A stretch of 64,000 nt of DNA, from contig NZ_QXNY01000005.1 of assembly GCF_003572205.1 (NCBI RefSeq), forward strand, positions 248,001 through 312,000, read 5' to 3'. This document shows, in pieces, positions 1 through 64,000 of this stretch. Source of the DNA: Algihabitans albus (GTDB lineage: Bacteria > Pseudomonadota > Alphaproteobacteria > Kiloniellales > DSM-21159). The notes under the pieces are model-generated. The model was not told where the DNA came from. It did no database searches and worked only from the letters and a program-made list of their open reading frames with translations. The translations under genes were made by a program, and so were the position numbers. Within the stretch, counting starts at the first letter, position 1; every line of letters begins with the position of its first letter.

Positions 1-26
1 GGAAGGTACGGCTTCGAATAGGTTCA

Positions 27-50
27 GCCTGCGGACAGTACTCCGCAGGC
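27..50. repeat. 9-bp perfect hairpin at the left edge
   Basis: The arms at 27-35 and 42-50 are exact reverse complements (GCCTGCGGA/TCCGCAGGC) around a 6-nt loop. There is no T-tract on either side, so it may be a terminator for a gene to the left of the window or just a stable hairpin. It lies downstream of the minus-strand flagellar genes. Confidence 0.4.
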
Positions 51-89
51 CGATGTCGGGTGTGTCGCCTGGATCGGCTTAGCATCAGT

Positions 90-111
90 CTTAGGGCACG
101 GCGGCCCTAAG
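90..111 (-). terminator. hairpin just downstream of the fliOP operon
   Basis: CTTAGGGC (90-97) and GCCCTAAG (104-111) form an 8-bp perfect stem that begins 2 nt after the stop of the last gene of the minus-strand fli operon. No T-run follows, so intrinsic termination is uncertain, but the position fits the end of that transcript. Confidence 0.45.
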
Positions 112-113
112 CT

Positions 114-572
114 TCAGTACTGGGTCAGAAGCCAGTAGAGAGCCCCCAGGCCGAGCCCGAGGATCAGAAGAAAGCGGATTGTCATGTTGAGGGTGAAGCC
201 GGTCGACGACCAACGTTCACGGCGTTCGGCCCTTCGGACTTCCTGCAGTGCGCGCTGTCGTCCCAGCTTTTCGCGATGGCGCTTGCCGATCCGCTTGTAG
301 ATGTCTTCCGCCTGTTTCTCCTTGAACTCCGGTCTTTCGTCCCGCAGGGATGCCGACCGAAAGATGGTCTGCTGCACGTAGAGGCTGCGCAGGTCGTCGA
401 ACTTTTCACTGATGACTTTCACGCTCAGAAAGCGTGGGTTTTCCGCCAGCTCTTTGGCTTCGTCGATCGCCAGCAAGCGGTCGTCGAAGGCTCCGACCGT
501 GCGCCAGTGGCCGTTGGCATAGACTTGCACTTCGTAGGTGCCGCTCCCGCTGCGCGTCCCCGCCATCGTCAT
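114..572 (-). CDS. hypothetical protein with C-terminal membrane anchor, in fli operon
   Basis: A 152-residue protein I do not recognise. The first 60 or so residues look like a small globular domain. The middle is highly charged (many Arg, Glu, Lys; likely helical or coiled coil), and the last 22 residues form one hydrophobic segment ending at the C-terminus, so it should be a tail-anchored inner-membrane protein facing the cytoplasm. It starts 1 nt after the fliP stop codon, so it is co-transcribed with fliO and fliP and is probably linked to the flagellar export gate or its assembly. That role is inference from position only. Confidence 0.7.
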   Translation of the reverse strand: MTMAGTRSGSGTYEVQVYANGHWRTVGAFDDRLLAIDEAKELAENPRFLSVKVISEKFDDLRSLYVQQTIFRSASLRDERPEFKEKQAEDIYKRIGKRHREKLGRQRALQEVRRAERRERWSSTGFTLNMTIRFLLILGLGLGALYWLLTQY

Positions 573-573
573 G

Positions 574-1320
574 CTAGCCCCCGTAACTCTGGACCAGGGA
601 GCCGGCGACCAGATACCAGCCGTCCACCAGAACGAAGAAGATCAGCTTGAAGGGCAGCGAGATCATGATGGGCGGCAGCATCAGCATACCCATCGACATG
701 AGGATCGAAGCCACCACCATGTCGATGACCAGAAACGGCAAGAACAGCAGGAAACCGATCTCGAAGGCGCGGCGCAGCTCACTGATCATGAAGGCGGGGA
801 TCAGGCTGCGCATCGGCGTTTCTTCCGGCGTTGCCGGTGTCTCCACGCCCGAGATATCGATGAAGAGCTGCAGGTCCTCCGGCCGCACATGGAGCAGCAT
901 GAACGCGCGTAGGGGGCCGGAGGCCAGATCGATTGCCTCAAGGGTATCGATTTGTTCGGCCAGCAGCGGGACGAGGGCCTCCTCGTAGATCGCCTCGAGG
1001 GTCGGCATCATGATGAAAGCGGTCAGAAATAAGGCCAGGGAGATGAGAACGGAGTTCGGCGGTGTCTGTTGAATACCGAGCGCACTACGCAAGAAGGACA
1101 GCACCACCACGATTCTTGTGAAAGAAGTGACCATCACGAGGATCGAAGGGGCCAGCGACAGGATGGTCACCAGCGCGATGAGCTGGAGAAGCGTTTGCGT
1201 CTGGCTGCCCGTCGCGGCGCCGAAATCGAACGTCAAGGCCTGTGCGAAGGCCGTCGCGGGCAGGGTCGCGACAACAGCCGCGATCAGCAGCGCGCTCCAG
1301 ATTGCCGGCGATCGCCTCAC
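574..1320 (-). CDS. fliP: flagellar type III export gate protein FliP
   Basis: A 248-aa inner-membrane protein of the flagellar export gate (FliP-FliQ-FliR core). It has the family's cleavable N-terminal signal, a first helix pair around residues 40-80, the TSFTRIVVVLSFLR-type block and the C-terminal helices containing the MGMLMLPP motif. Length is normal for the family. The GTG start overlaps the fliO stop by 4 nt (GTGA), so translation is coupled. The partner genes fliQ, fliR and flhB lie 8 kb away on the opposite strand, so the export apparatus is encoded in two divergent blocks. Confidence 0.97.
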   Translation of the reverse strand: MRRSPAIWSALLIAAVVATLPATAFAQALTFDFGAATGSQTQTLLQLIALVTILSLAPSILVMVTSFTRIVVVLSFLRSALGIQQTPPNSVLISLALFLTAFIMMPTLEAIYEEALVPLLAEQIDTLEAIDLASGPLRAFMLLHVRPEDLQLFIDISGVETPATPEETPMRSLIPAFMISELRRAFEIGFLLFLPFLVIDMVVASILMSMGMLMLPPIMISLPFKLIFFVLVDGWYLVAGSLVQSYGG

Positions 1321-1610
1321 GCGCTTGTCCCCTGCGTCTCGCGGGCCGCGCCGCTCTCGATCACAAGGTCGCTGTTCGCACCGAGCAAAAGCAGGTGTTG
1401 GCGGTCGTCCTGCTTGACCAGGACCATCTTGCGGCGTGCGTCGAGTGTCAGGACCTCGACCACCGCAAGACGCCGCCCGCCGCCGGCGGGCAGGCTGCGT
1501 GTCATGGCGCCGCCCAGGCCGAAGCGTTTGACGGCCCAGGCGAGACCCAGGATCAACGCTAGAACCAGCGCCAAGGCCGCGACGAAATTGAAGTAGTCGG
1601 TGACTTGCAT
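1317..1610 (-). CDS. fliO: flagellar biosynthesis protein FliO
   Basis: A 97-aa protein with one N-terminal membrane helix (about residues 8-27) followed by a short basic cytoplasmic domain containing LPAGGGRRLAVVEVLTLDARR and VLVKQDDRQHLLLLG, the FliO signature. FliO assists assembly of FliP rings in the export gate. The ATG directly follows the upstream stop codon (TAGATG), and the stop overlaps the fliP start. Confidence 0.93.
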   Translation of the reverse strand: MQVTDYFNFVAALALVLALILGLAWAVKRFGLGGAMTRSLPAGGGRRLAVVEVLTLDARRKMVLVKQDDRQHLLLLGANSDLVIESGAARETQGTSA

Positions 1611-1970
1611 CTAGCTTCTAGACCCGCGCGACGGTCCGTTCGGTTTGCCATAGGCTGCCGTCGCCTGGCGGCGTTGGCTGTTTTCGGTGAGGTCTTTCGC
1701 GATTCGCTCCAGCCCGGCACGCAGTAACTGCGTCAAGTCGTCCAACTCGCTGATCAGGCCGGTGAGGGGACGATGAAATGCCACGCGCTCGTCGTTGGGC
1801 AGAGCCGCGATATTGGAACAGATGTGGTCGATCTCAGCCTCCAGGGGCGTGAGTTCGATCGCCTGCCCGGTTTGGACTTGGCGCCGCGCTAACTCCATCC
1901 GACCGGATATGCGGTCGAGTTGGTCCAAGATGACTGCAGTGTTACTGCTCACGTGAGGCCCCCGACACAC
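1611..1970 (-). CDS. small helical protein heading the fliOP operon
   Basis: Up to 119 residues, soluble, Leu/Glu/Asp-rich and probably all-helical, with no signal peptide or membrane segment. I do not recognise a family. The size and helical character resemble a FliT- or FlgN-like export chaperone, but that is only a guess. Two in-frame GTG codons are possible starts (1970 and 1952), and neither has a convincing Shine-Dalgarno sequence. It abuts fliO directly, so it belongs to the flagellar operon. Confidence 0.55.
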   Translation of the reverse strand: MCRGPHVSSNTAVILDQLDRISGRMELARRQVQTGQAIELTPLEAEIDHICSNIAALPNDERVAFHRPLTGLISELDDLTQLLRAGLERIAKDLTENSQRRQATAAYGKPNGPSRGSRS

Positions 1971-2231
1971 CTGCTGCCGTCAGCAGCTAACTCGGCTCGG
2001 GCGAACTTGGCGGGTCCGCTCGCGTAGCCGTCGAATTGCAGGGCACAGCTTCGCGTAACATGATTAACAAATGCTTTTTAGGCTGTTGACGTCGCCGCCG
2101 TTTCATAGGCAAGCGACCATCTTGCGGGATCGATCCGGAAACGGTTGGGCAGGCCTCCTCGTCCGACAGCTGAAAAGGGAGGCTTACCGGCGCTGAGACC
2201 CCAGGATCTCGCTCTTCTGACATATCGCGAT

Positions 2232-2246
2232 TGCGAATTATTCGCA
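2232..2246 (+). promoter_or_regulatory. Fur-box-like palindrome upstream of fecI
   Basis: TGCGAATTATTCGCA is a perfect 7-1-7 inverted repeat. It matches 11 of the 14 defined positions of the classic 7-1-7 Fur unit (TGATAATNATTATCA) and lies about 48 nt before the chosen fecI start. This is where iron repression of a FecI-type sigma factor is expected. The site also argues against a start upstream of 2294. Confidence 0.6.
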
Positions 2247-2293
2247 TTCACGATAGAGAACGTCGGGGAAATTCAGGGAGTACCTGGCAGACG

Positions 2294-2794
2294 GTGCGGA
2301 ACAGTGACGTTCAAGACCTCTATCTGCAGTATGGGCAGGAGCTTCAAGGCTACCTGACACGCAGATTGAGCTGCGTCGAAACCGCGGCCGATCTGACGCA
2401 GGAAGCTTTCGTTCGGCTGATCGGCGCCGATCCTTCGCGCGCCGTCGAGAGCCCGCGCGCCTATCTTTATCGAATCGCGTCCAACCTCGTAACGGACCAC
2501 TATCGCGATCAGAAGAAGCGGCCCCAACCTGTCACGGCAGATCGATCCGATGCGGTTGCCGACCGGAGGCCCGGCCAGGAACGGACCCTGCTGGCAAAGG
2601 ATCAGGTCGGTCACCTCGAACGCGCGATCGAGGGCTTGCCGCGCCGGCAACGCGAGGTGCTGCTCCTCCACAAGTTCGAAGGTATGAGCTACGGTGAGAT
2701 TGCGCTGCGGCTCGGCATCAGCAAAAACACGGTGATGGTTCATATGATGCGCGCGCTGGCACACTGCCGCGACAGCCTCTCCGACATCGCGTGA
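2294..2794 (+). CDS. fecI: FecI-type ECF RNA polymerase sigma factor
   Basis: About 166 residues with sigma region 2 (DLYLQYGQELQGYLTRR through LTQEAFVRL) and region 4 (LPRRQREVLLLHKFEGMSYG with a helix-turn-helix ending TVMVHMMRAL). This is the FecI subgroup, which is activated by a FecR anti-sigma and a TonB receptor. The frame is open from a TTG at 2231, but that codon overlaps the Fur-like palindrome, so the GTG at 2294 is preferred (AGGGAG at 2274, rather distant). It is followed directly by fecR and fecA. Its likely targets are the fecA promoter in the 3925-4207 gap and perhaps others. Confidence 0.9.
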   Translation: MRNSDVQDLYLQYGQELQGYLTRRLSCVETAADLTQEAFVRLIGADPSRAVESPRAYLYRIASNLVTDHYRDQKKRPQPVTADRSDAVADRRPGQERTLLAKDQVGHLERAIEGLPRRQREVLLLHKFEGMSYGEIALRLGISKNTVMVHMMRALAHCRDSLSDIA

Positions 2795-2889
2795 CTCGCG
2801 GATGGCCGGTTTGAGATAATGCCGCTGTGCCTCCGATACGTCTTATGCGGTGACGGCAGGCAAGGAACCACTCCTGCGCAACAGGCGGA

Positions 2890-3924
2890 TTGACCGAGCC
2901 CTTCTTAATGTCTGATCGAGATGGACAAGCAGCGAAAGAGGCCGCGGCTGAGTGGTTTGTCCGCCTGCGCGACGAGGCCTTGTCTCAGGCGGAGGTGGCG
3001 ACCTTTCGCAGGTGGCTCGAATCGAGTCCGCAGAACGCGAAAGCCTACAGCGATGTCGAGCGGCTCTGGGCGGATCTCGATCATGTCACCTCACGCCCAG
3101 AGCCAAGCCCGGGCTCCCGTTTCGGCCAGCGCCGGTCCCGAAACTCTGGAAAGGCGGCCTTTGCTCGGATATCGAGAGTCAGAGACAGCTCGAGCCGCCC
3201 GACTGCCCTGCGGCCGATGGCTTTGGCGGCGTCGTTCCTTGTCGTACTTGCCGTGGGAGTCTTCGCCCTGGCGGGTGTCGGTCCCCAGCCGGATTACGAT
3301 ACGGAGGTGGGCGAGCACCTGCAGGTCGATCTGGCGGATGGATCCAGGCTGCATCTGAACACCGGGTCCAGTCTATCGGTCGACTTCACCGGGGATCGCC
3401 GTCGCGTGCTGCTGCACTCCGGCGAAGTCTACTTCGAGATTTCAGCCGATCCCGAGCGTCCCTTTGTCGTGGACGCCGGCTTTGGGACCGCGACAGCTCT
3501 GGGAACCTCCTTTTCCGTGAGGCGGCACGACCGGACGTTCGACGTCGTCGTGACGTCCAGCCGTGTCGAGGTTTCCGGGCCGGATCTGCAGCCGACCGTC
3601 GTTGCCGCCGGCGAGGGCGTGGGTGTCGCGGCGGGCGGAGTTCGCCCGTTCGAGCGAAGCGACATCGGAACGTCCTTGGCCTGGCGAAGCGGACGTTTGG
3701 TCTTCGACGAGACCTCGCTTGACGACGCTTTCCGTGAGCTTGACCGCTATCGGCGTGGCCGCATCGTGATCGTGGACGCTTCGATCGCCGAGATTCCCGT
3801 GACCGGCGCTTTTTCCATTACGCGGGTCGATGCGGTGCTCGAAACGATCGAAGAAACGCTTCCGGTTCGATTGGTCCGGTTGGGCGACCGACTGACCTTC
3901 GTTTTCGCCGACCCGCCGTCCTAG
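2890..3924 (+). CDS. fecR: FecR-family transmembrane anti-sigma regulator
   Basis: A 344-aa single-pass membrane protein. The N-terminal DUF4880-like region (AAEWFVRLRDEALSQAEV, about residues 15-60) binds the sigma factor. One membrane helix lies near residues 106-127, followed by the periplasmic FecR domain (LADGSRLHLNTGSSLSVDF, GEVYFEISADPERPFVV) and a C-terminal STN-like region that contacts the receptor's signalling domain. The start could be the TTG at 2890 or the ATG at 2908. It relays receptor occupancy from the fecA product to the fecI product. Confidence 0.93.
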   Translation: MTEPFLMSDRDGQAAKEAAAEWFVRLRDEALSQAEVATFRRWLESSPQNAKAYSDVERLWADLDHVTSRPEPSPGSRFGQRRSRNSGKAAFARISRVRDSSSRPTALRPMALAASFLVVLAVGVFALAGVGPQPDYDTEVGEHLQVDLADGSRLHLNTGSSLSVDFTGDRRRVLLHSGEVYFEISADPERPFVVDAGFGTATALGTSFSVRRHDRTFDVVVTSSRVEVSGPDLQPTVVAAGEGVGVAAGGVRPFERSDIGTSLAWRSGRLVFDETSLDDAFRELDRYRRGRIVIVDASIAEIPVTGAFSITRVDAVLETIEETLPVRLVRLGDRLTFVFADPPS

Positions 3925-4207
3925 AACGGCGACGGATCCGTTTGAGCCGCCCCGTAGTCCGGCGACTGCTTGGCATCCGCTCCAGAGGGACAGCTCCGTA
4001 CAGGCGTCCTCGCAAGCGATCGTGCGGACGTTGCAGGCGTTCGGGGCGCGGCAGACGTCTCTGTGCCACCGGGCCTGCCGGAGTTTTTCTGCTTCCTCGC
4101 TGTAATGGTCCTTGCCGCCCAAGGCGTCTGCTTACTGGGAATTGCGATTTTGACGCATTCGCGAAAGCGTCGACAGGGCAACAGAGGTAGGGGGCGAGGG
4201 GTAGGGC

Positions 4208-6769
4208 GTGAAGACTCAGGCAAGTGCGGTGATTCTCAGTATGATGCTCGGTGTTTGCGGTGCCGGCGTGACGCTCGTGGCTCCGGCAGCGGCACAGGAG
4301 CAAGAGGCGCGCAGTTTTTCGATCCCTTCCCAACCACTGTCATCGGCGCTTCTGGAGTTTGCGGAGCAGAGCGGTCTGGAACTCCTTTTCGACTCGCGCC
4401 TTGCGGCCGCACAGACGGCTGCCGAAGTCGTCGGCACCTACAACCCGGAGCAGGCGCTCGCGCTGCTGCTGGCCGGAACGGGACTCGGCTACACGCGGGC
4501 GGACAGCGGCGCGATCACCCTGTTTCCGACGACCGCTCCGGGCGGTACGGAGGGCAGTGCCGTTCAACTGGACACGCTGCGTATCGAAGGATCGACCTTC
4601 TATGGCACCTTCTTCGATCCCGTCGATGGGTTCCGGGCCGGCAACGCCTCCACGGCGACCCGTTCGGACGCTCCCCTGCTGGACACGCCGGCTTCAGTCT
4701 CCGTTGTTACGCAGGATGTTCTTGAAGCGGCCGACGTGCAGCTGCTCGAGGACATCGCCGATATCGTTCCAGGCCTGACTCGCGGCAACAACTTCGGAGG
4801 AACGCGCGATCGCTTTCTGTCGCGCGGTTTCGAGTCGGATATTCTTATCAACGGAACGCGCCGGGGCATTCTGGGGATCACCGACAGCTATCGTGTTCAG
4901 CGGGTCGAAACCCTGCGCGGTCCAAGCGGTGCACTCTACGGCAGCGGCGGCGGGGGGGCTCAGGTCAATGTCGTCACCAAACGCCCTCTCTACGAGCCTT
5001 TCGCGGAGACCCGCTTATCCGGCAAGAACCAGGACGGCGGTTTCCGGGGCACGGTCGATGTCTCGCAGCCCTTGACCGAGGATGGGGCGCTGGCATTCCG
5101 TTTGAATGCCGCCGGTGAGTACGAGGACACGTTCCGGGATTTCGTCACGCGCGACTTCTATGCGGTCGCTCCAAGTGTGCGGTGGGACGTGACGGGCGAT
5201 ACCTCGGTCCTGGTCGAGGGGGAAATCACGGAACGCAATGCCCCCTTCGACCGCGGTACTCCCATCGTCGGAGGCGACCTTGCGGCCTCTGTGGACACGA
5301 ACTTCAGCGAACCGGAGGTCGGCGACACCGAAAACGCCGCCCAGTCGGCGCAGGTCACGCTGCAGCACTTCCTGGGCGATGCCTGGAGCGTGACCGGGCG
5401 TGTCGGGTTCAATCGTCAGACGTTGGAGGGCGAGGGTATCGACAGTCGGGCTTTGGCACCGTTTTCCTTCGACGCCGGTACGCCGTTGCCGCTGCTCGGT
5501 CCCGGTGCGGTCGCCACGGATGCGGTCGTGGCCGGCGATACCATCTTCCGCAACCGCTTCATTCGGGATCAGGAACGCCGGGCTTACTCGGCCGACGTGG
5601 TTCTCGACGGAACGGTCGACTTCGCCGACATGCGCCATAACCTGACCTTCGGCACGGATTTCCGGAGTTCCCTGCAGGAGAACCGCGATCGCCGCAGCAG
5701 CTTCAACTTTACCAACGCAAGCTACTATGCCGACCCCTGTGACATCAGCGTCTCGAACCCGGTCTACGGTCAGTGCGGCGCCGATGCCAACGTCCGCATT
5801 TCTCGGGACGTGGAGGGGCGTTATCTCGGTTTCTCGGCTCAGAACCGCATCGAGATTTCGCCGCGGTGGCAGTTCCTGATCGGCGCTGGCTACACAAGCT
5901 TCCGCGTCGAGTCCGACGATCTCGTGGCGAATGAAAAGACGATCTTCGACGGCGACAGTTTTCAACCGCAGTTCGGCCTCGTCTACAAGGCGACGCCGAC
6001 TTTGTCCCTCTACGGGAACTACCGTGAGGGCTTCGGAGCAGAGCCCGATGCGATCCGCGTCGATCCGATCACCGAAGAAGTCCTGCCGCCGACCGAGTTC
6101 CAGCTCTTCGAGGCAGGCGTCAAGCAGGAGTGGTTCGACGGCCGTCTCTCCGCTACGCTCGCGCTTTTTCATCAGAAGGAGACGGGGCTGATTTACCTGG
6201 ATCCAGCCAGCTTCGATGTCGCCAACCCGGCGGCGGGACGTGCGCGCGACGACGGTGAGCACCGCAGCCGCGGTGTGGAGCTGGAGCTGACGGGCGGCCT
6301 GACCGATCAGTGGGACGTTCTCTTCAGTTACTCCTTTACGGATGCGGACGTCCGTCAGGGTTTCGAGGAAGCCGGCAGCGACTTGCAAGGCGTCCCGCGG
6401 CATAAGATCGGCCTGCTGACCCGCTATCGCTTCGACGAGGGCTTTTTCGACGGCCTGAGTGTGGGCGGAAGCTGGGTTTTCGAGGGCGAGCGCCGGACCA
6501 GGAACCTGCGCCAGCCGGACGTGATCGTGAACCCGGCCAATGGTGCGGTCTTTGTCATCGACGATGCGGACGATCTGCCGTCCGAGACGGTGCCGAGCTA
6601 TCACCGCTTCGATCTCTTCGCCAGCTACGAGCCGATCGAGAACGTTGGGCTGTTCCTGCGTGTCGAGAACATTTTCGACGAAGAGTATGCCACGGCTCCG
6701 AACTTTCTGTTCGATGCTCTGCCGGGGGCTCCCCGGACCTTCTCCGGCGGTCTGACGGTCAGGTTCTAG
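4208..6769 (+). CDS. TonB-dependent siderophore receptor with signalling (STN) domain
   Basis: An 853-aa outer-membrane transducer. It has a signal peptide ending near residue 30 (VAPAAAQEQ), an N-terminal STN/secretin signalling domain (about 35-100, SIPSQPLSSALLEFAEQSG), a plug with LLDTPASVSVVTQDVLE and the RGFESDILINGTRRG loop, and a 22-strand barrel ending in aromatic Phe (GGLTVRF). The plug looks like the hydroxamate or FhuA/FpvA class of TBDT rather than ferric citrate receptors, but the ligand cannot be assigned. GTG start with purine-rich SD. It is the terminal element of a fecI-fecR-receptor signalling unit. Confidence 0.92.
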   Translation: MKTQASAVILSMMLGVCGAGVTLVAPAAAQEQEARSFSIPSQPLSSALLEFAEQSGLELLFDSRLAAAQTAAEVVGTYNPEQALALLLAGTGLGYTRADSGAITLFPTTAPGGTEGSAVQLDTLRIEGSTFYGTFFDPVDGFRAGNASTATRSDAPLLDTPASVSVVTQDVLEAADVQLLEDIADIVPGLTRGNNFGGTRDRFLSRGFESDILINGTRRGILGITDSYRVQRVETLRGPSGALYGSGGGGAQVNVVTKRPLYEPFAETRLSGKNQDGGFRGTVDVSQPLTEDGALAFRLNAAGEYEDTFRDFVTRDFYAVAPSVRWDVTGDTSVLVEGEITERNAPFDRGTPIVGGDLAASVDTNFSEPEVGDTENAAQSAQVTLQHFLGDAWSVTGRVGFNRQTLEGEGIDSRALAPFSFDAGTPLPLLGPGAVATDAVVAGDTIFRNRFIRDQERRAYSADVVLDGTVDFADMRHNLTFGTDFRSSLQENRDRRSSFNFTNASYYADPCDISVSNPVYGQCGADANVRISRDVEGRYLGFSAQNRIEISPRWQFLIGAGYTSFRVESDDLVANEKTIFDGDSFQPQFGLVYKATPTLSLYGNYREGFGAEPDAIRVDPITEEVLPPTEFQLFEAGVKQEWFDGRLSATLALFHQKETGLIYLDPASFDVANPAAGRARDDGEHRSRGVELELTGGLTDQWDVLFSYSFTDADVRQGFEEAGSDLQGVPRHKIGLLTRYRFDEGFFDGLSVGGSWVFEGERRTRNLRQPDVIVNPANGAVFVIDDADDLPSETVPSYHRFDLFASYEPIENVGLFLRVENIFDEEYATAPNFLFDALPGAPRTFSGGLTVRF

Positions 6770-6770
6770 C

Positions 6771-7356
6771 ATGCGCATCACTGCTGTCGTTCTGCTCGGC
6801 TGCGCGTTGCTGAGCGTGCGGCTGGTTTATCTTCTCCTGACTCAGGGCCGGCCGGTCGTCACCAGAGTCGATCGGTCGGCCCTGGCGGAACTGCCGTCCG
6901 TCGAGGCTTTGGTCGACCGGCTCTTCGATCCGGAAAGGGGTGGGGCGCCCTACGTCGGCGCGTCGATCGCGATCGTGCGGCCCGGCGAGGAGGCCTGGCT
7001 GCGCGGCTACGGGCACGAAGGTGTGTCGGAGACGGTTCCGGTCGATCCCGCCGCCACGCGCTTCCGTCTGGGGTCGGTGAGCAAGTGGTTCACCGCTATG
7101 GCGGTCGCACGGCTGATCGACGAGGGCCGGATCGGTCTGAACGACCGCGTGAACGATCATCTGACACGTTAATGCCATCTGGCTGTTCGGCGGCGTGACC
7201 TTCATTCTAGCCCTGGCTTGCTGGTTACCCGGCATGACTGCCTGGCGTCTCCGGCAGCGCCTGGCTTTCACGCTCGTCGGTTTGGCTGGGCTCGGCCTCG
7301 TCGTGTCCGCGATCGGAATGGGGTTCTTCGGTTTCCGCATTGCGGGTTATCTGTAG
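6771..7356 (+). pseudogene. internally deleted serine beta-lactamase-like (class C/esterase family) gene
   Basis: Residues 1-133 (6771-7172) are a membrane-anchored N-terminus plus the first part of a beta-lactamase/DD-peptidase fold, including the catalytic SVSK tetrad (Ser102, Lys105). A stop follows at 7170. Directly after it, in the next frame (7174-7356), 60 codons encode two hydrophobic helices (AIWLFGGVTFILALACWL and a second near 7255-7340), typical of the C-terminal membrane tail of long proteins in this family. The middle of the catalytic domain (YxN and HxG/KTG regions) is missing, so an internal deletion with frameshift is the simplest reading. It starts 1 nt after the receptor gene and was probably co-expressed with it. 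Confidence 0.75.
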
Positions 7357-7424
7357 ACGTTCGAAATCAGATGTCGCCGCCGGCCCTCTCGCAATACGGC
7401 CCCAATCCTAAGGAGAGGACGGCG

Positions 7425-7760
7425 TCAGTCTTGACGTGACGACTGAGGGGCCTTTTCCGCCGGCGCTTCGTCGGCGGATTTCTTGTTGAGGGTCGTCTTT
7501 TCGACGGCTGCTTGATCCGTTGACGGCTTTGCAGCAAGCGTTCGGCTGCCGCCCAGCACATCGGCCAAGGCGTCGCTGCCGCCTGCCGCCGCCCGATTTT
7601 CCTCTTGAATACGTTCGTAGATTTCTCGCCGCAAGACGCTGGCTTCCGGGGGGAAGGTAAAACCCAGCTTGATGGATTTGCCGCGGATGTCGACGACAGT
7701 CACCTCGATGTCGTCGTTGATAACGACGGACTCTCCAATTTTGCGCGTAAGGTACAGCAT
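7425..7760 (-). CDS. csrA: CsrA-family post-transcriptional regulator with long C-terminal tail
   Basis: The first 60 or so residues are a full CsrA RNA-binding domain (MLYLTRKIGESVVINDDIEV, GKSIKLGFTFP, REIYERIQEEN). CsrA dimers bind GGA motifs in mRNA leaders and often control flagellar and storage genes. The protein is 111 aa because about 45 extra low-complexity residues (Ala, Ser, Lys, Glu) follow the domain; typical CsrA is 60-70 aa. It is divergent from the flgB operon, sharing about 180 bp of promoter region. Confidence 0.93.
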   Translation of the reverse strand: MLYLTRKIGESVVINDDIEVTVVDIRGKSIKLGFTFPPEASVLRREIYERIQEENRAAAGGSDALADVLGGSRTLAAKPSTDQAAVEKTTLNKKSADEAPAEKAPQSSRQD

Positions 7761-7939
7761 GGTGCGCTGAGATTCCTGCCGTCAACTCGACTCGTATTCA
7801 GGTCCGATCCAGCCGGATCACCGCGATTTAACCTGCTTTACTAGATATTAACAAGCCGGGGCAGACACTCGAGGCTAACTCGTTGGCGCTCTACCGAGTT
7901 CTTTATACGCCGACGTTGCCGTAGATGGAGGTCCTGCCC

Positions 7940-8344
7940 GTGGCGGAACGCCCCGGCCTGTTTGACGTTATCGCGCGTAAGATGGACTGGCTCGCCCAGC
8001 GCCAGAAGGTGCTGTCGGAAAACGTCGCGAACGCGGATACGCCGGGTTTCGCCGCGAAGGATCTTCGCGAGGGCCCGTTCGAGCGCATGATTCGCGGACA
8101 GCTGGCCATCGTGCAGCCGCGTCGCACGGATCCGGAGCATCTGACGCCGGCCAGTACGGGCAATGGTCAGGCGCGCGAGCACAAGCCGCGCGATCGTTAT
8201 GAGACGGCGCCCTCGGGCAACGCCGTAGTGCTGGAAGAACAACTCGTCAAAGTGCAGCAGACGCAGATCGACTATCAAACCATGACGAACCTCTACAGCA
8301 AGCACCTGCGGATGTTCTCGACTGCGCTTGGCCGTGGTGGTTAA
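7940..8344 (+). CDS. flgB: flagellar basal-body rod protein FlgB
   Basis: A 134-aa proximal rod protein with the rod-family N-terminal motif (LAQRQKVLSENVANADTPGF) and helical C-terminus (YQTMTNLYSKHLRMFSTALG). The GTG at 7940 is preferred over the in-frame ATG at 7925 because a strong GGAGG (7927-7931) sits 8 nt before it, while the ATG has no SD. First gene of the flgB-flgC-fliE-fliQ-fliR-flhB run. Confidence 0.96.
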   Translation: MAERPGLFDVIARKMDWLAQRQKVLSENVANADTPGFAAKDLREGPFERMIRGQLAIVQPRRTDPEHLTPASTGNGQAREHKPRDRYETAPSGNAVVLEEQLVKVQQTQIDYQTMTNLYSKHLRMFSTALGRGG

Positions 8345-8386
8345 GGCGGCGGTTGAGGCGCGACCGGAAAGGGAGGGTAGCTAGGC

Positions 8387-8794
8387 ATGGATCTTTACAA
8401 GACGCTGGACATCTCGGCTTCGGGCATGCGCGCCCAGGGCACCCGGCTGCGGGTGATCTCCGAGAATATCGCCAATGCCAGCTCGACCGGCCAGACGCCG
8501 GGCGCAGAGCCCTTTCGGCGCAAGATGGTCACCTTCACCAACGAACTCGACCGCGCACTGGACGCCGAATTGGTGAAAGTGAAGGACGTCGGTGTCGATG
8601 AATCGGAGTTCAGCCGGCGTTACAATCCAGGTCACCCCGCTGCCGACGGCGAAGGATATGTCCTGATGCCGAACGTGAACTCACTGATCGAGATGTCCGA
8701 CATGCGCGAGGCGCAGCGGTCCTACGAGGCCAACTTGCGAGTCATCCAGTCGTCGCGGGCGATGCTGGAGCAGACCATCGCGATCCTGCGCTAG
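8387..8794 (+). CDS. flgC: flagellar basal-body rod protein FlgC
   Basis: 135 aa, with the N-terminal rod motif (SGMRAQGTRLRVISENIANA) and the conserved PNVNSLIEMSDMREAQRSYE block leading into the C-terminal helix. It builds the proximal rod together with FlgB, FlgF and FliE. A good GGGAGG precedes the ATG, and the gene is co-oriented with flgB after a 42-nt gap. Confidence 0.97.
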   Translation: MDLYKTLDISASGMRAQGTRLRVISENIANASSTGQTPGAEPFRRKMVTFTNELDRALDAELVKVKDVGVDESEFSRRYNPGHPAADGEGYVLMPNVNSLIEMSDMREAQRSYEANLRVIQSSRAMLEQTIAILR

Positions 8795-8933
8795 CCGCGC
8801 GACGCGATCCGACACTGGCTCGCCGGTGTAACGCTTTCAACCAGCCGCCAAGAGGGCGGCTGCCACCCGGTCCAGGAGGGGCGGGATTTCAGAGAGGGGC
8901 GAGCCGGGCGAGCCGGATCGTCGGAGCCGAGCG

Positions 8934-9260
8934 ATGAGCGTGAACCTTACCGAAGCGCTGACCGCTTATCAGCGGGCCCAACAGCGTCCGCTCGACGGCG
9001 GCGCCGCGAACGGCGACGGCTTTGCGCCCCAGGCGGGCAGCGCAACCGACTTCGCCGCTATGGTGCGGGACGCCGCCGAAGCGGCGCAGGACCGCCTGCA
9101 GCAAGGCGAGACCGCGAGCCTGAAAGCCGCGGCCGGCCAAGCCGACATCAACGACGTGGTCGTGGCCGTCAGCAAGGCGGAAATGACCTTGCAGACCGTC
9201 GTGACCCTGCGCGACCGCGCCGTCCAAGCCTACCAAGACATCCTTCGGATGCCGATCTAG
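8934..9260 (+). CDS. fliE: flagellar hook-basal body complex protein FliE
   Basis: A 108-aa protein joining the MS ring/export gate to the rod. The C-terminal half carries the FliE signature (VVVAVSKAEMTLQTVVTLRD with YQDILRMPI at the end). The Ala/Gly-rich N-terminus is variable in the family. It follows flgC after 139 nt that contain no gene, and fliQ follows. Confidence 0.95.
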   Translation: MSVNLTEALTAYQRAQQRPLDGGAANGDGFAPQAGSATDFAAMVRDAAEAAQDRLQQGETASLKAAAGQADINDVVVAVSKAEMTLQTVVTLRDRAVQAYQDILRMPI

Positions 9261-9341
9261 CAAAGCCGCTCCCGGGGTTCGACCCGGCGTTTGATCGGAC
9301 AAGCGGTTTCGGTATCAGCAAGGCGGTCGGGAAGTCATTGG

Positions 9342-9608
9342 ATGGAAGCGGTCGACGTGATCGAGGTCTCGCGCGAGGCCATTTGGGTCGCGCTCAAGGT
9401 CGGCGGACCTTCCCTGGTGATCGCCTTGATCATCGGCCTGTTTATCTCGCTGTTCCAGGCCCTGACCCAGATGCAGGAAATGACGCTCTCTTTCGTGCCC
9501 AAGATCCTGGCGCTTTTTCTTGCGCTGATGGGACTGGCGCCCTTCATGCTGACGGTGCTCAGCGAATTCACGGTCACGCTGATGGACCGCATCGTGTCCT
9601 TGGGCTAG
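9342..9608 (+). CDS. fliQ: flagellar export gate protein FliQ
   Basis: 88 aa with two membrane helices, the usual FliQ size. The FQALTQMQEMTLSFVPKI stretch between them is the family hallmark. The frame stays open upstream to 9291, but the ATG at 9342 gives the normal length. The stop is 9 nt before fliR. Confidence 0.96.
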   Translation: MEAVDVIEVSREAIWVALKVGGPSLVIALIIGLFISLFQALTQMQEMTLSFVPKILALFLALMGLAPFMLTVLSEFTVTLMDRIVSLG

Positions 9609-9617
9609 CGGGCGCCG

Positions 9618-10394
9618 ATGCTGGAAACGCCGCTGTTCGAAGCGCTACTGCCGGCCCACGTCTTCGGCCTGCTGTTGGTGTTCGTGCGGATCGGTGCGGC
9701 TCTGATGGTCCTGCCCGGGATCGGGGAACCCTTCATTTCGGCGCGCAGCCGGCTGATGCTCGCCCTCATGATCTCGCTGATCGCCTTTCCGATCGCGTCT
9801 CCCTCGCTTCCCGCCCTGCCGACTTCGATCCCGCCGATGTTTCTGCTGATTCTAGGCGAACTGGTTGTCGGACTGTTTCTCGGGACCGTCGCGCGCCTGC
9901 TGATGAGTGCGCTGGTGATCGGCGGCATGATCATCGCTTTCTCCACCTCCATGGCCAACGCCTTGGTCATGGACCCTTCCTCGGCGCAGCAGGGCTCGAT
10001 CACCGGGTCCTTCCTCAATCTCATCGCGCTGCTGCTGATTTTCGCCCTCGATCTGCATCACCTGCTCTTCACGGCGATAATCGATTCCTACATGCTTTTT
10101 CCGCCGGGCGAGCCCCTGCCGATCGGCGACCTGTCCGACGTCATAGCCAGGGTGCTGGCCCATGCCTTCCTGCTGGCCTGTCAGATCGCCGCGCCCTTTA
10201 TCGTAGTCGCCGGAATCTTCAATCTCGGCCTCGGTCTCCTGGCGCGCCTGATGCCGCAGATGCAGATCTTCTTCGTGGCCATGCCCTTGCAGATCGCGAT
10301 GGGTCTGGTGGTCATGGCTTTTGCCTTGCCGGTCATGATGGGTGTGTTCATCACCGGCTTCGAGTCGACCGTGACCGATCTGCTGCTGCCATGA
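9618..10394 (+). CDS. fliR: flagellar export gate protein FliR
   Basis: A 258-aa multi-spanning inner-membrane protein. It has the early RIGAALMVLPGIGEPFIS motif, the ARLLMSALVIGGMIIAFSTS region and the final helices QIFFVAMPLQIAMGLVVMAF. It nucleates the FliPQR gate. It sits between fliQ and flhB, the conserved order. Confidence 0.96.
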   Translation: MLETPLFEALLPAHVFGLLLVFVRIGAALMVLPGIGEPFISARSRLMLALMISLIAFPIASPSLPALPTSIPPMFLLILGELVVGLFLGTVARLLMSALVIGGMIIAFSTSMANALVMDPSSAQQGSITGSFLNLIALLLIFALDLHHLLFTAIIDSYMLFPPGEPLPIGDLSDVIARVLAHAFLLACQIAAPFIVVAGIFNLGLGLLARLMPQMQIFFVAMPLQIAMGLVVMAFALPVMMGVFITGFESTVTDLLLP

Positions 10395-10417
10395 TGGAGA
10401 GGAGGAGCTTTTAGATC

Positions 10418-11494
10418 ATGGCCGACGAAGGCGAAGACGACTCCCAAAAAACCGAAGACCCGACCCCGAAACGGCTGCGCGAATCGCGCGAGAAGGGTGA
10501 GGTCGCGAAGTCGCAGGAACTGGGCCACTGGTTCATGATCCTGGCTTTCGCCTCCATCGCTGGCGTGTTCGGTCCGTGGCTGGCGGAGTCGATTTCGCAG
10601 TCCCTGGTCGTCGTCGTCGAGCGTCCGCATCTGATCGACCTGTCGGAAGACGGCAGTCGGCAGATCGTGATCGACATTCTGGTCAACCTCGGTCTGGCCT
10701 TGCTCCCGGTGGTCCTGGTGGTCCTGGTCGCCGCCTTGGGCGGCAGCGTGTTGCAGACCGGTTTGCTGTTCTCGGTCGAGTCGCTGAAGCCGAAGCTCTC
10801 GAAAATCTCCTTGATCGAGGGCTTCAAGCGGCAGTTCTCCAGCCGTTCGCTCATGGAGTTCGCGAAGGGGATCCTGAAGATCTCTTTGGTGGCCGGCGTT
10901 GTCGTCATGGCGATCTGGCCGAAGCGAGACCGGCTGAACGAACTGGCGCAGATGGAAATGAAGGTCCTGCTGGAGGTCTTGCAGGAAACGGCGCTGATCG
11001 TCCTGATCGCCGTGCTGGCCATGATGACGGTGATCGCGGCCATCGACTTCACCTTCCAGCGCTACCAGCACATCAAGAAGCTGCGGATGACGCGCCAGGA
11101 GGTCAAGGACGAGTTCAAACAGACCGAAGGCGACCCGATGGTGAAGGCGCGTCTGCGCCAGATCCGGCAGGAGCGCGCGCGGGGTCGTATGATGGCCGCT
11201 GTGCCGACGGCTGATGTCGTGATCACGAACCCGACCCACTATGCCATTGCACTGAAGTACGAGATGGAGGCCATGACGGCGCCGAAGGTCGTCGCGAAGG
11301 GCATCGATCACCTAGCGCTCCGCATCCGCGAGGTCGCCGAGGAGAACGACATTCCCTTGGTCGAGAACAGACCTTTGGCGCGGGCGTTGCATGACTCCGT
11401 CGACCTGGATCAAGAAGTACCGCCGGAGCACTACAAGGCCGTGGCCCAGGTTATCGGCTACGTCATGCGGCTGAAGGGCAAGGGTCGGAGGTGA
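10418..11494 (+). CDS. flhB: flagellar export switch protein FlhB
   Basis: 358 aa: a charged N-terminus (SQKTEDPTPKRLRESREKGE), four membrane helices and the cytoplasmic autocleavage domain with the invariant NPTH site (VVITNPTHYAIALKYE). FlhB switches export specificity from rod/hook to filament subunits. GGAGGAG precedes the ATG. The next gene, 130 nt away, is the cckA-type kinase, a common alphaproteobacterial neighbourhood. Confidence 0.97.
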   Translation: MADEGEDDSQKTEDPTPKRLRESREKGEVAKSQELGHWFMILAFASIAGVFGPWLAESISQSLVVVVERPHLIDLSEDGSRQIVIDILVNLGLALLPVVLVVLVAALGGSVLQTGLLFSVESLKPKLSKISLIEGFKRQFSSRSLMEFAKGILKISLVAGVVVMAIWPKRDRLNELAQMEMKVLLEVLQETALIVLIAVLAMMTVIAAIDFTFQRYQHIKKLRMTRQEVKDEFKQTEGDPMVKARLRQIRQERARGRMMAAVPTADVVITNPTHYAIALKYEMEAMTAPKVVAKGIDHLALRIREVAEENDIPLVENRPLARALHDSVDLDQEVPPEHYKAVAQVIGYVMRLKGKGRR

Positions 11495-11624
11495 GACCCG
11501 AAAAACCCATGGATTCTCTGACTAAGCTTTGTGCCGCCGGGGCGTACGGTGGCTGTGATACCGTTGTCGCGAGCGGTGTTGCGACTCCGCTGCAGCGACT
11601 GTTCGGAGGGTTTGGGACAGTGGA

Positions 11625-14003
11625 ATGGAAACGCTGTTGATCTGGCAGGCCGTCGCCGGTTTGGCCGTATCGGCTGCCCTGGTCGCCGGTGTCTTCCTTT
11701 GGCGCTGCCGGGAAGCCCAGATGCGGTTGCGGGCTTTGCTCGATACGTTACCCGAGCCGCATCAACTGCTCGATGCGCAAGGCCGCATCCTGCAGGCCAA
11801 TGCGTCCTGCGCAGATTTCTGCGACGGGCGGCTGCGTCCGCTCGATGCCGTTCTGGCCGATCGTCTGGCCGTGACGCCCACCAGGCTGGGGGGTGACAGC
11901 GAGAGCAGTGCCGAGGCTTTGGCGCGGCTGGCAACGAACGCGCGTAACGGCGCCGGCGGGACGGCGGAGTTGAGACTGCGGGGAACAGCGAGCAAGCCCG
12001 AGGAGGTTTGGGTCGAGGTCAGCGTCTGGCCGGCCGGAATGCCTCGCGGCGCGCTGCTTTGGCAGGTCTCCGACATCACCACGCGCCGTCAGATGGAGAG
12101 CACTATCCAGGCCGAGCAACGGCGTCTGGTCGACCTGTTCGAGCGCGCGCCGATCGGTTTCTATTCGGTGGACGGGCAGGGCCGTTTCCGCTTCGTCAAT
12201 CAAACCCTCGCCGAGTGGCTCGGCCGCACGGCCGAAGATCTGGTCGCCGGCGCGGCCTTGCATGACGTCCTGGCGGAGCCGCCGCGGCCGGAGACGCCTG
12301 CCTACGCTCCGGTGGCGGAAGCCGACGACCAGATCGAAGTGAAACTGCGTGGTTGCGACGGAGAGGTCTTCGATGCGCTGATCGTTCAGGCCGTTGCGGC
12401 TGATGAGGAGGAAGGCGGTGCGCTTCGCACGCGTTCGGTGGTGCGTCACCTGACGCGTGAGCGTGCGGCTGCGGAGGCTCTCGCCGACTCGGAACGCCGC
12501 TTCAAACGCTTCTTCGACGAGGCGCCGATCGCCATTGTCGAGCTCGACCGCGGCGGACGGCTGCGCGAGTGCAATCCAGCCTTCGAAACCCTGCTCGGCC
12601 TCAAGGGCCAGGATGTTATCGGCCAGCCCCTCGGCCGTTGGGTCGCGGAGGACGAGCGCACGCTTCTTCGCGAGACGCTGGTGGCCAGCAGCACGGGGCC
12701 CGGTCAGTCCGCTGATCTGCGTTTGCGCGGCGTCCGCGAACTGCTTTGCACGCTCTCCGTGAGCGTGATCGATGACGGCGCAGGCAAGCCGGGCGGTTTC
12801 GTCTGTCACCTGCTCGACACCACGGAGCAGAAGGCTCTGGAGGTGCAGTTCGCCCAGTCGCAGAAGATGCAGGCCGTCGGCCAGCTCGCGGGCGGTATCG
12901 CGCACGACTTCAACAACCTGCTGACCGCGATGATCGGATTCTCCGATCTCTTGCTGCTGCGCCACCGGCCTGGCGATCAATCCTTCGCCGACATCATGCA
13001 GATCAAACAGAATGCCAACCGGGCCGCCAATCTGGTCCGGCAACTGCTCGCCTTCTCGCGTCAGCAGACGCTGCAGCCGCGGATGCTCAACGTCACCGAT
13101 ATTCTGGCGGAACTCAGTCACCTGTTGCGCCGGTTGATCGGCGAAACGATCGAGTTGGATATGGTCCATGGCCGCGATCTCGGGCAGGTTCGCGCCGACC
13201 AAGGCCAGTTGGAGCAGGTCATCATCAACCTTGCCGTCAACGCCAGGGACGCGATGTCCGGCGGCGGCCGCCTGATCATCCGGACCTACAACGCAGCCTT
13301 CGAGACGCCGCAGAGGCGCAAGGGAGAGGAGGTCGCAGCCGGCGACTACGTCGTGATCGAGGTCAGCGACAGCGGCTGCGGCATCTCGCAGGCAAATCTG
13401 GACCGGATCTTCGATCCCTTCTTCTCGACCAAGGAGGTCGGGGAGGGAACCGGCCTGGGACTGTCCACCGTCTACGGTATCGTCAAGCAAACCGGCGGTT
13501 TCATTGTCGTCGATTCCGAACTCGATACAGGCACGACCTTCACCATCTACCTGCCGCGTCATCTGCGTCGGGGCGAGCCGGTCGTCGAACCGGAAGTTCG
13601 CGACGCACGCGACCTCACGGGTATCGGCAGCGTCCTTTTGGTCGAGGACGAGGACGCCGTGCGGTCTTTCTCGGCGCGAGCGCTACGCAACAAAGGGTAC
13701 GAGGTTCACGAGGCGCGTTCGGGGGAGGCGGCATTGGATATGCTGCGCAACGATGGCAATCTCGCCGAGCTCGATCTGCTCGTCACCGATGTGGTGATGC
13801 CGCGCCTCGACGGCCCGAGCCTGGTTCGCGAAGTCCGCCAGGACCGTCCCAAGCTGAAGGTGATTTTCATCTCCGGCTATGCCGAAGACAGCTTCCGCCA
13901 GCGTGTGGGGGAAGAGGAGGGGATTCACTTCCTGCCGAAGCCCTTCACGCTTAAGCAACTGGCGGGAAAGGTGAAGGAGGTCATGGGCGAGGGCAGCGCC
14001 TGA
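11625..14003 (+). CDS. cckA: CckA-type hybrid sensor histidine kinase
   Basis: 792 aa. One N-terminal membrane helix (about 4-24) is followed by a variable sensor region with two or three PAS-like modules (about 37-150, 165-275, 285-400), a HisKA domain with His427 in AHDFNNLL, a HATPase with N box ([11 protein letters not shown]) and G boxes ([18 protein letters not shown]), and a C-terminal receiver with Asp722 in LLVTDVVMP. In Caulobacter and relatives, CckA phosphorylates CtrA and CpdR through ChpT and controls cell cycle and flagellar genes. The architecture, motif detail and linkage to flhB all support CckA. CtrA, ChpT and DivK are not in the window. Confidence 0.9.
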
Positions 14004-14181
14004 CGCCTATGGTTTGCCACATCACGCTTGCCGCATCGGGCCTGCCGTATCTCCGCCGCTGACCGTTGTGGCTTCGCCCCGCTTTCCGGCTTTTTTCCAG
14101 TCCCAAGTTTGTTCCGCACTTCTCGTCGGCCGTTCACTCGGTTAACGGGCAGTGTGAGGGAGGCAAAATAAACGCGGGATA

Positions 14182-14928
14182 GTGCCGATGGGATTGCTTG
14201 CGTCAGGCTACCAGAAGGCGAAACGCCGGTTGCGGGATGGTTGGATGACGCATCGGCTCGACCCGATCGCGCGACGGGTCCAGCAGCAGCGTCTGACCTA
14301 TCTGGCGACCTCCAAGCTCTACAGCCTGACGAGGCAGATCGATCGGCTGAACCGTGAAGGCGTAGCCGGTGACCTCTATGAATTCGGGATCGCACTTGGA
14401 GGATCCTCGATCATCATGGCCAGCAAGATGCAGAACCGTCATTACCACGGGTTCGACGTCTTCGGGACGATACCGCCGCCCTCCGAACAGGACGAGCGCG
14501 ACAGCCATGAACGTTACGCCGTGATCGAGGCGGGCCGGTCCAAGGGGATCGAGGGCGACGACTACTACGGCTATGTCGACGATCTCTACGACCGGGTGGT
14601 CCGGAACTTCGCTGATTGCGGACTGGCCGTCGACGGCGAAAGGATCGCGCTTCACAAAGGCCTGTTCGAGGACACGCTGACTTTGGCGCCGGGAACCCGG
14701 ATCGCGCTCGCTCACGTCGATTGCGATTGGTACGAACCGGTCAAGTTCTGTCTGGAACAGATCGCCGATCATATGTCCCTCGAGGGCGCCATCATCATCG
14801 ACGATTTCAACGACTATCAGGGCTGCCGCAAGGCGACCTGCGATTTCCTGGCGAGCGACTCCCGCTTCCTGCTGCAGACGGAACGGCCGCATGCGATCCT
14901 GATCCGGCGCGCGGAGAGGGAGGGCTAG
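14182..14928 (+). CDS. TylF/MycF-family SAM-dependent O-methyltransferase
   Basis: 248 aa of the macrocin O-methyltransferase-like family. Supporting features are the SAM-binding region (GDLYEFGIALGGSSIIMA), the FDVFGTIPPP turn, the metal-binding acidic residues in HVDCDWYEPV and IIIDDFNDYQGCRKA, and the family's normal length. In antibiotic producers these enzymes methylate sugars; here the gene is alone, between cckA and recA, so the substrate is unknown (a surface glycan is one possibility). The start is GTG 14182 or ATG 14188, with GGGAGG upstream. Confidence 0.8.
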   Translation: MPMGLLASGYQKAKRRLRDGWMTHRLDPIARRVQQQRLTYLATSKLYSLTRQIDRLNREGVAGDLYEFGIALGGSSIIMASKMQNRHYHGFDVFGTIPPPSEQDERDSHERYAVIEAGRSKGIEGDDYYGYVDDLYDRVVRNFADCGLAVDGERIALHKGLFEDTLTLAPGTRIALAHVDCDWYEPVKFCLEQIADHMSLEGAIIIDDFNDYQGCRKATCDFLASDSRFLLQTERPHAILIRRAEREG

Positions 14929-15124
14929 AGCCACAGCCGCTGGCGAGAGTTCAGTGTCGCCGGCGATCTTCGCCTTGAGCCCGACCGCGTCCCTATTCTT
15001 GCCCGGCGTGGTCGACCGCTTCGCGATCCGAGTCGTGGAGGCCGGTGCCTTGGCCGTCTTTTCCGCCCTAATTCAATGATCCAGGCTTGAGCGAGTTTTG
15101 TTCTCTTTTCGGGCTTGTTTTCCG

Positions 15125-15153
15125 TTGCCAAAAAAGAACAAGACAGGTACATT
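15125..15153 (+). promoter_or_regulatory. recA promoter with LexA-type site in the spacer
   Basis: TTGCCA (15125-15130) and TACATT (15148-15153) are separated by exactly 17 nt. Inside and overlapping this promoter, GAAC-N7-GTAC (15136-15150) reads on the other strand as GTAC-N7-GTTC, one mismatch from the alphaproteobacterial LexA box GTTC-N7-GTTC. The overlap is the expected geometry for SOS repression of recA. Confidence 0.55.
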
Positions 15154-15204
15154 TGCGCTCCGATTGCGACGCCTGAGCCGGCGTGGGATAAGGGAGTGGA
15201 CGCG

Positions 15205-16299
15205 ATGAGCCAGACGGCTTTGCGATTGATCGACGGGGACAAGGTGGACAAAACGAAAGCACTGGATCAGGCCCTTAGCCAGATCGAACGGGCCTTTGGC
15301 AAAGGGTCCGTGATGAAGCTGGGCCAGCGCGACGTGGTCGATATCGCGACCATTTCTACCGGTTCGCTCGGTCTTGATATCGGGCTCGGTATCGGCGGTG
15401 TTCCGCGCGGACGCATTGTCGAGATCTATGGCCCGGAATCGTCCGGCAAGACAACGCTGGCGCTGCACATCGCCGCTGAAGCGCAGAAGGCCGGCGGAAC
15501 CGCTGCCTTCATCGATGCCGAGCACGCGTTGGATCCGAGCTACGCTACGAAGCTGGGCGTTGATATCGACGAACTGCTGATCAGCCAGCCCGATGCCGGT
15601 GAGCAGGCTTTGGAAATCGCCGACACACTGGTTCGCTCCGGCGCAGTCGACGTGCTGGTGATCGATTCCGTTGCCGCACTGGTGCCCCGGGCCGAACTCG
15701 AGGGCGAGATGGGCGATCAGATGCCGGGCTTGCAGGCACGGCTGATGAGTCAGGCCTTGCGTAAGCTGACGTCCTCGATTTCGAAGTCGCATACCCTGGT
15801 CATTTTCATTAACCAGATCCGTATGAAGATCGGCGTCATGTTCGGGAGCCCGGAGACGACGTCGGGCGGTAATGCGCTGAAGTTCTACGCTTCGGTGCGC
15901 CTCGATATACGGCGAATCGGTGCGATCAAGGACCGCGACACCGTCGTCGGCAACCAGACGCGCGTAAAGGTGGTCAAGAACAAGCTGGCTCCGCCGTTCC
16001 GTGTCGTCGAATTCGATATCATGTACGGGCAGGGGATCTCCAAGACGGGTGAACTGCTCGATCTTGGGGTACAGGCCGGCGTGGTGGAGAAGTCGGGTGC
16101 TTGGTTCTCGGCCGATGGCCAAAGGATTGGTCAGGGCCGCGAGAACGCCAAGACCTTCCTCAAGGAAAACCCTGAGATCGCGAATAAGATCGAGCGCGCG
16201 GTTCGGGCCAATGCCGGTCTGGTGGCTGACGCCATGCTCGAAGGGCCCGATGAGCCAAGCCCGGGCGCCCCGACGGAGAGCTCGGCCCCAGAAAGCTGA
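15205..16299 (+). CDS. recA: recombinase RecA
   Basis: 364 aa. Walker A is [13 protein letters not shown], followed by [10 protein letters not shown], the L1 loop region around [17 protein letters not shown], and the L2 region near [19 protein letters not shown]. It drives strand exchange and stimulates LexA self-cleavage. The open frame reaches 15115, but the ATG at 15205 has AGGGAG 8 nt before it and gives the usual N-terminus. The gene ends in a 17-bp tandem repeat and a convergent hairpin. Confidence 0.98.
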
Positions 16300-16354
16300 C
16301 GGTTTCCTGAAGCTGACGGTTTCCTGAAGCCGGCGGTTTCCGAAAGTTGACGAC
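16292..16354 (+). repeat. 17-bp tandem repeat across the recA stop codon
   Basis: Units at 16292-16308, 16309-16325 and 16326-16342, with a partial fourth from 16343, follow the pattern GAAGCTGACGGTTTCCT. The first two differ at one base; the third and fourth are more diverged. The recA TGA lies in the first unit, so the repeat starts in the last codons and continues into the 3' UTR. Confidence 0.85.
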
Positions 16355-16373
16355 CCAATAGCAGTACGAAACC

Positions 16374-16410
16374 GCATCCCCTCGAAGTTGGATGAGCCTC
16401 GAGGGGATGC
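16374..16410. terminator. 12-bp hairpin between convergent recA and ialB-like gene
   Basis: GCATCCCCTCGA (16374-16385) and TCGAGGGGATGC (16399-16410) are perfect complements with a 13-nt loop. It lies between two convergent genes and probably serves both, although neither side has a clear T-tract. Confidence 0.6.
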
Positions 16411-16477
16411 GTGCTTCCGGCCTCGGCCGGAGCGGCTCTGCACTCCGACCCGTCCGTTTGTCAGCGGATATCGGAGA

Positions 16478-17035
16478 TCAGCCCGTCAGGCCATTGAAGG
16501 CGGCAGTGAAGCCGAGCAGAGAGATCCTTGCGCGGATCGGCTGCTGACGCGGGTCGAAAAAGGTGACGTTGATCTGCGTGCCGGCCCGCAACTGGCTTAC
16601 GCGGGTCTGGTCGAGAACCAGTTCCACCCGACACTGGTCCGGCGGCTGCAGACAGCGGGCGTAGGGCACCGAGAGCTGCTCGCCGCCGTCGATCTGAATG
16701 CTCACCCCGTCCGCCAACCAAACTCCGAGCGGGAGGTTGAGCAGCAGTCCCGGATTGCCGTCCGGCAGCAGGATGATGGCAGCCTGCATGACCACCTGGC
16801 CCTGCTCGTTGCCGACGTTCTGCAGCATGCGGCAGCTCCTGGTCCCGTCCTCCAGTTGGATGCAGGCCAGTGTCCAGTCTTGAAACGTTTCGGTTTCCGG
16901 CTGTGGCTGTTGTTGCTGGTCTTGCGTCTGCGCCTGAGCGAACCCCACGGCAACAAAAGCAAAAAGAAGCGACGCCAGGGCGAAGACTCTGCCGAGGCGT
17001 CGGCGTGTATGACGATGCGACTGCATAATCGGCAC
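16478..17035 (-). CDS. invasion-associated locus B (IalB) family exported protein
   Basis: 185 aa with a basic N-terminus and signal peptide (FALASLLFAFVAVGFAQAQ), a Gln-rich linker, then the IalB domain. Its hallmarks are a WTLACIQ-type strand, paired cysteines (Cys58/Cys68 region and the C-x5-C in ARCLQPPDQCR) and the C-terminal SLLGFTAAFNGL motif. IalB homologues are common envelope proteins in alphaproteobacteria, and in Bartonella one is linked to erythrocyte invasion; here a general periplasmic role is more likely. The GTG at 17035 has GGGAG at proper spacing and is preferred over the ATG at 17026. Confidence 0.85.
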   Translation of the reverse strand: MPIMQSHRHTRRRLGRVFALASLLFAFVAVGFAQAQTQDQQQQPQPETETFQDWTLACIQLEDGTRSCRMLQNVGNEQGQVVMQAAIILLPDGNPGLLLNLPLGVWLADGVSIQIDGGEQLSVPYARCLQPPDQCRVELVLDQTRVSQLRAGTQINVTFFDPRQQPIRARISLLGFTAAFNGLTG

Positions 17036-17298
17036 TCTAATCTCCCTCGGTGACGACTTAAAGACCGCTGCTAAAGAGAAGACGAGAGTCTTGCCTCCAG
17101 CTTGGCTGCGGCTCCTATCCCTATCTCAGCCGAAGGGCGGCAGTCACCTCTGCAGTCACCCGCAGCCTGCATCTGTGGACAGTCCTCCGTGCGGAAGCTA
17201 CAACCCGGAGTCGCCAACCGCCCGCCGACGGCCTCCCGGCCGCAAGTTTGGAAATCTTCTAGCTTGCTGGCCAAGCCCTTTGAACCCAAGTAGATGCC

Positions 17299-19971
17299 AT
17301 GACCAGTACGAACGATATACGCAAGGCTTTTCTCGACTACTTTGCCGGCCAGGGTCACGAGGCGCTCGCCTCCTCGCCGCTGGTGCCGCGCAATGACCCG
17401 ACCTTGATGTTCGCCAATGCGGGCATGGTTCAGTTCAAGAACGTCTTCACGGGTCAGGAAACCCGGCCTTACAGCCGTGCGGTCACCTCACAGAAGTGTG
17501 TCCGCGCCGGCGGTAAGCACAACGACCTTGACAACGTGGGCTATACGGCGCGGCACCATACCTTTTTCGAGATGCTGGGGAACTTCTCGTTCGGCGACTA
17601 CTTCAAGGATGTCGCGATCGAGCTTGCCTGGAATCTGGTGACCAAAGAATTCGGCCTGCCGAGCGAACGGCTCCTGGTGACTGTCTTCTCGGAGGATGAA
17701 GAGGCCTTCGATCTGTGGCGCAAGATCGCCGGTTTGCCCGACTCCCGGATCATCCGCATTTCGACCAGCGATAACTTCTGGTCCATGGGTGAGACGGGGC
17801 CCTGCGGTCCCTGCTCCGAAATCTTCTTCGATCATGGCGAGGGGATTCCCGGCGGTCCGCCGGGCAGCCCGGATGAAGACGGGGACCGCTTCATCGAGAT
17901 CTGGAACCTGGTCTTCATGCAGTACGAGCAGGTCGCCGCCGACCAACGGATCGACCTGCCGCGTCCTTCGATCGACACCGGGATGGGTTTGGAGCGTATT
18001 GCCGCGGTCCTGCAGGGAAAGCACGACAACTACGACATCGACCTGATGCGCCGGCTGATCCTGGCTTCGGCCGAGGCAACCGGGGTTCATGCCGATGGAC
18101 CCCAGGCTGTCTCCCACCGCGTGATCGCCGATCATCTGCGGGCCAGCGCCTTTCTGATCGCCGACGGCGTGCTGCCCTCCAACGAAGGCCGGGGCTACGT
18201 CTTGCGCCGGATCATGCGCCGCGGCATGCGGCATGCGCACATGCTGGGCGCCCGCGAGCCTCTGCTGCACCGGTTGGTGCCCGAGCTGGTCGCCGAGATG
18301 GGGGCTGCTTTTCCGGAGTTGGGCCGCGCCCAGGCCTTGATCGGCGAGACGCTGAAGCTGGAGGAGAACCGCTTCAAGGATACCCTCGACCGCGGCCTGA
18401 AGCTGCTGGAGGAGGAAACCGGCAAGCTGGACGGCGCAGCCGCTCTGTCCGGCGAAGTCGCCTTCAAGCTCTACGACACCTACGGCTTTCCCCTGGACCT
18501 CACTCAGGACATTCTGCGCGGCCAGGATCGCAAGCTCGATGTCGCGGGATACGACGCGGCCATGGCGCGTCAGCGCGCACAGGCCAAGAAATCCTGGGCG
18601 GGCTCCGGCGAGGCGGCGACCGAAACCCTATGGCTCGATTTGCGCGACCGGCTCGGAGCCACCGAGTTCCTGGGCTACGATACCGAGGTGGCCGAGGGTG
18701 TGGTTTCCGCCCTGATCGTCGAGGGCGCGGAAGTGGAGCAGGCCGAGGTCGGAACGGCGGTCCAGGTCGTGCTCAACCAGACGCCCTTCTATGGCGAGAG
18801 TGGCGGCCAGATGGGCGATAGCGGCGTTCTCTTCGCCGCCGCGGAGGGCGGCAGCGGCGGCCTCGAGGTGGCGATTGCCGATACCCAGAAGCGCGCCGCG
18901 GATCTGCATGTCCATCTCGGAGAGGTCACCCGCGGTACCCTCAAGCTCGGTCAGGCGCTGGAACTGCGGGTCGACGGCGCACGCCGCGCCCAGTTGCGGG
19001 CGCATCACTCCGCCACTCACCTGCTGCACGAGGCGCTACGACGGCGGCTTGGCGACCATGTCACGCAGAAGGGCTCGCTGGTCGCCCCCGACCGTCTGCG
19101 CTTCGATATCAGCCAGCCGAAACCTCTCTCGCCGGAGGACATCCAAACCGTCGAGCAGGCGGTGAATGCGCGTGTACGGGCCAATGCAGAGGTCCTGACC
19201 CGCTACATGACGCCCGACGAGGCGATCGAGGCGGGCGCGCTTGCATTGTTCGGCGAAAAATACGGGGACGAGGTCCGGGTCGTCTCGATGGGCGGGCTCG
19301 ACGAGCTGGAGCAGGATAACCGACAGTTCTCCACGGAACTTTGCGGTGGCACCCATGTCCATCGCACCGGCGATATCGGCTTCTTCAAGATCGTTGGCGA
19401 GTCCGCCCTCTCGTCCGGCGTCCGCCGCCTCGAGGCCGTGGCGGGGGAGGCGGCCTTGGTCTGGGCCGAGCGCCAGGAGAGCTTGCTCGGCGAAGCTTCG
19501 GCCGCGCTGAAGGTGGCACCCGGCGAGCTGCCGAAGCGCATCGCCGGCCTGCTCGAGGAACGTCGCAAGCTCGAACGCGAGTTGGCCGAGACCCGGCGCA
19601 AGCTGGCGACCGGAGACGGTGCCGCAGCAGCGCTGGACGTTCGCGAGATCGGCGGCGTCAAGCTGATCACCCGCGTTCTGGAGGACGTGCCGCCGAAGGA
19701 TCTCAAGCCCATGGCCGACGATCTGAAGAAGCAGGTCGGGTCCGGTGTCGTGGCGGTGATCGCGGTGAACGAGGGCAAGGCCTCGCTCGTGGTCGGCGTG
19801 ACCGGCGACCTGACCGGGTCGCTGAATGCCGTCGATCTGGTCCGTGCGGGCTCTGCGGCGATCGGCGGCAAGGGCGGCGGCGGGCGGCCCGACATGGCGC
19901 AAGCCGGCGGTCCGGAAGGAAGCAAGGCCGCCGAGGCCATGCAGGCGATCGAAGCGGTCCTCGTCGGCTGA
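17299..19971 (+). CDS. alaS: alanyl-tRNA synthetase
   Basis: 890 aa, normal for bacterial AlaRS. It has a class II catalytic core at the N-terminus ([47 protein letters not shown]), an editing domain with zinc motif ([12 protein letters not shown] and [13 protein letters not shown]) and a C-terminal C-Ala domain ending [16 protein letters not shown]. It charges tRNA-Ala. The 17036-17298 gap upstream separates it from the divergent ialB-like gene and must hold both promoters. A strong terminator follows. Confidence 0.98.
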
Positions 19972-20066
19972 GAGGCCGATAACGGTCGTCCGCACTCTGG
20001 AATCGGACCTCGGTTGGACCTCGGATTCGACCCTCGTCGGAAGCCTGCCGGAAAGACGCAGCTATG

Positions 20067-20092
20067 AAAAAGGGGGCATCTGCCCCCTTTTT
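20067..20092. terminator. bidirectional intrinsic terminator
   Basis: AAAAAGGGGGCA and TGCCCCCTTTTT form a 12-bp perfect stem with a 2-nt spacer, giving a G+C core and U-tracts in both directions. It separates convergent alaS and the cyclophilin gene. Confidence 0.92.
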
Positions 20093-20107
20093 CACTTGCC
20101 GTTGTCT

Positions 20108-20713
20108 CTACTGTACGTCCGCCAGCACGCGCAGCGTGACGATGGTGTCGGGGTCGCTCACAAGCCCGTTTGCGGAGCGATCGCCCTTCTTGATGGCGTG
20201 AACGTTCTCCATGCCTTCGACCACCTGGCCGAACACCGTGTACTGACTGTCGAGCCAGTCCGACCGTTCGAACACGATGAACCACTGGCTGTTGGCGCTG
20301 TTCGGGTCCTGCGTGCGGGCCATGCCCAGGGTGCCCTCCTCGAAGGGGACCGCCGAGAATTCGGCCTGCAGGTCGGGCAGATCGGAGCCGCCCGCGCCGG
20401 TGCCGCCGGGATCGCCGGTCTGCGCCATGAAGCCCTCGATCACGCGGTGCCATTTGAGGCCGTCGTAGAAACCTTGGCGTGCCAGGGTCTTGACGCGTTC
20501 GACGTGCTGTGGCGCGACGTCCGGGAGCAACTCGATGGTGACGGGTCCGTTCGCGAGTTCTAGCCGGAGCGCGTTTTCGGGATCGAGCGCCTTGGCGTCG
20601 TTGGGGGCCATGAGTCCTCCGATTGTCAGGGTGAATAACGCGATGGCGAGTCCGCGGGCGCTGCAGGAGGCGAGCCCGCGGGTCAAGGGAGCGAACAGCA
20701 TCATCGTTCTCAT
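20108..20713 (-). CDS. periplasmic cyclophilin-type peptidyl-prolyl isomerase
   Basis: 201 aa with an N-terminal signal sequence (about residues 1-42) and a cyclophilin domain: [20 protein letters not shown], the [12 protein letters not shown] loop, [20 protein letters not shown] and [12 protein letters not shown]. The short loops are typical of bacterial PpiA. It should catalyse proline isomerisation during envelope protein folding. Its ATG overlaps the icd stop (ATGA), so the two are co-translated. Confidence 0.93.
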
Positions 20714-21927
20714 TTCCCCATTGCCGTTTGTAGGTTTTCGTCGAGTTTATCTAGGAACTGATTGGTGGTCAGCCAGGTCTGATCCGGGCTGATCAGCAAG
20801 GCGAGATCCTTGGTCATGAAACCGGACTCGACCGTACCGACGCAGACCGCCTCGAGCTTTTCGGCGAAGTCCACCACCGCCGGGGTCTCGTCGAAGGTGC
20901 CGCGATACTTCAGGCCGCGGGTCCAGGCGAAAATCGAGGCGATCGGATTGGTCGAAGTCTCCTTGCCCTGCTGATGCAGGCGGTAGTGGCGTGTCACCGT
21001 GCCATGCGCCGCCTCCGCCTCGACCGTCTTGCCGTCGGGCGTCATCAGCACGGAGGTCATCAGGCCAAGCGAACCGAATCCCTGTGCCACCGTGTCCGAC
21101 TGCACGTCGCCGTCGTAGTTTTTGCAGGCCCAGACGAAGCCGCCGTTCCACTTCATCGCGGAGGCGACCATGTCGTCGATCAAGCGATGCTCGTAGGTGA
21201 CGCCGGCGCCGCGGAAACGGTCCGCGAACTCGCTGTCGAAGACTTCCTGGAACAGGTCCTTGAAGCGTCCGTCGTAGGCCTTGAGGATGGTGTTCTTGGT
21301 CGAGAGGTAGACCGGATAGCGGCGCAGCAGGCCGTAGTTGAAGCAGGCGCGTGCGAAGCCCCGGATCGACTCGTCGTGATTGTACATTCCCATGGCAACG
21401 CCGCTGGCAGGGAAGTCATGCACCTCGTAGACGATGGGCTCGCCGCCGTCGTCCGGCTGGAAGGTCATGGTCAGCTTGCCGGGACCGGGCACCTTGAAGT
21501 CGGTGGCGCGGTACTGGTCGCCGAAGGCATGACGGCCGATCACGATGGGTTGAGTCCAGCCCGGTACCAGCCGCGGCACGTTGGAGCAGATGATCGGCTC
21601 GCGGAAAACCGTGCCGCCCAGGATGTTGCGGATCGTCCCGTTGGGCGAACGCCACATCTTCTTCAGGCCGAACTCGGTAACGCGGTCTTCGTCGGGCGTG
21701 ATGGTGGCGCACTTGACGCCAACTCGATGCGTCTTGATCGCCTCGGCCGCATCGACCGTGATCTGGTCTTCCGTGCGGTCGCGTTCCTGAACTGAGAGAT
21801 CGTAGTAGTGAAGATCGACGTCCAGGTAGGGCAGGATCAGCTTATCTTTGATGAACGCCCAGATGATGCGCGTCATCTCATCGCCGTCGAGTTCGATGAT
21901 CGGGTTTTTGACCTTGATCTTGTCCAT
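20710..21927 (-). CDS. icd: NADP-dependent isocitrate dehydrogenase
   Basis: 405 aa of the dimeric (eukaryote-like, type II) IDH family. The N-terminus is [17 protein letters not shown], with the substrate loop [34 protein letters not shown], and [20 protein letters not shown] for metal binding. It oxidises isocitrate to 2-oxoglutarate in the TCA cycle. The frame is open to 22101, but the ATG at 21927 gives the family N-terminus. Coupled to the cyclophilin gene. Confidence 0.97.
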
Positions 21928-22205
21928 AGTCGCTTGGGCCTCGTCTCGGGCTTTGAGGGGGTGCTTCGTGGAGACCGGCGACCGTTTCAAAACGATCCTC
22001 TTATCCGCCGGGCAGGTAGGGTCACTTGCCGAGCAGATAACGGTTCGGAGCGACCGCCGATTTTCGCGGGCGCACAATAGCAGTCCCGCCCGATGGAACA
22101 AGGGGCGGCGGCCTCATCGCCTGCCTCTCGCGACGCCTGGCAGCTTGACCGTTGAAATCTTGGGGGTTTCGTCGACATATAGGGAGCTGTAGTAGGATAG
22201 GTGAT

Positions 22206-22535
22206 ATGACGGTGGTACGGGCAAAATTCACGATCGGCGAAGTGGTGAGTCACCGCTTCTACCCCTTCCGTGGGGTGATTTTCGACGTGGATCCGGAGTT
22301 CAACAACACCGAAGAATGGTGGATGTCGATCCCCGAAGATGTACGGCCGCGCAAGGATCAGCCCTTCTATCATCTCTTCGCCGAGAACGAGGAGACGACC
22401 TACGTCGCCTACGTATCCGAACAGAACCTGGTGCCGGACGACAGCGGCAGGCCAGTCTCGCACCCTGACGTCGGCCGCTATTTCGAGGGTATGAAGAACG
22501 GCGCCTACCAGCTAAAGCCGCACGCTGCGCATTAG
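22206..22535 (+). CDS. hspQ: heat shock protein HspQ (copy 1)
   Basis: 109 aa of the HspQ/YccV (hemimethylated-DNA-binding) family: FTIGEVVSHRFYPFRGVIFD, DPEFNNTEEWW, YHLFAENEETTYVAYVSEQN, HPDVGRYF. In Enterobacteria HspQ is a heat-induced specificity factor for Lon and affects DnaA stability. ATG 22206 has AGGATAGG upstream. A paralogue lies at 37625, differing mainly in the first 25 and last 15 residues. It is divergent from icd. Confidence 0.92.
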   Translation: MTVVRAKFTIGEVVSHRFYPFRGVIFDVDPEFNNTEEWWMSIPEDVRPRKDQPFYHLFAENEETTYVAYVSEQNLVPDDSGRPVSHPDVGRYFEGMKNGAYQLKPHAAH

Positions 22536-22639
22536 AGCGGGATTGCTTTCGGTGGGATCGTAGTGGTCGTCCCGCCAAAGCGTCATTGCGACTCTTCGTT
22601 GTCTTTAGGGGGGCAGAGGCCGGGCCGGAACGGGGCCGG

Positions 22640-23098
22640 TCACTCTAGCGGTTCTGCCAGCACCAAGGTCCAGAGCCAGCGGATCGGGCGGCCTTGCGGA
22701 TTGCGCGAGAAGGCGACGCCGGCTTCGGTAACGCGGGGCATCAGCAAGTTGGTGTTGTGGCCAAGGCTGTCTTTCCAGGATTCCAGAACTTCTCGGGGCG
22801 TTCTTTGCCCACCGGCCAAATTCTCCGCCGCGAAGTGAAAGGCATAGCCCAGCGCCTCCAGTCGGTCCTTCAGGCTGTGGCCGTCCGGCGATCGATGGGC
22901 GAAGTAGTTCTGCGTAGCCATGTCGGCATCGTGCGCGAGGGCCGCCGCTTCAAGCTTTGCCGACAGGTTCAGGGCCGTTAGGCCGAGCGACTCGCGGTAG
23001 CTGTTGATCCGTCTGAGCAGCTCGCTGGCCGGATCGGCTGAAGCCGGTACCGTGTAAAGCAGCAGCAGAGCAATGATCGGCGCGGTTAGCCGCCTCAT
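22640..23098 (-). CDS. exported CAP/SCP-like domain protein
   Basis: 152 aa from ATG 23098: a signal peptide (LTAPIIALLLLYTVPASA), then a bacterial CAP domain with LLRRINSYRESLGL, AALAHDADMATQNYFAHRSP (the His-containing cavity motif) and ESWKDSLGHNTNLLMPRVTEAG. Bacterial CAP proteins are secreted, and their function is mostly unknown. It overlaps the methyltransferase stop by 4 nt. The annotation is firm for the domain, not for the role. Confidence 0.88.
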   Translation of the reverse strand: MRRLTAPIIALLLLYTVPASADPASELLRRINSYRESLGLTALNLSAKLEAAALAHDADMATQNYFAHRSPDGHSLKDRLEALGYAFHFAAENLAGGQRTPREVLESWKDSLGHNTNLLMPRVTEAGVAFSRNPQGRPIRWLWTLVLAEPLE

Positions 23099-23706
23099 GC
23101 TTGTGGCTCCTGCGGCTTGCGCAGAACGAGATGATAGAAGTGCCAGTGTTTTGGCGTGCCGCGCACGGTGGTGGAGTCCTCTTCGACCTCTTCGCAAGAA
23201 ACCACCTGCTTTCCTATGCAGAGATCCCGCAGCTCCGTCTGATCGAAGGCGGTAATGCCGGCCTGGCCCGCCCAGCTGTCGCGTTGCCCGAGCAGTTGGC
23301 CGGCGAAACAGCCGCCGGGCCTCAACGACGTCCAGATCTGATGCCAGAGCCGGTCGAAGGCCGGGCGGGCGCAGAAGGGCGTCGAGAAGCTCGCGTTGAC
23401 CAGATCGCAGGTCGGAAGAGCGAAGTCGGGATCCTCGAAACGCGCCAGTCGGACTTCCAGTCGCGTCTGCCGCGGCCGGTCGCCGCTATCCTTCAGCCGC
23501 TGCAAGGCCTCGGATTCGCCGTCGATGGCCAGCACTCCCCAGCCGCGCCGCAAGAGCTCGAAGGTGTCGCGGCCGGCACCGCAGCCGAGATCGACGGCAA
23601 AGCCGACAGATCCCTTGCTTTCCAGAAGATCGAGGGCCTTCAGCAACGTTCGGCGTGGCAGTCCGCCGTCCGTTGCCTGATAGAAGCTGGACCAGTCGCG
23701 CGCCAT
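23095..23706 (-). CDS. class I SAM-dependent methyltransferase
   Basis: 203 aa. Motif I is FAVDLGCGAGRDTFELLRRG, followed by an acidic ribose-binding position (AIDGESEAL) and the NASFSTPFC/SLRPGGCFAGQLLG region. The closest in feel are TehB/UbiE-like small methyltransferases. The substrate is unknown. It is co-oriented between the CDP-alcohol phosphatidyltransferase and the CAP gene. Confidence 0.82.
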   Translation of the reverse strand: MARDWSSFYQATDGGLPRRTLLKALDLLESKGSVGFAVDLGCGAGRDTFELLRRGWGVLAIDGESEALQRLKDSGDRPRQTRLEVRLARFEDPDFALPTCDLVNASFSTPFCARPAFDRLWHQIWTSLRPGGCFAGQLLGQRDSWAGQAGITAFDQTELRDLCIGKQVVSCEEVEEDSTTVRGTPKHWHFYHLVLRKPQEPQA

Positions 23707-23730
23707 TGACCTCTCATTTTTTTCCGACCG

Positions 23731-24342
23731 CTAAGAGCCGCGAAAATTCCGCCAGCCGGCGAGCACGCGGGTTGCCGTCGTGATCCAGCAGGCAATCCCG
23801 AAGCCCCAGGCCAGCCAGGGAAACCAGTCCGGGAAGAGGCATATGACGATCAAGAACGCCACGGTCTCCGTTCCCTCCGTCAGGCCGCCGAGATAGTAGA
23901 GCGACTTCCGGCCGCGCAGGTCGGTGGTGATGCCGCGTTTGGCCGCCACAATTGCGTAGGCGAGAAAGGAACTCCCGGTCCCGACGAAGCTGAAGATCAG
24001 AAAGGCCGCCGGAAGCGCGTAATCCGGCTGGCCCAGCGCAAAACCGAAGATGACGGCACTGTAGAAGACGAAATCGCAGACGATATCCAGAAAACCGCCG
24101 AGATCGCTGACGTGGCCCGTTGTCCGGGCCAGCGGGCCGTCCAGGCCGTCCGCCAGACGATTCAGCAGAATGAGGATCAGCGCGGCGATGTAGGCCTCGA
24201 AGGCAAGCAGCGGGACCGCGACAAGCCCCAGCCCGAAGCCTGAGAGCGTCAAGGCGTTCGCCCCGATCCCGAGCCGGGCGAGACTCGATGCCGCGGTGTT
24301 CAAGGGACGGTCCAGCAGGCGGCGCGCAAAAACGTCAAGCAT
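23731..24342 (-). CDS. CDP-alcohol phosphatidyltransferase family protein
   Basis: 203 aa, about six membrane helices. The catalytic signature D-x2-D-G-x2-A-R-x9-G-x3-D-x3-D is complete (DGLDGPLARTTGHVSDLGGF followed by LDIVCD). Such enzymes join a CDP-activated lipid to an alcohol in phospholipid synthesis. The acceptor cannot be named, and the sequence is not obviously PgsA or PssA. First gene of a minus-strand set of three. Confidence 0.88.
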   Translation of the reverse strand: MLDVFARRLLDRPLNTAASSLARLGIGANALTLSGFGLGLVAVPLLAFEAYIAALILILLNRLADGLDGPLARTTGHVSDLGGFLDIVCDFVFYSAVIFGFALGQPDYALPAAFLIFSFVGTGSSFLAYAIVAAKRGITTDLRGRKSLYYLGGLTEGTETVAFLIVICLFPDWFPWLAWGFGIACWITTATRVLAGWRNFRGS

Positions 24343-24459
24343 GGCCGTTTCCAGATGCGCTGGAAGCCGCTCGAGAATCCGGCAGGATGTGGAACGGAGT
24401 GGAGAATAACCCTTGATTGAATCGCGTGACGATGGTTCTGATGCCCGTCGTAGTGTACC

Positions 24460-24480
24460 TAAGATAGAGTAATTCTCTTA
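24460..24480 (+). promoter_or_regulatory. candidate MarR operator abutting the start codon
   Basis: TAAGA..TCTTA is an imperfect 21-nt inverted repeat (TAAGATAGAGTAATTCTCTTA) ending 1 nt before the MarR-family start. Binding here would block both transcription and initiation, the usual autorepression layout. This is sequence symmetry only. Confidence 0.35.
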
Positions 24481-24481
24481 A

Positions 24482-24976
24482 ATGGTAGGTTTCATCTCCA
24501 ATTCCGCCCCGTCCGACGCCGATGAAGATCGCGCTGACCTCCCGACAGGTCGCGACGGCGTCGGCGCCAAACTGCGCGATGCACATCGCGCCTACAACCG
24601 TCTTTTGCAAGCCCGCTTGGCTGAAGAGGGCGTGACCCTCGGCATGTGGTACTTCCTCTGTGCGCTTTGGCAAGAGGACGGCATTTCCCAGCGTCAGCTC
24701 AGCAGGCGGGTCGGCACGATGGAGCCCACGACGGTTAGCGCGCTGGCTCAGATGGAGCGCCGCGGACTGGTTCAGCGCCAGCGGGATCCGATGGATCAAC
24801 GGCGGCGGGTCGTTCGACTGACCCGGGTGGGCAAGTCTCTGCAGGAGCGGCTGCAACCGCTGCAGGAACGCCTCGAGGCGCCGGCGCGGCTCGGCCTGTC
24901 GGAAGCCGAGGCGGCTCAACTCCTTCTGCTGCTCGACCGTGTAACCGACAGCTTGGAGCGGACGGCGTCCAGCTAG
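24482..24976 (+). CDS. MarR-family transcriptional regulator
   Basis: 164 aa. A winged helix-turn-helix in the middle (GISQRQLSRRVGTMEPTTVS, ALAQMERRGLVQRQRDPMDQ with the RRR wing) lies between dimerisation helices. The ATG has no strong SD (only AGAG 12 nt upstream). It is divergent from the phosphatidyltransferase gene, which could be a target. Ligand unknown. Confidence 0.88.
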   Translation: MVGFISNSAPSDADEDRADLPTGRDGVGAKLRDAHRAYNRLLQARLAEEGVTLGMWYFLCALWQEDGISQRQLSRRVGTMEPTTVSALAQMERRGLVQRQRDPMDQRRRVVRLTRVGKSLQERLQPLQERLEAPARLGLSEAEAAQLLLLLDRVTDSLERTASS

Positions 24977-25104
24977 ACCGGATCGCCACCGTTCGGAACC
25001 CGGCCCGCGGCCGCTTCGCCGGCGGCGCAGTGGACGCAGCCTCTTGGACCGAACAGCAATTGGACTTTGCTCCGGACGCCCCTCCGGCTATCTAGAGTGC
25101 GATC

Positions 25105-25140
25105 GTCACGGGCGGAAGCGGATTGGCTTCCGCCCGTGAC
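25105..25140. repeat. 15-bp perfect hairpin in the marR-Rieske gap
   Basis: GTCACGGGCGGAAGC (25105-25119) and GCTTCCGCCCGTGAC (25126-25140) flank a 6-nt loop. It has no T-tract, so if it terminates marR it does so poorly. It is the only structure I see in the 24977-25251 gap. Confidence 0.6.
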
Positions 25141-25251
25141 GTGACTCGCTCTCCTGCCGTGGTGAGAGAGTAGAGGCGATGAGAGGCGTATTTACGCTTT
25201 CAGACTGCGAAATCACGTCCGATGACTTGTAGGACAGCCGGTGGGGGATCT

Positions 25252-25557
25252 ATGGCCTGGCACAGCGTTGCGAAAACGTCCGATGTGACGGAGGGGGAAG
25301 TGATCGGGGTTGAAGTGGAGGGCACACCTCTCGCTCTCTACAACCTCGACGGCGAGTACTTTGCCACGCATAACGTTTGCACCCATGCCTTCGCTCTGCT
25401 GTCGGACGGTTACGTCGACGACGGGAAGATCGAGTGCCCGCTGCACCAGGGAATCTTCGATATCCGCTCGGGCAAAGCCGAGGAGGGTCCCGTCGACGAG
25501 GATCTCAAGACCTTTGCCGTGAAGGTCGAGGGCGACGAACTCTTCGTCGAAGTCTAG
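25252..25557 (+). CDS. Rieske-type [2Fe-2S] ferredoxin
   Basis: 101 aa, the size of soluble Rieske ferredoxins serving aromatic-ring dioxygenases. The ligands are in N-V-C-T-H-A (about residue 40) and E-C-P-L-H-Q-G (about residue 60). ATG 25252 follows GGGGGATC. No oxygenase gene is adjacent. The FAD-dependent reductase at 26769 is the natural electron donor, separated only by the opposite-strand TAXI gene. Confidence 0.9.
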   Translation: MAWHSVAKTSDVTEGEVIGVEVEGTPLALYNLDGEYFATHNVCTHAFALLSDGYVDDGKIECPLHQGIFDIRSGKAEEGPVDEDLKTFAVKVEGDELFVEV

Positions 25558-25581
25558 GACGCTGCGCTCCAGCTGTCCCGC

Positions 25582-26607
25582 CTAGTTGGTCGCTTCCGGC
25601 GGCTCGGGGATGAGGCCTCTGGCCATCAGGTAGGCCTCCGCACCCGGATGCAACGGCGGGGCGCCTTCCGCCCGCGCGATCGAGGCGAGTTGTTGGACCG
25701 TCAGTCCCGACAGGCGCGGATGCACGGCCCTCAGTTGATTGAGATTCTCGAACAGCGACCGCGTCAGAGCCTCGATCTGTTCCGGATCGCTGTCGGCCTT
25801 TGCCGCCAGGACGAGATCGCTGGCAACGGTGGCCGTCGGCGCGTCCACGAACGCATAGGCATTGGTCGGGATTGTCGAGGGGACGAGGGCGAAGCGCAGT
25901 GCCAAAGCCTCGCGCAGCGGCTCTTCCATCGCAAGCGCAGTCAGTTGCTGGGCCTCTGCGGCTTCCGCCACGGCCGCATGGCCGAGCTGAATCGGCGCTA
26001 GCAGAACGTCGATGTCGCCAAGTCTCAAGCGCGTCAGCTGGCTGCGCAGACCGGCGAACACCAGTCGCGCTTGCCGCTCAGTCTCGGGAATGACGATCGC
26101 GAGTTCCTCGATGACGCCAAGCCCGATTTCCGCCGATAGGCCGTCGCGGGGCATCATCCCGTAGGTCAGGCCGGACGTTTGGGCCAAATCCCCGGCTGTC
26201 TCGATCTCGAGGGCCTCTACGGTGGAGCGTCGCATCAGGATGTGGAGCGGGGCAGCCATGCCCAGGCTGGCGACGGCGGTCAGGCCCCCCAGCGGCGTTT
26301 CGAAAGGCGCAGAGCCGCTGCTTGCCGCCGCCAGTTCGGCGCGCTGTGCCAGCGCCAGGTCGATCCCTCCTTGGCTCAGGAGCTTGGCATTGATCACGCC
26401 GTCCGGCGACGCGACGTAGGCCAGCGTGAGGTCCTCTGCGCTGCTGCCCACCGCCTGCGCCAATCCGAGCCCGATCCGGCTCCAAAGTCCGCCTTCGCGG
26501 CCACCCGCCAGCGTCAGAACGTCGGCCATCGCCGGAAGGCTGGTCAACACTGGACCCGCTGCCAGAAGGGCCGCCGCAAGAAGGGGGGCGAGACGCTGTC
26601 TGCGCAT
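25582..26607 (-). CDS. TAXI-family TRAP transporter solute-binding protein
   Basis: 341 aa. A signal peptide (LAPLLAAALLAAGPVLTSL) is followed by a TAXI fold: LTLAGGREGGLWSRIGLGLA, DLTLAYVASPDGVINAKLL, DIDVLLAPIQ and a C-terminal SLFENLNQLRAVHP. TAXI proteins capture substrates such as glutamate or dicarboxylates for TRAP carriers, but no TRAP membrane subunit gene is next to it, so this is an orphan binding protein. Start at ATG 26607. Convergent with the Rieske gene, divergent from the reductase. Confidence 0.8.
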   Translation of the reverse strand: MRRQRLAPLLAAALLAAGPVLTSLPAMADVLTLAGGREGGLWSRIGLGLAQAVGSSAEDLTLAYVASPDGVINAKLLSQGGIDLALAQRAELAAASSGSAPFETPLGGLTAVASLGMAAPLHILMRRSTVEALEIETAGDLAQTSGLTYGMMPRDGLSAEIGLGVIEELAIVIPETERQARLVFAGLRSQLTRLRLGDIDVLLAPIQLGHAAVAEAAEAQQLTALAMEEPLREALALRFALVPSTIPTNAYAFVDAPTATVASDLVLAAKADSDPEQIEALTRSLFENLNQLRAVHPRLSGLTVQQLASIARAEGAPPLHPGAEAYLMARGLIPEPPEATN

Positions 26608-26768
26608 GGGAGTGTCGCTCCTCGGTTGAGAGATGGCCGAGCATAGCGGTATGGGGGTAGGGACGCCAGCGCGGTGCTTGCGTTCCGACAAGCCTTCTGT
26701 CCAGATCGCTCCGGCCAGATCGCCCGAATCCCTAAAGGTCCGTTGTCCAAGGAGTCACATTCCCTCTC

Positions 26769-27995
26769 ATGTCGAGATTGCGTACCGCCGTGATCGTGGG
26801 CGCCGGCCAGGCTGGCGGCCGTACCGCCGCGCAGCTGCGCAAGCAGGGCTGGCAGGACCGAATTCTGCTGCTGGGCGAGGAAGCCGATCCGCCTTACGAA
26901 CGGCCGCCGCTGTCGAAGGAGGTGCTGACGCAAGCCGCCGATCCGCTGACCGGCCGTCTCTACGCACCCGAGTGGTATCAGGAGAACGACGTCGAACTCC
27001 GCCTCGCATGCCAGGTCGCCGCGCTGGATCTCGCGGACCGAACTCTGACCTTGGCGACCGGTGGGCGCGAATCCTGGGACGTCTTGGTGCTAGCAACCGG
27101 TTGCCGGGCCCGTCGCCTGGACTGTCCTGGAGCAGACTTGGCAGGCGTTACGACACTTCGTACGGCCGCCGATGCCCGGACGCTGAGTTCGGGACTGCAG
27201 GCCGGAGCGGAGGTGGTCTTGGTCGGCGGCGGTTTCATCGGCCTGGAACTGGCGGCCAGCGCGGCCGCCCGAGGTTGCTCGGTGACGCTGCTGGAAGCTC
27301 GGCCGCAGCTTCTCGAGCGCGCCCTTCCGAACCAGCTTTCGGACTTTCTCGCAGCACGCCACCGGCGCGAAGGCGTCGAACTCCGCCTTGGCGTCGGTGT
27401 CGTCGCCTTCGAGGGGGAGGAGAAGCTGCAAGGCCTGCGTCTGTCCGACGGCAGTCGCTTGTCCGCCGATCTGGCCGTCATCGGCGTCGGCGCCTTGCCC
27501 AATGTCGAACTGGCTCAGGCGGCCGGCCTGGCTTGCCAGGATGGCATTCTCGTCGACAGCCACTGCTCAGCCGGCGGTTCAGTCTATGCTCTCGGCGATT
27601 GCAGCCGGCATCAGGATGCCTGGCTCGGCCGTCCGGTACGCCTGGAATCCTGGGAAAATGCCGAACGCGCGCCGCAGGCTGCGGCCGGGGCCATCCTGGA
27701 CCGGCCGGAGCCTTACGGCGGCGTGCCCTGGTTCTGGACGGATCAGTACGATGTCAATCTGCAGCTCTTGGGATTGAAACAGCCTTTGGAGCGCGAAGTG
27801 CTGCGCGGCGATCCCGAGAGCGGAAGTTTCCTGTCGTTCGGTCTGGCCGGCGAGCGTGTCGTCACGGCCGCTCTGGTCAACGCCGGGCGCGAACGGCGGC
27901 CTGTCAAGCAGCTCATGGAAGGGCGGATACCCCTCGACGCGGACGCCCTGGCCGATCCCGACGTGCCGCTGAAGCAGCTGACGAAGGGCGGTTAG
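26769..27995 (+). CDS. FAD/NAD(P)H-dependent ferredoxin reductase
   Basis: 408 aa of the putidaredoxin/rhodocoxin reductase family. The FAD-binding GxGxxG is in AVIVGAGQAGGRTAAQLRK, the NAD-binding one in VVLVGGGFIGLELAASAA, then the FAD motif SVYALGDCSRHQDAWLGRP and the C-terminal reductase domain (WFWTDQYDVNLQLLG). It should reduce a [2Fe-2S] partner, perhaps the Rieske protein at 25252. The stop is 4 nt before the TauE/SafE gene. Confidence 0.9.
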   Translation: MSRLRTAVIVGAGQAGGRTAAQLRKQGWQDRILLLGEEADPPYERPPLSKEVLTQAADPLTGRLYAPEWYQENDVELRLACQVAALDLADRTLTLATGGRESWDVLVLATGCRARRLDCPGADLAGVTTLRTAADARTLSSGLQAGAEVVLVGGGFIGLELAASAAARGCSVTLLEARPQLLERALPNQLSDFLAARHRREGVELRLGVGVVAFEGEEKLQGLRLSDGSRLSADLAVIGVGALPNVELAQAAGLACQDGILVDSHCSAGGSVYALGDCSRHQDAWLGRPVRLESWENAERAPQAAAGAILDRPEPYGGVPWFWTDQYDVNLQLLGLKQPLEREVLRGDPESGSFLSFGLAGERVVTAALVNAGRERRPVKQLMEGRIPLDADALADPDVPLKQLTKGG

Positions 27996-27999
27996 GCGC

Positions 28000-28755
28000 G
28001 TGGCCGGCTTGCCGCTGGATGCGGCTTTCTTGGGACTTGCGCTGACGGTTCTGGTCTTGGCCGGAACGGTGAAGGGATTGATCGGGATCGGTCTGCCGCT
28101 GATCACGATTCCGGCGCTTTCCTTCTTTGTCGGCGTTCCGCAGGCCATCGCGATCATGTCTCTGCCGATCCTGGTGACCAATGGCTATCAGGCCTTCACC
28201 AATCGGGAACTGCCCCGGGTCGCTCGCCGTTTCTGGCCGCTTTTGATCACTCTGATGGCAGGCGTCGTCCTGGGGGCGAGCCTGTTGGTGACCCTGGACG
28301 AGCGGACGCTCTACACCGTTTTGGGCTTGGCGGTGATCACTTTCGGTCTGGTCAATCTGGTCAATCCCAGTTTTCGCCTGCCGTCTCATAGCGAACGCTG
28401 GCTGGCACCGCCGATTGGTTTCGGCGCCGGAGTTCTCGGCGGCCTGTCCAACTTTTTCGGTCCGCCGATCGTGCTCTACCTTGTGGCGCTGAAGCTTCCG
28501 CGCGAAGCCTTCGTCGCGGCCGTGGGGCTCGCCTTCTTCGTCGGAGCGCTGCCGCTCTATAGTCTTCTGATCGCCTACGATGTTTACGGTTGGGCGGAGG
28601 CAGCGGCGTCTCTGGCCGCGGTGTTGCCGGTGCTGTGCGGCGTCAAGCTCGGCGAACGCTTGCGCCAACGCGTGCCGCAGGACCTGTTCCGGCTGCTGGT
28701 GCTGGGTCTCTTGGTGGTGATCGGTCTCAGTTTGCTCCGCCGCGCCTGGCTCTGA
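28000..28755 (+). CDS. TauE/SafE-family sulfite/organosulfur exporter
   Basis: 251 aa, eight or so membrane helices with the family's duplicated GxxxGxGLP-type entry motifs (AGTVKGLIGIGLPLITIPAL and FGAGVLGGLSNFFGPP). Members export sulfite, sulfoacetate or other small anions. GTG start 4 nt after the reductase, so co-transcribed. Its last 29 bp overlap the convergent rhomboid gene. Confidence 0.88.
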   Translation: MAGLPLDAAFLGLALTVLVLAGTVKGLIGIGLPLITIPALSFFVGVPQAIAIMSLPILVTNGYQAFTNRELPRVARRFWPLLITLMAGVVLGASLLVTLDERTLYTVLGLAVITFGLVNLVNPSFRLPSHSERWLAPPIGFGAGVLGGLSNFFGPPIVLYLVALKLPREAFVAAVGLAFFVGALPLYSLLIAYDVYGWAEAAASLAAVLPVLCGVKLGERLRQRVPQDLFRLLVLGLLVVIGLSLLRRAWL

Positions 28756-29527
28756 GCGCCGAACGGGCGAGCGGCGGATAGAGCGCAAGACCCGCCAGAA
28801 AACCGCCGGCATGGGCCTGCCAGGCGATATCGCCCGCCGTCACGAATCCCCCTGCTGCATAGGCGAAGGCGACGTTGATCGCGGCAATGGCAATCGTGAA
28901 GACCACCAGTTTCCGCCGACGCTCCGCGGGACTGTCCGTCGGGTGCAGGACGAAGAGATAAGCCATGCAGGCAACCAAGGCGTAGACGAAGCCCGACGCG
29001 CCGATCGTCAGTGTCGTTTCGCCCCAGCCGCTGGCGACTTGAACCAGACCGGCGACTGCGGTGGAGACGACGAAGAGGAGGAGAAAACGTCTAGTTCCAA
29101 GGGCTTCATGCAGCTTGCTGCCCAGAATGGCGATCCAGAGCGCATTGAAAAGCAGGTGCATCCAATCGCCATGCAGAAAAGCGTAGCTCAGCAAGGAGTA
29201 AGCCCGCTCTGGCAGGAATTCACCTCCGGAGAACATCCAGAGCGCGAAGGTAATCTCCAGCCAATGCCGCTGTTCGAAGGGCAGGAAGACTTGAGCCAGA
29301 TGGCCCAGCAGCATGGCACCGAGCAAGACTTTTATACTTCCAGGCAGCTGCAAAGCCGGACCGCCGACACCGCGCGGCCCGCCGCCCCATGTGAAACCGA
29401 ACTCCGGAGTCAGGGTCGTCCCTCCTAGCTCTGAACGCGACGCGACGTGAAAGTTCGTCGCGATTGCCCTATCAATGTGGGCGGAGACGGTGGCCTCGTC
29501 GAGAGCGTCGCTCTCCCGACTCGCCAC
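28727..29527 (-). CDS. rhomboid-family intramembrane serine protease
   Basis: 266 aa. A soluble N-terminus of about 65 residues precedes six or seven membrane helices. Catalytic features present are LHGDWMHLLFNALW (HxxxN oxyanion motif), GASGFVYAL with the nucleophilic Ser, and the His of WQAHAGGFLAGL. It cleaves membrane proteins within the bilayer. The last 29 bp overlap the convergent TauE/SafE gene. Confidence 0.92.
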   Translation of the reverse strand: MASRESDALDEATVSAHIDRAIATNFHVASRSELGGTTLTPEFGFTWGGGPRGVGGPALQLPGSIKVLLGAMLLGHLAQVFLPFEQRHWLEITFALWMFSGGEFLPERAYSLLSYAFLHGDWMHLLFNALWIAILGSKLHEALGTRRFLLLFVVSTAVAGLVQVASGWGETTLTIGASGFVYALVACMAYLFVLHPTDSPAERRRKLVVFTIAIAAINVAFAYAAGGFVTAGDIAWQAHAGGFLAGLALYPPLARSALRARRGGAN

Positions 29528-29597
29528 GTTCGGCAGCCTTGCGGATGGGGAGTTGCGGTACAGTTAAGAGGCAAACGCGAAGGCGCCCCGCCGAGAT

Positions 29598-30596
29598 ATG
29601 CCGATTTCCACTCTGTTTCCAGCCGTCGTGCGAGCCAGCTTGCTCCTCGCCGCTTTTCTGCACGCCGCTCCCCTTGTCCCGGCGGTTGCGGCACCTTTGC
29701 CTGACTGGCAAAGTCCGCTGCTGCGCGACCATCCCCTGACCGGCAAGATCTGGGATCCGACGGCGGAGCGCTTCGTTTCCGTCGAACAGATCCCGCGGCG
29801 TCTGGCGGCGGTCGACGTCGTGCTGCTGGGCGAGCGTCATGACAATGCCGACCATCACCGGCTTCAGGCCTGGGTCGTCTCCGCCATGATCGCGGCGGGT
29901 CATCGGCCCGCGGTGGCTTTCGAGATGATTCCGCGCGATCGCGCCGGGGATCTGGACGCCTACTTGGCTGAGGGCGGCACGGCTGTGGGTCTCGGCGATG
30001 CGCTGGATTGGGCCGACAGCGGCTGGCCGGACTGGTCGCTCTACCGGCCGATCGCGGAGGTGGCTCTGGCAAACGAACTCGAAATCGTCGCCGCGGATCT
30101 GCCGGTGGCTAAGCGGCGGCAGATCTCCGAGACCGGGGCCGAAGCGTTACCGATGGATCTCCGTGCCGCCTGGGCTCTCGAACGGCCCTGGCCGGAGGAG
30201 ATGACCCGGTCGCTGCAGGAGGAGTTGTCTCGGGCTCATTGCGACGTCGCGCCGCCCGAGGCCTTTGCCGGCCTTGCCGAGGTTCAGCGGGCGCGCGATG
30301 CCGCAATGGCCGACAGCCTGCTGCAGGCGCTCGAGCGAACCGACACGGCGGTGCTGATCGCCGGGGCCGGCCATACGCGCAGCGACCGGGGCGTGCCTTG
30401 GTTTCTCGTTGCTCGCTCACCCGCACTCGACAACCTTGCCATTGCCTTTCGCGAAGTGGAGATGGGCGTGACGGCTCCGGCCGACTATGGCGATCATGGC
30501 GGTCACGATCTGATTTGGTTTACTCCGCGTCACGACGACGTGGATCCCTGCGAAGCCTTCGCCGAGCAATTGGAACGTCTGCGGCCGGTGCCCTAG
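29598..30596 (+). CDS. ChaN-like (DUF399) exported protein
   Basis: 332 aa with a signal peptide (about residues 1-32; no lipobox cysteine, so not a classical lipoprotein) and a ChaN domain with VVLLGERHDNADHHRLQ, AFEMIPRDRAGDLDAYL and IAGAGHTRSDRGVPWFL. Campylobacter ChaN is a heme-binding outer-membrane lipoprotein under iron control; the related erythromycin-esterase fold shares the GERHD/GAGH motifs. A role in iron or heme handling is possible and would fit the fec unit upstream, but this is inference. Confidence 0.8.
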   Translation: MPISTLFPAVVRASLLLAAFLHAAPLVPAVAAPLPDWQSPLLRDHPLTGKIWDPTAERFVSVEQIPRRLAAVDVVLLGERHDNADHHRLQAWVVSAMIAAGHRPAVAFEMIPRDRAGDLDAYLAEGGTAVGLGDALDWADSGWPDWSLYRPIAEVALANELEIVAADLPVAKRRQISETGAEALPMDLRAAWALERPWPEEMTRSLQEELSRAHCDVAPPEAFAGLAEVQRARDAAMADSLLQALERTDTAVLIAGAGHTRSDRGVPWFLVARSPALDNLAIAFREVEMGVTAPADYGDHGGHDLIWFTPRHDDVDPCEAFAEQLERLRPVP

Positions 30597-30702
30597 GGAT
30601 TCGGTTTCGCCCGGTCTGCCTAGGGTCCTATGGGCCATGCTGCCGGGGACAGTCGATACCGTCTCGCGCAGCACAAACCGCTAGGGAGTCCCCAAGCTGA
30701 AG

Positions 30703-32976
30703 ATGCAGTCGATCGGTTTCGGTGCCGAACGTCTCGGTCTCGTCGCCGTACGCCATCCCTGGTTCGCCGTCGCCCTGTCTCTGGGTCTTTTCGCGCTATC
30801 GTTCGGCGGAGTCTTGCAGCTCCGCTTCACGGACGACACATGGCGCGTTTTTTCCGGCGACAACAGGGCTTCCGCCGCCTACGAGCGGCTTAGAACGGAG
30901 TCGGCGGACGCCGCCGATGGTCTGTTCCTGGTCGTGGAAGGCGACTTCGCCGCACCCGAAGTCCTGCAAGACTTCAGCGCCTTTGCAGATCGTGTTGCGG
31001 CGCTCCCCTCGATCGCAGACGTAGCGACCATTCTCTCCTTGGCCGAACTGGGCGATACGCTGGAACTTGCGGCTGGACCGGGTTTCGAGACCGAGCTTGC
31101 CGAGGCGGCGCCGGGCCCACCTGTGCCGGCAGAGTTGGCGGTGCATCCCTTGAGCCAGGGGTTGCTGCTCTCTCGGGATCTCTCTTTGGCCGCTATCGCA
31201 CTCGATCCGGTTGACGATCTGGGGGAGATCGAAAACCTGCGTCGACTGCGGAGAGAGGTGACGGAGCTGGCCGCGAGCGCACCCTCGTCGCTCACCGCGC
31301 AACTGAGCGGCCTGCCTGTCGCCCGTAGCCGGGTGATCGACGCTCTGGTGCGCGAACAACCCCTGTTGCTCGGTCTGGGTCTCGCGATCGGCTTTCTCTG
31401 TGGGGTCCTGCTGCTCGGCCGCTTCGCCGATGCCCTCGTGATCGCCAGCGTTCCGGTCTTCACGGTCACGGCCGCCTACGGGATCATCGGGCTCGCCGGT
31501 CTCAAGATGACCGTCTTGCTTAACAATCTGCCTCTGCTGATTCTGGCCCTCGGCTTCGCCACTTCCATGCATCTGGTCTACGACGCCCGACGACGCCTCT
31601 ACGATACGGACTACGCCTTTACCGCCCTGCGTTCGACCGTTCTGAAGATCGGCCCGGCTTGCGCTCTGTCGGTCTTCACCACCATGCTGGCCTTTCTCTC
31701 GTTCGAAGTATCGGGATCGGACGCGATCCGCGAGTTCGGCCGGATCGGGGCGGTGTCCGTCTTCGGTGTCTTCGTCGCCTCCATGCTGGTGCATCCGGCC
31801 GCGGTTTTCGTCGCACTGCGCTTGGGGTGGCGGCCGCTGCCGACGGAACTCGGCGACAGCCGTCTTGCGCGCCGGTTCCAGACGGCCTCTGCATTCCTGG
31901 CGAAGCGCCAGCTGCTCCGCAGGCGCAGCCTTCTGATCGTCGGTCTGGCACTGCTTCTGATCGTCGGATACGGGAGCAGCCGCGTGACGCCCGGCTACTC
32001 GGCGCTGGAGCAGATCCCACCCACGTCGCAAACCTATCGCCTCGCTCAGACCGTCGAGGATCACCTGGGCGGTATTCATCCGATTCAACTGCCGTTGCCG
32101 GTTTTCTTCGCGGAGGCGCAGGCGCCACTGCAGGCCTTGGTTCAGGTCAGGCGTGTCCACGAGGCGGTCGAGGCTGCTTTTCCCGAGCGGCCGCTTCTGT
32201 CGATGACAAGCGTGATCCGTTGGCTGGAAGCGGAAGGTTTGAGCGCCGGTTCCGCGACACTACGCCGTCTGTTTGAGGTCGCGCCGCCTCTTCTGGGAAA
32301 TGCCGTTGTTTCGAGCGACGGCGGACACGCGATGATTACGCTCTGGGCAAGGGAGAGGGACGATATCGGCGCGGTGGCGGCCGAGCTTGAGGCGACCGCC
32401 GGTGCCGTGCTGGAGCGGGACCTCACGGGGCAGGCGAGCGGTCTCGCGGTTCTTTCGGCGCGCTCCGCGCCGCTCGTGATCGAGCGCTTGCAGCTGAGCC
32501 TCATCCTTGCAGCCGTCGGTGCGTCCGTCCTGATGGCGCTGGCCTTTCGCAGCGCTGCGGTGTTTCCCCTCTGCCTCCTGCCGAACCTGCTCCCTGTCCT
32601 GGCTGTCGGTGCTCTGCTTGCCGCGTTGGACATCGAGCTGACCCTGGCGACCGCGCTCGCCATGACCGTGGCTCTGGGCATCGCGGTCGACGATACGGTT
32701 CACATGACCTCCGCCGCTCTGGAGGCCCGGCGGTCCCGCTCGAGCGGCGAGGCGGTCATCGCTGCGGCCCGATCGGTCGGACCTGTGCTGATCGTCACCA
32801 CAGTCGTTCTGACGGTCGGATTGTCGCCGGCGCTCTTCAGCTGGTCGCCAGCCACGGCCGCTTTCGCCGCCTTTGCGATTGCGACGATCGGTTTGGCGCT
32901 CGTGGCGGACCTCGGTCTTCTGCCGGCGCTTCTCGGCGTCTATCTCGCGCGACGGCGTGACCGGCCGGACTCCTAA
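30703..32976 (+). CDS. MMPL/RND-superfamily lipid or hydrophobe exporter
   Basis: 757 aa with two repeats, each having one membrane helix, a periplasmic loop and five clustered helices. The second cluster carries the intramembrane acidic pair (LGIAVDDTVHMTSAALEARR) that conducts protons, and the first has LALGFATSMHLVYD. This is the MMPL/HpnN-like branch of RND pumps, which move lipids or hydrophobic compounds. It is followed after 149 bp by a type III PKS, so it may export the polyketide lipid. ATG 30703 after TAGGGAG. Confidence 0.85.
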   Translation: MQSIGFGAERLGLVAVRHPWFAVALSLGLFALSFGGVLQLRFTDDTWRVFSGDNRASAAYERLRTESADAADGLFLVVEGDFAAPEVLQDFSAFADRVAALPSIADVATILSLAELGDTLELAAGPGFETELAEAAPGPPVPAELAVHPLSQGLLLSRDLSLAAIALDPVDDLGEIENLRRLRREVTELAASAPSSLTAQLSGLPVARSRVIDALVREQPLLLGLGLAIGFLCGVLLLGRFADALVIASVPVFTVTAAYGIIGLAGLKMTVLLNNLPLLILALGFATSMHLVYDARRRLYDTDYAFTALRSTVLKIGPACALSVFTTMLAFLSFEVSGSDAIREFGRIGAVSVFGVFVASMLVHPAAVFVALRLGWRPLPTELGDSRLARRFQTASAFLAKRQLLRRRSLLIVGLALLLIVGYGSSRVTPGYSALEQIPPTSQTYRLAQTVEDHLGGIHPIQLPLPVFFAEAQAPLQALVQVRRVHEAVEAAFPERPLLSMTSVIRWLEAEGLSAGSATLRRLFEVAPPLLGNAVVSSDGGHAMITLWARERDDIGAVAAELEATAGAVLERDLTGQASGLAVLSARSAPLVIERLQLSLILAAVGASVLMALAFRSAAVFPLCLLPNLLPVLAVGALLAALDIELTLATALAMTVALGIAVDDTVHMTSAALEARRSRSSGEAVIAAARSVGPVLIVTTVVLTVGLSPALFSWSPATAAFAAFAIATIGLALVADLGLLPALLGVYLARRRDRPDS

Positions 32977-33125
32977 CGATTGGCCCGGCCGCCAACACAT
33001 CCCCGTGAAGCCAAAGATGTCTTGCCGGCGCCAAGCCTAAGTAAGGTAAGTGCGGCGGCCCATCCCTTCGTCACGCCGCGCCGCAGGCGCAAGAACTTGG
33101 CGGTCCGTGGAGAACAGCTGATACC

Positions 33126-34217
33126 ATGAACGTACCCTTTCCCCTCCGGTCGACTGAAACCGCCGTCGGCGAGACGCCAGTGCGGATCCGGGGGATCGGC
33201 ACCGCCCTGCCGCCGCACCGGCTCACGCAAGAGGATGTGGAGCACGCGGCCGGGGCGGTCCTGCGCGACAGCGTGTCGGAATTCGACCGGCTTGCTCTCA
33301 GCTTCAAGGCGGCCGGAATCGACGCGCGCTACTCCGTCGCGCCGCTCGAATGGTTCGCCGATCCCGGCGGCTGGCACAGTCGTATGGAGCTGTATCGGGA
33401 GGGTGCGCTGGCGCTTTTTATCGAGGCAGCTCGCGCAGCGTTGTTGGCCGCCGACCTTAAGCCGGCGGACGTCGACACCGTTGTCACGATTTCGACCACC
33501 GGTATCGTGACGCCGACACTGGATGCTCTGGCGTTCGAGGCCCTGGGCCTGCGCCGCGACGTTCAGCGGGTTCCTGTCTTCGGGCTCGGATGTGCCGGTG
33601 GCGTCAGCGGTTTGTCGATCGCCCAGCGCCTGGCCGCGTCGCGCCCCGGCTCCAACGTGCTGCTGGTGGCCGTCGAGGCCTGCACTCTGGCCTTCCGGCG
33701 CAACCGTCCCCGGAAGGCCGATATGATCGCCACAATGCTGTTCGGCGACGGGGCCGCCGCCGTTTGCCTTTCGACGGCCGCCGGCGGCGCTGTTCTCGGC
33801 TCTGGCGCCGAGTTCACTTGGCCGGCCACGCTCGACGTTATGGGTTGGGACATTCACGACGACGGTTTCGGCGTGGTCTTCGACCGTTCGATCCCGGCGT
33901 TTCTGTGCAGCCATTTCGCAGCGGCGCTCGACACTGGTTTGGCACAGTTGGGGCTGGCCCGCTCCAGGATCGCGCGCTTCATCTGCCACCCGGGTGGCGC
34001 AAAGGTCGTGCAGGCGCTCGAAGCTGCGCTTGAGCTCTCGGCGGATACACTGGATCACGAGCGATCCGTACTGCGCCGCTACGGAAACATGTCGTCTCCG
34101 ACGGTTCTTTTCGTGCTGAAAGACGTGCTCGAAGCCCCACCGCAGGGCCCCATGCTTCTGACGGCCTTGGGGCCTGGTTTCACGGCGGCCATGCTGCCCC
34201 TTCATGCCGATGTCTGA
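33126..34217 (+). CDS. type III polyketide synthase (alkylresorcinol/alkylpyrone type)
   Basis: 363 aa. The catalytic triad of the chalcone-synthase superfamily is visible: Cys in GLGCAGGVSGL, His in FICHPGGAKVVQA, Asn in YGNMSSPTVLFVL, plus LFGDGAAAVC and a C-terminal ALGPGFTAAM (the GFGPG position). It should extend a fatty acyl-CoA with malonyl-CoA and cyclise it to an alkylresorcinol, alkylresorcylic acid or alkylpyrone. The next gene is an ICMT-like methyltransferase, exactly as in srs/bps-type loci that make phenolic lipid methyl ethers. Confidence 0.92.
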   Translation: MNVPFPLRSTETAVGETPVRIRGIGTALPPHRLTQEDVEHAAGAVLRDSVSEFDRLALSFKAAGIDARYSVAPLEWFADPGGWHSRMELYREGALALFIEAARAALLAADLKPADVDTVVTISTTGIVTPTLDALAFEALGLRRDVQRVPVFGLGCAGGVSGLSIAQRLAASRPGSNVLLVAVEACTLAFRRNRPRKADMIATMLFGDGAAAVCLSTAAGGAVLGSGAEFTWPATLDVMGWDIHDDGFGVVFDRSIPAFLCSHFAAALDTGLAQLGLARSRIARFICHPGGAKVVQALEAALELSADTLDHERSVLRRYGNMSSPTVLFVLKDVLEAPPQGPMLLTALGPGFTAAMLPLHADV

Positions 34218-34719
34218 GGGGGCTTTGTTGCTTGCGCTGATCACGCTGCAGCGCGGTCTGGAGCTCGTTTATTCGGCTCGAAACACCCGGCGGCTTCGGC
34301 AGCGCGGCGCGGTTGAAGTCGCGCCCGGGCACTATCCCTTTATCGTTGCGGTGCATGCCGCATGGCTGGTTACGCTCTGGGCGCTAGGCTGGGATGAGCA
34401 GGTCTCGATTCCCTGGCTGGTGGCCTATATCGTTCTGCAGGGTCTGCGCCTCTGGATCCTGGTCAGTCTCGGACAACGCTGGACGACCCGTATACTTGTG
34501 CTCGCAGAACCTCTGGTCCTGCGTGGACCTTACCGCGTCCTTCGGCATCCCAACTATCTTCTGGTCGTCCTGGAGATTGCGGTCGTCCCCTTGGCACTCG
34601 GCCTTCCGTGGCTCGCGCTGCTGTTCTCTTTGTTGAACGCGGCGGTTCTTTTCGTCCGGATACGCGAGGAAGATCGCGCTTTGTCGGCCTTCCGATCGCG
34701 CCCCTCGGCCCTCCCATGA
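34204..34719 (+). CDS. ICMT-family (isoprenylcysteine carboxyl methyltransferase-like) membrane methyltransferase
   Basis: 171 aa, four or five helices, with the SAM-binding end of the ICMT fold (GPYRVLRHPNYLLVVLEIAV and RIREEDRAL). In type III PKS clusters this family (SrsB/YpbQ-like) O-methylates alkylresorcinols or alkylpyrones. It overlaps the PKS stop (start ATG 34204 or 34210), so translation is coupled. No monooxygenase (SrsC-like) follows, so the product would be a simple methyl ether. Confidence 0.85.
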   Translation: MPMSEGALLLALITLQRGLELVYSARNTRRLRQRGAVEVAPGHYPFIVAVHAAWLVTLWALGWDEQVSIPWLVAYIVLQGLRLWILVSLGQRWTTRILVLAEPLVLRGPYRVLRHPNYLLVVLEIAVVPLALGLPWLALLFSLLNAAVLFVRIREEDRALSAFRSRPSALP

Positions 34720-34852
34720 CGGACTGTCGCCCTCGCCACCTGCGCTGAAGCCCTTCCGCTCCGGACCGTCACGCTCTAGAAACTCCGACCAGATACTTGG
34801 CCGCCGCGCGCCGTCGAGGGCGGCTCCCCTCTTTTGATGCGAGACCCGATCC

Positions 34853-35380
34853 ATGGACATCATGAAGATCTCGGTGGGGCACAATCCGCCTCAGGAAATC
34901 AACGTCATCATCGAAGTGCCGCTTGGCGGCGACCCGGTCAAATACGAGTTCGACAAGGAGTCCGGTGCAATCTTCGTCGACCGATTCCTGCACACGGCGA
35001 TGTTCTATCCCTGCAATTACGGTTTCATTCCGCACACCTTGGCCGACGATGGCGATCCGGTCGACGTGCTGGTGGCGGGCCCGGCTCCCGTCGTCCCTGG
35101 TGCCGTGATCCGCTGCCGCCCCGTTGGCGTGCTGGTGATGGAGGATGAGGCGGGACAGGACGAGAAGGTGCTGGCGGTGCCCGTCGACAAGCTGCATCCC
35201 TACCACACCGATGTCGAAAGCTACCGTCAGCTACCGGATATTCTGCTTGAGCAGATCGCTCACTTCTTCCAGCACTACAAGGATCTGGAGCCCGACAAAT
35301 GGGTCAAGATCAACCACTGGGGCGACGCCGATGAGGCGCGCAAGATGATCGCCAGCGCAATCGAAGCCGCCAAGCGATAG
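34853..35380 (+). CDS. ppa: inorganic pyrophosphatase (family I)
   Basis: 175 aa. It has the family signature with the metal-binding aspartates (DDGDPVDVLV), KYEFDKESGAIFVDRF, YPCNYGFIPHT and EDEAGQDEKVLAVP. It hydrolyses PPi to drive biosynthesis. Start at ATG 34853 or 34862. Monocistronic; no clear terminator follows. Confidence 0.97.
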   Translation: MDIMKISVGHNPPQEINVIIEVPLGGDPVKYEFDKESGAIFVDRFLHTAMFYPCNYGFIPHTLADDGDPVDVLVAGPAPVVPGAVIRCRPVGVLVMEDEAGQDEKVLAVPVDKLHPYHTDVESYRQLPDILLEQIAHFFQHYKDLEPDKWVKINHWGDADEARKMIASAIEAAKR

Positions 35381-35695
35381 TTGCATCGATGCGCGAGTTT
35401 GAGTGGAAGAGCTGGCCGTTTTTTGTGCTTTGGCGTGCTATTTTTGCGATTTCTTCTGATTGAAAGATACTACAGAGCAGTGATTCACGTGGAGAGTTCG
35501 GGGGGCACAGAGTTGAGGCTTCAGAACTCTTGAGTCGGTCACAGAAATATTACGGCTAGTCTTGTCTCTGCCTCCTACGGACTATTCCATCTCCTAAGGG
35601 GCTGGTGTAGCCTTCTACTATTGGTGTCTTCTGGCAGGATCGGCAGGTGCGCGTCGGGGGACGTTGCGAGCTCCCTGTACTAGGAGAAGCATCTT
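35381..35695 (+). other. 315-bp gene-free leader of the LuxR-type regulator
   Basis: No ORF of note. It is richer in A/T than the flanks (T-runs near 35420-35450) and contains the likely promoter of the next gene, with TAGGAG 8 nt before its ATG. I could not identify a terminator for ppa or a defined operator. Confidence 0.5.
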
Positions 35696-36403
35696 ATGCC
35701 CGAGCCGAGCGTTACCGCCTTGAAGAGCGAGTCCGACCAGAAAATCGATATCGCATTGGTCGATGGAACCAATCTGTTTCGCGAGGGCGTGCTGCGCATT
35801 CTCAGCGGAACTCAATTTCGTGTCGCGCGTCACGTCGACACGATCGACGACTTGCTGCAGCTGAACTCGGATGAGTGCGACTACGCCTTGGCGATCGTGT
35901 CTTTGCCGGATGGCGACGAGAACTTCGGGGAAAAGCTAACCGAATTGCACCGTGTCTATCCCAAGGTCCGGCTGGTCGCACTGGCCGAAGCTTTTGACGT
36001 GGAGGCGCTGCGTCATTGCTTCATGGCGGGAGTCGATGGCTTCCTGCTCAAGACCATCTCCAGCCGCGCTTTGCTGAACTCGCTTGAGCTCGTGATGCTC
36101 GGCGAACGGGTTTTCCCGCGTCAACTCGTCAATCTGATTCTGCCGCGGGCCGTCACCGGGCGGACGGCCGCTCCCTTGCTCAGCGGCGATCTGCGCAAAC
36201 TGTCCGACCGCGAGATGGAGATCGTTCGCTGCCTGGTCGCCGGGAATTCCAACAAAGTCATCGCGGCCCAGCTGTCGATAACCGAGGCGACGGTGAAGGT
36301 TCACCTCAAGTCGATTCTCAGGAAGATCGGTGCGTCGAACCGCACTCAGGCTGCCATCTGGGCCCTGCACAACGGCGTACAGCCGCTGGAGTCGGCCGCC
36401 TAG
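35696..36403 (+). CDS. LuxR/NarL-type regulator with degenerate receiver domain
   Basis: 235 aa. Residues 17-135 have the receiver fold (IDIALVDGTNLFREGVLRIL, DYALAIVSLPDGDE, VDGFLLK), but the second acidic residue is Gly24 and the phospho-acceptor position is Ile67. The fold is kept without the phosphorylation site. Residues 165-228 form a normal LuxR helix-turn-helix (LSDREMEIVRCLVAGNSNKV, TEATVKVHLKSILRKIG). It probably works as a phosphorylation-independent regulator controlled by ligand, partner or level. No kinase gene is adjacent. Convergent with zur, overlapping it by 4 nt. Confidence 0.88.
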   Translation: MPEPSVTALKSESDQKIDIALVDGTNLFREGVLRILSGTQFRVARHVDTIDDLLQLNSDECDYALAIVSLPDGDENFGEKLTELHRVYPKVRLVALAEAFDVEALRHCFMAGVDGFLLKTISSRALLNSLELVMLGERVFPRQLVNLILPRAVTGRTAAPLLSGDLRKLSDREMEIVRCLVAGNSNKVIAAQLSITEATVKVHLKSILRKIGASNRTQAAIWALHNGVQPLESAA

Positions 36404-36933
36404 GCCCTCGCGTGCGCGCTGGAGCCTGCCGAGGCCCCTTGGCACGCGGTGCAGCGGCCGGTGACTTCAACCACCTGACGATCCACGGTGAAACCTGAGC
36501 GGGCGGCATGTTCCGAAATCGTCGCTGCGACCTGCTGATCGTGCAGTTCGGCCGTGGCGCCGCAGGTCTTGCAGATGAAGAACTGGGTCGCGTGAGGCCG
36601 GTCGGGATGCGGGCAGGCAACGAAGGCGTTGAGGCTTTCGATGCGGTGGACCAGCCCCTCGGCCTGAAGGAATTCCAAGGTCCGATAGACGGTCGGCGGC
36701 GCCGTCCGGCCGCGTTCGCCTGTCAAGCGATCGATCAGTTCGTAAGCCCCGACGGGATGATCCTGCTCGGCGATCAGTTCCAGGACGCGACGGCGTAAGG
36801 CGGTCAGCTGGCGGCCGCGTTTGGAGCAGAGCAGCTCGGCCGCCGTCAGCATTTCGGCCAGTTCGTGATGGCAGCTCTTGGGGCTGTGCGGCGTTTCGCC
36901 GGATGACGGTTCGGGCGGCCGCGCTGCGGTCAT
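36400..36933 (-). CDS. zur: Fur-family zinc uptake regulator Zur
   Basis: 177 aa. Winged helix (LTALRRRVLELIAEQDHPVG, PTVYRTLEFLQAEGLVHRIE) and a dimerisation domain with structural zinc cysteines (FFICKTCGA and GRCTACQG) and the CPHPDRPHATQ histidines. LVHRIESLNAFVACPHP is typical of Zur rather than Fur. It represses zinc acquisition genes when zinc is plentiful. ATG 36933 overlaps the upstream Tat-protein stop; the frame is open much further upstream, but that part is not protein-like. Confidence 0.88.
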   Translation of the reverse strand: MTAARPPEPSSGETPHSPKSCHHELAEMLTAAELLCSKRGRQLTALRRRVLELIAEQDHPVGAYELIDRLTGERGRTAPPTVYRTLEFLQAEGLVHRIESLNAFVACPHPDRPHATQFFICKTCGATAELHDQQVAATISEHAARSGFTVDRQVVEVTGRCTACQGASAGSSAHARA

Positions 36934-37241
36934 GACCCTGGCGCGGCGTCGGCCACTTCGGCCAGATTGCAGCCGCAGTAAGGGCAAGAGGCCGCGCTCA
37001 GCGCCTGACGCACGGCGTCCGGAGTCATCTCGACGCCTTCGCCATCGAGCAGTGCCACGACCTCTTTCACGAGGTCGTCGTGATAGAGGGGATTTCGGGC
37101 CAGACAGGCGTTGCGGTAAAGCTCTGCCGACCCCGCATCCAGCGGTTCGACGGAGAAAGCACGGGCCGCGCCAGGCAGCGCGATCACTCCGCCAGCAAGA
37201 CCGGCGAGCACTTGACGTCGGGAGGGGGCTTGCTTGCTCAT
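36930..37241 (-). CDS. Tat-exported small cysteine-rich protein coupled to zur
   Basis: 103 aa from ATG 37241. A twin-arginine signal (SRRQVLAGLAGGVIALPGAA) precedes a short mature part with four cysteines, three of them in SCPYCGCNL near the C-terminus. I do not recognise a family. Its stop overlaps the zur ATG by 4 nt, and the cysteine cluster could bind zinc or another metal, so a link to zinc homeostasis is plausible but inferred. Confidence 0.7.
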   Translation of the reverse strand: MSKQAPSRRQVLAGLAGGVIALPGAARAFSVEPLDAGSAELYRNACLARNPLYHDDLVKEVVALLDGEGVEMTPDAVRQALSAASCPYCGCNLAEVADAAPGS

Positions 37242-37370
37242 GGATAGAAGATAGCCGCAGTGGTGTGGCGGGAAAAGGGGTATCGCTGTAGGTTCGGCCT
37301 CTTGATCCCCTGACGGCTCTGCCGACATCTATAGATAGCGATAACTGCAGTGCCATAAGCGAGCGAGACC

Positions 37371-37628
37371 GTGATGATCCTGCGCAGCTTGTTTTGGTCG
37401 GCCGCGCGCCGCCTGGCCGCCGACGAACAGACCCGTGCCAAGGCCGGCGCGTTCGTTCAGGACGAGGTGCGTCCCCGCGCCGTCGAGGCGGCACGCCGCG
37501 CCGGTCGAGTTTACGGCGAGGCACGCGCCGACTGGGCCCAGCAGGCCGACAAACCGGCCGCCTATCGTGCCGGGCGCCTGCTGCGCAACTTCTCCCGGCG
37601 CTTCGGTGAGGACGGTGAGGGGCGATGA
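37371..37628 (+). CDS. small basic amphipathic-helix protein upstream of hspQ copy 2
   Basis: 85 aa, Ala/Arg-rich, probably one long amphipathic helix with no signal peptide or clear membrane span. Family unknown. Its stop overlaps the following hspQ start (ATGA), so the two are translated together, which suggests a joint role in stress response. Confidence 0.65.
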   Translation: MMILRSLFWSAARRLAADEQTRAKAGAFVQDEVRPRAVEAARRAGRVYGEARADWAQQADKPAAYRAGRLLRNFSRRFGEDGEGR

Positions 37629-37942
37629 GCCCAAGCCGGCCGCTTTTCATGATCGGCGAGATCGTGAACCACGTGAAGTTCGGCTATCGCGGCGTGGTCG
37701 TCGATGTTGACCCGGTGTTTGGACTGACCGAGGAGTGGTACGCGCAAGTGGCGCGTTCGCGCCCACCGAAGGATAAGCCCTGGTACCATCTGTTGGTCGA
37801 CGGGGCTCAGCACATGACCTATGTCGCCGAGCGCCATTTGCAGCCGCACCCGGACAAGACCCAGATCGACCATCCGGACCTCGGGCGCTTCTTCGGTCGC
37901 TATGACGGTCACCGCTACATCCTGCGCGAGACGGCTCACTAA
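37625..37942 (+). CDS. HspQ-family protein (copy 2)
   Basis: 105 aa, with FMIGEIVNHVKFGYRGVVVD, DPVFGLTEEWY, KDKPWYHLLVDG, MTYVAERHL and DHPDLGRFFGRYDGHRY. The core matches HspQ copy 1 at 22206, but the middle is shorter and the N-terminus differs, so this is an old paralogue rather than a recent duplication. A second HspQ may have a distinct protease partner or substrate. Coupled to the small gene upstream. Confidence 0.88.
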   Translation: MSPSRPLFMIGEIVNHVKFGYRGVVVDVDPVFGLTEEWYAQVARSRPPKDKPWYHLLVDGAQHMTYVAERHLQPHPDKTQIDHPDLGRFFGRYDGHRYILRETAH

Positions 37943-37999
37943 GCCGGAGGCTCGCGACCTGGTGGGTCTCATCGCGAGTCCACTGAGTCGCGGTCTGCC

Positions 38000-39166
38000 T
38001 CAGGCGCGTCGGCTGCCCCGCCCGACAAGGGCCATGACAAAGGCGCCAAGCAGTGCGGATGCGACCATGGCCACCACGAAGCCGTGAGGTTGCCAGACTC
38101 CCATGGCCACGCCGCCGATCGATGGGCCGATCATGGCGCCGACCTGATAGGTGATGAGAAAGGCGGCGTTGGCGACGGCGAGATCCTGGACGCGAACTCT
38201 TTGCCCGATGAAGGTCAGACCCAGCGTGTAGAAGCCGATACCGAGACCGCCCATGACGAAAACGGCGGCGGAGCGCAGAATCGGATCGTCGGTCATCGGC
38301 AGAGTTGCGGCGATTGCGGCGAAGAGGAAAGCGGCCGCGATCAGAACGACCCGTGCCGAGACCTGATCGGCCAGCCAGCCGACGACGAACTGCAGTGCGA
38401 TCCCGCCGACCATGAACAGCGTGAGAAGCTGTAGGGCCTGATCCGCGGTCGCGCCGTCCTGCAGCGCATAGATCGGCAGCAGAGCGAAGTGCCCCAGCTC
38501 GAGCAGGCCGCCGATGACGCCGGCAACCATGGCGATGGGCGCCAGCAGAAAGGCGCCGAAGACGCCGGTATCCGGATGTTCGGGCATGCTTGGCGCCAGG
38601 GCCGCGGCCGAGACGATCGGCACCACGGCAAGTAGGATTCCGGCCGCTCCTATGACGAAGGGTGTCCAACCGACAATGCCGACCTGGTCGAGGATGAAGG
38701 GACCGGCGGCGAAACCGCTGAAGAGCGCGATCGCATAGAGGGCGAGCATGCGGCCGCGGATCTTGTCGTCGGCGACAGTGTTGATCCAGGTCTCTCCGAC
38801 CAGCCAGGGTAGAGCGATGCCGGCCCCCATGATCAATCGCAGGACCAGCCAGGCTTCGGGCGATGGAAAGAGCGGCATGAGCAGAAAGCCGCTTCCGACC
38901 AGAACGCAGCCCAGCGCCATGGCGCGGATCGTACCGAGGTATCCGACAAGTCTCGGGAAGAACGGCAGGCAGAGCAGGATCGCCAGCGCCGGCGCGGATC
39001 CGACCAGTCCGTTCAGCCAGGTCGGGGCGCCCCACTGCTCGAAGGTCAGCGCGGTAATGGGGTAGCCGATCCCGTAGGAGATTCCGACGCCGATGGTCGA
39101 GGCGACCACTGCGGCGATGCTGAGGGCCCTTTGACGCGGTGTCAGGGCAAGAGCGGCGGCGGACAT
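38000..39166 (-). CDS. MFS transporter, probable drug/metabolite efflux pump
   Basis: 388 aa, 12 helices, of the YcaD/YbfB-like MFS group: GIGYPITALTFEQWG in helix 1, the loop 2-3 region LPFFPRLVGYLGTIRAMALG, and a second half starting at LLELGHFALLPIYALQ. ATG 39166 has a good AGGAG; the frame extends upstream to 39247 into the promoter region. It is divergent from a TetR regulator with shared operator repeats, the layout of a TetR-controlled efflux pump. Confidence 0.88.
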   Translation of the reverse strand: MSAAALALTPRQRALSIAAVVASTIGVGISYGIGYPITALTFEQWGAPTWLNGLVGSAPALAILLCLPFFPRLVGYLGTIRAMALGCVLVGSGFLLMPLFPSPEAWLVLRLIMGAGIALPWLVGETWINTVADDKIRGRMLALYAIALFSGFAAGPFILDQVGIVGWTPFVIGAAGILLAVVPIVSAAALAPSMPEHPDTGVFGAFLLAPIAMVAGVIGGLLELGHFALLPIYALQDGATADQALQLLTLFMVGGIALQFVVGWLADQVSARVVLIAAAFLFAAIAATLPMTDDPILRSAAVFVMGGLGIGFYTLGLTFIGQRVRVQDLAVANAAFLITYQVGAMIGPSIGGVAMGVWQPHGFVVAMVASALLGAFVMALVGRGSRRA

Positions 39167-39258
39167 GCAGGACTCCTGTCGATGGTCGGGGCGATTTGGC
39201 AATTGGGCGGTTTGACAGTCGGGGTGCGGCCATCGGATCGCCGACACGGCCCATAGAT

Positions 39259-39300
39259 TATTTCTACGATGAAGAAATATAATCTCTACAACGAAGAAAT
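39259..39300. promoter_or_regulatory. promoter-operator repeat, copy 1 (MFS side)
   Basis: Contains TTCTACGATGAAGAAATATAAT followed by CTCTAC, shared with copy 2 at 39411 (25 of 28 positions identical, same orientation), plus an ATTTCT..AGAAAT inverted repeat (39260-39278) and a further GAAGAAAT at the end. It lies 93 bp before the MFS start and includes a TATAAT. Probable TetR operator. Confidence 0.6.
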
Positions 39301-39410
39301 GGCAAGTGGATTTTCACGGCTGCCTAAAGCCGTTTGGTTCGAACGGTTGCACGCCGGCTCGAGACCCTGATTCACCGCTGCCGCCGGCCTGATCGGGTCC
39401 GGGATCGTTG

Positions 39411-39450
39411 AATTCTACATCGAAGAAATATAATCTCTACGAAACAGAAA
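39411..39450. promoter_or_regulatory. promoter-operator repeat, copy 2 (tetR side)
   Basis: Contains TTCTACATCGAAGAAATATAAT followed by CTCTAC. TATAAT at 39429-39434 is a consensus -10 element about 33 nt before the tetR start, so a regulator bound here would repress tetR directly. Together with copy 1 it accounts for most of the conserved structure in the 39167-39466 gap. Confidence 0.6.
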
Positions 39451-39466
39451 ACGGGAGGTTTCGACT

Positions 39467-40117
39467 TTGCCGAAAAAGGCTACGCGGCCCGGTCCGCGCG
39501 GGTTGTCGCCGGACGCGATCGTGACGTCCGCCGTTGCCTTGCTGGAACGAGAGGGCGAAGAGGGTTTTAGCATCCGCAAGGTCAGTGCCAAGGTCGGCTG
39601 CGATCCCATGGCTGTGCTTTATCATTTCAAATCGAAAGCGGGTCTCGAGCGCGCGATGGCGGATGCGCTCAATGCCGAGCTCAAGCCCGTCGAGACTACT
39701 GCGCCCTGGCGCGAGCGTCTCTCGGCCTTGGCGCATCAGTATCGGAGTCTGGCGCTGCGCTATCCGCGCACCTTTCCCCTGCTGTTGCGTTTCTGGGTGA
39801 CCGGCCCGGCCGACTATCGCCACGCGGAAATGATCTATCAGGCGCTCGCCGATGCGGGTTTCGACGACCGTCAGACGGTCGACATCTGCTTCGGCTGGTA
39901 TGCCAGCATTCTTGGGCTGGCAGCGGCCGAGGTCGGCGGCATGCTGCAGCCGGCGAGTGCCGAGAATCTGGCCGAGGTGAGAGCCTTGCCGCCCGCGGAC
40001 TTTCCCACCACCACTCGTCTGGTCGAGGCCTTCGCGGACCAGGAGCCGGGGCGTATCTACGGTTTGATGATCGAAACCTTCCTGGACGGCGTGGAGCAGT
40101 CGCTGAAGGCCGGATAG
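39467..40117 (+). CDS. TetR/AcrR-family transcriptional regulator
   Basis: 216 aa. N-terminal HTH (LEREGEEGFSIRKVSAKVGC, DPMAVLYHFKSKAGLERAMA) and a helical ligand domain with a TetR_C-like aromatic pocket (LLLRFWVTG, DICFGWYASILG). TTG start at 39467 with GGGAGG 9 nt upstream. Most likely represses itself and the divergent MFS pump. Confidence 0.9.
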   Translation: MPKKATRPGPRGLSPDAIVTSAVALLEREGEEGFSIRKVSAKVGCDPMAVLYHFKSKAGLERAMADALNAELKPVETTAPWRERLSALAHQYRSLALRYPRTFPLLLRFWVTGPADYRHAEMIYQALADAGFDDRQTVDICFGWYASILGLAAAEVGGMLQPASAENLAEVRALPPADFPTTTRLVEAFADQEPGRIYGLMIETFLDGVEQSLKAG

Positions 40118-40154
40118 GCTTAACTCAAGAAATGCGCTTGGCGGACGGCAGTCT

Positions 40155-41783
40155 TTACTGCTGACCGCGCCCCTTCTTCACGCCCGTGACGAAGCGCGAA
40201 AGGGTCTCGGACATAGCGCCGCGCTCCAGCATCACCTCGATCAGCTGGAACCGGCCGCGCGTCGTCATGGCCTTGTCCAGAGCGTCCTTGAGTTCTGCCT
40301 TGCTGCGGACCCGCACACCGTCGCCGCCGAGGGGCCCCGCGACTTCGGCGAAGCGCCAGTCGGAGAGGTCGTTGAAGTCGGACTCGGGCTGAAAGGCGCG
40401 CAGCATCTCCCAGCTCTCGTTGTTGTAGACGATGACGATGGGGTCCCAGCCATAGCGCCGGCAATTCCCCAGCTCCCAGCCGGTCATCTGAAAGGCGCCG
40501 TCGCCGACCAGGATCAGCGTGCGCTTGCCGCTTGCCGCTTGGCCACCCAGCCCGCCGGGAACGCCGAAGCCCATGCCGGCGTAGTAGCCGTTGGCCGCCA
40601 GCTCCGTGTTCTCCATTTCCATGGCGGTGAAGAGGCAATCGCCGACGTCGCTGACGATCGGCAGGGGACCGTGCCGGCGCATCAGGTCGTTGACGGCCCG
40701 CGCGATGTCGGTCGGCTGAACGGCTTCGTCGGTGGTCTCCAGCGCGGCCGGATAGCTCGCGGCGGCAATCGCCTGGCCCCGCTGTGCGTTCACCGGCGTG
40801 GCGCGCTCCAGCAGCGCCTCGACCAGTGCCTCCAGGGGGACGTCGCCGTAGACGTGCCGGCTGACCCGCACCTCGCGGCCCAGAGCATGTATCGCGGTAC
40901 CGAGATTGATCTGCTTTTCGGAGACGCCGAAGTTGGTGTCGCAAAGAATGACGCCCAGCAGCAGCAGGCCATCCGAGGTTTCGACCAGGTCGCTGATCTC
41001 CGGCCGGCCCGCGGCGCCCAGATAGGTTCCCAGCGGCTCCGCCGAACTTCCGGCCAGCAGGCCGCGCCCCATGAAGGAGGTCACCACCGGTAGGCCCAGT
41101 TTCTCGGCCAGACGGGCGACCTTGTCCTCGATCCCGAAGCGGCGGGTTTCGACTCCCACCATCAGGGCCGGCCGCTCGGCCTTGGCCAGCCGCTCCAGGA
41201 TTTCGTCCGCGCATTCGGCCAGCGCCTCGGCGTCGGTGGGCGTGACCGGCAGCGCTTTTGTCGGCGCTGTCTCGGCGAAGACCAGATCGCGCGGGACCTC
41301 CAGATAGACCGGCATGGACTGCTCGACCGCCGAGCGCAGCACGCGAGCGATCTGCGCCGGTGCCGTGACGGGATCGTCCAGCGCGGCCTGGTCGCAGGTC
41401 AATTCGGCCATCACCCGGAACTGGCTGTCCAGTGTCTTGGCCTGATGGTGCAATAGCAGGCCGGAGGTCCGTTCGGCCCGGCCGGGCGCGCCGGAAATCA
41501 CCACCAGCGGCGAGCGTTCGGCTAGAGCACAGGCGATCGGGTTCACCAGATTGAAGGCGCCGGCCCCATAGGTCACCGCGGCGACGCCCAACCGGCTGCC
41601 GAAGCGGGCCGCGGAGTCGGCGGCAAAGCCGACCGCCGGCTCGTGGCTGAAGGTATAGAGCGGGAGGATGCCGGACTGCTCCACCACCTTGAAGAAGGGC
41701 AGGGCGAAGTCGCCCGGAATGCCGAAGATTTCACGGGCGCCGTGGCCCTTCAGGGCGTGCAAAAGGGATTCCGCGAGATTCAT
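40155..41783 (-). CDS. ipdC: phenylpyruvate/indolepyruvate decarboxylase (ThDP enzyme)
   Basis: 542 aa. Pyrimidine-domain Glu is in FSHEPAVGFAADSAAR, the HH pair in LLLHHQAKTLDSQ, and the ThDP motif GDGAFQMTGWELGNCRRYG..N is near the C-terminus. The N-terminus (LKGHGAREIFGIPGDFALPF) closely resembles Azospirillum IpdC, which decarboxylates phenylpyruvate and indole-3-pyruvate on the route to phenylacetic acid and auxin. The gene stands alone; no aldehyde dehydrogenase is adjacent. Confidence 0.88.
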   Translation of the reverse strand: MNLAESLLHALKGHGAREIFGIPGDFALPFFKVVEQSGILPLYTFSHEPAVGFAADSAARFGSRLGVAAVTYGAGAFNLVNPIACALAERSPLVVISGAPGRAERTSGLLLHHQAKTLDSQFRVMAELTCDQAALDDPVTAPAQIARVLRSAVEQSMPVYLEVPRDLVFAETAPTKALPVTPTDAEALAECADEILERLAKAERPALMVGVETRRFGIEDKVARLAEKLGLPVVTSFMGRGLLAGSSAEPLGTYLGAAGRPEISDLVETSDGLLLLGVILCDTNFGVSEKQINLGTAIHALGREVRVSRHVYGDVPLEALVEALLERATPVNAQRGQAIAAASYPAALETTDEAVQPTDIARAVNDLMRRHGPLPIVSDVGDCLFTAMEMENTELAANGYYAGMGFGVPGGLGGQAASGKRTLILVGDGAFQMTGWELGNCRRYGWDPIVIVYNNESWEMLRAFQPESDFNDLSDWRFAEVAGPLGGDGVRVRSKAELKDALDKAMTTRGRFQLIEVMLERGAMSETLSRFVTGVKKGRGQQ

Positions 41784-41881
41784 GCCTGGACCGCTCCCAT
41801 AGGTAGGCTTCGATTACACCGACATATCGCAGTGCGGGCTAATGAATGAAAGCCGGGAAATGGGATAAAGGCGAACGCAAA

Positions 41882-41910
41882 ACGGGCGGCGAGGAAACCT
41901 CGCCGCCCGT
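41882..41910 (-). terminator. intrinsic terminator of phoX
   Basis: ACGGGCGGCGAGG and CCTCGCCGCCCGT form a 13-bp perfect stem with a 3-nt loop. On the minus strand it is followed by TTTT, and it lies 27 nt after the phoX stop. Confidence 0.88.
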
Positions 41911-41936
41911 CCGCGGTCGGAAGCTGGCGGACCGAA

Positions 41937-43940
41937 TCAGACTCCGATCTTGCCGCCGTCGTCCTTGGTGATGGTCACCACCGAGGGGCGCGGGGGCATG
42001 CCTTCCTGGAAGTCGGGCCAGCGGGTGGCGGGATCCTCGAAGGTCGAGTTCCGCTCGAAGCCCGGATAGGCCTTGGTGCCGTCGGTCGCCGGATGCTGGA
42101 CCGCGACGAACAACGTGGTGTCGTCGGGCGTGAACTTCGGCCCACACATTTCGGCGCCGATCGGCACGCGGAAGAACATCTTGCCTGTGCCGCGCAGGTC
42201 ACCTTCCGTCTCCATTGCCCAGACGCCGTCCGCCGTTCCGCTCAGCGACCAACCGCTGCCCTGGTCGGTGGAGATCCAGAGGCGCCCCTGATTGTCGACC
42301 GCGCAGTTGTCGGGCGAGGCGAACCAGCCGTTCTCGCTGGTCGCCGGATTCCAAATGGCTCCGACCTCGCCGTCGGTGGGATCGCCGCAGACCACCAGCA
42401 TCTCCCAAGTATCTTCGGTTGAGGCATGGTCTCCGTTGGCGGCGGTGATCTCAACGATCTGGCCGAAGCGGTTCTCGGCCCGGGGATTGGCCGCGTCGAC
42501 CTGCTCGGCCGTGCGCCGGCTGTTGTTGGTCAACATGACGTAGATCTTATCGGTCGCCGGGTTGGCCTCGACATCCTCGGGCCGGTCCATCGGCGTGGCG
42601 CCCAGGGCATCGGCGGCCAGCCGGGCATTGACCACCACGGTGGCCTGGTCGGGGAAGCCGTTGGCGGCCGTCAGCGGACCTTCGCCCTGCGTCAGCGGCA
42701 GCCAGGCGACGGTACCTTCCGCATCGAAGCGGGCCACGTAGAGCGTGCCCTCGTCGAGCAGGTCCATGTTGGCGGCCCGGTCGTCGGGGTTGTAGGTGCC
42801 CGCACTGACGAACTTATAGAGATAGTCGAAGCGCTGGTCGTCGCCCATGTAGACCACGACGCGGCCGTCGCCGTTGACGATCGACTCGCCGCCCTCGTGC
42901 TTGAAGCGGCCGAGCGCGGTGCGCTTCTTCGGGGTCGAGGTCGGGTCCAGGGGATCGACCTCGACGATCCAGCCGAAGCGGTGGCTCTCATTCGGCTCCT
43001 TGCCGATGTCGAAGCGGTCGTGGAACTGGCCCCAGGCATACCAGGCGCCGGGCACGCCGTAACGCTCCAACGCGGCCTGCTGCGGATGCCCCTCGACATC
43101 GCCCCAGAAGTAGCCGTGGAAGTTCTCCTCGGCCATCAGGTAGGTGCCCCAGGGCGTGATACCGCCAGCGCAGTTGTTGATCGTGCCGATGACCTTCGTG
43201 CCGCCGGAGTCGGCGGAGGTCTTCATCAGATCGTGACCCGCGGCGGGGCCGGTGAGCTCCATCTCGGTCTCGAGCGCGGTGATGCGGCGGGCGTACTCGC
43301 TGCCCGAAACCACGCTCCAGGCGCCGTCGACCTTCTCGATTTCGAGAATGGAACCGCCGTGCGCGGCCATTTCGACCTCGACCAGATCCTTGGTCATGGC
43401 GGCGAACTCGGCATCGCCGTCCTGCTTGCCGACGCCGGGGAACATAACTTCTTCGTTGGTGTACTCGTGGTTCACGCAAAGCAGACCGCGCTCGGCGTTG
43501 TCCGAGCCGAAGGGCAAGCCGATGTATCCGACGTAGTCGTTGTTGTAACCGAACTGCTTCGCCTGAGCGGCGGCGGTCTGGTTCATCGGGTCGAACTCGG
43601 GCGCATCGGCCAGAACCGGGTCGCCCCAGCGGATCAGCACATCGGCACTGTAGCCGGGCGCTACGTGATGCGTTTCGTCGACGCCGTGCGAGATTTCGCT
43701 GAAGTTGAAGGAGGCGGAAGCGGCCAGTGCCTTCTTGCCGCCCAAAGCGGCCAGTCCGCTGCCGGCGATCGCGCCGATGGCGGCGACGCCCAGGGCGCCC
43801 CTCAGGACATCGCGGCGGCCGAAGCGGCGATTGATGACATCGCCGATGGTCGGTGCCTCGGAGCGGTTGGAGGGGGTGTCCTCGGAGGCCTCGTAAGCCT
43901 CCGCGCGACAGGAATAATGCGATCGGTCGGTGTTCTTCAT
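41937..43940 (-). CDS. phoX: PhoX-family alkaline phosphatase (Tat-exported)
   Basis: 667 aa with a long Tat leader (INRRFGRRDVLRGALGVAAI) and DUF839/PhoX body: ERGLLCVNHEYTNEEVMFPG, NNCAGGITPWGTYLMAEENF, VYMGDDQRFDYLYKFVSAGT and a C-terminal PDNCAVDNQGRLWIST. PhoX enzymes are calcium/iron-dependent phosphomonoesterases secreted under phosphate limitation. The upstream region contains a weak Pho-box-like repeat. Single-gene transcript with a strong terminator. Confidence 0.93.
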   Translation of the reverse strand: MKNTDRSHYSCRAEAYEASEDTPSNRSEAPTIGDVINRRFGRRDVLRGALGVAAIGAIAGSGLAALGGKKALAASASFNFSEISHGVDETHHVAPGYSADVLIRWGDPVLADAPEFDPMNQTAAAQAKQFGYNNDYVGYIGLPFGSDNAERGLLCVNHEYTNEEVMFPGVGKQDGDAEFAAMTKDLVEVEMAAHGGSILEIEKVDGAWSVVSGSEYARRITALETEMELTGPAAGHDLMKTSADSGGTKVIGTINNCAGGITPWGTYLMAEENFHGYFWGDVEGHPQQAALERYGVPGAWYAWGQFHDRFDIGKEPNESHRFGWIVEVDPLDPTSTPKKRTALGRFKHEGGESIVNGDGRVVVYMGDDQRFDYLYKFVSAGTYNPDDRAANMDLLDEGTLYVARFDAEGTVAWLPLTQGEGPLTAANGFPDQATVVVNARLAADALGATPMDRPEDVEANPATDKIYVMLTNNSRRTAEQVDAANPRAENRFGQIVEITAANGDHASTEDTWEMLVVCGDPTDGEVGAIWNPATSENGWFASPDNCAVDNQGRLWISTDQGSGWSLSGTADGVWAMETEGDLRGTGKMFFRVPIGAEMCGPKFTPDDTTLFVAVQHPATDGTKAYPGFERNSTFEDPATRWPDFQEGMPPRPSVVTITKDDGGKIGV

Positions 43941-44057
43941 GGAATGACCTCTCCCGGCAGCGCGCGCGCGGCGGCCACCGCGGCGCTCGTTGTTTGAAAC
44001 ACGAGGGGCGGCCGAGCGTTCGAAGGCTCGACCTTGAGAGGAGAGGTACGCGGCAGT

Positions 44058-44076
44058 CTTGACGGTTCTGTTACGA
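44058..44076 (-). promoter_or_regulatory. weak Pho-box-like direct repeat upstream of phoX
   Basis: On the minus strand TCGTAAC-AGAA-CCGTCAA has the 11-bp repeat geometry of a Pho box, but only about 8 of 14 positions match CTGTCAT-N4-CTGTCAC. It is about 118 bp before the phoX start. Weak candidate only. Confidence 0.25.
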
Positions 44077-44223
44077 CTCCATGAAGTTCCGCCGTCACTT
44101 GTGCGTAATTATCCACCTGGGAAGCGCGGTCGGCCCCGATTGTCCTTTGAGGCCTGCGGGTTTCGCTCGGTCAGAGCGTCGTTGCGACCTTTCGGCTGGA
44201 TTCCCTTGGGACCTGGCCGGTCA

Positions 44224-44505
44224 CTACCAGAGGTATTTCGGCGTCCCGCACTCGGGACATTCCCAATCGTCCGGCAGGTCCGCGAAGTCCACACCCGGCG
44301 GAACGTCGTGTTCCGGTACACCGAGCTCCGGATCGTAGAGGTAGCCGCACTCCGTTTCCGGGCAGCGGTAGCGCCTCAGGTTCGCTGCCAGCGCGACACT
44401 CGGGCCACGTACGGCCAGGATCGGTAGGGATGCGCTGGCGATCAGCAGGGCGCGCAGCGCCTCACGGCGCGTCACGAAGCGGTGCTCGGGCTCGTCGTCT
44501 TTCAT
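44224..44505 (-). CDS. exported rubredoxin with CX4C first metal knuckle
   Basis: 93 aa. A twin-arginine leader (VTRREALRALLIASASLPIL) is followed by a rubredoxin domain ending the protein: CPETECGYLYDPELGVPE, PPGVDFADLPDDWECPECG. Four cysteines for one Fe are present, but the first pair is C-x4-C instead of the usual C-x2-C. Rubredoxins are normally cytoplasmic, so an exported one is unusual. It starts 2 nt after the TorA-like gene, pointing to a role as its periplasmic electron carrier. Confidence 0.85.
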   Translation of the reverse strand: MKDDEPEHRFVTRREALRALLIASASLPILAVRGPSVALAANLRRYRCPETECGYLYDPELGVPEHDVPPGVDFADLPDDWECPECGTPKYLW

Positions 44506-44507
44506 GG

Positions 44508-46934
44508 TCAGGCAACCTCGGGGGGATCGTAGGCGGTGATATCCGGAAGCGGGCCTTCGGTCTTCTCGATCTGCACCAGTGCGCTCTGCGCCGCACAGGC
44601 CTGGCTCAGGCGGGAACTGCCGATGTCCCGTGTCACCAGATTCGGATTGCCGTGCTTGTCGAGGGAGCCCGGCACGCCCGGCTCCAGTGGATCGATCCAG
44701 GCGCCTTCATGGATCATCGCGACGCCCGGTCTGACGCGGTCGCTGACGATCACGCCGACCTGGCAGGCCCCCCGGGCATTGAACAGACGGGCGACGTCTC
44801 CGGTTTCCAGGCCGCGCGCCGCCGCGTCTTCGGGGTGCAGCCAGAGCGGCTCACGCCCTTGGATCTTGCTGGCGCGCGCCAGGGGACCGTTGTCCATCTG
44901 GCTGTGGAGGCGGTGTTGCGGATGGCTGGAGATTAGGTGAAGCGGACTCTCTTCGCCGGCGGCGCCCAGCCACTCCTCGGGCTCGAGCCAGGTTGCCTGG
45001 CCGGGGCAGTCGTCGTAGCCCATCGCGGCGATCTTCTCGGAGAAAAGCTCGATACGCCCGCTCGGCGTGCGCAGGGCGTTGGCCTCGGGATCGGCGCGAA
45101 AGTCGGCCAGATAGATATAGTCATCCACAGGGCGCGGCATCACGACCAAGCCGTCTTCCCAGAAGGTCGCGAAGTCCGGGAGCACCAGCCCCTCCGCGAC
45201 GGCCCGCTCGCGGGCCGTGTCGTAGAGATGGCGCAACCAGCCCATCTCGTCGCGGTCCTCGGTAAAGTCCGCGCGATAGCCCAAGCGCTCGGCCAGGTCG
45301 GCATAGATGTCGAAGTCGTTGCGTGCCTGGCCGACCGGCGAGACGAGTTGCGGCATTGCGAAGATGTAGCGATCGCGCGGACTGGCGCCGATGTCGTTGC
45401 GTTCCATCGTCGTGGTGGCCGGCAGGACCAGATCGGCACGTCTTGCGGTTGGCGTCCACCAGGGGTCCTGCACGATCACCGTTTCCGGCTTGGCCCAGGC
45501 GCGGGTCAGACGGTTGAGATCCTGGTGATGGTGGAAGGGATTGCCGCCGGCCCAGTGGATCATGCGGATGTCCGGGTAGGTCATCTGCCGGCCGTTGAAC
45601 TCGAAGTCCTCGCCGGGCTGCAACAGCATGTCGGCGATGCGTGCCACCGGGATGCGGAGTTTGACCGGATTGCGGCCGCGCGAGAAACCCGGAACGCTGA
45701 CGTTGTTCGGCGGGAAGGCGTAGCCGTTGATCGAGGTATAGCTGAAGCCGAAGCCGCCGCCCGGCAATCCGATCTGACCGAGCAGCGCGGACAGCAAGAC
45801 CGTGCCCCACCAGGGCTGCTCCCCGAAACGCGCCCGCTGCAAGGACCAGGCGGTCATGATCATGGTGCGCTGCGCCGCCATCTTGCGGGCGAGATTGCGG
45901 ATCCAGTCGGCCGGGACCTCCGTGACCGCGGCGGCCCAGTCGGCATCCTTCGGCTGGCCGTCGCTCTCGCCGAGGATGTAGGGGCGTACCTGCGCGAAGC
46001 CGGCTGTGTAACGCTCCACGAAGGAGAGGTCGGCCAGATCCTCGGTCAGCAGCGTGTGGCAGAGCGCTAGCATCAGCGCGACATCGCTGTTCGGTCGGAT
46101 CGGCCGCCATTCCATGCCCAGCGCCCCGACCTCGTCCTCGCGCACCGGGTTGATGGCGATCATCTCGATCCCCGCGGCGTGGCACTGGCGCAGCCATTTT
46201 TCCGTGGTGTGCTCGCCGCTGCCGCCCCAGGTGATCTGTGCGTTCTTGAAGGTGGCGCCGCCGAACATGACGATCAGCTTCGTATTCCGGACCAGCGACG
46301 CCCAGGTCGTGAAGGGACCGCCGATCGCCTGATTGCTGCCGAGCAGGTGGGGCAGCAGCACCATGCCGGCGCCGAAGGAGTAGTTGGTCAGATCGTCGAC
46401 GTAGCCACCGTGCAGCGCGTAGAGCCGGTTCGTCATCTCGTCGCAAGCGTGGAACCGTCCGCCCGAGGCCCAGCCGTAGCTCGCCGCATAGAAGGCCTCG
46501 TTGCCGTGGTCGGCCTTCACGCGCCGCATTTCCTCCGCGGCGATATCGAGGGCACGGTCCCAGTCCAACTCGACGAAAGGCTCTTTGCCGCGCTCGGCGC
46601 CGTCCGCCTTCTCTCGTTTCTCCAGCCAGGATTTGCGGGCCATCGGCTTGGCGATCCGCGACTTGTCGTACAGGATTGCCGGGAAGTTCTGAATCATCGC
46701 TGTCGGGAAGGGATCGCGCTCGAAGGGTGCGACCGACACCAGCCGGCCGTCGACGACCCGGGCGCGAAAGGCGCCCCAGTGACTGGAGGTCAGAACCTCC
46801 TTATCACCGGGTATCGCCAGCGTCGGTCCGACGCCACCGGCGGCGAAGGCCGCTGCCGCGCCGCCGGCCAGCAGAAACCGACGCCGGTCCAGAGAGGGGC
46901 CGCGACCGATCCTGAACAGATCTCGCTGCGCCAT
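44508..46934 (-). CDS. TorA/DmsA-type periplasmic molybdopterin oxidoreductase
   Basis: 808 aa from ATG 46934 with a Tat leader (LDRRRFLLAGGAAAAFAAGG). DMSO/TMAO reductase family of the DorA/TorA/BisC type: no N-terminal Fe-S cysteines, the Mo-ligand serine region SYGWASGGRFHACDEM, SNQAIGGPFTTWASL, DPWWTPTARRADLVLPATTT and SSHPQHRLHSQMDNG. It probably reduces an N-oxide or S-oxide. No TorC-type cytochrome is present; the exported rubredoxin gene follows. An FNR-type site lies upstream. Confidence 0.9.
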   Translation of the reverse strand: MAQRDLFRIGRGPSLDRRRFLLAGGAAAAFAAGGVGPTLAIPGDKEVLTSSHWGAFRARVVDGRLVSVAPFERDPFPTAMIQNFPAILYDKSRIAKPMARKSWLEKREKADGAERGKEPFVELDWDRALDIAAEEMRRVKADHGNEAFYAASYGWASGGRFHACDEMTNRLYALHGGYVDDLTNYSFGAGMVLLPHLLGSNQAIGGPFTTWASLVRNTKLIVMFGGATFKNAQITWGGSGEHTTEKWLRQCHAAGIEMIAINPVREDEVGALGMEWRPIRPNSDVALMLALCHTLLTEDLADLSFVERYTAGFAQVRPYILGESDGQPKDADWAAAVTEVPADWIRNLARKMAAQRTMIMTAWSLQRARFGEQPWWGTVLLSALLGQIGLPGGGFGFSYTSINGYAFPPNNVSVPGFSRGRNPVKLRIPVARIADMLLQPGEDFEFNGRQMTYPDIRMIHWAGGNPFHHHQDLNRLTRAWAKPETVIVQDPWWTPTARRADLVLPATTTMERNDIGASPRDRYIFAMPQLVSPVGQARNDFDIYADLAERLGYRADFTEDRDEMGWLRHLYDTARERAVAEGLVLPDFATFWEDGLVVMPRPVDDYIYLADFRADPEANALRTPSGRIELFSEKIAAMGYDDCPGQATWLEPEEWLGAAGEESPLHLISSHPQHRLHSQMDNGPLARASKIQGREPLWLHPEDAAARGLETGDVARLFNARGACQVGVIVSDRVRPGVAMIHEGAWIDPLEPGVPGSLDKHGNPNLVTRDIGSSRLSQACAAQSALVQIEKTEGPLPDITAYDPPEVA

Positions 46935-47006
46935 GATCCCTTCTCCTCCCCGGTTTATCCTGTCTCGCTCTCGCGGATAAACTGCCACCGTCGGTGCGTA
47001 AAAGCA

Positions 47007-47020
47007 TTGACGTGCGTCAA
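47007..47020 (-). promoter_or_regulatory. FNR/FixK-type anaerobox upstream of the torA-like operon
   Basis: TTGACGTGCGTCAA is a 5-4-5 palindrome matching the anaerobox TTGAY-N4-RTCAA. Its centre is about 79 bp upstream of the TorA-like start, compatible with a -41.5 activator position for a start site near 46972. The neighbouring amidase ends at 47126, so the box can only serve the Mo enzyme operon. Confidence 0.65.
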
Positions 47021-47125
47021 GCTTGACTGTGTACGAATCCCGGATTGTGAATGTAATTCATCAAACGTACATAAAAATGACATGAATTATTCAAGAAGAG
47101 AACGCTCATGTCTTGTCGAATAGTC

Positions 47126-48298
47126 TTAGGAGAAAAGCATTGCGACCGCAGCCGCGAGGTCGCTGTCTCGTCCTGGGGGAGCGATAAGAGACAGGCCGAC
47201 GGGACCGCCGGCAACAGCGCCCGCTGGGATCGTGACCTGGGGTGTGCCCGCTAGGCCCGAGACGCAGGTCAGTTGAGCGATCCTTGGCCAGTCGCGATAG
47301 GCTTCGCTGGTCGAGGCGCCGCGTATTGGCGCCGGATCGGGTACCGTCGGGAGGCAGAGCAGCGTATCTTCGGACAGGAGTTCGAGCACCGCGCCGCGCA
47401 TCGCCGGCCAGCTATGGACGGCGGCTTCGTGCACCTGCGGATCCAATGCGGCACCGGCCGCGAAGTTGGCCGCGACGGTGTAGGCGAAACGCGGGTTCGT
47501 TTCCTGGATCCAGCGCTGAAAGTTGGCCCAGGCCTCCCGCTGCTGCAACGCGATCTGACGGTCGCGCCAGACCGGCAAGCCTTCGTCGGCGAGTGTCCTG
47601 TCTTCGACGTGTGTCGCGGCCCCTGTGAGCTTGTCGAGATGCGGCTGGAGCGCCGTCCGGGTCGCTTCGCTCGCGACGGCCCAGGCATCCTCCGGCAGCA
47701 CCAGGCGGAAGGGTCTGGCCTGGCCGCTACCGAAGACCGCCTCGGTCACTCTCCGGAGCGTCGTCGCATCGCGCGTCATCCAGCCTAGCGTGTCGAAGCT
47801 GGGTGCTTGGGGCAATACGCCCTCGAAGGGCAGCCGGCCATGACTGCAGCGCAGACCGTAGAGACCGCAGTAGGCCGCCGGTACGCGCACCGAACCGCCG
47901 GTATCGGTTCCCAGCCCGATGTCGGCCAGAGCGCCGGCGACGGCGGCCGCCGAGCCACTGGAAGAGCCGCCGGGAAGCCGATCCGGGGCGGCAGGATTGA
48001 TCGGTGCTCCATAGTGCGCGTTCAATCCGAAGATCCCGCGAGACAGCTCGTCCGTGTGAGTCTTGCCGACCAGAGCCGCACCGGCTGTCAGCAGGTCGTC
48101 GACGAGAGACGCGTTGCGTTCGGCGGGCGGATGACTGGCCGCCCAGTCCGGATTGCCGGCACCGGTGACATCGCCGGCCGTGTCGTAGAGGTCCTTGGCC
48201 ACGAAGGTCAGGCCCTTCAAGGGGCCATCCGACTGGCCTTCGATCAACCGCCGCGGACCGGCGAGGAAGGCGCCGAAATCTTCGGGTTCTCGGCTCAT
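47126..48298 (-). CDS. amidase-signature family hydrolase
   Basis: 390 aa. The Ser-cisSer-Lys triad is visible: Lys in LTFVAKDLYD, cis-Ser in GGSSSGSAAAVAGALAD, Ser in GTDTGGSVRVPAAYCG. It hydrolyses an unknown amide. The ATG overlaps the stop of the tryptophan-dioxygenase-like gene, so both act in one pathway. Since no kynB-like formamidase gene is adjacent, this enzyme might deformylate N-formylkynurenine or open a related product, which is inference. Confidence 0.88.
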   Translation of the reverse strand: MSREPEDFGAFLAGPRRLIEGQSDGPLKGLTFVAKDLYDTAGDVTGAGNPDWAASHPPAERNASLVDDLLTAGAALVGKTHTDELSRGIFGLNAHYGAPINPAAPDRLPGGSSSGSAAAVAGALADIGLGTDTGGSVRVPAAYCGLYGLRCSHGRLPFEGVLPQAPSFDTLGWMTRDATTLRRVTEAVFGSGQARPFRLVLPEDAWAVASEATRTALQPHLDKLTGAATHVEDRTLADEGLPVWRDRQIALQQREAWANFQRWIQETNPRFAYTVAANFAAGAALDPQVHEAAVHSWPAMRGAVLELLSEDTLLCLPTVPDPAPIRGASTSEAYRDWPRIAQLTCVSGLAGTPQVTIPAGAVAGGPVGLSLIAPPGRDSDLAAAVAMLFS

Positions 48299-49125
48299 GC
48301 CTCAGCCTCGTCGGTTCCGGCTGAGAGGCCGGGGAAGAGGGGCGCGACGGTCTTGTCGTACTTCTGCAGGTAGTCGCGAAAGGAGGTTCCGCCGGTCCCG
48401 GTCTCGACGCCGACCATCTGAAGCTGTCGCGTAGCCAATTGCAGATGCGCACGATGAAACTGCAGTTGATGGCGATCGTAGGCGGCGAACTCCGCAAACA
48501 AGGCCGCCGTGGCTTCATCCTGGCGTAGTCGCGCCAGCGCAACGGTGACATCTTCGGCCCCTGCGCCATCGATGAGCTGACGGCAGTAATGGGCCAATCC
48601 GTGATGCCGGTAGCGCTCCAGCCAATCGGTCACTTGGGCGCCGTAACGCTTGTCGAACTCGCTCTCGGCCACGTGGACTGCGCCTTCCGCATTTGCGGTT
48701 CCGCCCTGCCAGTAACGGGGAACGCCACTCATGATTTCCAACCGGCGGAACTGGAAGGATTGGAAACCGCTCGTCGGGCCGATCGAGGTACGGAACTCCG
48801 CAAAGGCGCGCAGGCCGCCAAGAACCGGCATGGTGGCGTTGACCGTTCGCCACAGCTTGTTGACCCGCTTCAGAAAATAGACGGCCTCGGCACGGTCGGC
48901 GGCGGCGAGGCCGTCCAGCGCCCGCTCCAGGTCGAGGATCATCTGGTGAAAGGCGAGCTCGCAGATCTGGTGGATCGCGATGAAGAGATCCTCGTCCTGG
49001 GACTCCGTGACCGGTTGTTTGCAGGTCAGCAGAGCGTCCAGGCTGTGATAGCTCCAGTAGTGATTGCCCTCCGGGCACATATCCGGATCGCGCGGTGGAA
49101 GCGGTTTGGCGTTATAGGGCTTCAT
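48295..49125 (-). CDS. tryptophan 2,3-dioxygenase-family heme enzyme
   Basis: 276 aa from ATG 49125. Family motifs are YHSLDALLTCKQPVT, AIHQICELAFHQMILDLERA, GPTSGFQSFQFRRLEIMSG and the likely axial-heme His in FHRAHLQLATRQLQMVG. Classical TDO makes N-formylkynurenine; relatives such as MarE make oxindoles, so the exact product is uncertain. It is coupled to the amidase gene and divergent, by 85 bp, from an alpha/beta hydrolase. Confidence 0.85.
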   Translation of the reverse strand: MKPYNAKPLPPRDPDMCPEGNHYWSYHSLDALLTCKQPVTESQDEDLFIAIHQICELAFHQMILDLERALDGLAAADRAEAVYFLKRVNKLWRTVNATMPVLGGLRAFAEFRTSIGPTSGFQSFQFRRLEIMSGVPRYWQGGTANAEGAVHVAESEFDKRYGAQVTDWLERYRHHGLAHYCRQLIDGAGAEDVTVALARLRQDEATAALFAEFAAYDRHQLQFHRAHLQLATRQLQMVGVETGTGGTSFRDYLQKYDKTVAPLFPGLSAGTDEAEA

Positions 49126-49210
49126 GGCGCTACCTTTGTCGTCCGGACCTGCTGTCGGTATGGGTAGGCTATGGGGCTGCCGCCAGGCGCACAACTGCAG
49201 GATTGTCGCC

Positions 49211-50257
49211 ATGACCGATACCGCGATGACCGACACCTCCCCGCCGCCTTACGAGGTCTTCGAGCTTGCCGACTGGTCGCTGGACTGCGGCCGGGTGCTG
49301 CCCTGCGCCCGACTGGCCTATCGTAACCAAGGGCGGGTGGGCGAAGGTCTGCCGATCCTGACCTGCACGGCCTTCGCGCAAACGCCGGACGACCTCTCCT
49401 ATCTGGTCGGTTCGGGGCGTCCCCTCGATCCGGCGCGCCACTGGCTGATCCAGACGGAACTGCTGGGCAACGGCCGCTCCTCGTCCCCCTCCAACACGCC
49501 ACCGCCGTTCGACGGTCCGGACTTTCCGGCCGTCACCATCCGCGACAACGTGGCGCTGCAAGCCCGGCTGCTCGACCATCTGGGCGTGGCGCGTCTTGCC
49601 GCCGTGGTCGGGGCGAGCATGGGCGGACAGCAGGCCGTGCAGTGGGCAGTCAGTCATCCGGACCGGGTGGCTCGCGCGATCGTTCTGGTGGGGTCGGCCC
49701 GTGCCGGACTGCACCAGCAGCTTTTTCTGCACAGCCTGGAGTCGGCGCTCACGAGCGACGCGGCCTTTGCTGGCGGGCGTTATCGCACGCCACCGCTGGA
49801 GGGTCTGTCGCGTCTGTCGGAGGCCTGGGCGCCTTGGGCGCTCAGTCCGGCTTTCTTCGGTCTCGGCCATCATCTCGACTATGAGGACACGGCCGCCGAG
49901 GACGCGGAAGGCTTTCTGGCGAAGTGGCGGCTTCGCTACCACGACCGCGATGCCAACGATCTCGTTTGCCATCTCCGGACATGGCAGGCGCACGACATCG
50001 CCGGCGGCACCGAAGACTTCGCGTCCGCGGCGTCGAAGGCGCGCCTGCCCATCCTGTTTCTGCCCTCCGCGACCGACGCCTACTTCACGCCGTCGCAGGT
50101 GATCGCCGAGGCGGCGGCTTTCCCGACGGCGCGGGTAGAGGTGATCGAGAGCATCTCCGGACACGGCGCGGGATTCGGGCGCTCTGCGGCCGACCGCGCC
50201 ACGGTTTTCCGGGCGGTTTCAGATTTTCTTAACCAAGATGATCATCCACTCCGCTAA
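49211..50257 (+). CDS. MetX-like alpha/beta-fold hydrolase
   Basis: 348 aa from ATG 49211. It has the homoserine acetyltransferase-like fold: LTCTAFAQTPDDLSYLVGSG, the nucleophile elbow VVGASMGGQQAVQWAVSHPD, a catalytic Asp near LPSATDAYFTPSQ, and His in ISGHGAGFG. The MetX substrate-binding set is not obvious, so another acyl substrate is likely. Divergent from the TDO-amidase pair, it may hydrolyse a pathway intermediate. Confidence 0.78.
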   Translation: MTDTAMTDTSPPPYEVFELADWSLDCGRVLPCARLAYRNQGRVGEGLPILTCTAFAQTPDDLSYLVGSGRPLDPARHWLIQTELLGNGRSSSPSNTPPPFDGPDFPAVTIRDNVALQARLLDHLGVARLAAVVGASMGGQQAVQWAVSHPDRVARAIVLVGSARAGLHQQLFLHSLESALTSDAAFAGGRYRTPPLEGLSRLSEAWAPWALSPAFFGLGHHLDYEDTAAEDAEGFLAKWRLRYHDRDANDLVCHLRTWQAHDIAGGTEDFASAASKARLPILFLPSATDAYFTPSQVIAEAAAFPTARVEVIESISGHGAGFGRSAADRATVFRAVSDFLNQDDHPLR

Positions 50258-50358
50258 ATCCTGCGTAACACTCTCTAAATCGCGGTGATCGGCTGGTCGG
50301 GCGTCACCACATAGGCAGATATCAGACCTGCGTTAGCTGGTAAGAAGATGAGGAACCG

Positions 50359-51102
50359 ATGAGCTTGAAAAAATCGAGGCCGGTGCGTGCGTTGATTGTG
50401 GGCAGTCTGGCTGCGGCCCTCTGCCTGCCCGCGGTCGCATCCATACCGGAGGATGGCGGTCTCGATTTCCAGGTCTTGCGCGGCGACTCGCCCCTGGGCG
50501 AACACCGCTTGAGCTTCATTGAACGCGACGGCGCCCTCGAGGTTCTGGTCACCATCGATCTGGAAGTGACCGTCGGCCCTTTCACCTTCTTCCGCTACAG
50601 TCACGAAAATCGTGAGATCTGGCGTGATGGCCAGCTTGTGAGCTTGGTCGCCCAGACCGACGACGACGGCGCCGAATACTTCGTGCGTGCCGAGCAGACG
50701 CCCGACGGAATCAGAGTCGAGACGAAGGACGGCACCCAAATCGTGCCGGCCTATCTCCTCTCTACCAGCTATTGGAACTACGAAATTGTCGAGGCCGAAC
50801 GGCTGATCGATACCCAGAAGGGCAAGATTCGCGAGGTCTCCACGGATTTGGTCGGGCAGATGGACGTTTGGGTCGCGGGCGAGGTGATCCCGGCGCGTCA
50901 CTACCGCATGACCGGCGACCTCGAAATCGATCTTTGGTACGACGACCACGACGAGTGGGTTAAGACCGCCTTTGAGGTCAATGGCGAGCAGATCGAGTAC
51001 TTCCGTGGCGGGGTGCCTGACAATCTGGATCAAGTCAGCTTCTTCGCCGGCGAGGAAGAAGAATACGAGAACCGTCTGCTGAACAATCAGAACGACCGTT
51101 AG
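50359..51102 (+). CDS. exported DUF6134-family protein
   Basis: 247 aa with a signal peptide (ALIVGSLAAALCLPAVAS) and a beta-rich body: DFQVLRGDSPLGEHRLSF, YSHENREIWRDGQLVSL, VPAYLLSTSYWNYE, DLEIDLWYDDHDEWVKTAFE. Function unknown; the fold is probably a lipocalin- or LolA-like barrel. Fourteen nt before the iron-sulfur photolyase, so it heads the plus-strand arm of the light-damage island. Confidence 0.75.
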   Translation: MSLKKSRPVRALIVGSLAAALCLPAVASIPEDGGLDFQVLRGDSPLGEHRLSFIERDGALEVLVTIDLEVTVGPFTFFRYSHENREIWRDGQLVSLVAQTDDDGAEYFVRAEQTPDGIRVETKDGTQIVPAYLLSTSYWNYEIVEAERLIDTQKGKIREVSTDLVGQMDVWVAGEVIPARHYRMTGDLEIDLWYDDHDEWVKTAFEVNGEQIEYFRGGVPDNLDQVSFFAGEEEEYENRLLNNQNDR

Positions 51103-51116
51103 GCCCTCTTCTCTCC

Positions 51117-52679
51117 ATGCAAATTGCCGCACTGCGTTTGGTGCTCGGCGACCAGCTCAGCCGCGGCCTGTCCTCCCTGTCCGACCTGGACGCGGATCGT
51201 GACCGCGTGCTGCTGGTCGAGGTGTGGGAGGAGGCGACCTATGTCCGCCATCACAAGAAGAAGATCGCCTTTCTCTTCTCGGCAATGCGTCACTTCGCGG
51301 TGGCCTTGAAGCAAGAGGGCATCGCGGTCGACTACGTGACGCTGGACGATCCCGAGAACGGCGGCAGCTTTCTCGGTGAGCTTCGCCGCGCGGTCGCACG
51401 TCACGCCCCCGAGCGGATCGTCGTCACGGAACCGGGCGAGTGGCGGCTCAGCGAGGCCATGGGGCGTTGGGAAGCGGAGCTCGATCTGCCCGTCGAGATT
51501 CGCGCGGACGATCGCTTCTTCTGCAGCCATGCAGCCTTCGCTGACTGGGCGAAGGAGCGCAAGTCTCTGCGGATGGAATACTTCTATCGCGAAATGCGGC
51601 GCAGGACCGGAATCCTTATGGACTCGGGCGGCCAGCCGGAAGGCGGTCGCTGGAATTTCGACCAGGAAAACCGCAAGGTTCTGCCCGAGGATCTCTCCGC
51701 GCCGGAGATTCTTCAGGTTCCGCCGGACGATATCACGGGAGACGTCCTGGACCTGGTTGCCGCGCGCTTCGCGGATCACTTCGGCGAGCTCTATCCTTTC
51801 TGGTTTGCGGTCACGGCGGAACAGGCAGAGACGGCCTTCGAGGTTTTCGTGCAGGAGCGCTTGCCGAACTTCGGCGACTATCAGGACGCCATGGCTTTCG
51901 GCGAAGCGACCCTCTTCCATTCGGTGATCTCGCAGTATCTCAATGCCGGGTTGCTCGACCCTCAGGCTGTCTGCACCCGGGTCGAGCGCGCGTGGCGCGA
52001 CGGAACGGCACCGCTCAATGCAGTCGAGGGATTCATTCGCCAGGTTTTGGGATGGCGAGAGTTCGTCCGTGGGATCTATTGGCTCAAGATGCCCGACTAC
52101 GCGGACGAAAACTTTCTCGAGGCGCGGCGCGATTTGCCGGCTTTCTATTGGACCGGGGAGACCGAGATGGTCTGCCTGTCCGAAGCCATCTCTCAGACCC
52201 GGCAGAACGCCTATGCTCACCACATCCAAAGGCTGATGGTGACGGGGAACTTTGCGCTCTTGGCCGGCGTTCATCCGGCAGCTGTGAACGAGTGGTACCT
52301 GGTGGTCTATGCTGACGCCTACCAGTGGGTCGAGTTGCCCAACGTCACGGGCATGGCGCTCTTCGCCGATGGCGGGGCCTTCGCCTCGAAGCCCTATGCG
52401 GCGAGCGGAAAGTACATCGACCGCATGTCGAACTACTGTAGGAGCTGCAGCTACGATGTGAAGCGGCAAACCGGAGACGGGGTCTGCCCATTCAACTTTC
52501 TCTATTGGGATTTCATCGCCCGCAATGGTGCTAAGCTGGAGAAGAATCCTCGGATGGCTTTGATCCTCAAAAGCTTTCAGCGCATGAAGCCGGAGAAGGT
52601 CGCGGCCATGCGTCAGCAAGCTGAAGCTTTCCTGGCGGGTTTAGAGACGGTTGAGGAGGGAGAGTGGCGGGCGCTATGA
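51117..52679 (+). CDS. iron-sulfur bacterial cryptochrome/photolyase (FeS-BCP, PhrB-like)
   Basis: 520 aa of the cryptochrome/photolyase-related family: LRLVLGDQLSRGL at the N-terminus, the FAD-binding VEGFIRQVLGWREFVRGIYW, AYAHHIQRLMVTGNFALLAG and ADAYQWVELPNVTGM. All four [4Fe-4S] cysteines of this class are present (EMVCLSEA, NYCRSCSY with two, GVCPFNF). Members repair (6-4) photoproducts or act as blue-light receptors. Its stop overlaps the SDR start. Confidence 0.92.
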   Translation: MQIAALRLVLGDQLSRGLSSLSDLDADRDRVLLVEVWEEATYVRHHKKKIAFLFSAMRHFAVALKQEGIAVDYVTLDDPENGGSFLGELRRAVARHAPERIVVTEPGEWRLSEAMGRWEAELDLPVEIRADDRFFCSHAAFADWAKERKSLRMEYFYREMRRRTGILMDSGGQPEGGRWNFDQENRKVLPEDLSAPEILQVPPDDITGDVLDLVAARFADHFGELYPFWFAVTAEQAETAFEVFVQERLPNFGDYQDAMAFGEATLFHSVISQYLNAGLLDPQAVCTRVERAWRDGTAPLNAVEGFIRQVLGWREFVRGIYWLKMPDYADENFLEARRDLPAFYWTGETEMVCLSEAISQTRQNAYAHHIQRLMVTGNFALLAGVHPAAVNEWYLVVYADAYQWVELPNVTGMALFADGGAFASKPYAASGKYIDRMSNYCRSCSYDVKRQTGDGVCPFNFLYWDFIARNGAKLEKNPRMALILKSFQRMKPEKVAAMRQQAEAFLAGLETVEEGEWRAL

Positions 52680-53470
52680 CGACAACTGGAGACGCGAGCG
52701 GCTGTATCTGGATTACCGGAGCCTCTCAAGGGCTGGGCCGCGCTCTGGCCTTGGAGTTGGTACGGCGTGGCCGGACGGTGGTGGCCAGTGCGCGTGGCCT
52801 GGACAAACTTCAGGAGCTTGTGAAGGACGCGGCTCTCGAGCACGGCCAGGGCCGTGTGGTGCCTTGGGCCCTCGATGTCACGGACGGACCGGCAGTCGCG
52901 GAAGCGGTGCGGACGATCGAACGCGATGTCGGGCCGATCGAGACGGCGGTCCTGAATGCCGGCACCCATGCTCCCGTCGACGGCTGGAGCCTCAAGGCGG
53001 AGGACTTCCGCAAGCTGGTCGAGATCAATGTCATGGGCACGGTGTTCTGCCTGGAGCCGATGATCGCCGCCATGAAGGCCCGCCGGCGCGGACGGATTGC
53101 GGTGGTGGCCTCGCTATCCGGCTACCGTGGGCTGCCCTCGGCCGCCGCCTACGGCCTGACCAAAGCCGGCCTCATCAACATGTGCGAGTCGCTACGCCCG
53201 GAACTGGCCCTCGCGGGGCTGACGGTTCAGGTCGTCAATCCCGGCTTCGTACGAACTCCCTTGACCGATAAGAACGACTTTCCCATGCCTTTCCTGATGG
53301 AGCCGGAGGCCGCTGCCCGTGCCTTTGCCGAGGGGTTGGAGTCCGACCGCTTCGAGATCGTCTTTCCCCGGCGATTCGCCTATCTACTGAAGCTCCTGCG
53401 ACTGTTGCCCTACGGCCTCTACTTCGCGCTAACCCGGCGGATGGTGAAGGATCGGGAGCCGTCGGCGTGA
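52676..53470 (+). CDS. short-chain dehydrogenase/reductase
   Basis: 264 aa. Cofactor motif TGASQGLGRALALEL, NAG motif (AVLNAGTHAP), catalytic Ser-Tyr-Lys (SLSGYRGLPSAAAYGLTKAG). The C-terminal 30 residues are hydrophobic and basic, perhaps membrane-associated. ATG 52676 overlaps the photolyase stop. SDRs of this type recur in RpoE-ChrR/light-linked gene sets; the substrate may be lipid-derived. Confidence 0.9.
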   Translation: MTTTGDASGCIWITGASQGLGRALALELVRRGRTVVASARGLDKLQELVKDAALEHGQGRVVPWALDVTDGPAVAEAVRTIERDVGPIETAVLNAGTHAPVDGWSLKAEDFRKLVEINVMGTVFCLEPMIAAMKARRRGRIAVVASLSGYRGLPSAAAYGLTKAGLINMCESLRPELALAGLTVQVVNPGFVRTPLTDKNDFPMPFLMEPEAAARAFAEGLESDRFEIVFPRRFAYLLKLLRLLPYGLYFALTRRMVKDREPSA

Positions 53471-53901
53471 CGCGGGAGGAGGCGCTGCGGCGCTACGCGA
53501 AGGTTTTTGAGGATCTGACACCCGACACGCTCGACGATCTTGGCGCGCTGGTCGGCGACGATGTCCGCTTCGTCGATCCTTTTAACGAGCTTCGGGGACG
53601 CGAGGCTTTTCTGGGCGTCTTTCGCGAGATGTTCGATCGGCTTCAGGAACCTGGCTTTACCGTCTCGGACGTGGCCCTGGGGCAGGAGGCCGGCTATCTG
53701 CGCTGGCGCATGACCTTCCGGACCAAGTCCGGTGGCCGTGCATGGCAGATCGACGGGATGTCCGAGTTGCGCTTCGGGGCCGACGACCGGGTTTCTCAGC
53801 ATCTCGACCATTGGGACGCGGGCGGCCAGTTCTACGCCAAATTGCCTCTTCTCGGCTGGCTGATTGGGCAGGTGCGCCGCAGATTGTCGCACGAACGATG
53901 A
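53467..53901 (+). CDS. SnoaL/NTF2-like domain protein
   Basis: 144 aa. NTF2-like fold with FVDPFNELRGREAFLGVFRE and WQIDGMSELRFGADDRVSQHLDHWDAG. GTG start overlaps the SDR stop (GTGA). It may bind or isomerise a small hydrophobic molecule; function unknown. Last gene of the plus-strand arm, followed by a strong hairpin. Confidence 0.85.
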   Translation: MTREEALRRYAKVFEDLTPDTLDDLGALVGDDVRFVDPFNELRGREAFLGVFREMFDRLQEPGFTVSDVALGQEAGYLRWRMTFRTKSGGRAWQIDGMSELRFGADDRVSQHLDHWDAGGQFYAKLPLLGWLIGQVRRRLSHER

Positions 53902-53907
53902 TTTGAT

Positions 53908-53949
53908 CCTCGAGCGACCGACGCCCGCGCGGCCGTCGGTCGCTCGAGG
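53908..53949 (+). terminator. 16-bp hairpin ending the FeS-BCP operon
   Basis: CCTCGAGCGACCGACG (53908-53923) and CGTCGGTCGCTCGAGG (53934-53949) are perfect complements with a 10-nt loop, followed by CTGGTTT. It starts 6 nt after the stop codon. Confidence 0.85.
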
Positions 53950-54330
53950 CTGGTTTCGCGATGATCCACTCCCACGCGATCGTCGCCGAGCGTTTCCATG
54001 CGCCACTCGGGTGAGCAGTCTCCGGTCGTTTTACCTGGAAAAACAAGACTTTCGTGCCGATGGCGCGCGATCTTTAGAAGTCGTCAAGCTCGGGCGGCTT
54101 TCCGGAGGCGCCGTTGCAGTTCCGCCGATCTGGGATACTGTGTCACGCCTCCTGCGTTATCTCTTGTCTATTTTGGCTTGGAAAGCTTCTATAAATCGAA
54201 TCCAAATCCCTTAAAGCAACTAAAAATAGGTAATTCTGCGTATAATTTGGGTAGTATTCATTTCAAGTTAAGGGTTTTTGTCTATTTTTGATCATAGTTA
54301 TTATAACAATTCACGTGAAAAGCAGTTTTG
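53950..54330 (+). other. gene-free region turning strongly A/T-rich before the histidine kinase
   Basis: The first 200 bp are unremarkable. From about 54170 to 54320 the sequence is far more A/T-rich than anything else in the window, with several possible TATAAT-like boxes (for example TATAAT at 54240-54245). It must contain the kinase promoter; no gene or clear operator is visible. Confidence 0.5.
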
Positions 54331-55647
54331 ATGTCGAAGATGCTGACTGCTATCTCAGGCGTGCCCGTGCCTTTTAACGAGGGCTATCGCCTTAGCGTTC
54401 TGGAAAACTGCGAAGCTTTGGATCAACCGCTCGATCCGGAATTCCAAAGGATCGTCCGGCTGGCCTCTCGCCGTTTCGCCGTGCCGATTGCATTGGTATC
54501 GCTCATCGACAGCGAGCGTCAGTGGTTCTTTGCGCAGGTAGGTCTCGCCGCACGCGAGACACCGCGCGATCAAGCCTTTTGCGCCCATGCCATTGTCGCG
54601 AGTTCTCCCTTGATCGTTCGCGACGCATCGCAGGATCCGCGCTTTTCGGACAACCCTCTGGTCATCGGGCCGCCACACATTCGATTCTACGCAGGCGTGC
54701 CGCTCATCATCGATGGATCCGCTCTCGGAACGCTTTGCATCGTCGGCTTCGAGCCGCGGCCGGAGTTCAGTGCCGAGGACCTCGTCGATCTCGAGGATCT
54801 GGCCGGTCTGACGACCAGTCTTCTGAAAGCGCGCCGCGCCGTCGGCGCGACGGCTCATAGTGAGCAGGTCGAGCTGGAAAGAGAGCGAATGCAGGCCCTG
54901 GCCCTGCTCAGCCACGAACTGCGTACGCCGCTCAATGCGATCATCGGTTTCGCCGATTTGATAGCGGAGGAAGTCAGAGGGCCGATCACTCCGCCGGTCT
55001 ATCGTGGCTACGCCGAATCGATGCGGGACGGCGGTCGCCGATTGGAGCGCTTCGCTGAGCGTGTGTTGCGGTACACGGAGGTTGCGTACGGGCAGGTAGA
55101 GGTCAGCGAGGAGCGGATCGACGCCTACACTCTGGCCGAGCGTGCCTGTAGCCTCGTGGCGGCGCGGGCGATGGCCGCGGACATCGCGCTGCGGATCGAG
55201 CCGAGTGAGAACTCCGCCGAGCGCCTGGTACTGCGCGGCGATCCGGCCTTGCTCGAGCAGGCACTATTTCAAGTGCTGTCCAATGCAATCGAGTATGGTT
55301 CCGTCGGGCAAGGCGGAGACGCCGGTAAGACGACGTCTGCAGATGTCGTGCTGACCTGGGGGGCGAGCGACGGCGGTGTCAGTTTCGCCGTTCGCGATAG
55401 AGGCGCTGGCCTGTCGCCGGACAGATGGGAGACCCTGATCGCTCCGTTTAGCAGCGGTGGCGACGTTTTCAGCCGAGGAAACTGCGACGGCGGAGACTGC
55501 GGCAGTCTGGGGCTTGGACTGGCATTGGCGAAGCGATTGACGGAACTTCACGGCGGTACCTTGACGCTGGACAACTGCGGCGAAGAAGGCGGCTGCACAA
55601 TCCGTCTCACACTCCCGCATTGGCGCAGTGTCGTCGACCCGGACTAG
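54331..55647 (+). CDS. GAF-domain sensor histidine kinase
   Basis: 438 aa, soluble. A GAF domain (about 30-165: IVRLASRRFAVPIALVSLID, DQAFCAHAIVASSPLIVRDA, YAGVPLIIDGSALGTLCIVG), HisKA with the phospho-His in LSHELRTPLNAIIGF, then HATPase (FQVLSNAIEYGS, GLGLALAKRLTELHGG). No membrane helix, so it senses a cytoplasmic ligand, redox state or chromophore. It sits between the two arms of the photolyase island, with no response regulator adjacent. Its stop lies in the first bases of structured repeat A. Confidence 0.9.
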   Translation: MSKMLTAISGVPVPFNEGYRLSVLENCEALDQPLDPEFQRIVRLASRRFAVPIALVSLIDSERQWFFAQVGLAARETPRDQAFCAHAIVASSPLIVRDASQDPRFSDNPLVIGPPHIRFYAGVPLIIDGSALGTLCIVGFEPRPEFSAEDLVDLEDLAGLTTSLLKARRAVGATAHSEQVELERERMQALALLSHELRTPLNAIIGFADLIAEEVRGPITPPVYRGYAESMRDGGRRLERFAERVLRYTEVAYGQVEVSEERIDAYTLAERACSLVAARAMAADIALRIEPSENSAERLVLRGDPALLEQALFQVLSNAIEYGSVGQGGDAGKTTSADVVLTWGASDGGVSFAVRDRGAGLSPDRWETLIAPFSSGGDVFSRGNCDGGDCGSLGLGLALAKRLTELHGGTLTLDNCGEEGGCTIRLTLPHWRSVVDPD

Positions 55648-55791
55648 AGCCTGTTGTGATCGTATGGACTCGCTTCGCGGTTCCGCCGATCCCAAGAAAC
55701 AGACTCTCGCACTTTGAATCGAGACTGGATTTAGCGTAATCGCCGGACCCAATACGTGGGCCCGACTGATCACTATCTGGTCTAGGTATCG
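55646..55791 (+). repeat. structured direct repeat, copy A (about 146 bp)
   Basis: Begins AGAGCCTGTTGT within the kinase stop codon and is co-linear with copy B at 56468. The first 57 nt differ at only about six positions; the rest is more diverged. Both halves can fold: CTGTT...AACAG encloses a GATCG/CGATC stem, and a second hairpin (GGACCCA 55745-55751 / TGGGCCC 55757-55763) sits inside outer arms 55718-55730 and 55775-55789 that pair mostly with G-U wobbles. Confidence 0.8.
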
Positions 55792-55874
55792 TCCTAGCCA
55801 AGGTTAGGCGCGATCATCGTAGTCGGAAGCGCGATCGCGATCGCACCTAAAACGATACGTCTCCAGGGCGGCGA

Positions 55875-56456
55875 CTACTCGGCTGCGCGTTGGTGCCGTA
55901 TTCCGCTCTGCTGACTATCCGCCAGGCCGTCTTTCTGGAAGAAGATCGTAGCCGATCCGACTTGGAAGCCCCATTTGCTGACATAGGCGCGATTGACCAT
56001 CGTCCCGTCGTCCTGCAGGAACATCCAGTCCTCGAAATGTACGTTCCAAGTCCGTTCGCCGACCTGGAGATCGAGGTTGTAGCTCCAGGTGAAGGCGTTT
56101 CCGGCGGTTTGACCGCGCGCAACGCCGGTCACGTCGTCGGCGCTGCCCTCGTAGGTGTTCTCGCCTGTTTTCGTCAGCGTCCAGATGCGTTGGTCGATCT
56201 CGCCGTCGGCGTAGAAGAAGTCTTCGATCAGTGTGAGCGTCTGGCCGTCCCAGGTGCCTTCGATGTCGACCGTGAACTGTCGGCGCAGGTTGCCGAAGCG
56301 ATCCTCGAAAATCCCCCATGCCTTTGTCTGGCCGGCGAAGAACTCCTCTAACACCAGCTTCGGTGCGCGACCCTCGAAATCCTCGATATCCATTGACCTA
56401 CACCCTGTGATGACCGTCACGGCAACCAGCACTGCGGCCAGTGAAAGACGTTGCAT
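55875..56456 (-). CDS. DUF3833-family lipoprotein
   Basis: 193 aa. The lipoprotein signal is LAAVLVAVTVITGCRSM with the lipobox cysteine at 19. The DUF3833 body has EEFFAGQTKAWGIFEDRFGN, FTVDIEGTWDGQTLTLIEDF, GNAFTWSYNLDLQV and FEDWMFLQDDGTMVNRAYVS. It is usually found with cfa-like, DUF1365 and photolyase genes. Last gene of the minus-strand arm, separated from the transporter by repeat B and flanked downstream by repeat A. Confidence 0.88.
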   Translation of the reverse strand: MQRLSLAAVLVAVTVITGCRSMDIEDFEGRAPKLVLEEFFAGQTKAWGIFEDRFGNLRRQFTVDIEGTWDGQTLTLIEDFFYADGEIDQRIWTLTKTGENTYEGSADDVTGVARGQTAGNAFTWSYNLDLQVGERTWNVHFEDWMFLQDDGTMVNRAYVSKWGFQVGSATIFFQKDGLADSQQSGIRHQRAAE

Positions 56457-56467
56457 GTCTTACCTCG

Positions 56468-56611
56468 AGAGCCTGTTGTCATCGTCTGGATCCGCTTCGC
56501 GGTTCCGTCGATCACAAGAAACAGCCTCTTCCTATTTGAATCCAGACCAGATCCAACGTCACCGTCGGACTCGCAAAGCGAGTCAGACTGATCACTGTCT
56601 GGTCTGGATAC
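56468..56611 (+). repeat. structured direct repeat, copy B (about 144 bp)
   Basis: Same orientation as copy A. It contains a perfect 12-bp inverted repeat (ATCCAGACCAGA 56540-56551 / TCTGGTCTGGAT 56598-56609) enclosing a second hairpin (GACTCGC 56568-56574 / GCGAGTC 56578-56584). Its right end supplies the last codons and stop of the GPH transporter on the minus strand, and its left end lies 11 bp before the DUF3833 start. Confidence 0.85.
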
Positions 56612-57953
56612 GTTGAAGTTCTCGCCTTTGGATCAGCCGTTGAATACGGGCCTGAGTTTGCGGTCCGATGGGAAAGCCTGCCACGGTCCAGATGCTGGCC
56701 AGTTTGAAGACGACGGGGAGCAGAGCGTAGAGCGCAGCGAGAGCGAGTAGCGCAGACGCGCTGTTGACCTCTGCCTGTGGGTCGAACCCGAAGAGATCGA
56801 GCAGGGGAAACGCCAGTCCGGCCGCAAGCGCCAGCGAAAGCTTGTTGGCCATGCCCCAGAGCGCGAAGTAGAGCCCGGCACGTTGCCGGCCCGACTTCAA
56901 GCGGTCGAGGTCGATCACATCGGCCTGCATGGAGGAGGGGAGCGCCTGATCGGCCCCCAGACTGACACCCGTCAGCACGGTGACGAGCAGGAACCACCAA
57001 ACATCGCCTTCGCCGAGAAAGGGCACCCAGACGAAAACCAGGCACGCCCAGGCTATGGAAAAAATCCAGGTTCGATGTTTTCCGAAACGATAGGACAGTT
57101 TGAGCCAGATCGGGACCGCCGCGACGGCACTGAGGAAGTAGGTCAGCAAAAGCACAGCCTGCCAAGCCTCCGCTTCGGGCCGTAGCACATGCCCGATGTA
57201 GAGCAGAAACAGGCTGGCCGGCAGGCCGTTGGCGACGCCGTTCAGAAAGTAGGCTGCGAGAAGCCGTCCGAAGGGCTTGTTGCGGACCAGCAGGCGGAAC
57301 CCTTGGCGAAGGCTGAAGCTACTGGTCGCGCGCCGAACCTGGTTGTCCGGAACGCGCCAAAGCGCCAAGGCAACGGCCAGCGGCAATGTCAGCGTGAAGC
57401 CCCAGGCGATCAAGCGCATCGTTTCGCCGACGTCGCCGCGCGTCACCATCAGCAGCCCGACGGTCAAGACCGTGCCGGTCACCATGAAGAGCTCGCGGCT
57501 CATGGCGATCCGGCTGCGCTGATGATAGTCGGGCGAGAGTTCCGCACCCCAGGCCTGATGGGCCAGCACCAGGAGCGTACCGCCCAGGTAGGCGATCATC
57601 GTCCAGATCAGCAGGTGCAGCGCACCGGACCCTTCCGGCGGTACGAAAAGAAACCAGATCGACACCATCAGGATTGGCATGCCGGCGAGGATGAAGGGCT
57701 TGCGCCGGCCGAAGCGCCCTCCGCTGCGGTCCGACAGCCAGCCGACCAGGGGATCGGTGACCATATCCCACAGACGTGCGCCGAGCAGGGCCGCACCGAC
57801 CGCTGTCAGGCCGATGCCGAGATCCTGGGCATAGAAAGGCGGTAGGAAGACGTAGAGCGGCAGTTGCTGAGTCGCCATCGGCAAGCCGAGCAGACCGAAG
57901 GCGGTCAACATGGACCAGGGTACGCGACCGCCTTTCGCGACGTTGTCGCTCAC
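56592..57953 (-). CDS. GPH/MFS-2-type transporter
   Basis: 453 aa, 12 helices, of the glycoside-pentoside-hexuronide:cation symporter group: GARLWDMVTDPLVGWLSDRS, FGRRKPFILAGMP, HQAWGAELSPDYHQRSRIAM, SLGADQALPSSMQADVIDLD. In photolyase/cfa clusters these carriers are common and may act on lipids rather than sugars. The final residues come from structured repeat B. It follows the cfa-like gene by 34 bp. Confidence 0.87.
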   Translation of the reverse strand: MSDNVAKGGRVPWSMLTAFGLLGLPMATQQLPLYVFLPPFYAQDLGIGLTAVGAALLGARLWDMVTDPLVGWLSDRSGGRFGRRKPFILAGMPILMVSIWFLFVPPEGSGALHLLIWTMIAYLGGTLLVLAHQAWGAELSPDYHQRSRIAMSRELFMVTGTVLTVGLLMVTRGDVGETMRLIAWGFTLTLPLAVALALWRVPDNQVRRATSSFSLRQGFRLLVRNKPFGRLLAAYFLNGVANGLPASLFLLYIGHVLRPEAEAWQAVLLLTYFLSAVAAVPIWLKLSYRFGKHRTWIFSIAWACLVFVWVPFLGEGDVWWFLLVTVLTGVSLGADQALPSSMQADVIDLDRLKSGRQRAGLYFALWGMANKLSLALAAGLAFPLLDLFGFDPQAEVNSASALLALAALYALLPVVFKLASIWTVAGFPIGPQTQARIQRLIQRRELQRIQTRQ

Positions 57954-57987
57954 TTACGCGTCCTCGCTGGGGTGGTCCGGACCGGAG

Positions 57988-59247
57988 TCACTCACGGGCC
58001 AGTGTCAGTTGTCGGACGTCGATCCGGCCGGTGGCGAAGCCTGCCTCGCAGTAGGCGAGGTAGTACTTCCACATCCGCTGGAAGTAGCTGTCGAAGCCCA
58101 GCGTTGTCAGTTGCGGCCAGGCGGCATCGAAGCGCTCATGCCAATCGGCAAGTGTGCGCTCGTAATGGCGGCCGTAGCCATGATCGTCGACCCATCGCAG
58201 CCCGGCTGTCGTGATTTCCTGTCGAAGCACCGAGGGGGAGGGCAGCATGCCGCCGGGAAAGATGTAGCGCTGGATGAAATCGGCGCCGCGGCGATAGCGC
58301 TCGAAGAAACCGTCGGCGATGGTGATGACCTGCAGCGCGGCCCGGCCGCCCGGTCGAAGGCTCTCTTGGACCTTGGCGAAATAGGCGGGCCAGTACTTTT
58401 CGCCGACCGCTTCGAACATCTCGATGGAGGCGATCCGGTCGAAGCGGTCGGGAATGTCCCGGTAGTCTTGGAGACGGATCTCGACCCGGTCGGTGAGGCC
58501 GGCCTCCTGGATGCGTCTGCGGGCGAAGGCGAACTGCTGGTTCGAAATCGTCACGGCCGTCACCCGCGCACCGATCTCCTTCGCCGCGAACTCCGCGAAG
58601 CCGCCCCAGCCGCAGCCGATCTCCAACAGATGGTGGTCGGGAGAGAGGTCGGCCGCTTCGGCGATCCTGCGGTACTTGACGCGCTGTGCAGCGCTCAGAT
58701 CCATGGCCTCGTGCTCGAAGACGGCCGACGAGTAGGTCATGGTCTCGTCGAGCCAGGCGCCGTAGAAGGCGTTGCCCAAGTCGTAGTGGAAGGCGATGTT
58801 GCGCTGCGCGCCGCTACGGCTGTTAGGGCGCATCAGATGCCAGAAGCGTTTCATCATCCGGTAGGTCGCACTGCCTTCCAGGCGCTCTTCCCAGGCCTCG
58901 AAGTTCAACGCGGCGACCCGAAGGAAGGCTGCCAGATCGGGCGAGTCCACATCCCCGGCCATGTAAGCCTCGGCGAAGCCGGTGGAGCCGCCGGAGATCA
59001 GGCGGCGGACCGCGCGGGGGTTTAGAACCTGAAGTTCGCCGTGTGGCCCTGGTTCGCTCCCTCGATACAGATAGCGGCTGCCGTCCGGCAGAAGCAGTGT
59101 TGCGCTGCCGCAGGCCAGGCGGCGCCCGAAGAAGCCAAGAACGCCGTAGGGACGTGGCAGGTGGGCAGTCTCTTGAAGCTCTTGAGTCAGGTCTGTCACG
59201 GTTATGCGCGATCTCTCTCTTTGAAAATCACTCACCTTGCCGGTCAC
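57988..59247 (-). CDS. cyclopropane-fatty-acyl-phospholipid synthase family methyltransferase
   Basis: 419 aa, the CFA synthase size. An N-terminal lipid-binding domain is followed by the SAM motif LLEIGCGWGGFAEFAAKEIG, TAVTISNQQFAFARRRI, MTYSSAVFEHEAMDLSAAQR and DYRDIPDRFDRIASIEMFEA. It methylates unsaturated acyl chains in phospholipids, giving cyclopropane or methyl-branched products. The GTG at 59247 overlaps the DUF1365 stop; a GTG at 59199 is an alternative start. Confidence 0.92.
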   Translation of the reverse strand: MTGKVSDFQRERSRITVTDLTQELQETAHLPRPYGVLGFFGRRLACGSATLLLPDGSRYLYRGSEPGPHGELQVLNPRAVRRLISGGSTGFAEAYMAGDVDSPDLAAFLRVAALNFEAWEERLEGSATYRMMKRFWHLMRPNSRSGAQRNIAFHYDLGNAFYGAWLDETMTYSSAVFEHEAMDLSAAQRVKYRRIAEAADLSPDHHLLEIGCGWGGFAEFAAKEIGARVTAVTISNQQFAFARRRIQEAGLTDRVEIRLQDYRDIPDRFDRIASIEMFEAVGEKYWPAYFAKVQESLRPGGRAALQVITIADGFFERYRRGADFIQRYIFPGGMLPSPSVLRQEITTAGLRWVDDHGYGRHYERTLADWHERFDAAWPQLTTLGFDSYFQRMWKYYLAYCEAGFATGRIDVRQLTLARE

Positions 59248-60047
59248 TCGGCGGCGTTTGGCAGGATGGCGGGCTGCGGCGCGATGAGGGTGACTGCGGT
59301 CGTGGGCGGTGCGGGCCGCTTGTGGAAGGTCGCGCCCCGTCGCCAGAGTTTCACGGCTTCCCAGTGGATGCCGGCGATCACCTTGAGGGTCAGGAGAGGC
59401 CGGCCGAAGCAGGCGCGCAGCAGCGTGGCATCGCTGAGGTGGCGTCGTCTGCCTGTCTGCATCGCTATCAACTGCGGACCGTTCGGTACGTCCTGCAGGA
59501 TGGCGACGAACAGCCGGGTGTCAGGAACCGTCAGTTTGAAACGGTAACGGGCCTGCATCCCGATGAAGGGTGAAACGTAGAAGCCTTTGTCGCACGACTG
59601 ACGGATCGCGGCGCCCGGCGGTGGCGTTTGTCCCAGCGGGATCAGGTAGCAGTGCTTCTCGCCGAAGGTATTTCGCACTTCGTAGAGAAGGGAATCGAGC
59701 GTGCCGTCCGGCCGATGGCAGAACCAGATGGTAAGCGGATTGAAGACATAGCCCAGAACCCGGGGAAAGCAGAGCAGACGCACGGGGCCGCCGGCGATGT
59801 CGCGGCCGGCGGCGCGAAGCTGGGCTTCGATCCAGGGCCGCAGCGAAGTTCCGTCGCGCGCACCGTGATCGCGGTCGCAGAAGCTGAAGAGGTTGAAGCG
59901 ATTGTGGCTGAACAGCCGGAGCTGTCGATGCAGTCGCGGAAGCTCGTCGAGGTCGATCCAGAGAGAAAAGACCCGGTAGACGAAGCGCTGCACAAAGGGC
60001 TGCAGCCGCTTGTGCATCACCTCTCCGAAATAAAGCGCCGAATGCAT
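59244..60047 (-). CDS. DUF1365 family protein
   Basis: 267 aa: ALYFGEVMHKRLQPFVQRFV, SLWIDLDELPRLHR, FPRVLGYVFNPLTIWFCHRP, YLIPLGQTPPPGAAIRQSCD and the Pro-rich C-terminus. DUF1365 genes nearly always travel with a cfa-like methyltransferase and an FAD oxidoreductase, so a shared lipid-modification pathway is likely, but the activity is unproven. Twelve nt after the oxidoreductase. Confidence 0.92.
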   Translation of the reverse strand: MHSALYFGEVMHKRLQPFVQRFVYRVFSLWIDLDELPRLHRQLRLFSHNRFNLFSFCDRDHGARDGTSLRPWIEAQLRAAGRDIAGGPVRLLCFPRVLGYVFNPLTIWFCHRPDGTLDSLLYEVRNTFGEKHCYLIPLGQTPPPGAAIRQSCDKGFYVSPFIGMQARYRFKLTVPDTRLFVAILQDVPNGPQLIAMQTGRRRHLSDATLLRACFGRPLLTLKVIAGIHWEAVKLWRRGATFHKRPAPPTTAVTLIAPQPAILPNAAE

Positions 60048-60059
60048 ATCGAGTCCAAC

Positions 60060-61406
60060 CTACTCCGCCGCGATGGCCGGCTCCACAACATACGGTCGCA
60101 GGTTAGGCGGCACGATATTGGCGGAGGGACTGGCGGGAACCACGTCGCTGGCCCAAGGGACGGGGCTTCCCAACGCCGCTGCCACGGCGAAGCCGGCCTG
60201 CAAGGCATCCTCATGGAAGCCGTACCCGCAGTAGCTGCCGCAGAACCAGGTTTGCGCCACGCCTTGAATCTCGGGCAGAGCGGCCTGAGCCGCCACGGCG
60301 TCGCTGTCGAAGACCGGATGATCGTAGTTGAACTCGGCCTCGATCAGGTCGGTGCGGGGTTCGTCGATCGGATTGAGAGATACGAAGAGCGGGACCGCCG
60401 GATCGAGGTTCTGCAAGCGGTTCATCCAGTAGGTGACCGAGACGGCGCGCCGATCGTCGGCGGTCTTGCCGCTCAAGTAGTTCCAACTGGACCAGACGCT
60501 CCGGCGCCGAGGCATCAGTCCGGGATCCCGGTGCAACAGCGTGCGGTTCGGCTGATAGCGGAAGGCGCTCAGAACGGCGGCTTCTGCCTTGCTGGCGTCC
60601 GTGCCCAGAAGCGCGCGCGCCTGATCGCCGTGGCAGGCCAGCACGACCTGGTCGAAAAGGTCGTTGTGGCCCTGCCGGTCGGTCACCGTGACGCCGGCGG
60701 CGGTGCGTTGGATCGCGGCAACTGGCGTGCCCAACCGTGCTTGCGCCGCGATGGGCGCGGACAGGCGTTTCACATACTCGCGGCTACCGCCGGACACCGT
60801 ACGCCATTGCGGCCGGTTGGTGAGCTGCATGAGACCGTGATTGAGGTTGAAACGCAGAAAGGATTTGGTCGGAAAGGCCCGGACTTCGTGGGTCGAACAG
60901 GACCAGACCGCCGCCGCCATTGGCAGCAGGTGGTCGTCCATGAAGGCCTGCGAATAGCCCTCGCGCTGCAGATACTCGCCGATCGGAAGATCGCCCGTGG
61001 TCTCGAGAAACGCCGGTGCCGTTCGGTAGAAGCGCAGCAAGTCGCGCAGCAACCGCCAAAGCCTCGGGCGCAGAAGGTTGCGTCGCTGCGCGAAGAGACC
61101 GGCGGCACTACCGGCGTATTCGAACTGACCCCGGTCGACGGAGACGGCAAAGGACATGTTGCTGGCTTCGGTCGCCACGCCCAGATGCTCGAACAGACGG
61201 ATCAGGTTGGGATAAGTCCGTTCGTTGTAGACGATGAACCCGGTGTCGACGGGAACGGTCCGGCCATCCACTGCGGTAACCTCGACCGTATTGGAGTGGC
61301 CGCCAAGCCGTGTTTCGGCTTCGTAGACCACGACCTCGTGGTCGGCGGATAGTGCCCAGGCAGCTCCCAGCCCAGCCACCCCCGATCCGACAACTGCGAT
61401 TTTCAT
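60060..61406 (-). CDS. FAD-dependent amine-oxidase-like oxidoreductase (COG2907 type)
   Basis: 448 aa. N-terminal FAD motif KIAVVGSGVAGLGAAWALS with EAETRLGGHSNTV, VDTGFIVYNERTYPNLIRLF, a NLNHGLMQLTNRPQWRTVSG block and a C-terminal YCGYGFHEDALQAG. In alphaproteobacteria this family clusters with cfa-like and DUF1365 genes. It may desaturate or oxidise acyl chains, as in the methylated furan fatty acid pathway, though I cannot show orthology to UfaD or UfaO. Its start overlaps the phrB end region by 4 nt. Confidence 0.87.
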   Translation of the reverse strand: MKIAVVGSGVAGLGAAWALSADHEVVVYEAETRLGGHSNTVEVTAVDGRTVPVDTGFIVYNERTYPNLIRLFEHLGVATEASNMSFAVSVDRGQFEYAGSAAGLFAQRRNLLRPRLWRLLRDLLRFYRTAPAFLETTGDLPIGEYLQREGYSQAFMDDHLLPMAAAVWSCSTHEVRAFPTKSFLRFNLNHGLMQLTNRPQWRTVSGGSREYVKRLSAPIAAQARLGTPVAAIQRTAAGVTVTDRQGHNDLFDQVVLACHGDQARALLGTDASKAEAAVLSAFRYQPNRTLLHRDPGLMPRRRSVWSSWNYLSGKTADDRRAVSVTYWMNRLQNLDPAVPLFVSLNPIDEPRTDLIEAEFNYDHPVFDSDAVAAQAALPEIQGVAQTWFCGSYCGYGFHEDALQAGFAVAAALGSPVPWASDVVPASPSANIVPPNLRPYVVEPAIAAE

Positions 61407-62872
61407 GCGGCGCCCTTTTTGATTTTTTCGAAGGCCGCTAGTGCGGCCTCTCTCGCCCGGCCGTGGTCGACGATGGGCTTTGGATAGGTTTCGCCGAGCG
61501 TCACGCCGGCCTTGGCCAACACCTCTTCCGGTGCCTCCCAGGGCCGGTGCAGATAGCGATCCGGCAAGTCAGCCACCTCTGGAATCCATTTACGAACGTA
61601 ATCGCCGGCTGGATCGAACTTTTCACCCTGAGTCATGGGGTTGAAGATGCGGAAGTAGGGAGCGGCGTCGGCGCCGCAGCCGGCGACCCACTGCCAGCTC
61701 GCGCCGTTGCTGGCCGCGTCGGCATCCACCAGCGTATCCCAGAACCAGTGTTCGCCGTCCCGCCAATGGATCATCAGGTCCTTGATCAGGAACGACCCGA
61801 CGATCATGCGCACCCTGTTGTGCATCCAGCCGGTATGCCAGAGCTGGCGCATGCCGGCATCGACGATCGGAAAGCCCGTCTTTCCACGGCACCAGGCCTG
61901 GAAGCTGTTCGCATCCTCGCGCCAGGGGAAGGCCTTGAAGTTCTCCTTCCAGGTCTCGTCCATCAGCGACGGCCAGTGAAACAGCAGATGGTAGGAGAAG
62001 TCGCGCCAGCCCAGTTCGCTCAGGAACGACCAGACACCCTTTTCCGCTGTGTCTTCCGCCGAGAGGTGATGCAAGGTCGCGTGCCAGATCTGACGCGGCG
62101 AGATCTCCCCCCAATGCAGGTAGGGCGACAGGCCCGAGGTCCCGTCGATGTCGGGTCGGTTGCGTTCGGCGGCGTAGCCGGCGACCCGATCCTTGAGGAA
62201 GTCGGCCAGTCTTTCCTGCGCGGCCGCCTCTCCGGGCACCCAGGTTTCGCGCAGACCGCCGGCCCAGTCCGGGGTTTGCGGCAGCAGCTCCCACTGCTCC
62301 AGCTTGTTGCCCTCGATGCCGGGCAGCCCCGATAGCTTGTCGGGGGCTGCCAGCGGCTTCGGGACCTCACGGTTGCGGATCGCCCGCCAGAAGGGGGAGA
62401 AAACACTATAGGGCTTGTCGGCACCGGTCTGCACCGTCCAGGGTTCCTGAAGCAGGCTGGCCGCGAAGCTCTCCACCTCGATGCCTGCCGCTTTCAGATG
62501 CTGCTTGATCGCGGTATCGCGCGGGACGGCCCAAGGTTCGTAGCAGCGGTTCCAAAGAACCGTGGTTGCTCCGATCTCCTCGGCAAGCGCCGGCATCGCC
62601 TGCTCCGCTCGACCGCGGCGGAGAAGCAAGTAAGCGCCCTTGGCGCCCAGGTCGGAGGCCAAGCGCTCGAGACTCCTATGCAACCACCAGCGCGACGCCC
62701 CGCCCATCTTCCAACTGCCGGGCGTTTCGTCGTCCAGCAGATAGACGGGAACGATCGGACGGCCGCTTTCGGCTGCGGCGACCAAGGCCGGGTTGTCCGA
62801 AAGCCGAAGGTCTTGGCGGAACCAAACCAGGACGGGGCCGGCTCTGCCCGAGGCGGAAAGGGTATCTGACAT
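61403..62872 (-). CDS. phrB: class I CPD photolyase
   Basis: 489 aa. N-terminal alpha/beta domain (VLVWFRQDLRLSDNPALVAA), FAD domain with LSPYLHWGEISPRQIWHATL, FLSELGWRDFSYHLLFHWP, GFPIVDAGMRQLWHTGWMHN and WQWVAGCGADAAPYFRIFNP. It repairs cyclobutane pyrimidine dimers with blue light. First gene of a six-gene minus-strand run, divergent from the fasciclin gene. A TGATC/TAA pair upstream may be an ECF promoter. Confidence 0.96.
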   Translation of the reverse strand: MSDTLSASGRAGPVLVWFRQDLRLSDNPALVAAAESGRPIVPVYLLDDETPGSWKMGGASRWWLHRSLERLASDLGAKGAYLLLRRGRAEQAMPALAEEIGATTVLWNRCYEPWAVPRDTAIKQHLKAAGIEVESFAASLLQEPWTVQTGADKPYSVFSPFWRAIRNREVPKPLAAPDKLSGLPGIEGNKLEQWELLPQTPDWAGGLRETWVPGEAAAQERLADFLKDRVAGYAAERNRPDIDGTSGLSPYLHWGEISPRQIWHATLHHLSAEDTAEKGVWSFLSELGWRDFSYHLLFHWPSLMDETWKENFKAFPWREDANSFQAWCRGKTGFPIVDAGMRQLWHTGWMHNRVRMIVGSFLIKDLMIHWRDGEHWFWDTLVDADAASNGASWQWVAGCGADAAPYFRIFNPMTQGEKFDPAGDYVRKWIPEVADLPDRYLHRPWEAPEEVLAKAGVTLGETYPKPIVDHGRAREAALAAFEKIKKGAA

Positions 62873-62939
62873 AAAACTCCGGCGGCTACGTCGCTACCTG
62901 CAGACAGCTAGACCTAACGAGGCGTTTGTCGACGGGTGT

Positions 62940-62968
62940 TGTTACGGTCCTCCCTCCTAAGTAGATCA
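62940..62968 (-). promoter_or_regulatory. candidate RpoE/ChrR-type ECF promoter of phrB
   Basis: On the minus strand TGATC (62968-62964) is followed after 19 nt by TAACA. The ECF11 (RpoE-ChrR) promoter is TGATC-N18-TA, so the spacing is one longer than ideal. Position, about 70 nt before the phrB start, is right. Confidence 0.3.
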
Positions 62969-63112
62969 TCGGATAAAATTAAATTTTTGTCATGTAAATC
63001 AGGCGGTTGCCGAGTGCGCCCTGTCTTCTAATTGCTGTTTGGTCGAAGCGCGCGTTCAGACGCGCCCGCTCACGGCCCGAGAGACGAACCTTCAAACAGG
63101 AGCACCAGCCCC

Positions 63113-63598
63113 ATGACTATCATCCGGAGTCTGACCGCGGCCGCCGTCGCCTTGCCGATCGCGTTCGGCGCCCTGGCTGCGAAGGCCGACGACATCGTCG
63201 AAATTGCCGCTGGTAACGAAGATTTCGAGACGCTGGTGGCCGCGGTCGAGGCCGCCGGTCTCATCGACACCTTGAAAGGTGATGGTCCCTTCACCGTTTT
63301 CGCACCCACCGACGAAGCCTTCGCCAAGTTGCCCGAAGGGACGGTCGAGAGTCTGCTCGAGCCCGAGAATCGCGAGCAGCTCGTCGAGATCCTGACCTAC
63401 CACGTCATCCCCGGCAAAGTGATGGCGAGCGACGTCATGGGTCAGGAGACCATGGCCGAGACCGTTCAGGGTCAGTCGCTGGACATCAAGGCCATGGGCG
63501 GTGCCGTCATGGTGAACCAGGCTCAGGTGATCCAGGCTGACATCGAGGCGTCGAACGGTGTGATCCATGTGATCGACACCGTGGTACTGCCGGAGTAA
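63113..63598 (+). CDS. exported fasciclin-domain protein
   Basis: 161 aa from ATG 63113: a signal peptide ([19 protein letters not shown]) and one FAS1 domain with H1 box [24 protein letters not shown] and H2 region [15 protein letters not shown]1 proteins mediate adhesion or envelope interactions; a fasciclin gene is among reported RpoE-ChrR targets in Rhodobacter. It is divergent from phrB and has its own strong terminator. Confidence 0.92.
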
Positions 63599-63663
63599 AT
63601 CTTCCGGACGTCAGGTCGGCGCGGCCTTTCGGTTTCCCCAATCGAAACTGCTGCGTCCTGGAG

Positions 63664-63693
63664 GGTCGGCATGCCACTGCATGCCGACCTTTT
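63664..63693 (+). terminator. intrinsic terminator of the fasciclin gene
   Basis: GGTCGGCATGC (63664-63674) and GCATGCCGACC (63679-63689) form an 11-bp stem with a 4-nt loop followed by TTTT. Confidence 0.92.
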
Positions 63694-63717
63694 CCGTGGC
63701 TGGCCGACCTTGATCTT

Positions 63718-64000
63718 TTACCCAACGATGCCGACCAATGCGGAAGCCGGATAGGCGGCCAGTGCCTTCTTGCCGAGCAGATGCGCCGTGAAGCTGTTCG
63801 GGAAGAGGTCGGAGACGGCTGGGTCCAACACGTCTAGTCCGCCCGTGTAAGTCCCGAACGAAGGCAGGATCAGGCGCCGGCCGTCGCTGACGAAGCAACG
63901 TGCGGAGACGCGCTTGCCCCGCACTTGGACGCAGGCCTTCGGATGGAAGTGGCCACTTAGTTCGCCGTCCGGTCGGTCCGCCAGCGCTTCGTGGCGGAAG
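63718..64000 (-). CDS. pdeM: ligase-associated DNA damage response endonuclease PdeM (C-terminal part)
   Basis: Partial: the frame runs off the right edge, and 93 residues are visible. They contain the C-terminal metallophosphoesterase motifs: GHFHPKACVQVRGKRV, ARCFVSDGRRLILPSFG, YTGGLDVLDPAVSDLF and the end AAYPASALVGIVG. PdeM is a nuclease encoded with LhrC/Lhr and a DNA ligase in many bacteria; those partners would lie to the right. No start is visible. Confidence 0.85.
   Translation of the reverse strand, partial: FRHEALADRPDGELSGHFHPKACVQVRGKRVSARCFVSDGRRLILPSFGTYTGGLDVLDPAVSDLFPNSFTAHLLGKKALAAYPASALVGIVG

Follow-up and report, generated by a model that had tools for sequence, protein, structure and literature searches.

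A dispersed and very probably mobile two-hairpin element flanks a DUF3833 gene in Algihabitans albus

The locus belongs to a 64-kb window (the whole stretch of 64,000 nucleotides that was analysed) of the Algihabitans albus genome, and comprises a histidine kinase gene, a DUF3833 gene and an MFS transporter gene, with one structured repeat on each side of the DUF3833 gene. A repeat search of the window recovered the two repeats as a direct-repeat family of 143 nt (55646-55788 and 56468-56610), co-oriented, 78% identical and 822 bp apart, confirming the pair described in the earlier note. Based on an alignment of 37 genomic copies, the edges of copy A were placed at 55644-55785, with CTAG at both ends, and those of copy B at 56466-56607, with decayed ends (CGAG on the left, CTGG on the right). 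As had been proposed, copy A starts within the kinase stop codon, which falls inside its left CTAG, and the transporter takes its stop from copy B, its open reading frame terminating at 56592. The features are:

54328-55647, + strand: neighbouring GAF/HisKA/HATPase histidine kinase (open reading frame; profile search)
55645-55647, + strand: kinase stop codon TAG, made of the left TA and the first base (G) of copy A (open reading frame list)
55644-55785, + strand: element copy A, full length (37-copy alignment; R3 covariance model, 75.5 bits)
55645-55708, + strand: copy A hairpin 1, left arm (element fold; pair counts)
55720-55785, + strand: copy A hairpin 2, right arm, probably related to hairpin 1 in mirror orientation (fold; orientation comparison; pair counts)
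55875-56456, - strand: DUF3833 gene between copies A and B (PF12915, E = 5.6e-66)
56466-56607, + strand: element copy B, full length, diverged from A (alignment; R3, 76 bits)
56467-56530, + strand: copy B hairpin 1 (fold; pair counts)
56542-56607, + strand: copy B hairpin 2, with an exact outer stem (repeat search; fold)
56592-56594, - strand: MFS transporter stop codon TGA, within copy B (open reading frame list)
56592-57953, - strand: MFS_2 transporter, reading into copy B (open reading frame; profile search)
25092-25202, strand not assigned: third, decayed family member in the window, left hairpin intact, stem letters differing (R3, 29.6 bits, E = 2.1e-5; sequence reading)

Across the 4.68-Mb genome, 37 full-length copies of 138-143 bp, 29 of them exactly 142 bp long, and five partial copies were found, the latter being excluded from the 37-copy alignment. 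Five weak matches with E above 0.007, which were short or lay opposite a copy on the other strand, were dropped from the family search; 40 of the 42 own-genome matches to copy A, A included, had E-values of at most 2e-10, in agreement with the view that the likeness of A and B is not due to chance. The proposal of an element family is thus borne out by dispersed further copies. A and B are 77% identical, whereas the closest relative of A (94%) and that of B (80%) both lie at other loci, so the two copies represent separate insertions.

The fold of the copies showed two similar hairpins and a spacer between them. Hairpins had been predicted in both copies: the fold of B was far better than those of shuffled sequences (z = -6.3, 0 of 200 as good), and its perfect 12-bp outer stem proved exact, while that of A was less distinct (z = -1.3, 20 of 200 as good), so that the evidence for hairpins is strong in B and, for A by itself, modest. 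Hairpin 1 aligned to the reverse complement of hairpin 2 with a score of 54 (shuffled maximum 38.5), and the two hairpins probably stand in mirror orientation; this orientation is not decisive, as each hairpin is nearly palindromic and the direct comparison also scored high (45.5, equal to its shuffled maximum). Consistent base pairing was retained in relatives, where the compensatory changes suggested as a check were abundant, with 376 double-sided cells across the order (45 of 55 pairs) compared to 140.7 (sd 9.4) after shuffling and 93-121 after sliding. Covariation among the 37 own copies was weak (24 double-sided cells compared to 13.5, sd 3.9; 3 of 500 shuffles as high), and RNAalifold, which predicted 16 pairs on these copies with compensatory change in none, was uninformative. 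A GANTC (CcrM) site was present in 36 of the 37 own copies (15.6 expected from single-base shuffling) and in 24 of 25 loci of the class (three of 28 being excluded for short flanks), these loci having been found by a model containing those columns; the count in relatives' copies (102 of 102) is biased by the search pattern.

Concerning the distribution of the element, the same layout was detected with covariance models in 23 of the 58 genomes of the order, own genome included (E up to 0.1; some places contribute to the match counts on both strands), and in at least 43 of 385 genomes of the class (E up to 0.001), a lower bound because eight candidates were scored per genome. Candidates were thinned from 154 to 46, and the class loci examined spanned about 109-142 nt. 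Pelagibius litoralis had 35 model matches, and four identical 141-bp copies occupied four of its loci. Covariance models were needed to find relatives, as blastn with copy A against the 58 order genomes gave matches in the own genome only and blastn of three elements against plasmids gave none. The R3 model gave no matches on two 50-kb Caulobacterales pieces. On pSymB of Sinorhizobium meliloti, it identified eight places with two hairpins (104-119 bp, E from 7.7e-8 for the best to 0.003 for the weakest), most of them with TA at both ends. One of these pSymB elements was found at 36 places on pSymB and matched 246 plasmid records.

Three of the eight pSymB places were compared between S. meliloti records in search of filled and empty sites. 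At the first, strain 1021 carries the element between two CTAG motifs and LMB1 has an empty site with a single CTAG; at the second, the filled site in 1021 (TTAG on the left, CTAG on the right) corresponds to TTAG in M270, S. kummerowiae and USDA1021; at the third, LMB1 has a partly matching, shortened hairpin and no clean empty site. Related elements are thus present in some pSymB records and cleanly absent from others, as expected of the mobile family that had been suggested. The link between these elements and the A. albus family rests on R3 and the shared layout, and the pairs alone cannot separate gain from loss. The bases shared by the two ends are limited to CTAG by the first site and to TAGAG by the second, and in 17 of 17 copies whose right TA is followed by A or C, the left TA is followed by G (the pattern permitted G or A there). 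Together, the two pSymB sites and these copies narrow the duplication to TA, so that, judging from the S. meliloti empty sites and the flanking bases of other copies, insertion probably generates a 2-bp TA duplication. The target is YTAR-like and mostly CTAG, and relatives' copies have the left TA in 94 of 102 cases and the right TA in 81 of 102. A four-base CTAG duplication was rejected, since the TTAG empty site has CTAG as its right end, and is also contradicted by unequal-ended copies found without the pattern (one in a relative, and the own GTAG and TTAG copies). The count of C as first base on the right (20 of 20) is circular, the search pattern having fixed that base, and was not used. 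Within the order, one filled/empty pair was too diverged for use (flanks 71-79% alike), and no pair was found in the own genus.

The gene context of the copies was assessed with genes called by a rough caller whose codon scores were trained on the 64-kb window. None of the 37 own copies lay inside a called gene, compared to 16 of 43 CTAG sites in the window (p = 1e-5), and only one of 85 relatives' copies did (17 of 102 being excluded for flanks under 300 bp). Copies were concentrated between convergent genes (23 of 37), the proportions in the window being 9 of 58 for pairs of neighbouring genes and 4 of 27 for non-genic CTAG sites. The element starts with G, next to the left TA, and ends with C, next to the right TA, forming TA+G on one strand and C+TA on the other, so that TAG can be read by genes on either side. 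A flanking TAG was formed by 22 of the 37 own copies (14 on the left, 11 on the right, three on both). This share did not differ significantly from that of CTAG sites outside genes (12 of 27; p = 0.31), and active aiming at stop codons is therefore not supported.

Taken together, copies A and B very probably arose by independent insertion of a non-autonomous mobile DNA element, about 142 bp long, whose two bulged hairpins are separated by a short spacer and probably mirrored. In the proposed mechanism, a trans-acting enzyme would recognise the element ends or hairpins and insert the element at TA, which would be duplicated. If the element inserts into a TAG or TAA stop codon, the gene would stay closed, as the element starts with G and ends with C and so rebuilds TAG on either strand; copies at stops and between convergent genes would then be tolerated and intragenic copies lost. 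These ends would account for the presence of so dense a repeat at stop codons without damage to genes. The A. albus copies look like leftovers of past bursts. Should the model matches belong to a single family, they would form a widespread superfamily and not several local curiosities.

Among the possibilities raised in the earlier note (MITE-like, REPIN-like or structured RNA), the MITE-like one fits best. In its specific form, a MITE sharing terminal repeats and a TA target with an IS630-like or IS5/IS427-like insertion sequence, it is nevertheless rather unlikely. A TA duplication in a YTAR context matches IS711, which duplicates the TA of YTAR according to an extract of PMC2266754, and TA is also the target of RUP/IS630-Spn1 in the extract of PMC2229807. 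However, the Pfam profiles DDE_3, Y1_Tnp and DDE_Tnp_1 had no match in the A. albus genome at E up to 0.001 (some short contigs being masked), and DDE_3 was absent from 9 of the 23 carriers, including P. litoralis. Searches with these three profiles in the own genome, and with DDE_3 and Y1_Tnp in carriers, identified no mobilising enzyme. A DDE_Tnp_1-type element in P. litoralis had end letters unlike those of the hairpin element. A scan of 52 transposase loci (30 Y1 and 22 of 30 IS630) found two with a full element on one side, at a distance of more than 500 nt from the match to the transposase, and one with a partial hairpin; one full one-sided element and the partial hairpin came from the 22 IS630 loci, which were scanned by R3 with the IS ends undefined. 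Moreover, stem pairing is conserved despite changing letters, unlike in plain terminal repeats.

A cis-acting RNA selected at gene 3' ends (terminator, mRNA stabiliser or riboregulator) appears quite improbable. REP-like elements can serve in such roles, the stems are strong, copies are enriched between convergent genes, and stems of the own copies showed more G.T than A.C mismatches (142 compared to 36). However, this excess is mostly inherited, with 99 of the 142 in four columns, and one column with 26 A.C was filtered out; in well-kept stem pairs across the order, the two mismatches were equally frequent (G.T 69, A.C 71). This balance and the formation of stops for genes on either side do not favour a strand-specific structured RNA, against the suggestion of such a molecule. 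Likewise, no Rfam match was obtained in 55500-56800 (E up to 1), no terminator-like site was detected in 55400-56900, and the presence/absence between S. meliloti records also argues against this explanation.

A REPIN, in which two REP hairpins in mirror orientation are mobilised by a RAYT (Y1 tyrosine transposase) without target duplication, is very improbable. The likeness to REPIN/BIME holds for the paired, probably mirrored hairpins, hairpin 1 resembling the reverse complement of hairpin 2 and a scan of 42 loci scoring on both strands at 43 of 45 places, although the direct orientation, also reaching its shuffled maximum, weakens this point. The likeness does not extend to the enzyme, as Y1_Tnp was absent from the own genome and, with it RAYT, from 12 of the 23 carriers, among them P. 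litoralis and a single-contig genome of the same genus. Y1 enzymes act on single strands, and such insertion is not known to leave a TA duplication like the one proposed here. The end motif also differs, the ends being mostly CTAG and not the GTAG tag described in an extract of PMC3733652. With both enzymes lacking in the own genome and missing from many carriers, RAYT and IS630 are unsupported as movers. Finally, a single local duplication of the DUF3833 surroundings, compatible with the shared orientation and proximity of A and B, was rejected as almost certainly wrong given the 37 copies genome-wide and the nearest kin of A and B at other loci.

The reading as a non-autonomous mobile element can be compared to known systems. 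By description rather than sequence, the element is a CIR-type repeat, set beside Caulobacter CIR1-4. As summarised in an extract of a 2007 review (PMC2229807), CIR repeats of alphaproteobacteria are intergenic, about 110 bp long, with two inverted-repeat arms, a linker, terminal TA and GANTC; their mobility is left open and their target duplication is listed as '?'. The present element shares the two inverted-repeat arms and linker (fold and covariation), the TA at both termini, the internal GANTC and the avoidance of genes, and differs in length (138-143 bp), a difference not taken as excluding since the review gives length as a description. It also differs in the TA duplication, proposed here on the basis of other copies and of the S. 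meliloti relatives, whose records offer base-resolution sites where that extract has '?' for CIR. The family is probably related to RIME of Sinorhizobium/Rhizobium (Osteras 1995), to which it is likened from short mentions of that element; the eight two-hairpin, mostly TA-ended R3 places on pSymB accord with this, their elements being shorter (104-119 bp) than those of A. albus (about 142 bp). The Brucella repeats Bru-RS1/2, described in an extract of PMC2267715 as palindromic, intergenic, 103-105 bp long and IS711-associated, are similar by description in being palindromic and intergenic and in the TA of YTAR. RUP of Streptococcus pneumoniae (extract of PMC2229807) is likewise a small non-autonomous element inserted at TA. 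It differs in having terminal repeats like those of IS630-Spn1, whereas the present element consists of two hairpins and 9 of its 23 carriers gave no IS630 match.

More speculatively, and we regard this as unlikely, a form of transposition not recognised so far may read hairpins in DNA that carry bulges, in the manner of single-strand transposases, but leave a double-strand TA duplication. Its machinery would be shared by a single class-wide superfamily that goes by separate names in Caulobacter, Rhizobium and Brucella, with G and C ends shaped for rebuilding TAG stops on either strand. P. litoralis and S. meliloti are places in which to seek the mobilising enzyme.

The pair of structured direct repeats claimed in the earlier note was recovered as 143 nt at 55646 and at 56468 with 78% identity, and a third copy of the same small double-hairpin element was located in the window (edges of A and B by family alignment):

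55644-55785: element copy A, full length
56466-56607: element copy B, full length
25092-25202: third, decayed element copy, flanked by MarR-type regulator and Rieske genes

Copies A and B neighbour a GAF/HisKA/HATPase kinase, the DUF3833 gene and an MFS_2 transporter. The overlaps with gene ends described earlier also held, the kinase stop being a TAG within A's left CTAG and the transporter gene terminating within B. The decayed copy retained an intact left hairpin with different stem letters.

Further copies, as the earlier note had proposed to look for, were abundant in the host's own genome, where blastn (E up to 1) gave 42 matches with A and 43 with B, together amounting to 37 full-length and 5 partial copies. 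Full-length copies measured 138-143 bp (exactly 142 bp in 29 of 37), with a median copy-to-copy identity of 85% and 98% for the closest pair. Of the 98 own-genome matches that the covariance model R1 gave at E up to 1, many fell opposite a copy already known on the other strand, and others were additional, more diverged copies (e.g. contig positions C3:701792 and C2:195882). Shortened forms of ~62-85 bp were also seen at loci L058, L062 and L063 (C1:20483, C1:177514 and C2:476084); they kept CTAG at both ends and lacked the greater part of one hairpin, as would be expected if half-elements could form or survive.

The element consists of a left hairpin of ~64 nt, an 11-nt spacer and a right hairpin of ~66 nt. 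Hairpin 1 scored 54 against the reverse complement of hairpin 2 (shuffled maximum 38.5), and 45.5 in direct orientation, the same value as its shuffled maximum, since each hairpin is close to a palindrome on its own. When 42 loci were scanned, the model matched both strands at 43 of 45 places. Sequences of relatives, read by eye, displayed a clearer pattern, in which TA-GAGC...GATC, a stem and GTGAATC...GCTC-TA are followed by the spacer and the mirrored counterpart. Each hairpin has a 3-nt bulge on its inner arm, the bulge letters being different in some class members.

The compensatory change asked for in the earlier note was found in a set of 46 distinct elements, to which the own genome contributed 11 and relatives 35, and in which 376 double-sided cells were counted against 140.7 (sd 9.4) after shuffling and 93-121 with slid partners; 77.6% of cells were paired and 45 of 55 pairs had double-sided change. 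The 37 own copies alone gave weak covariation (24 double-sided cells versus 13.5 shuffled), and RNAalifold reported compensatory change in 0 of their 16 pairs. RNA folding yielded z-scores of -6.3 for B and -1.3 for A. For pairs kept in 70% of rows or more, 69 G.T and 71 A.C stem mismatches were counted across the order, a balance that does not point to either strand as a favoured RNA. Own copies had 142 G.T and 36 A.C mismatches, 99 of the 142 lying in four columns and one column with 26 A.C being excluded by the filter.

R1 matched 23 of the 58 genomes of the host's order, own included (E up to 0.1), with 53, 47, 35, 24, 21 and 20 matches in G000, G015, G045, G012, G001 and G011, respectively, counts that include some places matched on both strands. 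In same-genus genomes, blastn found no element; R1 detected elements there whose stem sequences differ from the own ones. Model R2 matched at least 43 of 385 alphaproteobacterial genomes (E up to 0.001), and R3 matched eight places on Sinorhizobium meliloti pSymB and none, under stricter filters, on five other named alphaproteobacterial plasmids. One pSymB element matched 246 plasmid records, which were mainly from Sinorhizobium, Rhizobium and Ensifer. Matches listed from the pattern scan included Pelagibius litoralis, Tistlia consotensis and Aquibaculum arenosum. Also among those listed were L217, L260 and L269, in records named Anaerolineae MAG, Candidatus Helicobacter avicola MAG and Brevibacillus fortis, which may reflect chance, contamination or transfer.

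Filled and empty sites were paired on pSymB, where S. meliloti 1021 carried CTAG-element-CTAG against CTAG in LMB1 (site 1), and TTAG-element-CTAG against TTAG in M270, S. kummerowiae and USDA1021 (site 2). The flanks shared CTAG at site 1 and TAGAG at site 2, and the part common to both is therefore TAG. The comparison of a third pSymB place with LMB1 gave a shortened hairpin and no empty site. In the order, one locus was filled in L248 (Pelagibius MAG) and L251 (Rhodospirillales MAG) and empty in L168 (another Pelagibius MAG), with flanks 71-79% alike by blastn. By themselves, presence/absence pairs do not tell gain from loss. Four P. litoralis copies, identical over 141 nt with different flanks, suggest recent movement. 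Among 102 relatives' copies, obtained with a search pattern favouring one subfamily, the left TA (94 copies) was preceded by C (74), T (12), A (6) or G (2), and the right TA (81 copies) was followed by G (64), A (14) or C (3). Where A or C followed the right TA, G was still kept after the left TA (17/17; the search pattern permitted G or A), which assigns this G to the element and narrows the duplication to TA. From the S. meliloti sites and these flanking bases jointly, we infer a YTAR-like target with TA duplication.

A flanking-gene TAG stop was formed by 22 of the 37 own copies (left end 14, right 11, both 3). With rough gene calls and a null drawn from one 64-kb window, this share was not significantly higher than at non-genic CTAG sites (12/27; p = 0.31), so a course in which copies would target CTAG and harmful insertions would then be lost suffices. 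No own copy lay inside a called gene (0/37), compared to 16 of 43 window CTAG sites (p = 1e-5). Convergent genes flanked 23 of 37 own copies (62%), the corresponding figures being 9 of 58 for gene pairs of the window and 4 of 27 for its non-genic CTAG sites, an excess that may stem from loss of copies within operons. Among the 85 relatives' copies with at least 300 bp of flank, 44 were at stops and one inside a gene.

CIR, as described in PMC2229807, resembles the element in having two arms joined by a linker, TA at each end, GANTC, an intergenic location and unexplained mobility, but its length of ~110 bp does not fit 138-143 bp. Against an expectation of 15.6, GANTC occurred in 36 of the 37 own copies; among class loci, 24 of 25 contained it. 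We class the element as an additional CIR-type repeat. The S. meliloti members found by R3 probably belong to the repeats known as RIME.

Concerning mobilising enzymes, a search at E up to 0.001 of the own genome, some short contigs of which were masked, gave no match to DDE_3 (IS630-type), Y1_Tnp (RAYT-type) or DDE_Tnp_1, the last being searched genome-wide in this genome only. Y1_Tnp was missing from 12 of the 23 carriers, DDE_3 from 9, and both from six (own, G006, G007, G011, G045 and G050). Over 52 transposase loci, R3 found a complete element at two, in each case on one side and separated from the transposase match by >500 nt, and a partial hairpin at one. An insertion sequence of P. litoralis (L190, ~700-1500), which contains a DDE_Tnp_1/DDE_Tnp_1_2-type transposase fragment, split in frame, adjoins CTAG at its right end, but its terminal letters are unlike those of the element. 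Brucella IS711, for which PMC2266754 describes duplication of the TA of YTAR and a tie to Bru-RS, offers a lead on the element's enzyme. At L290 (1-360), from G015, a genome rich in model matches, a DDE_Tnp_1_2-type transposase frame continues into element-like sequence at the expected TAG stop position.
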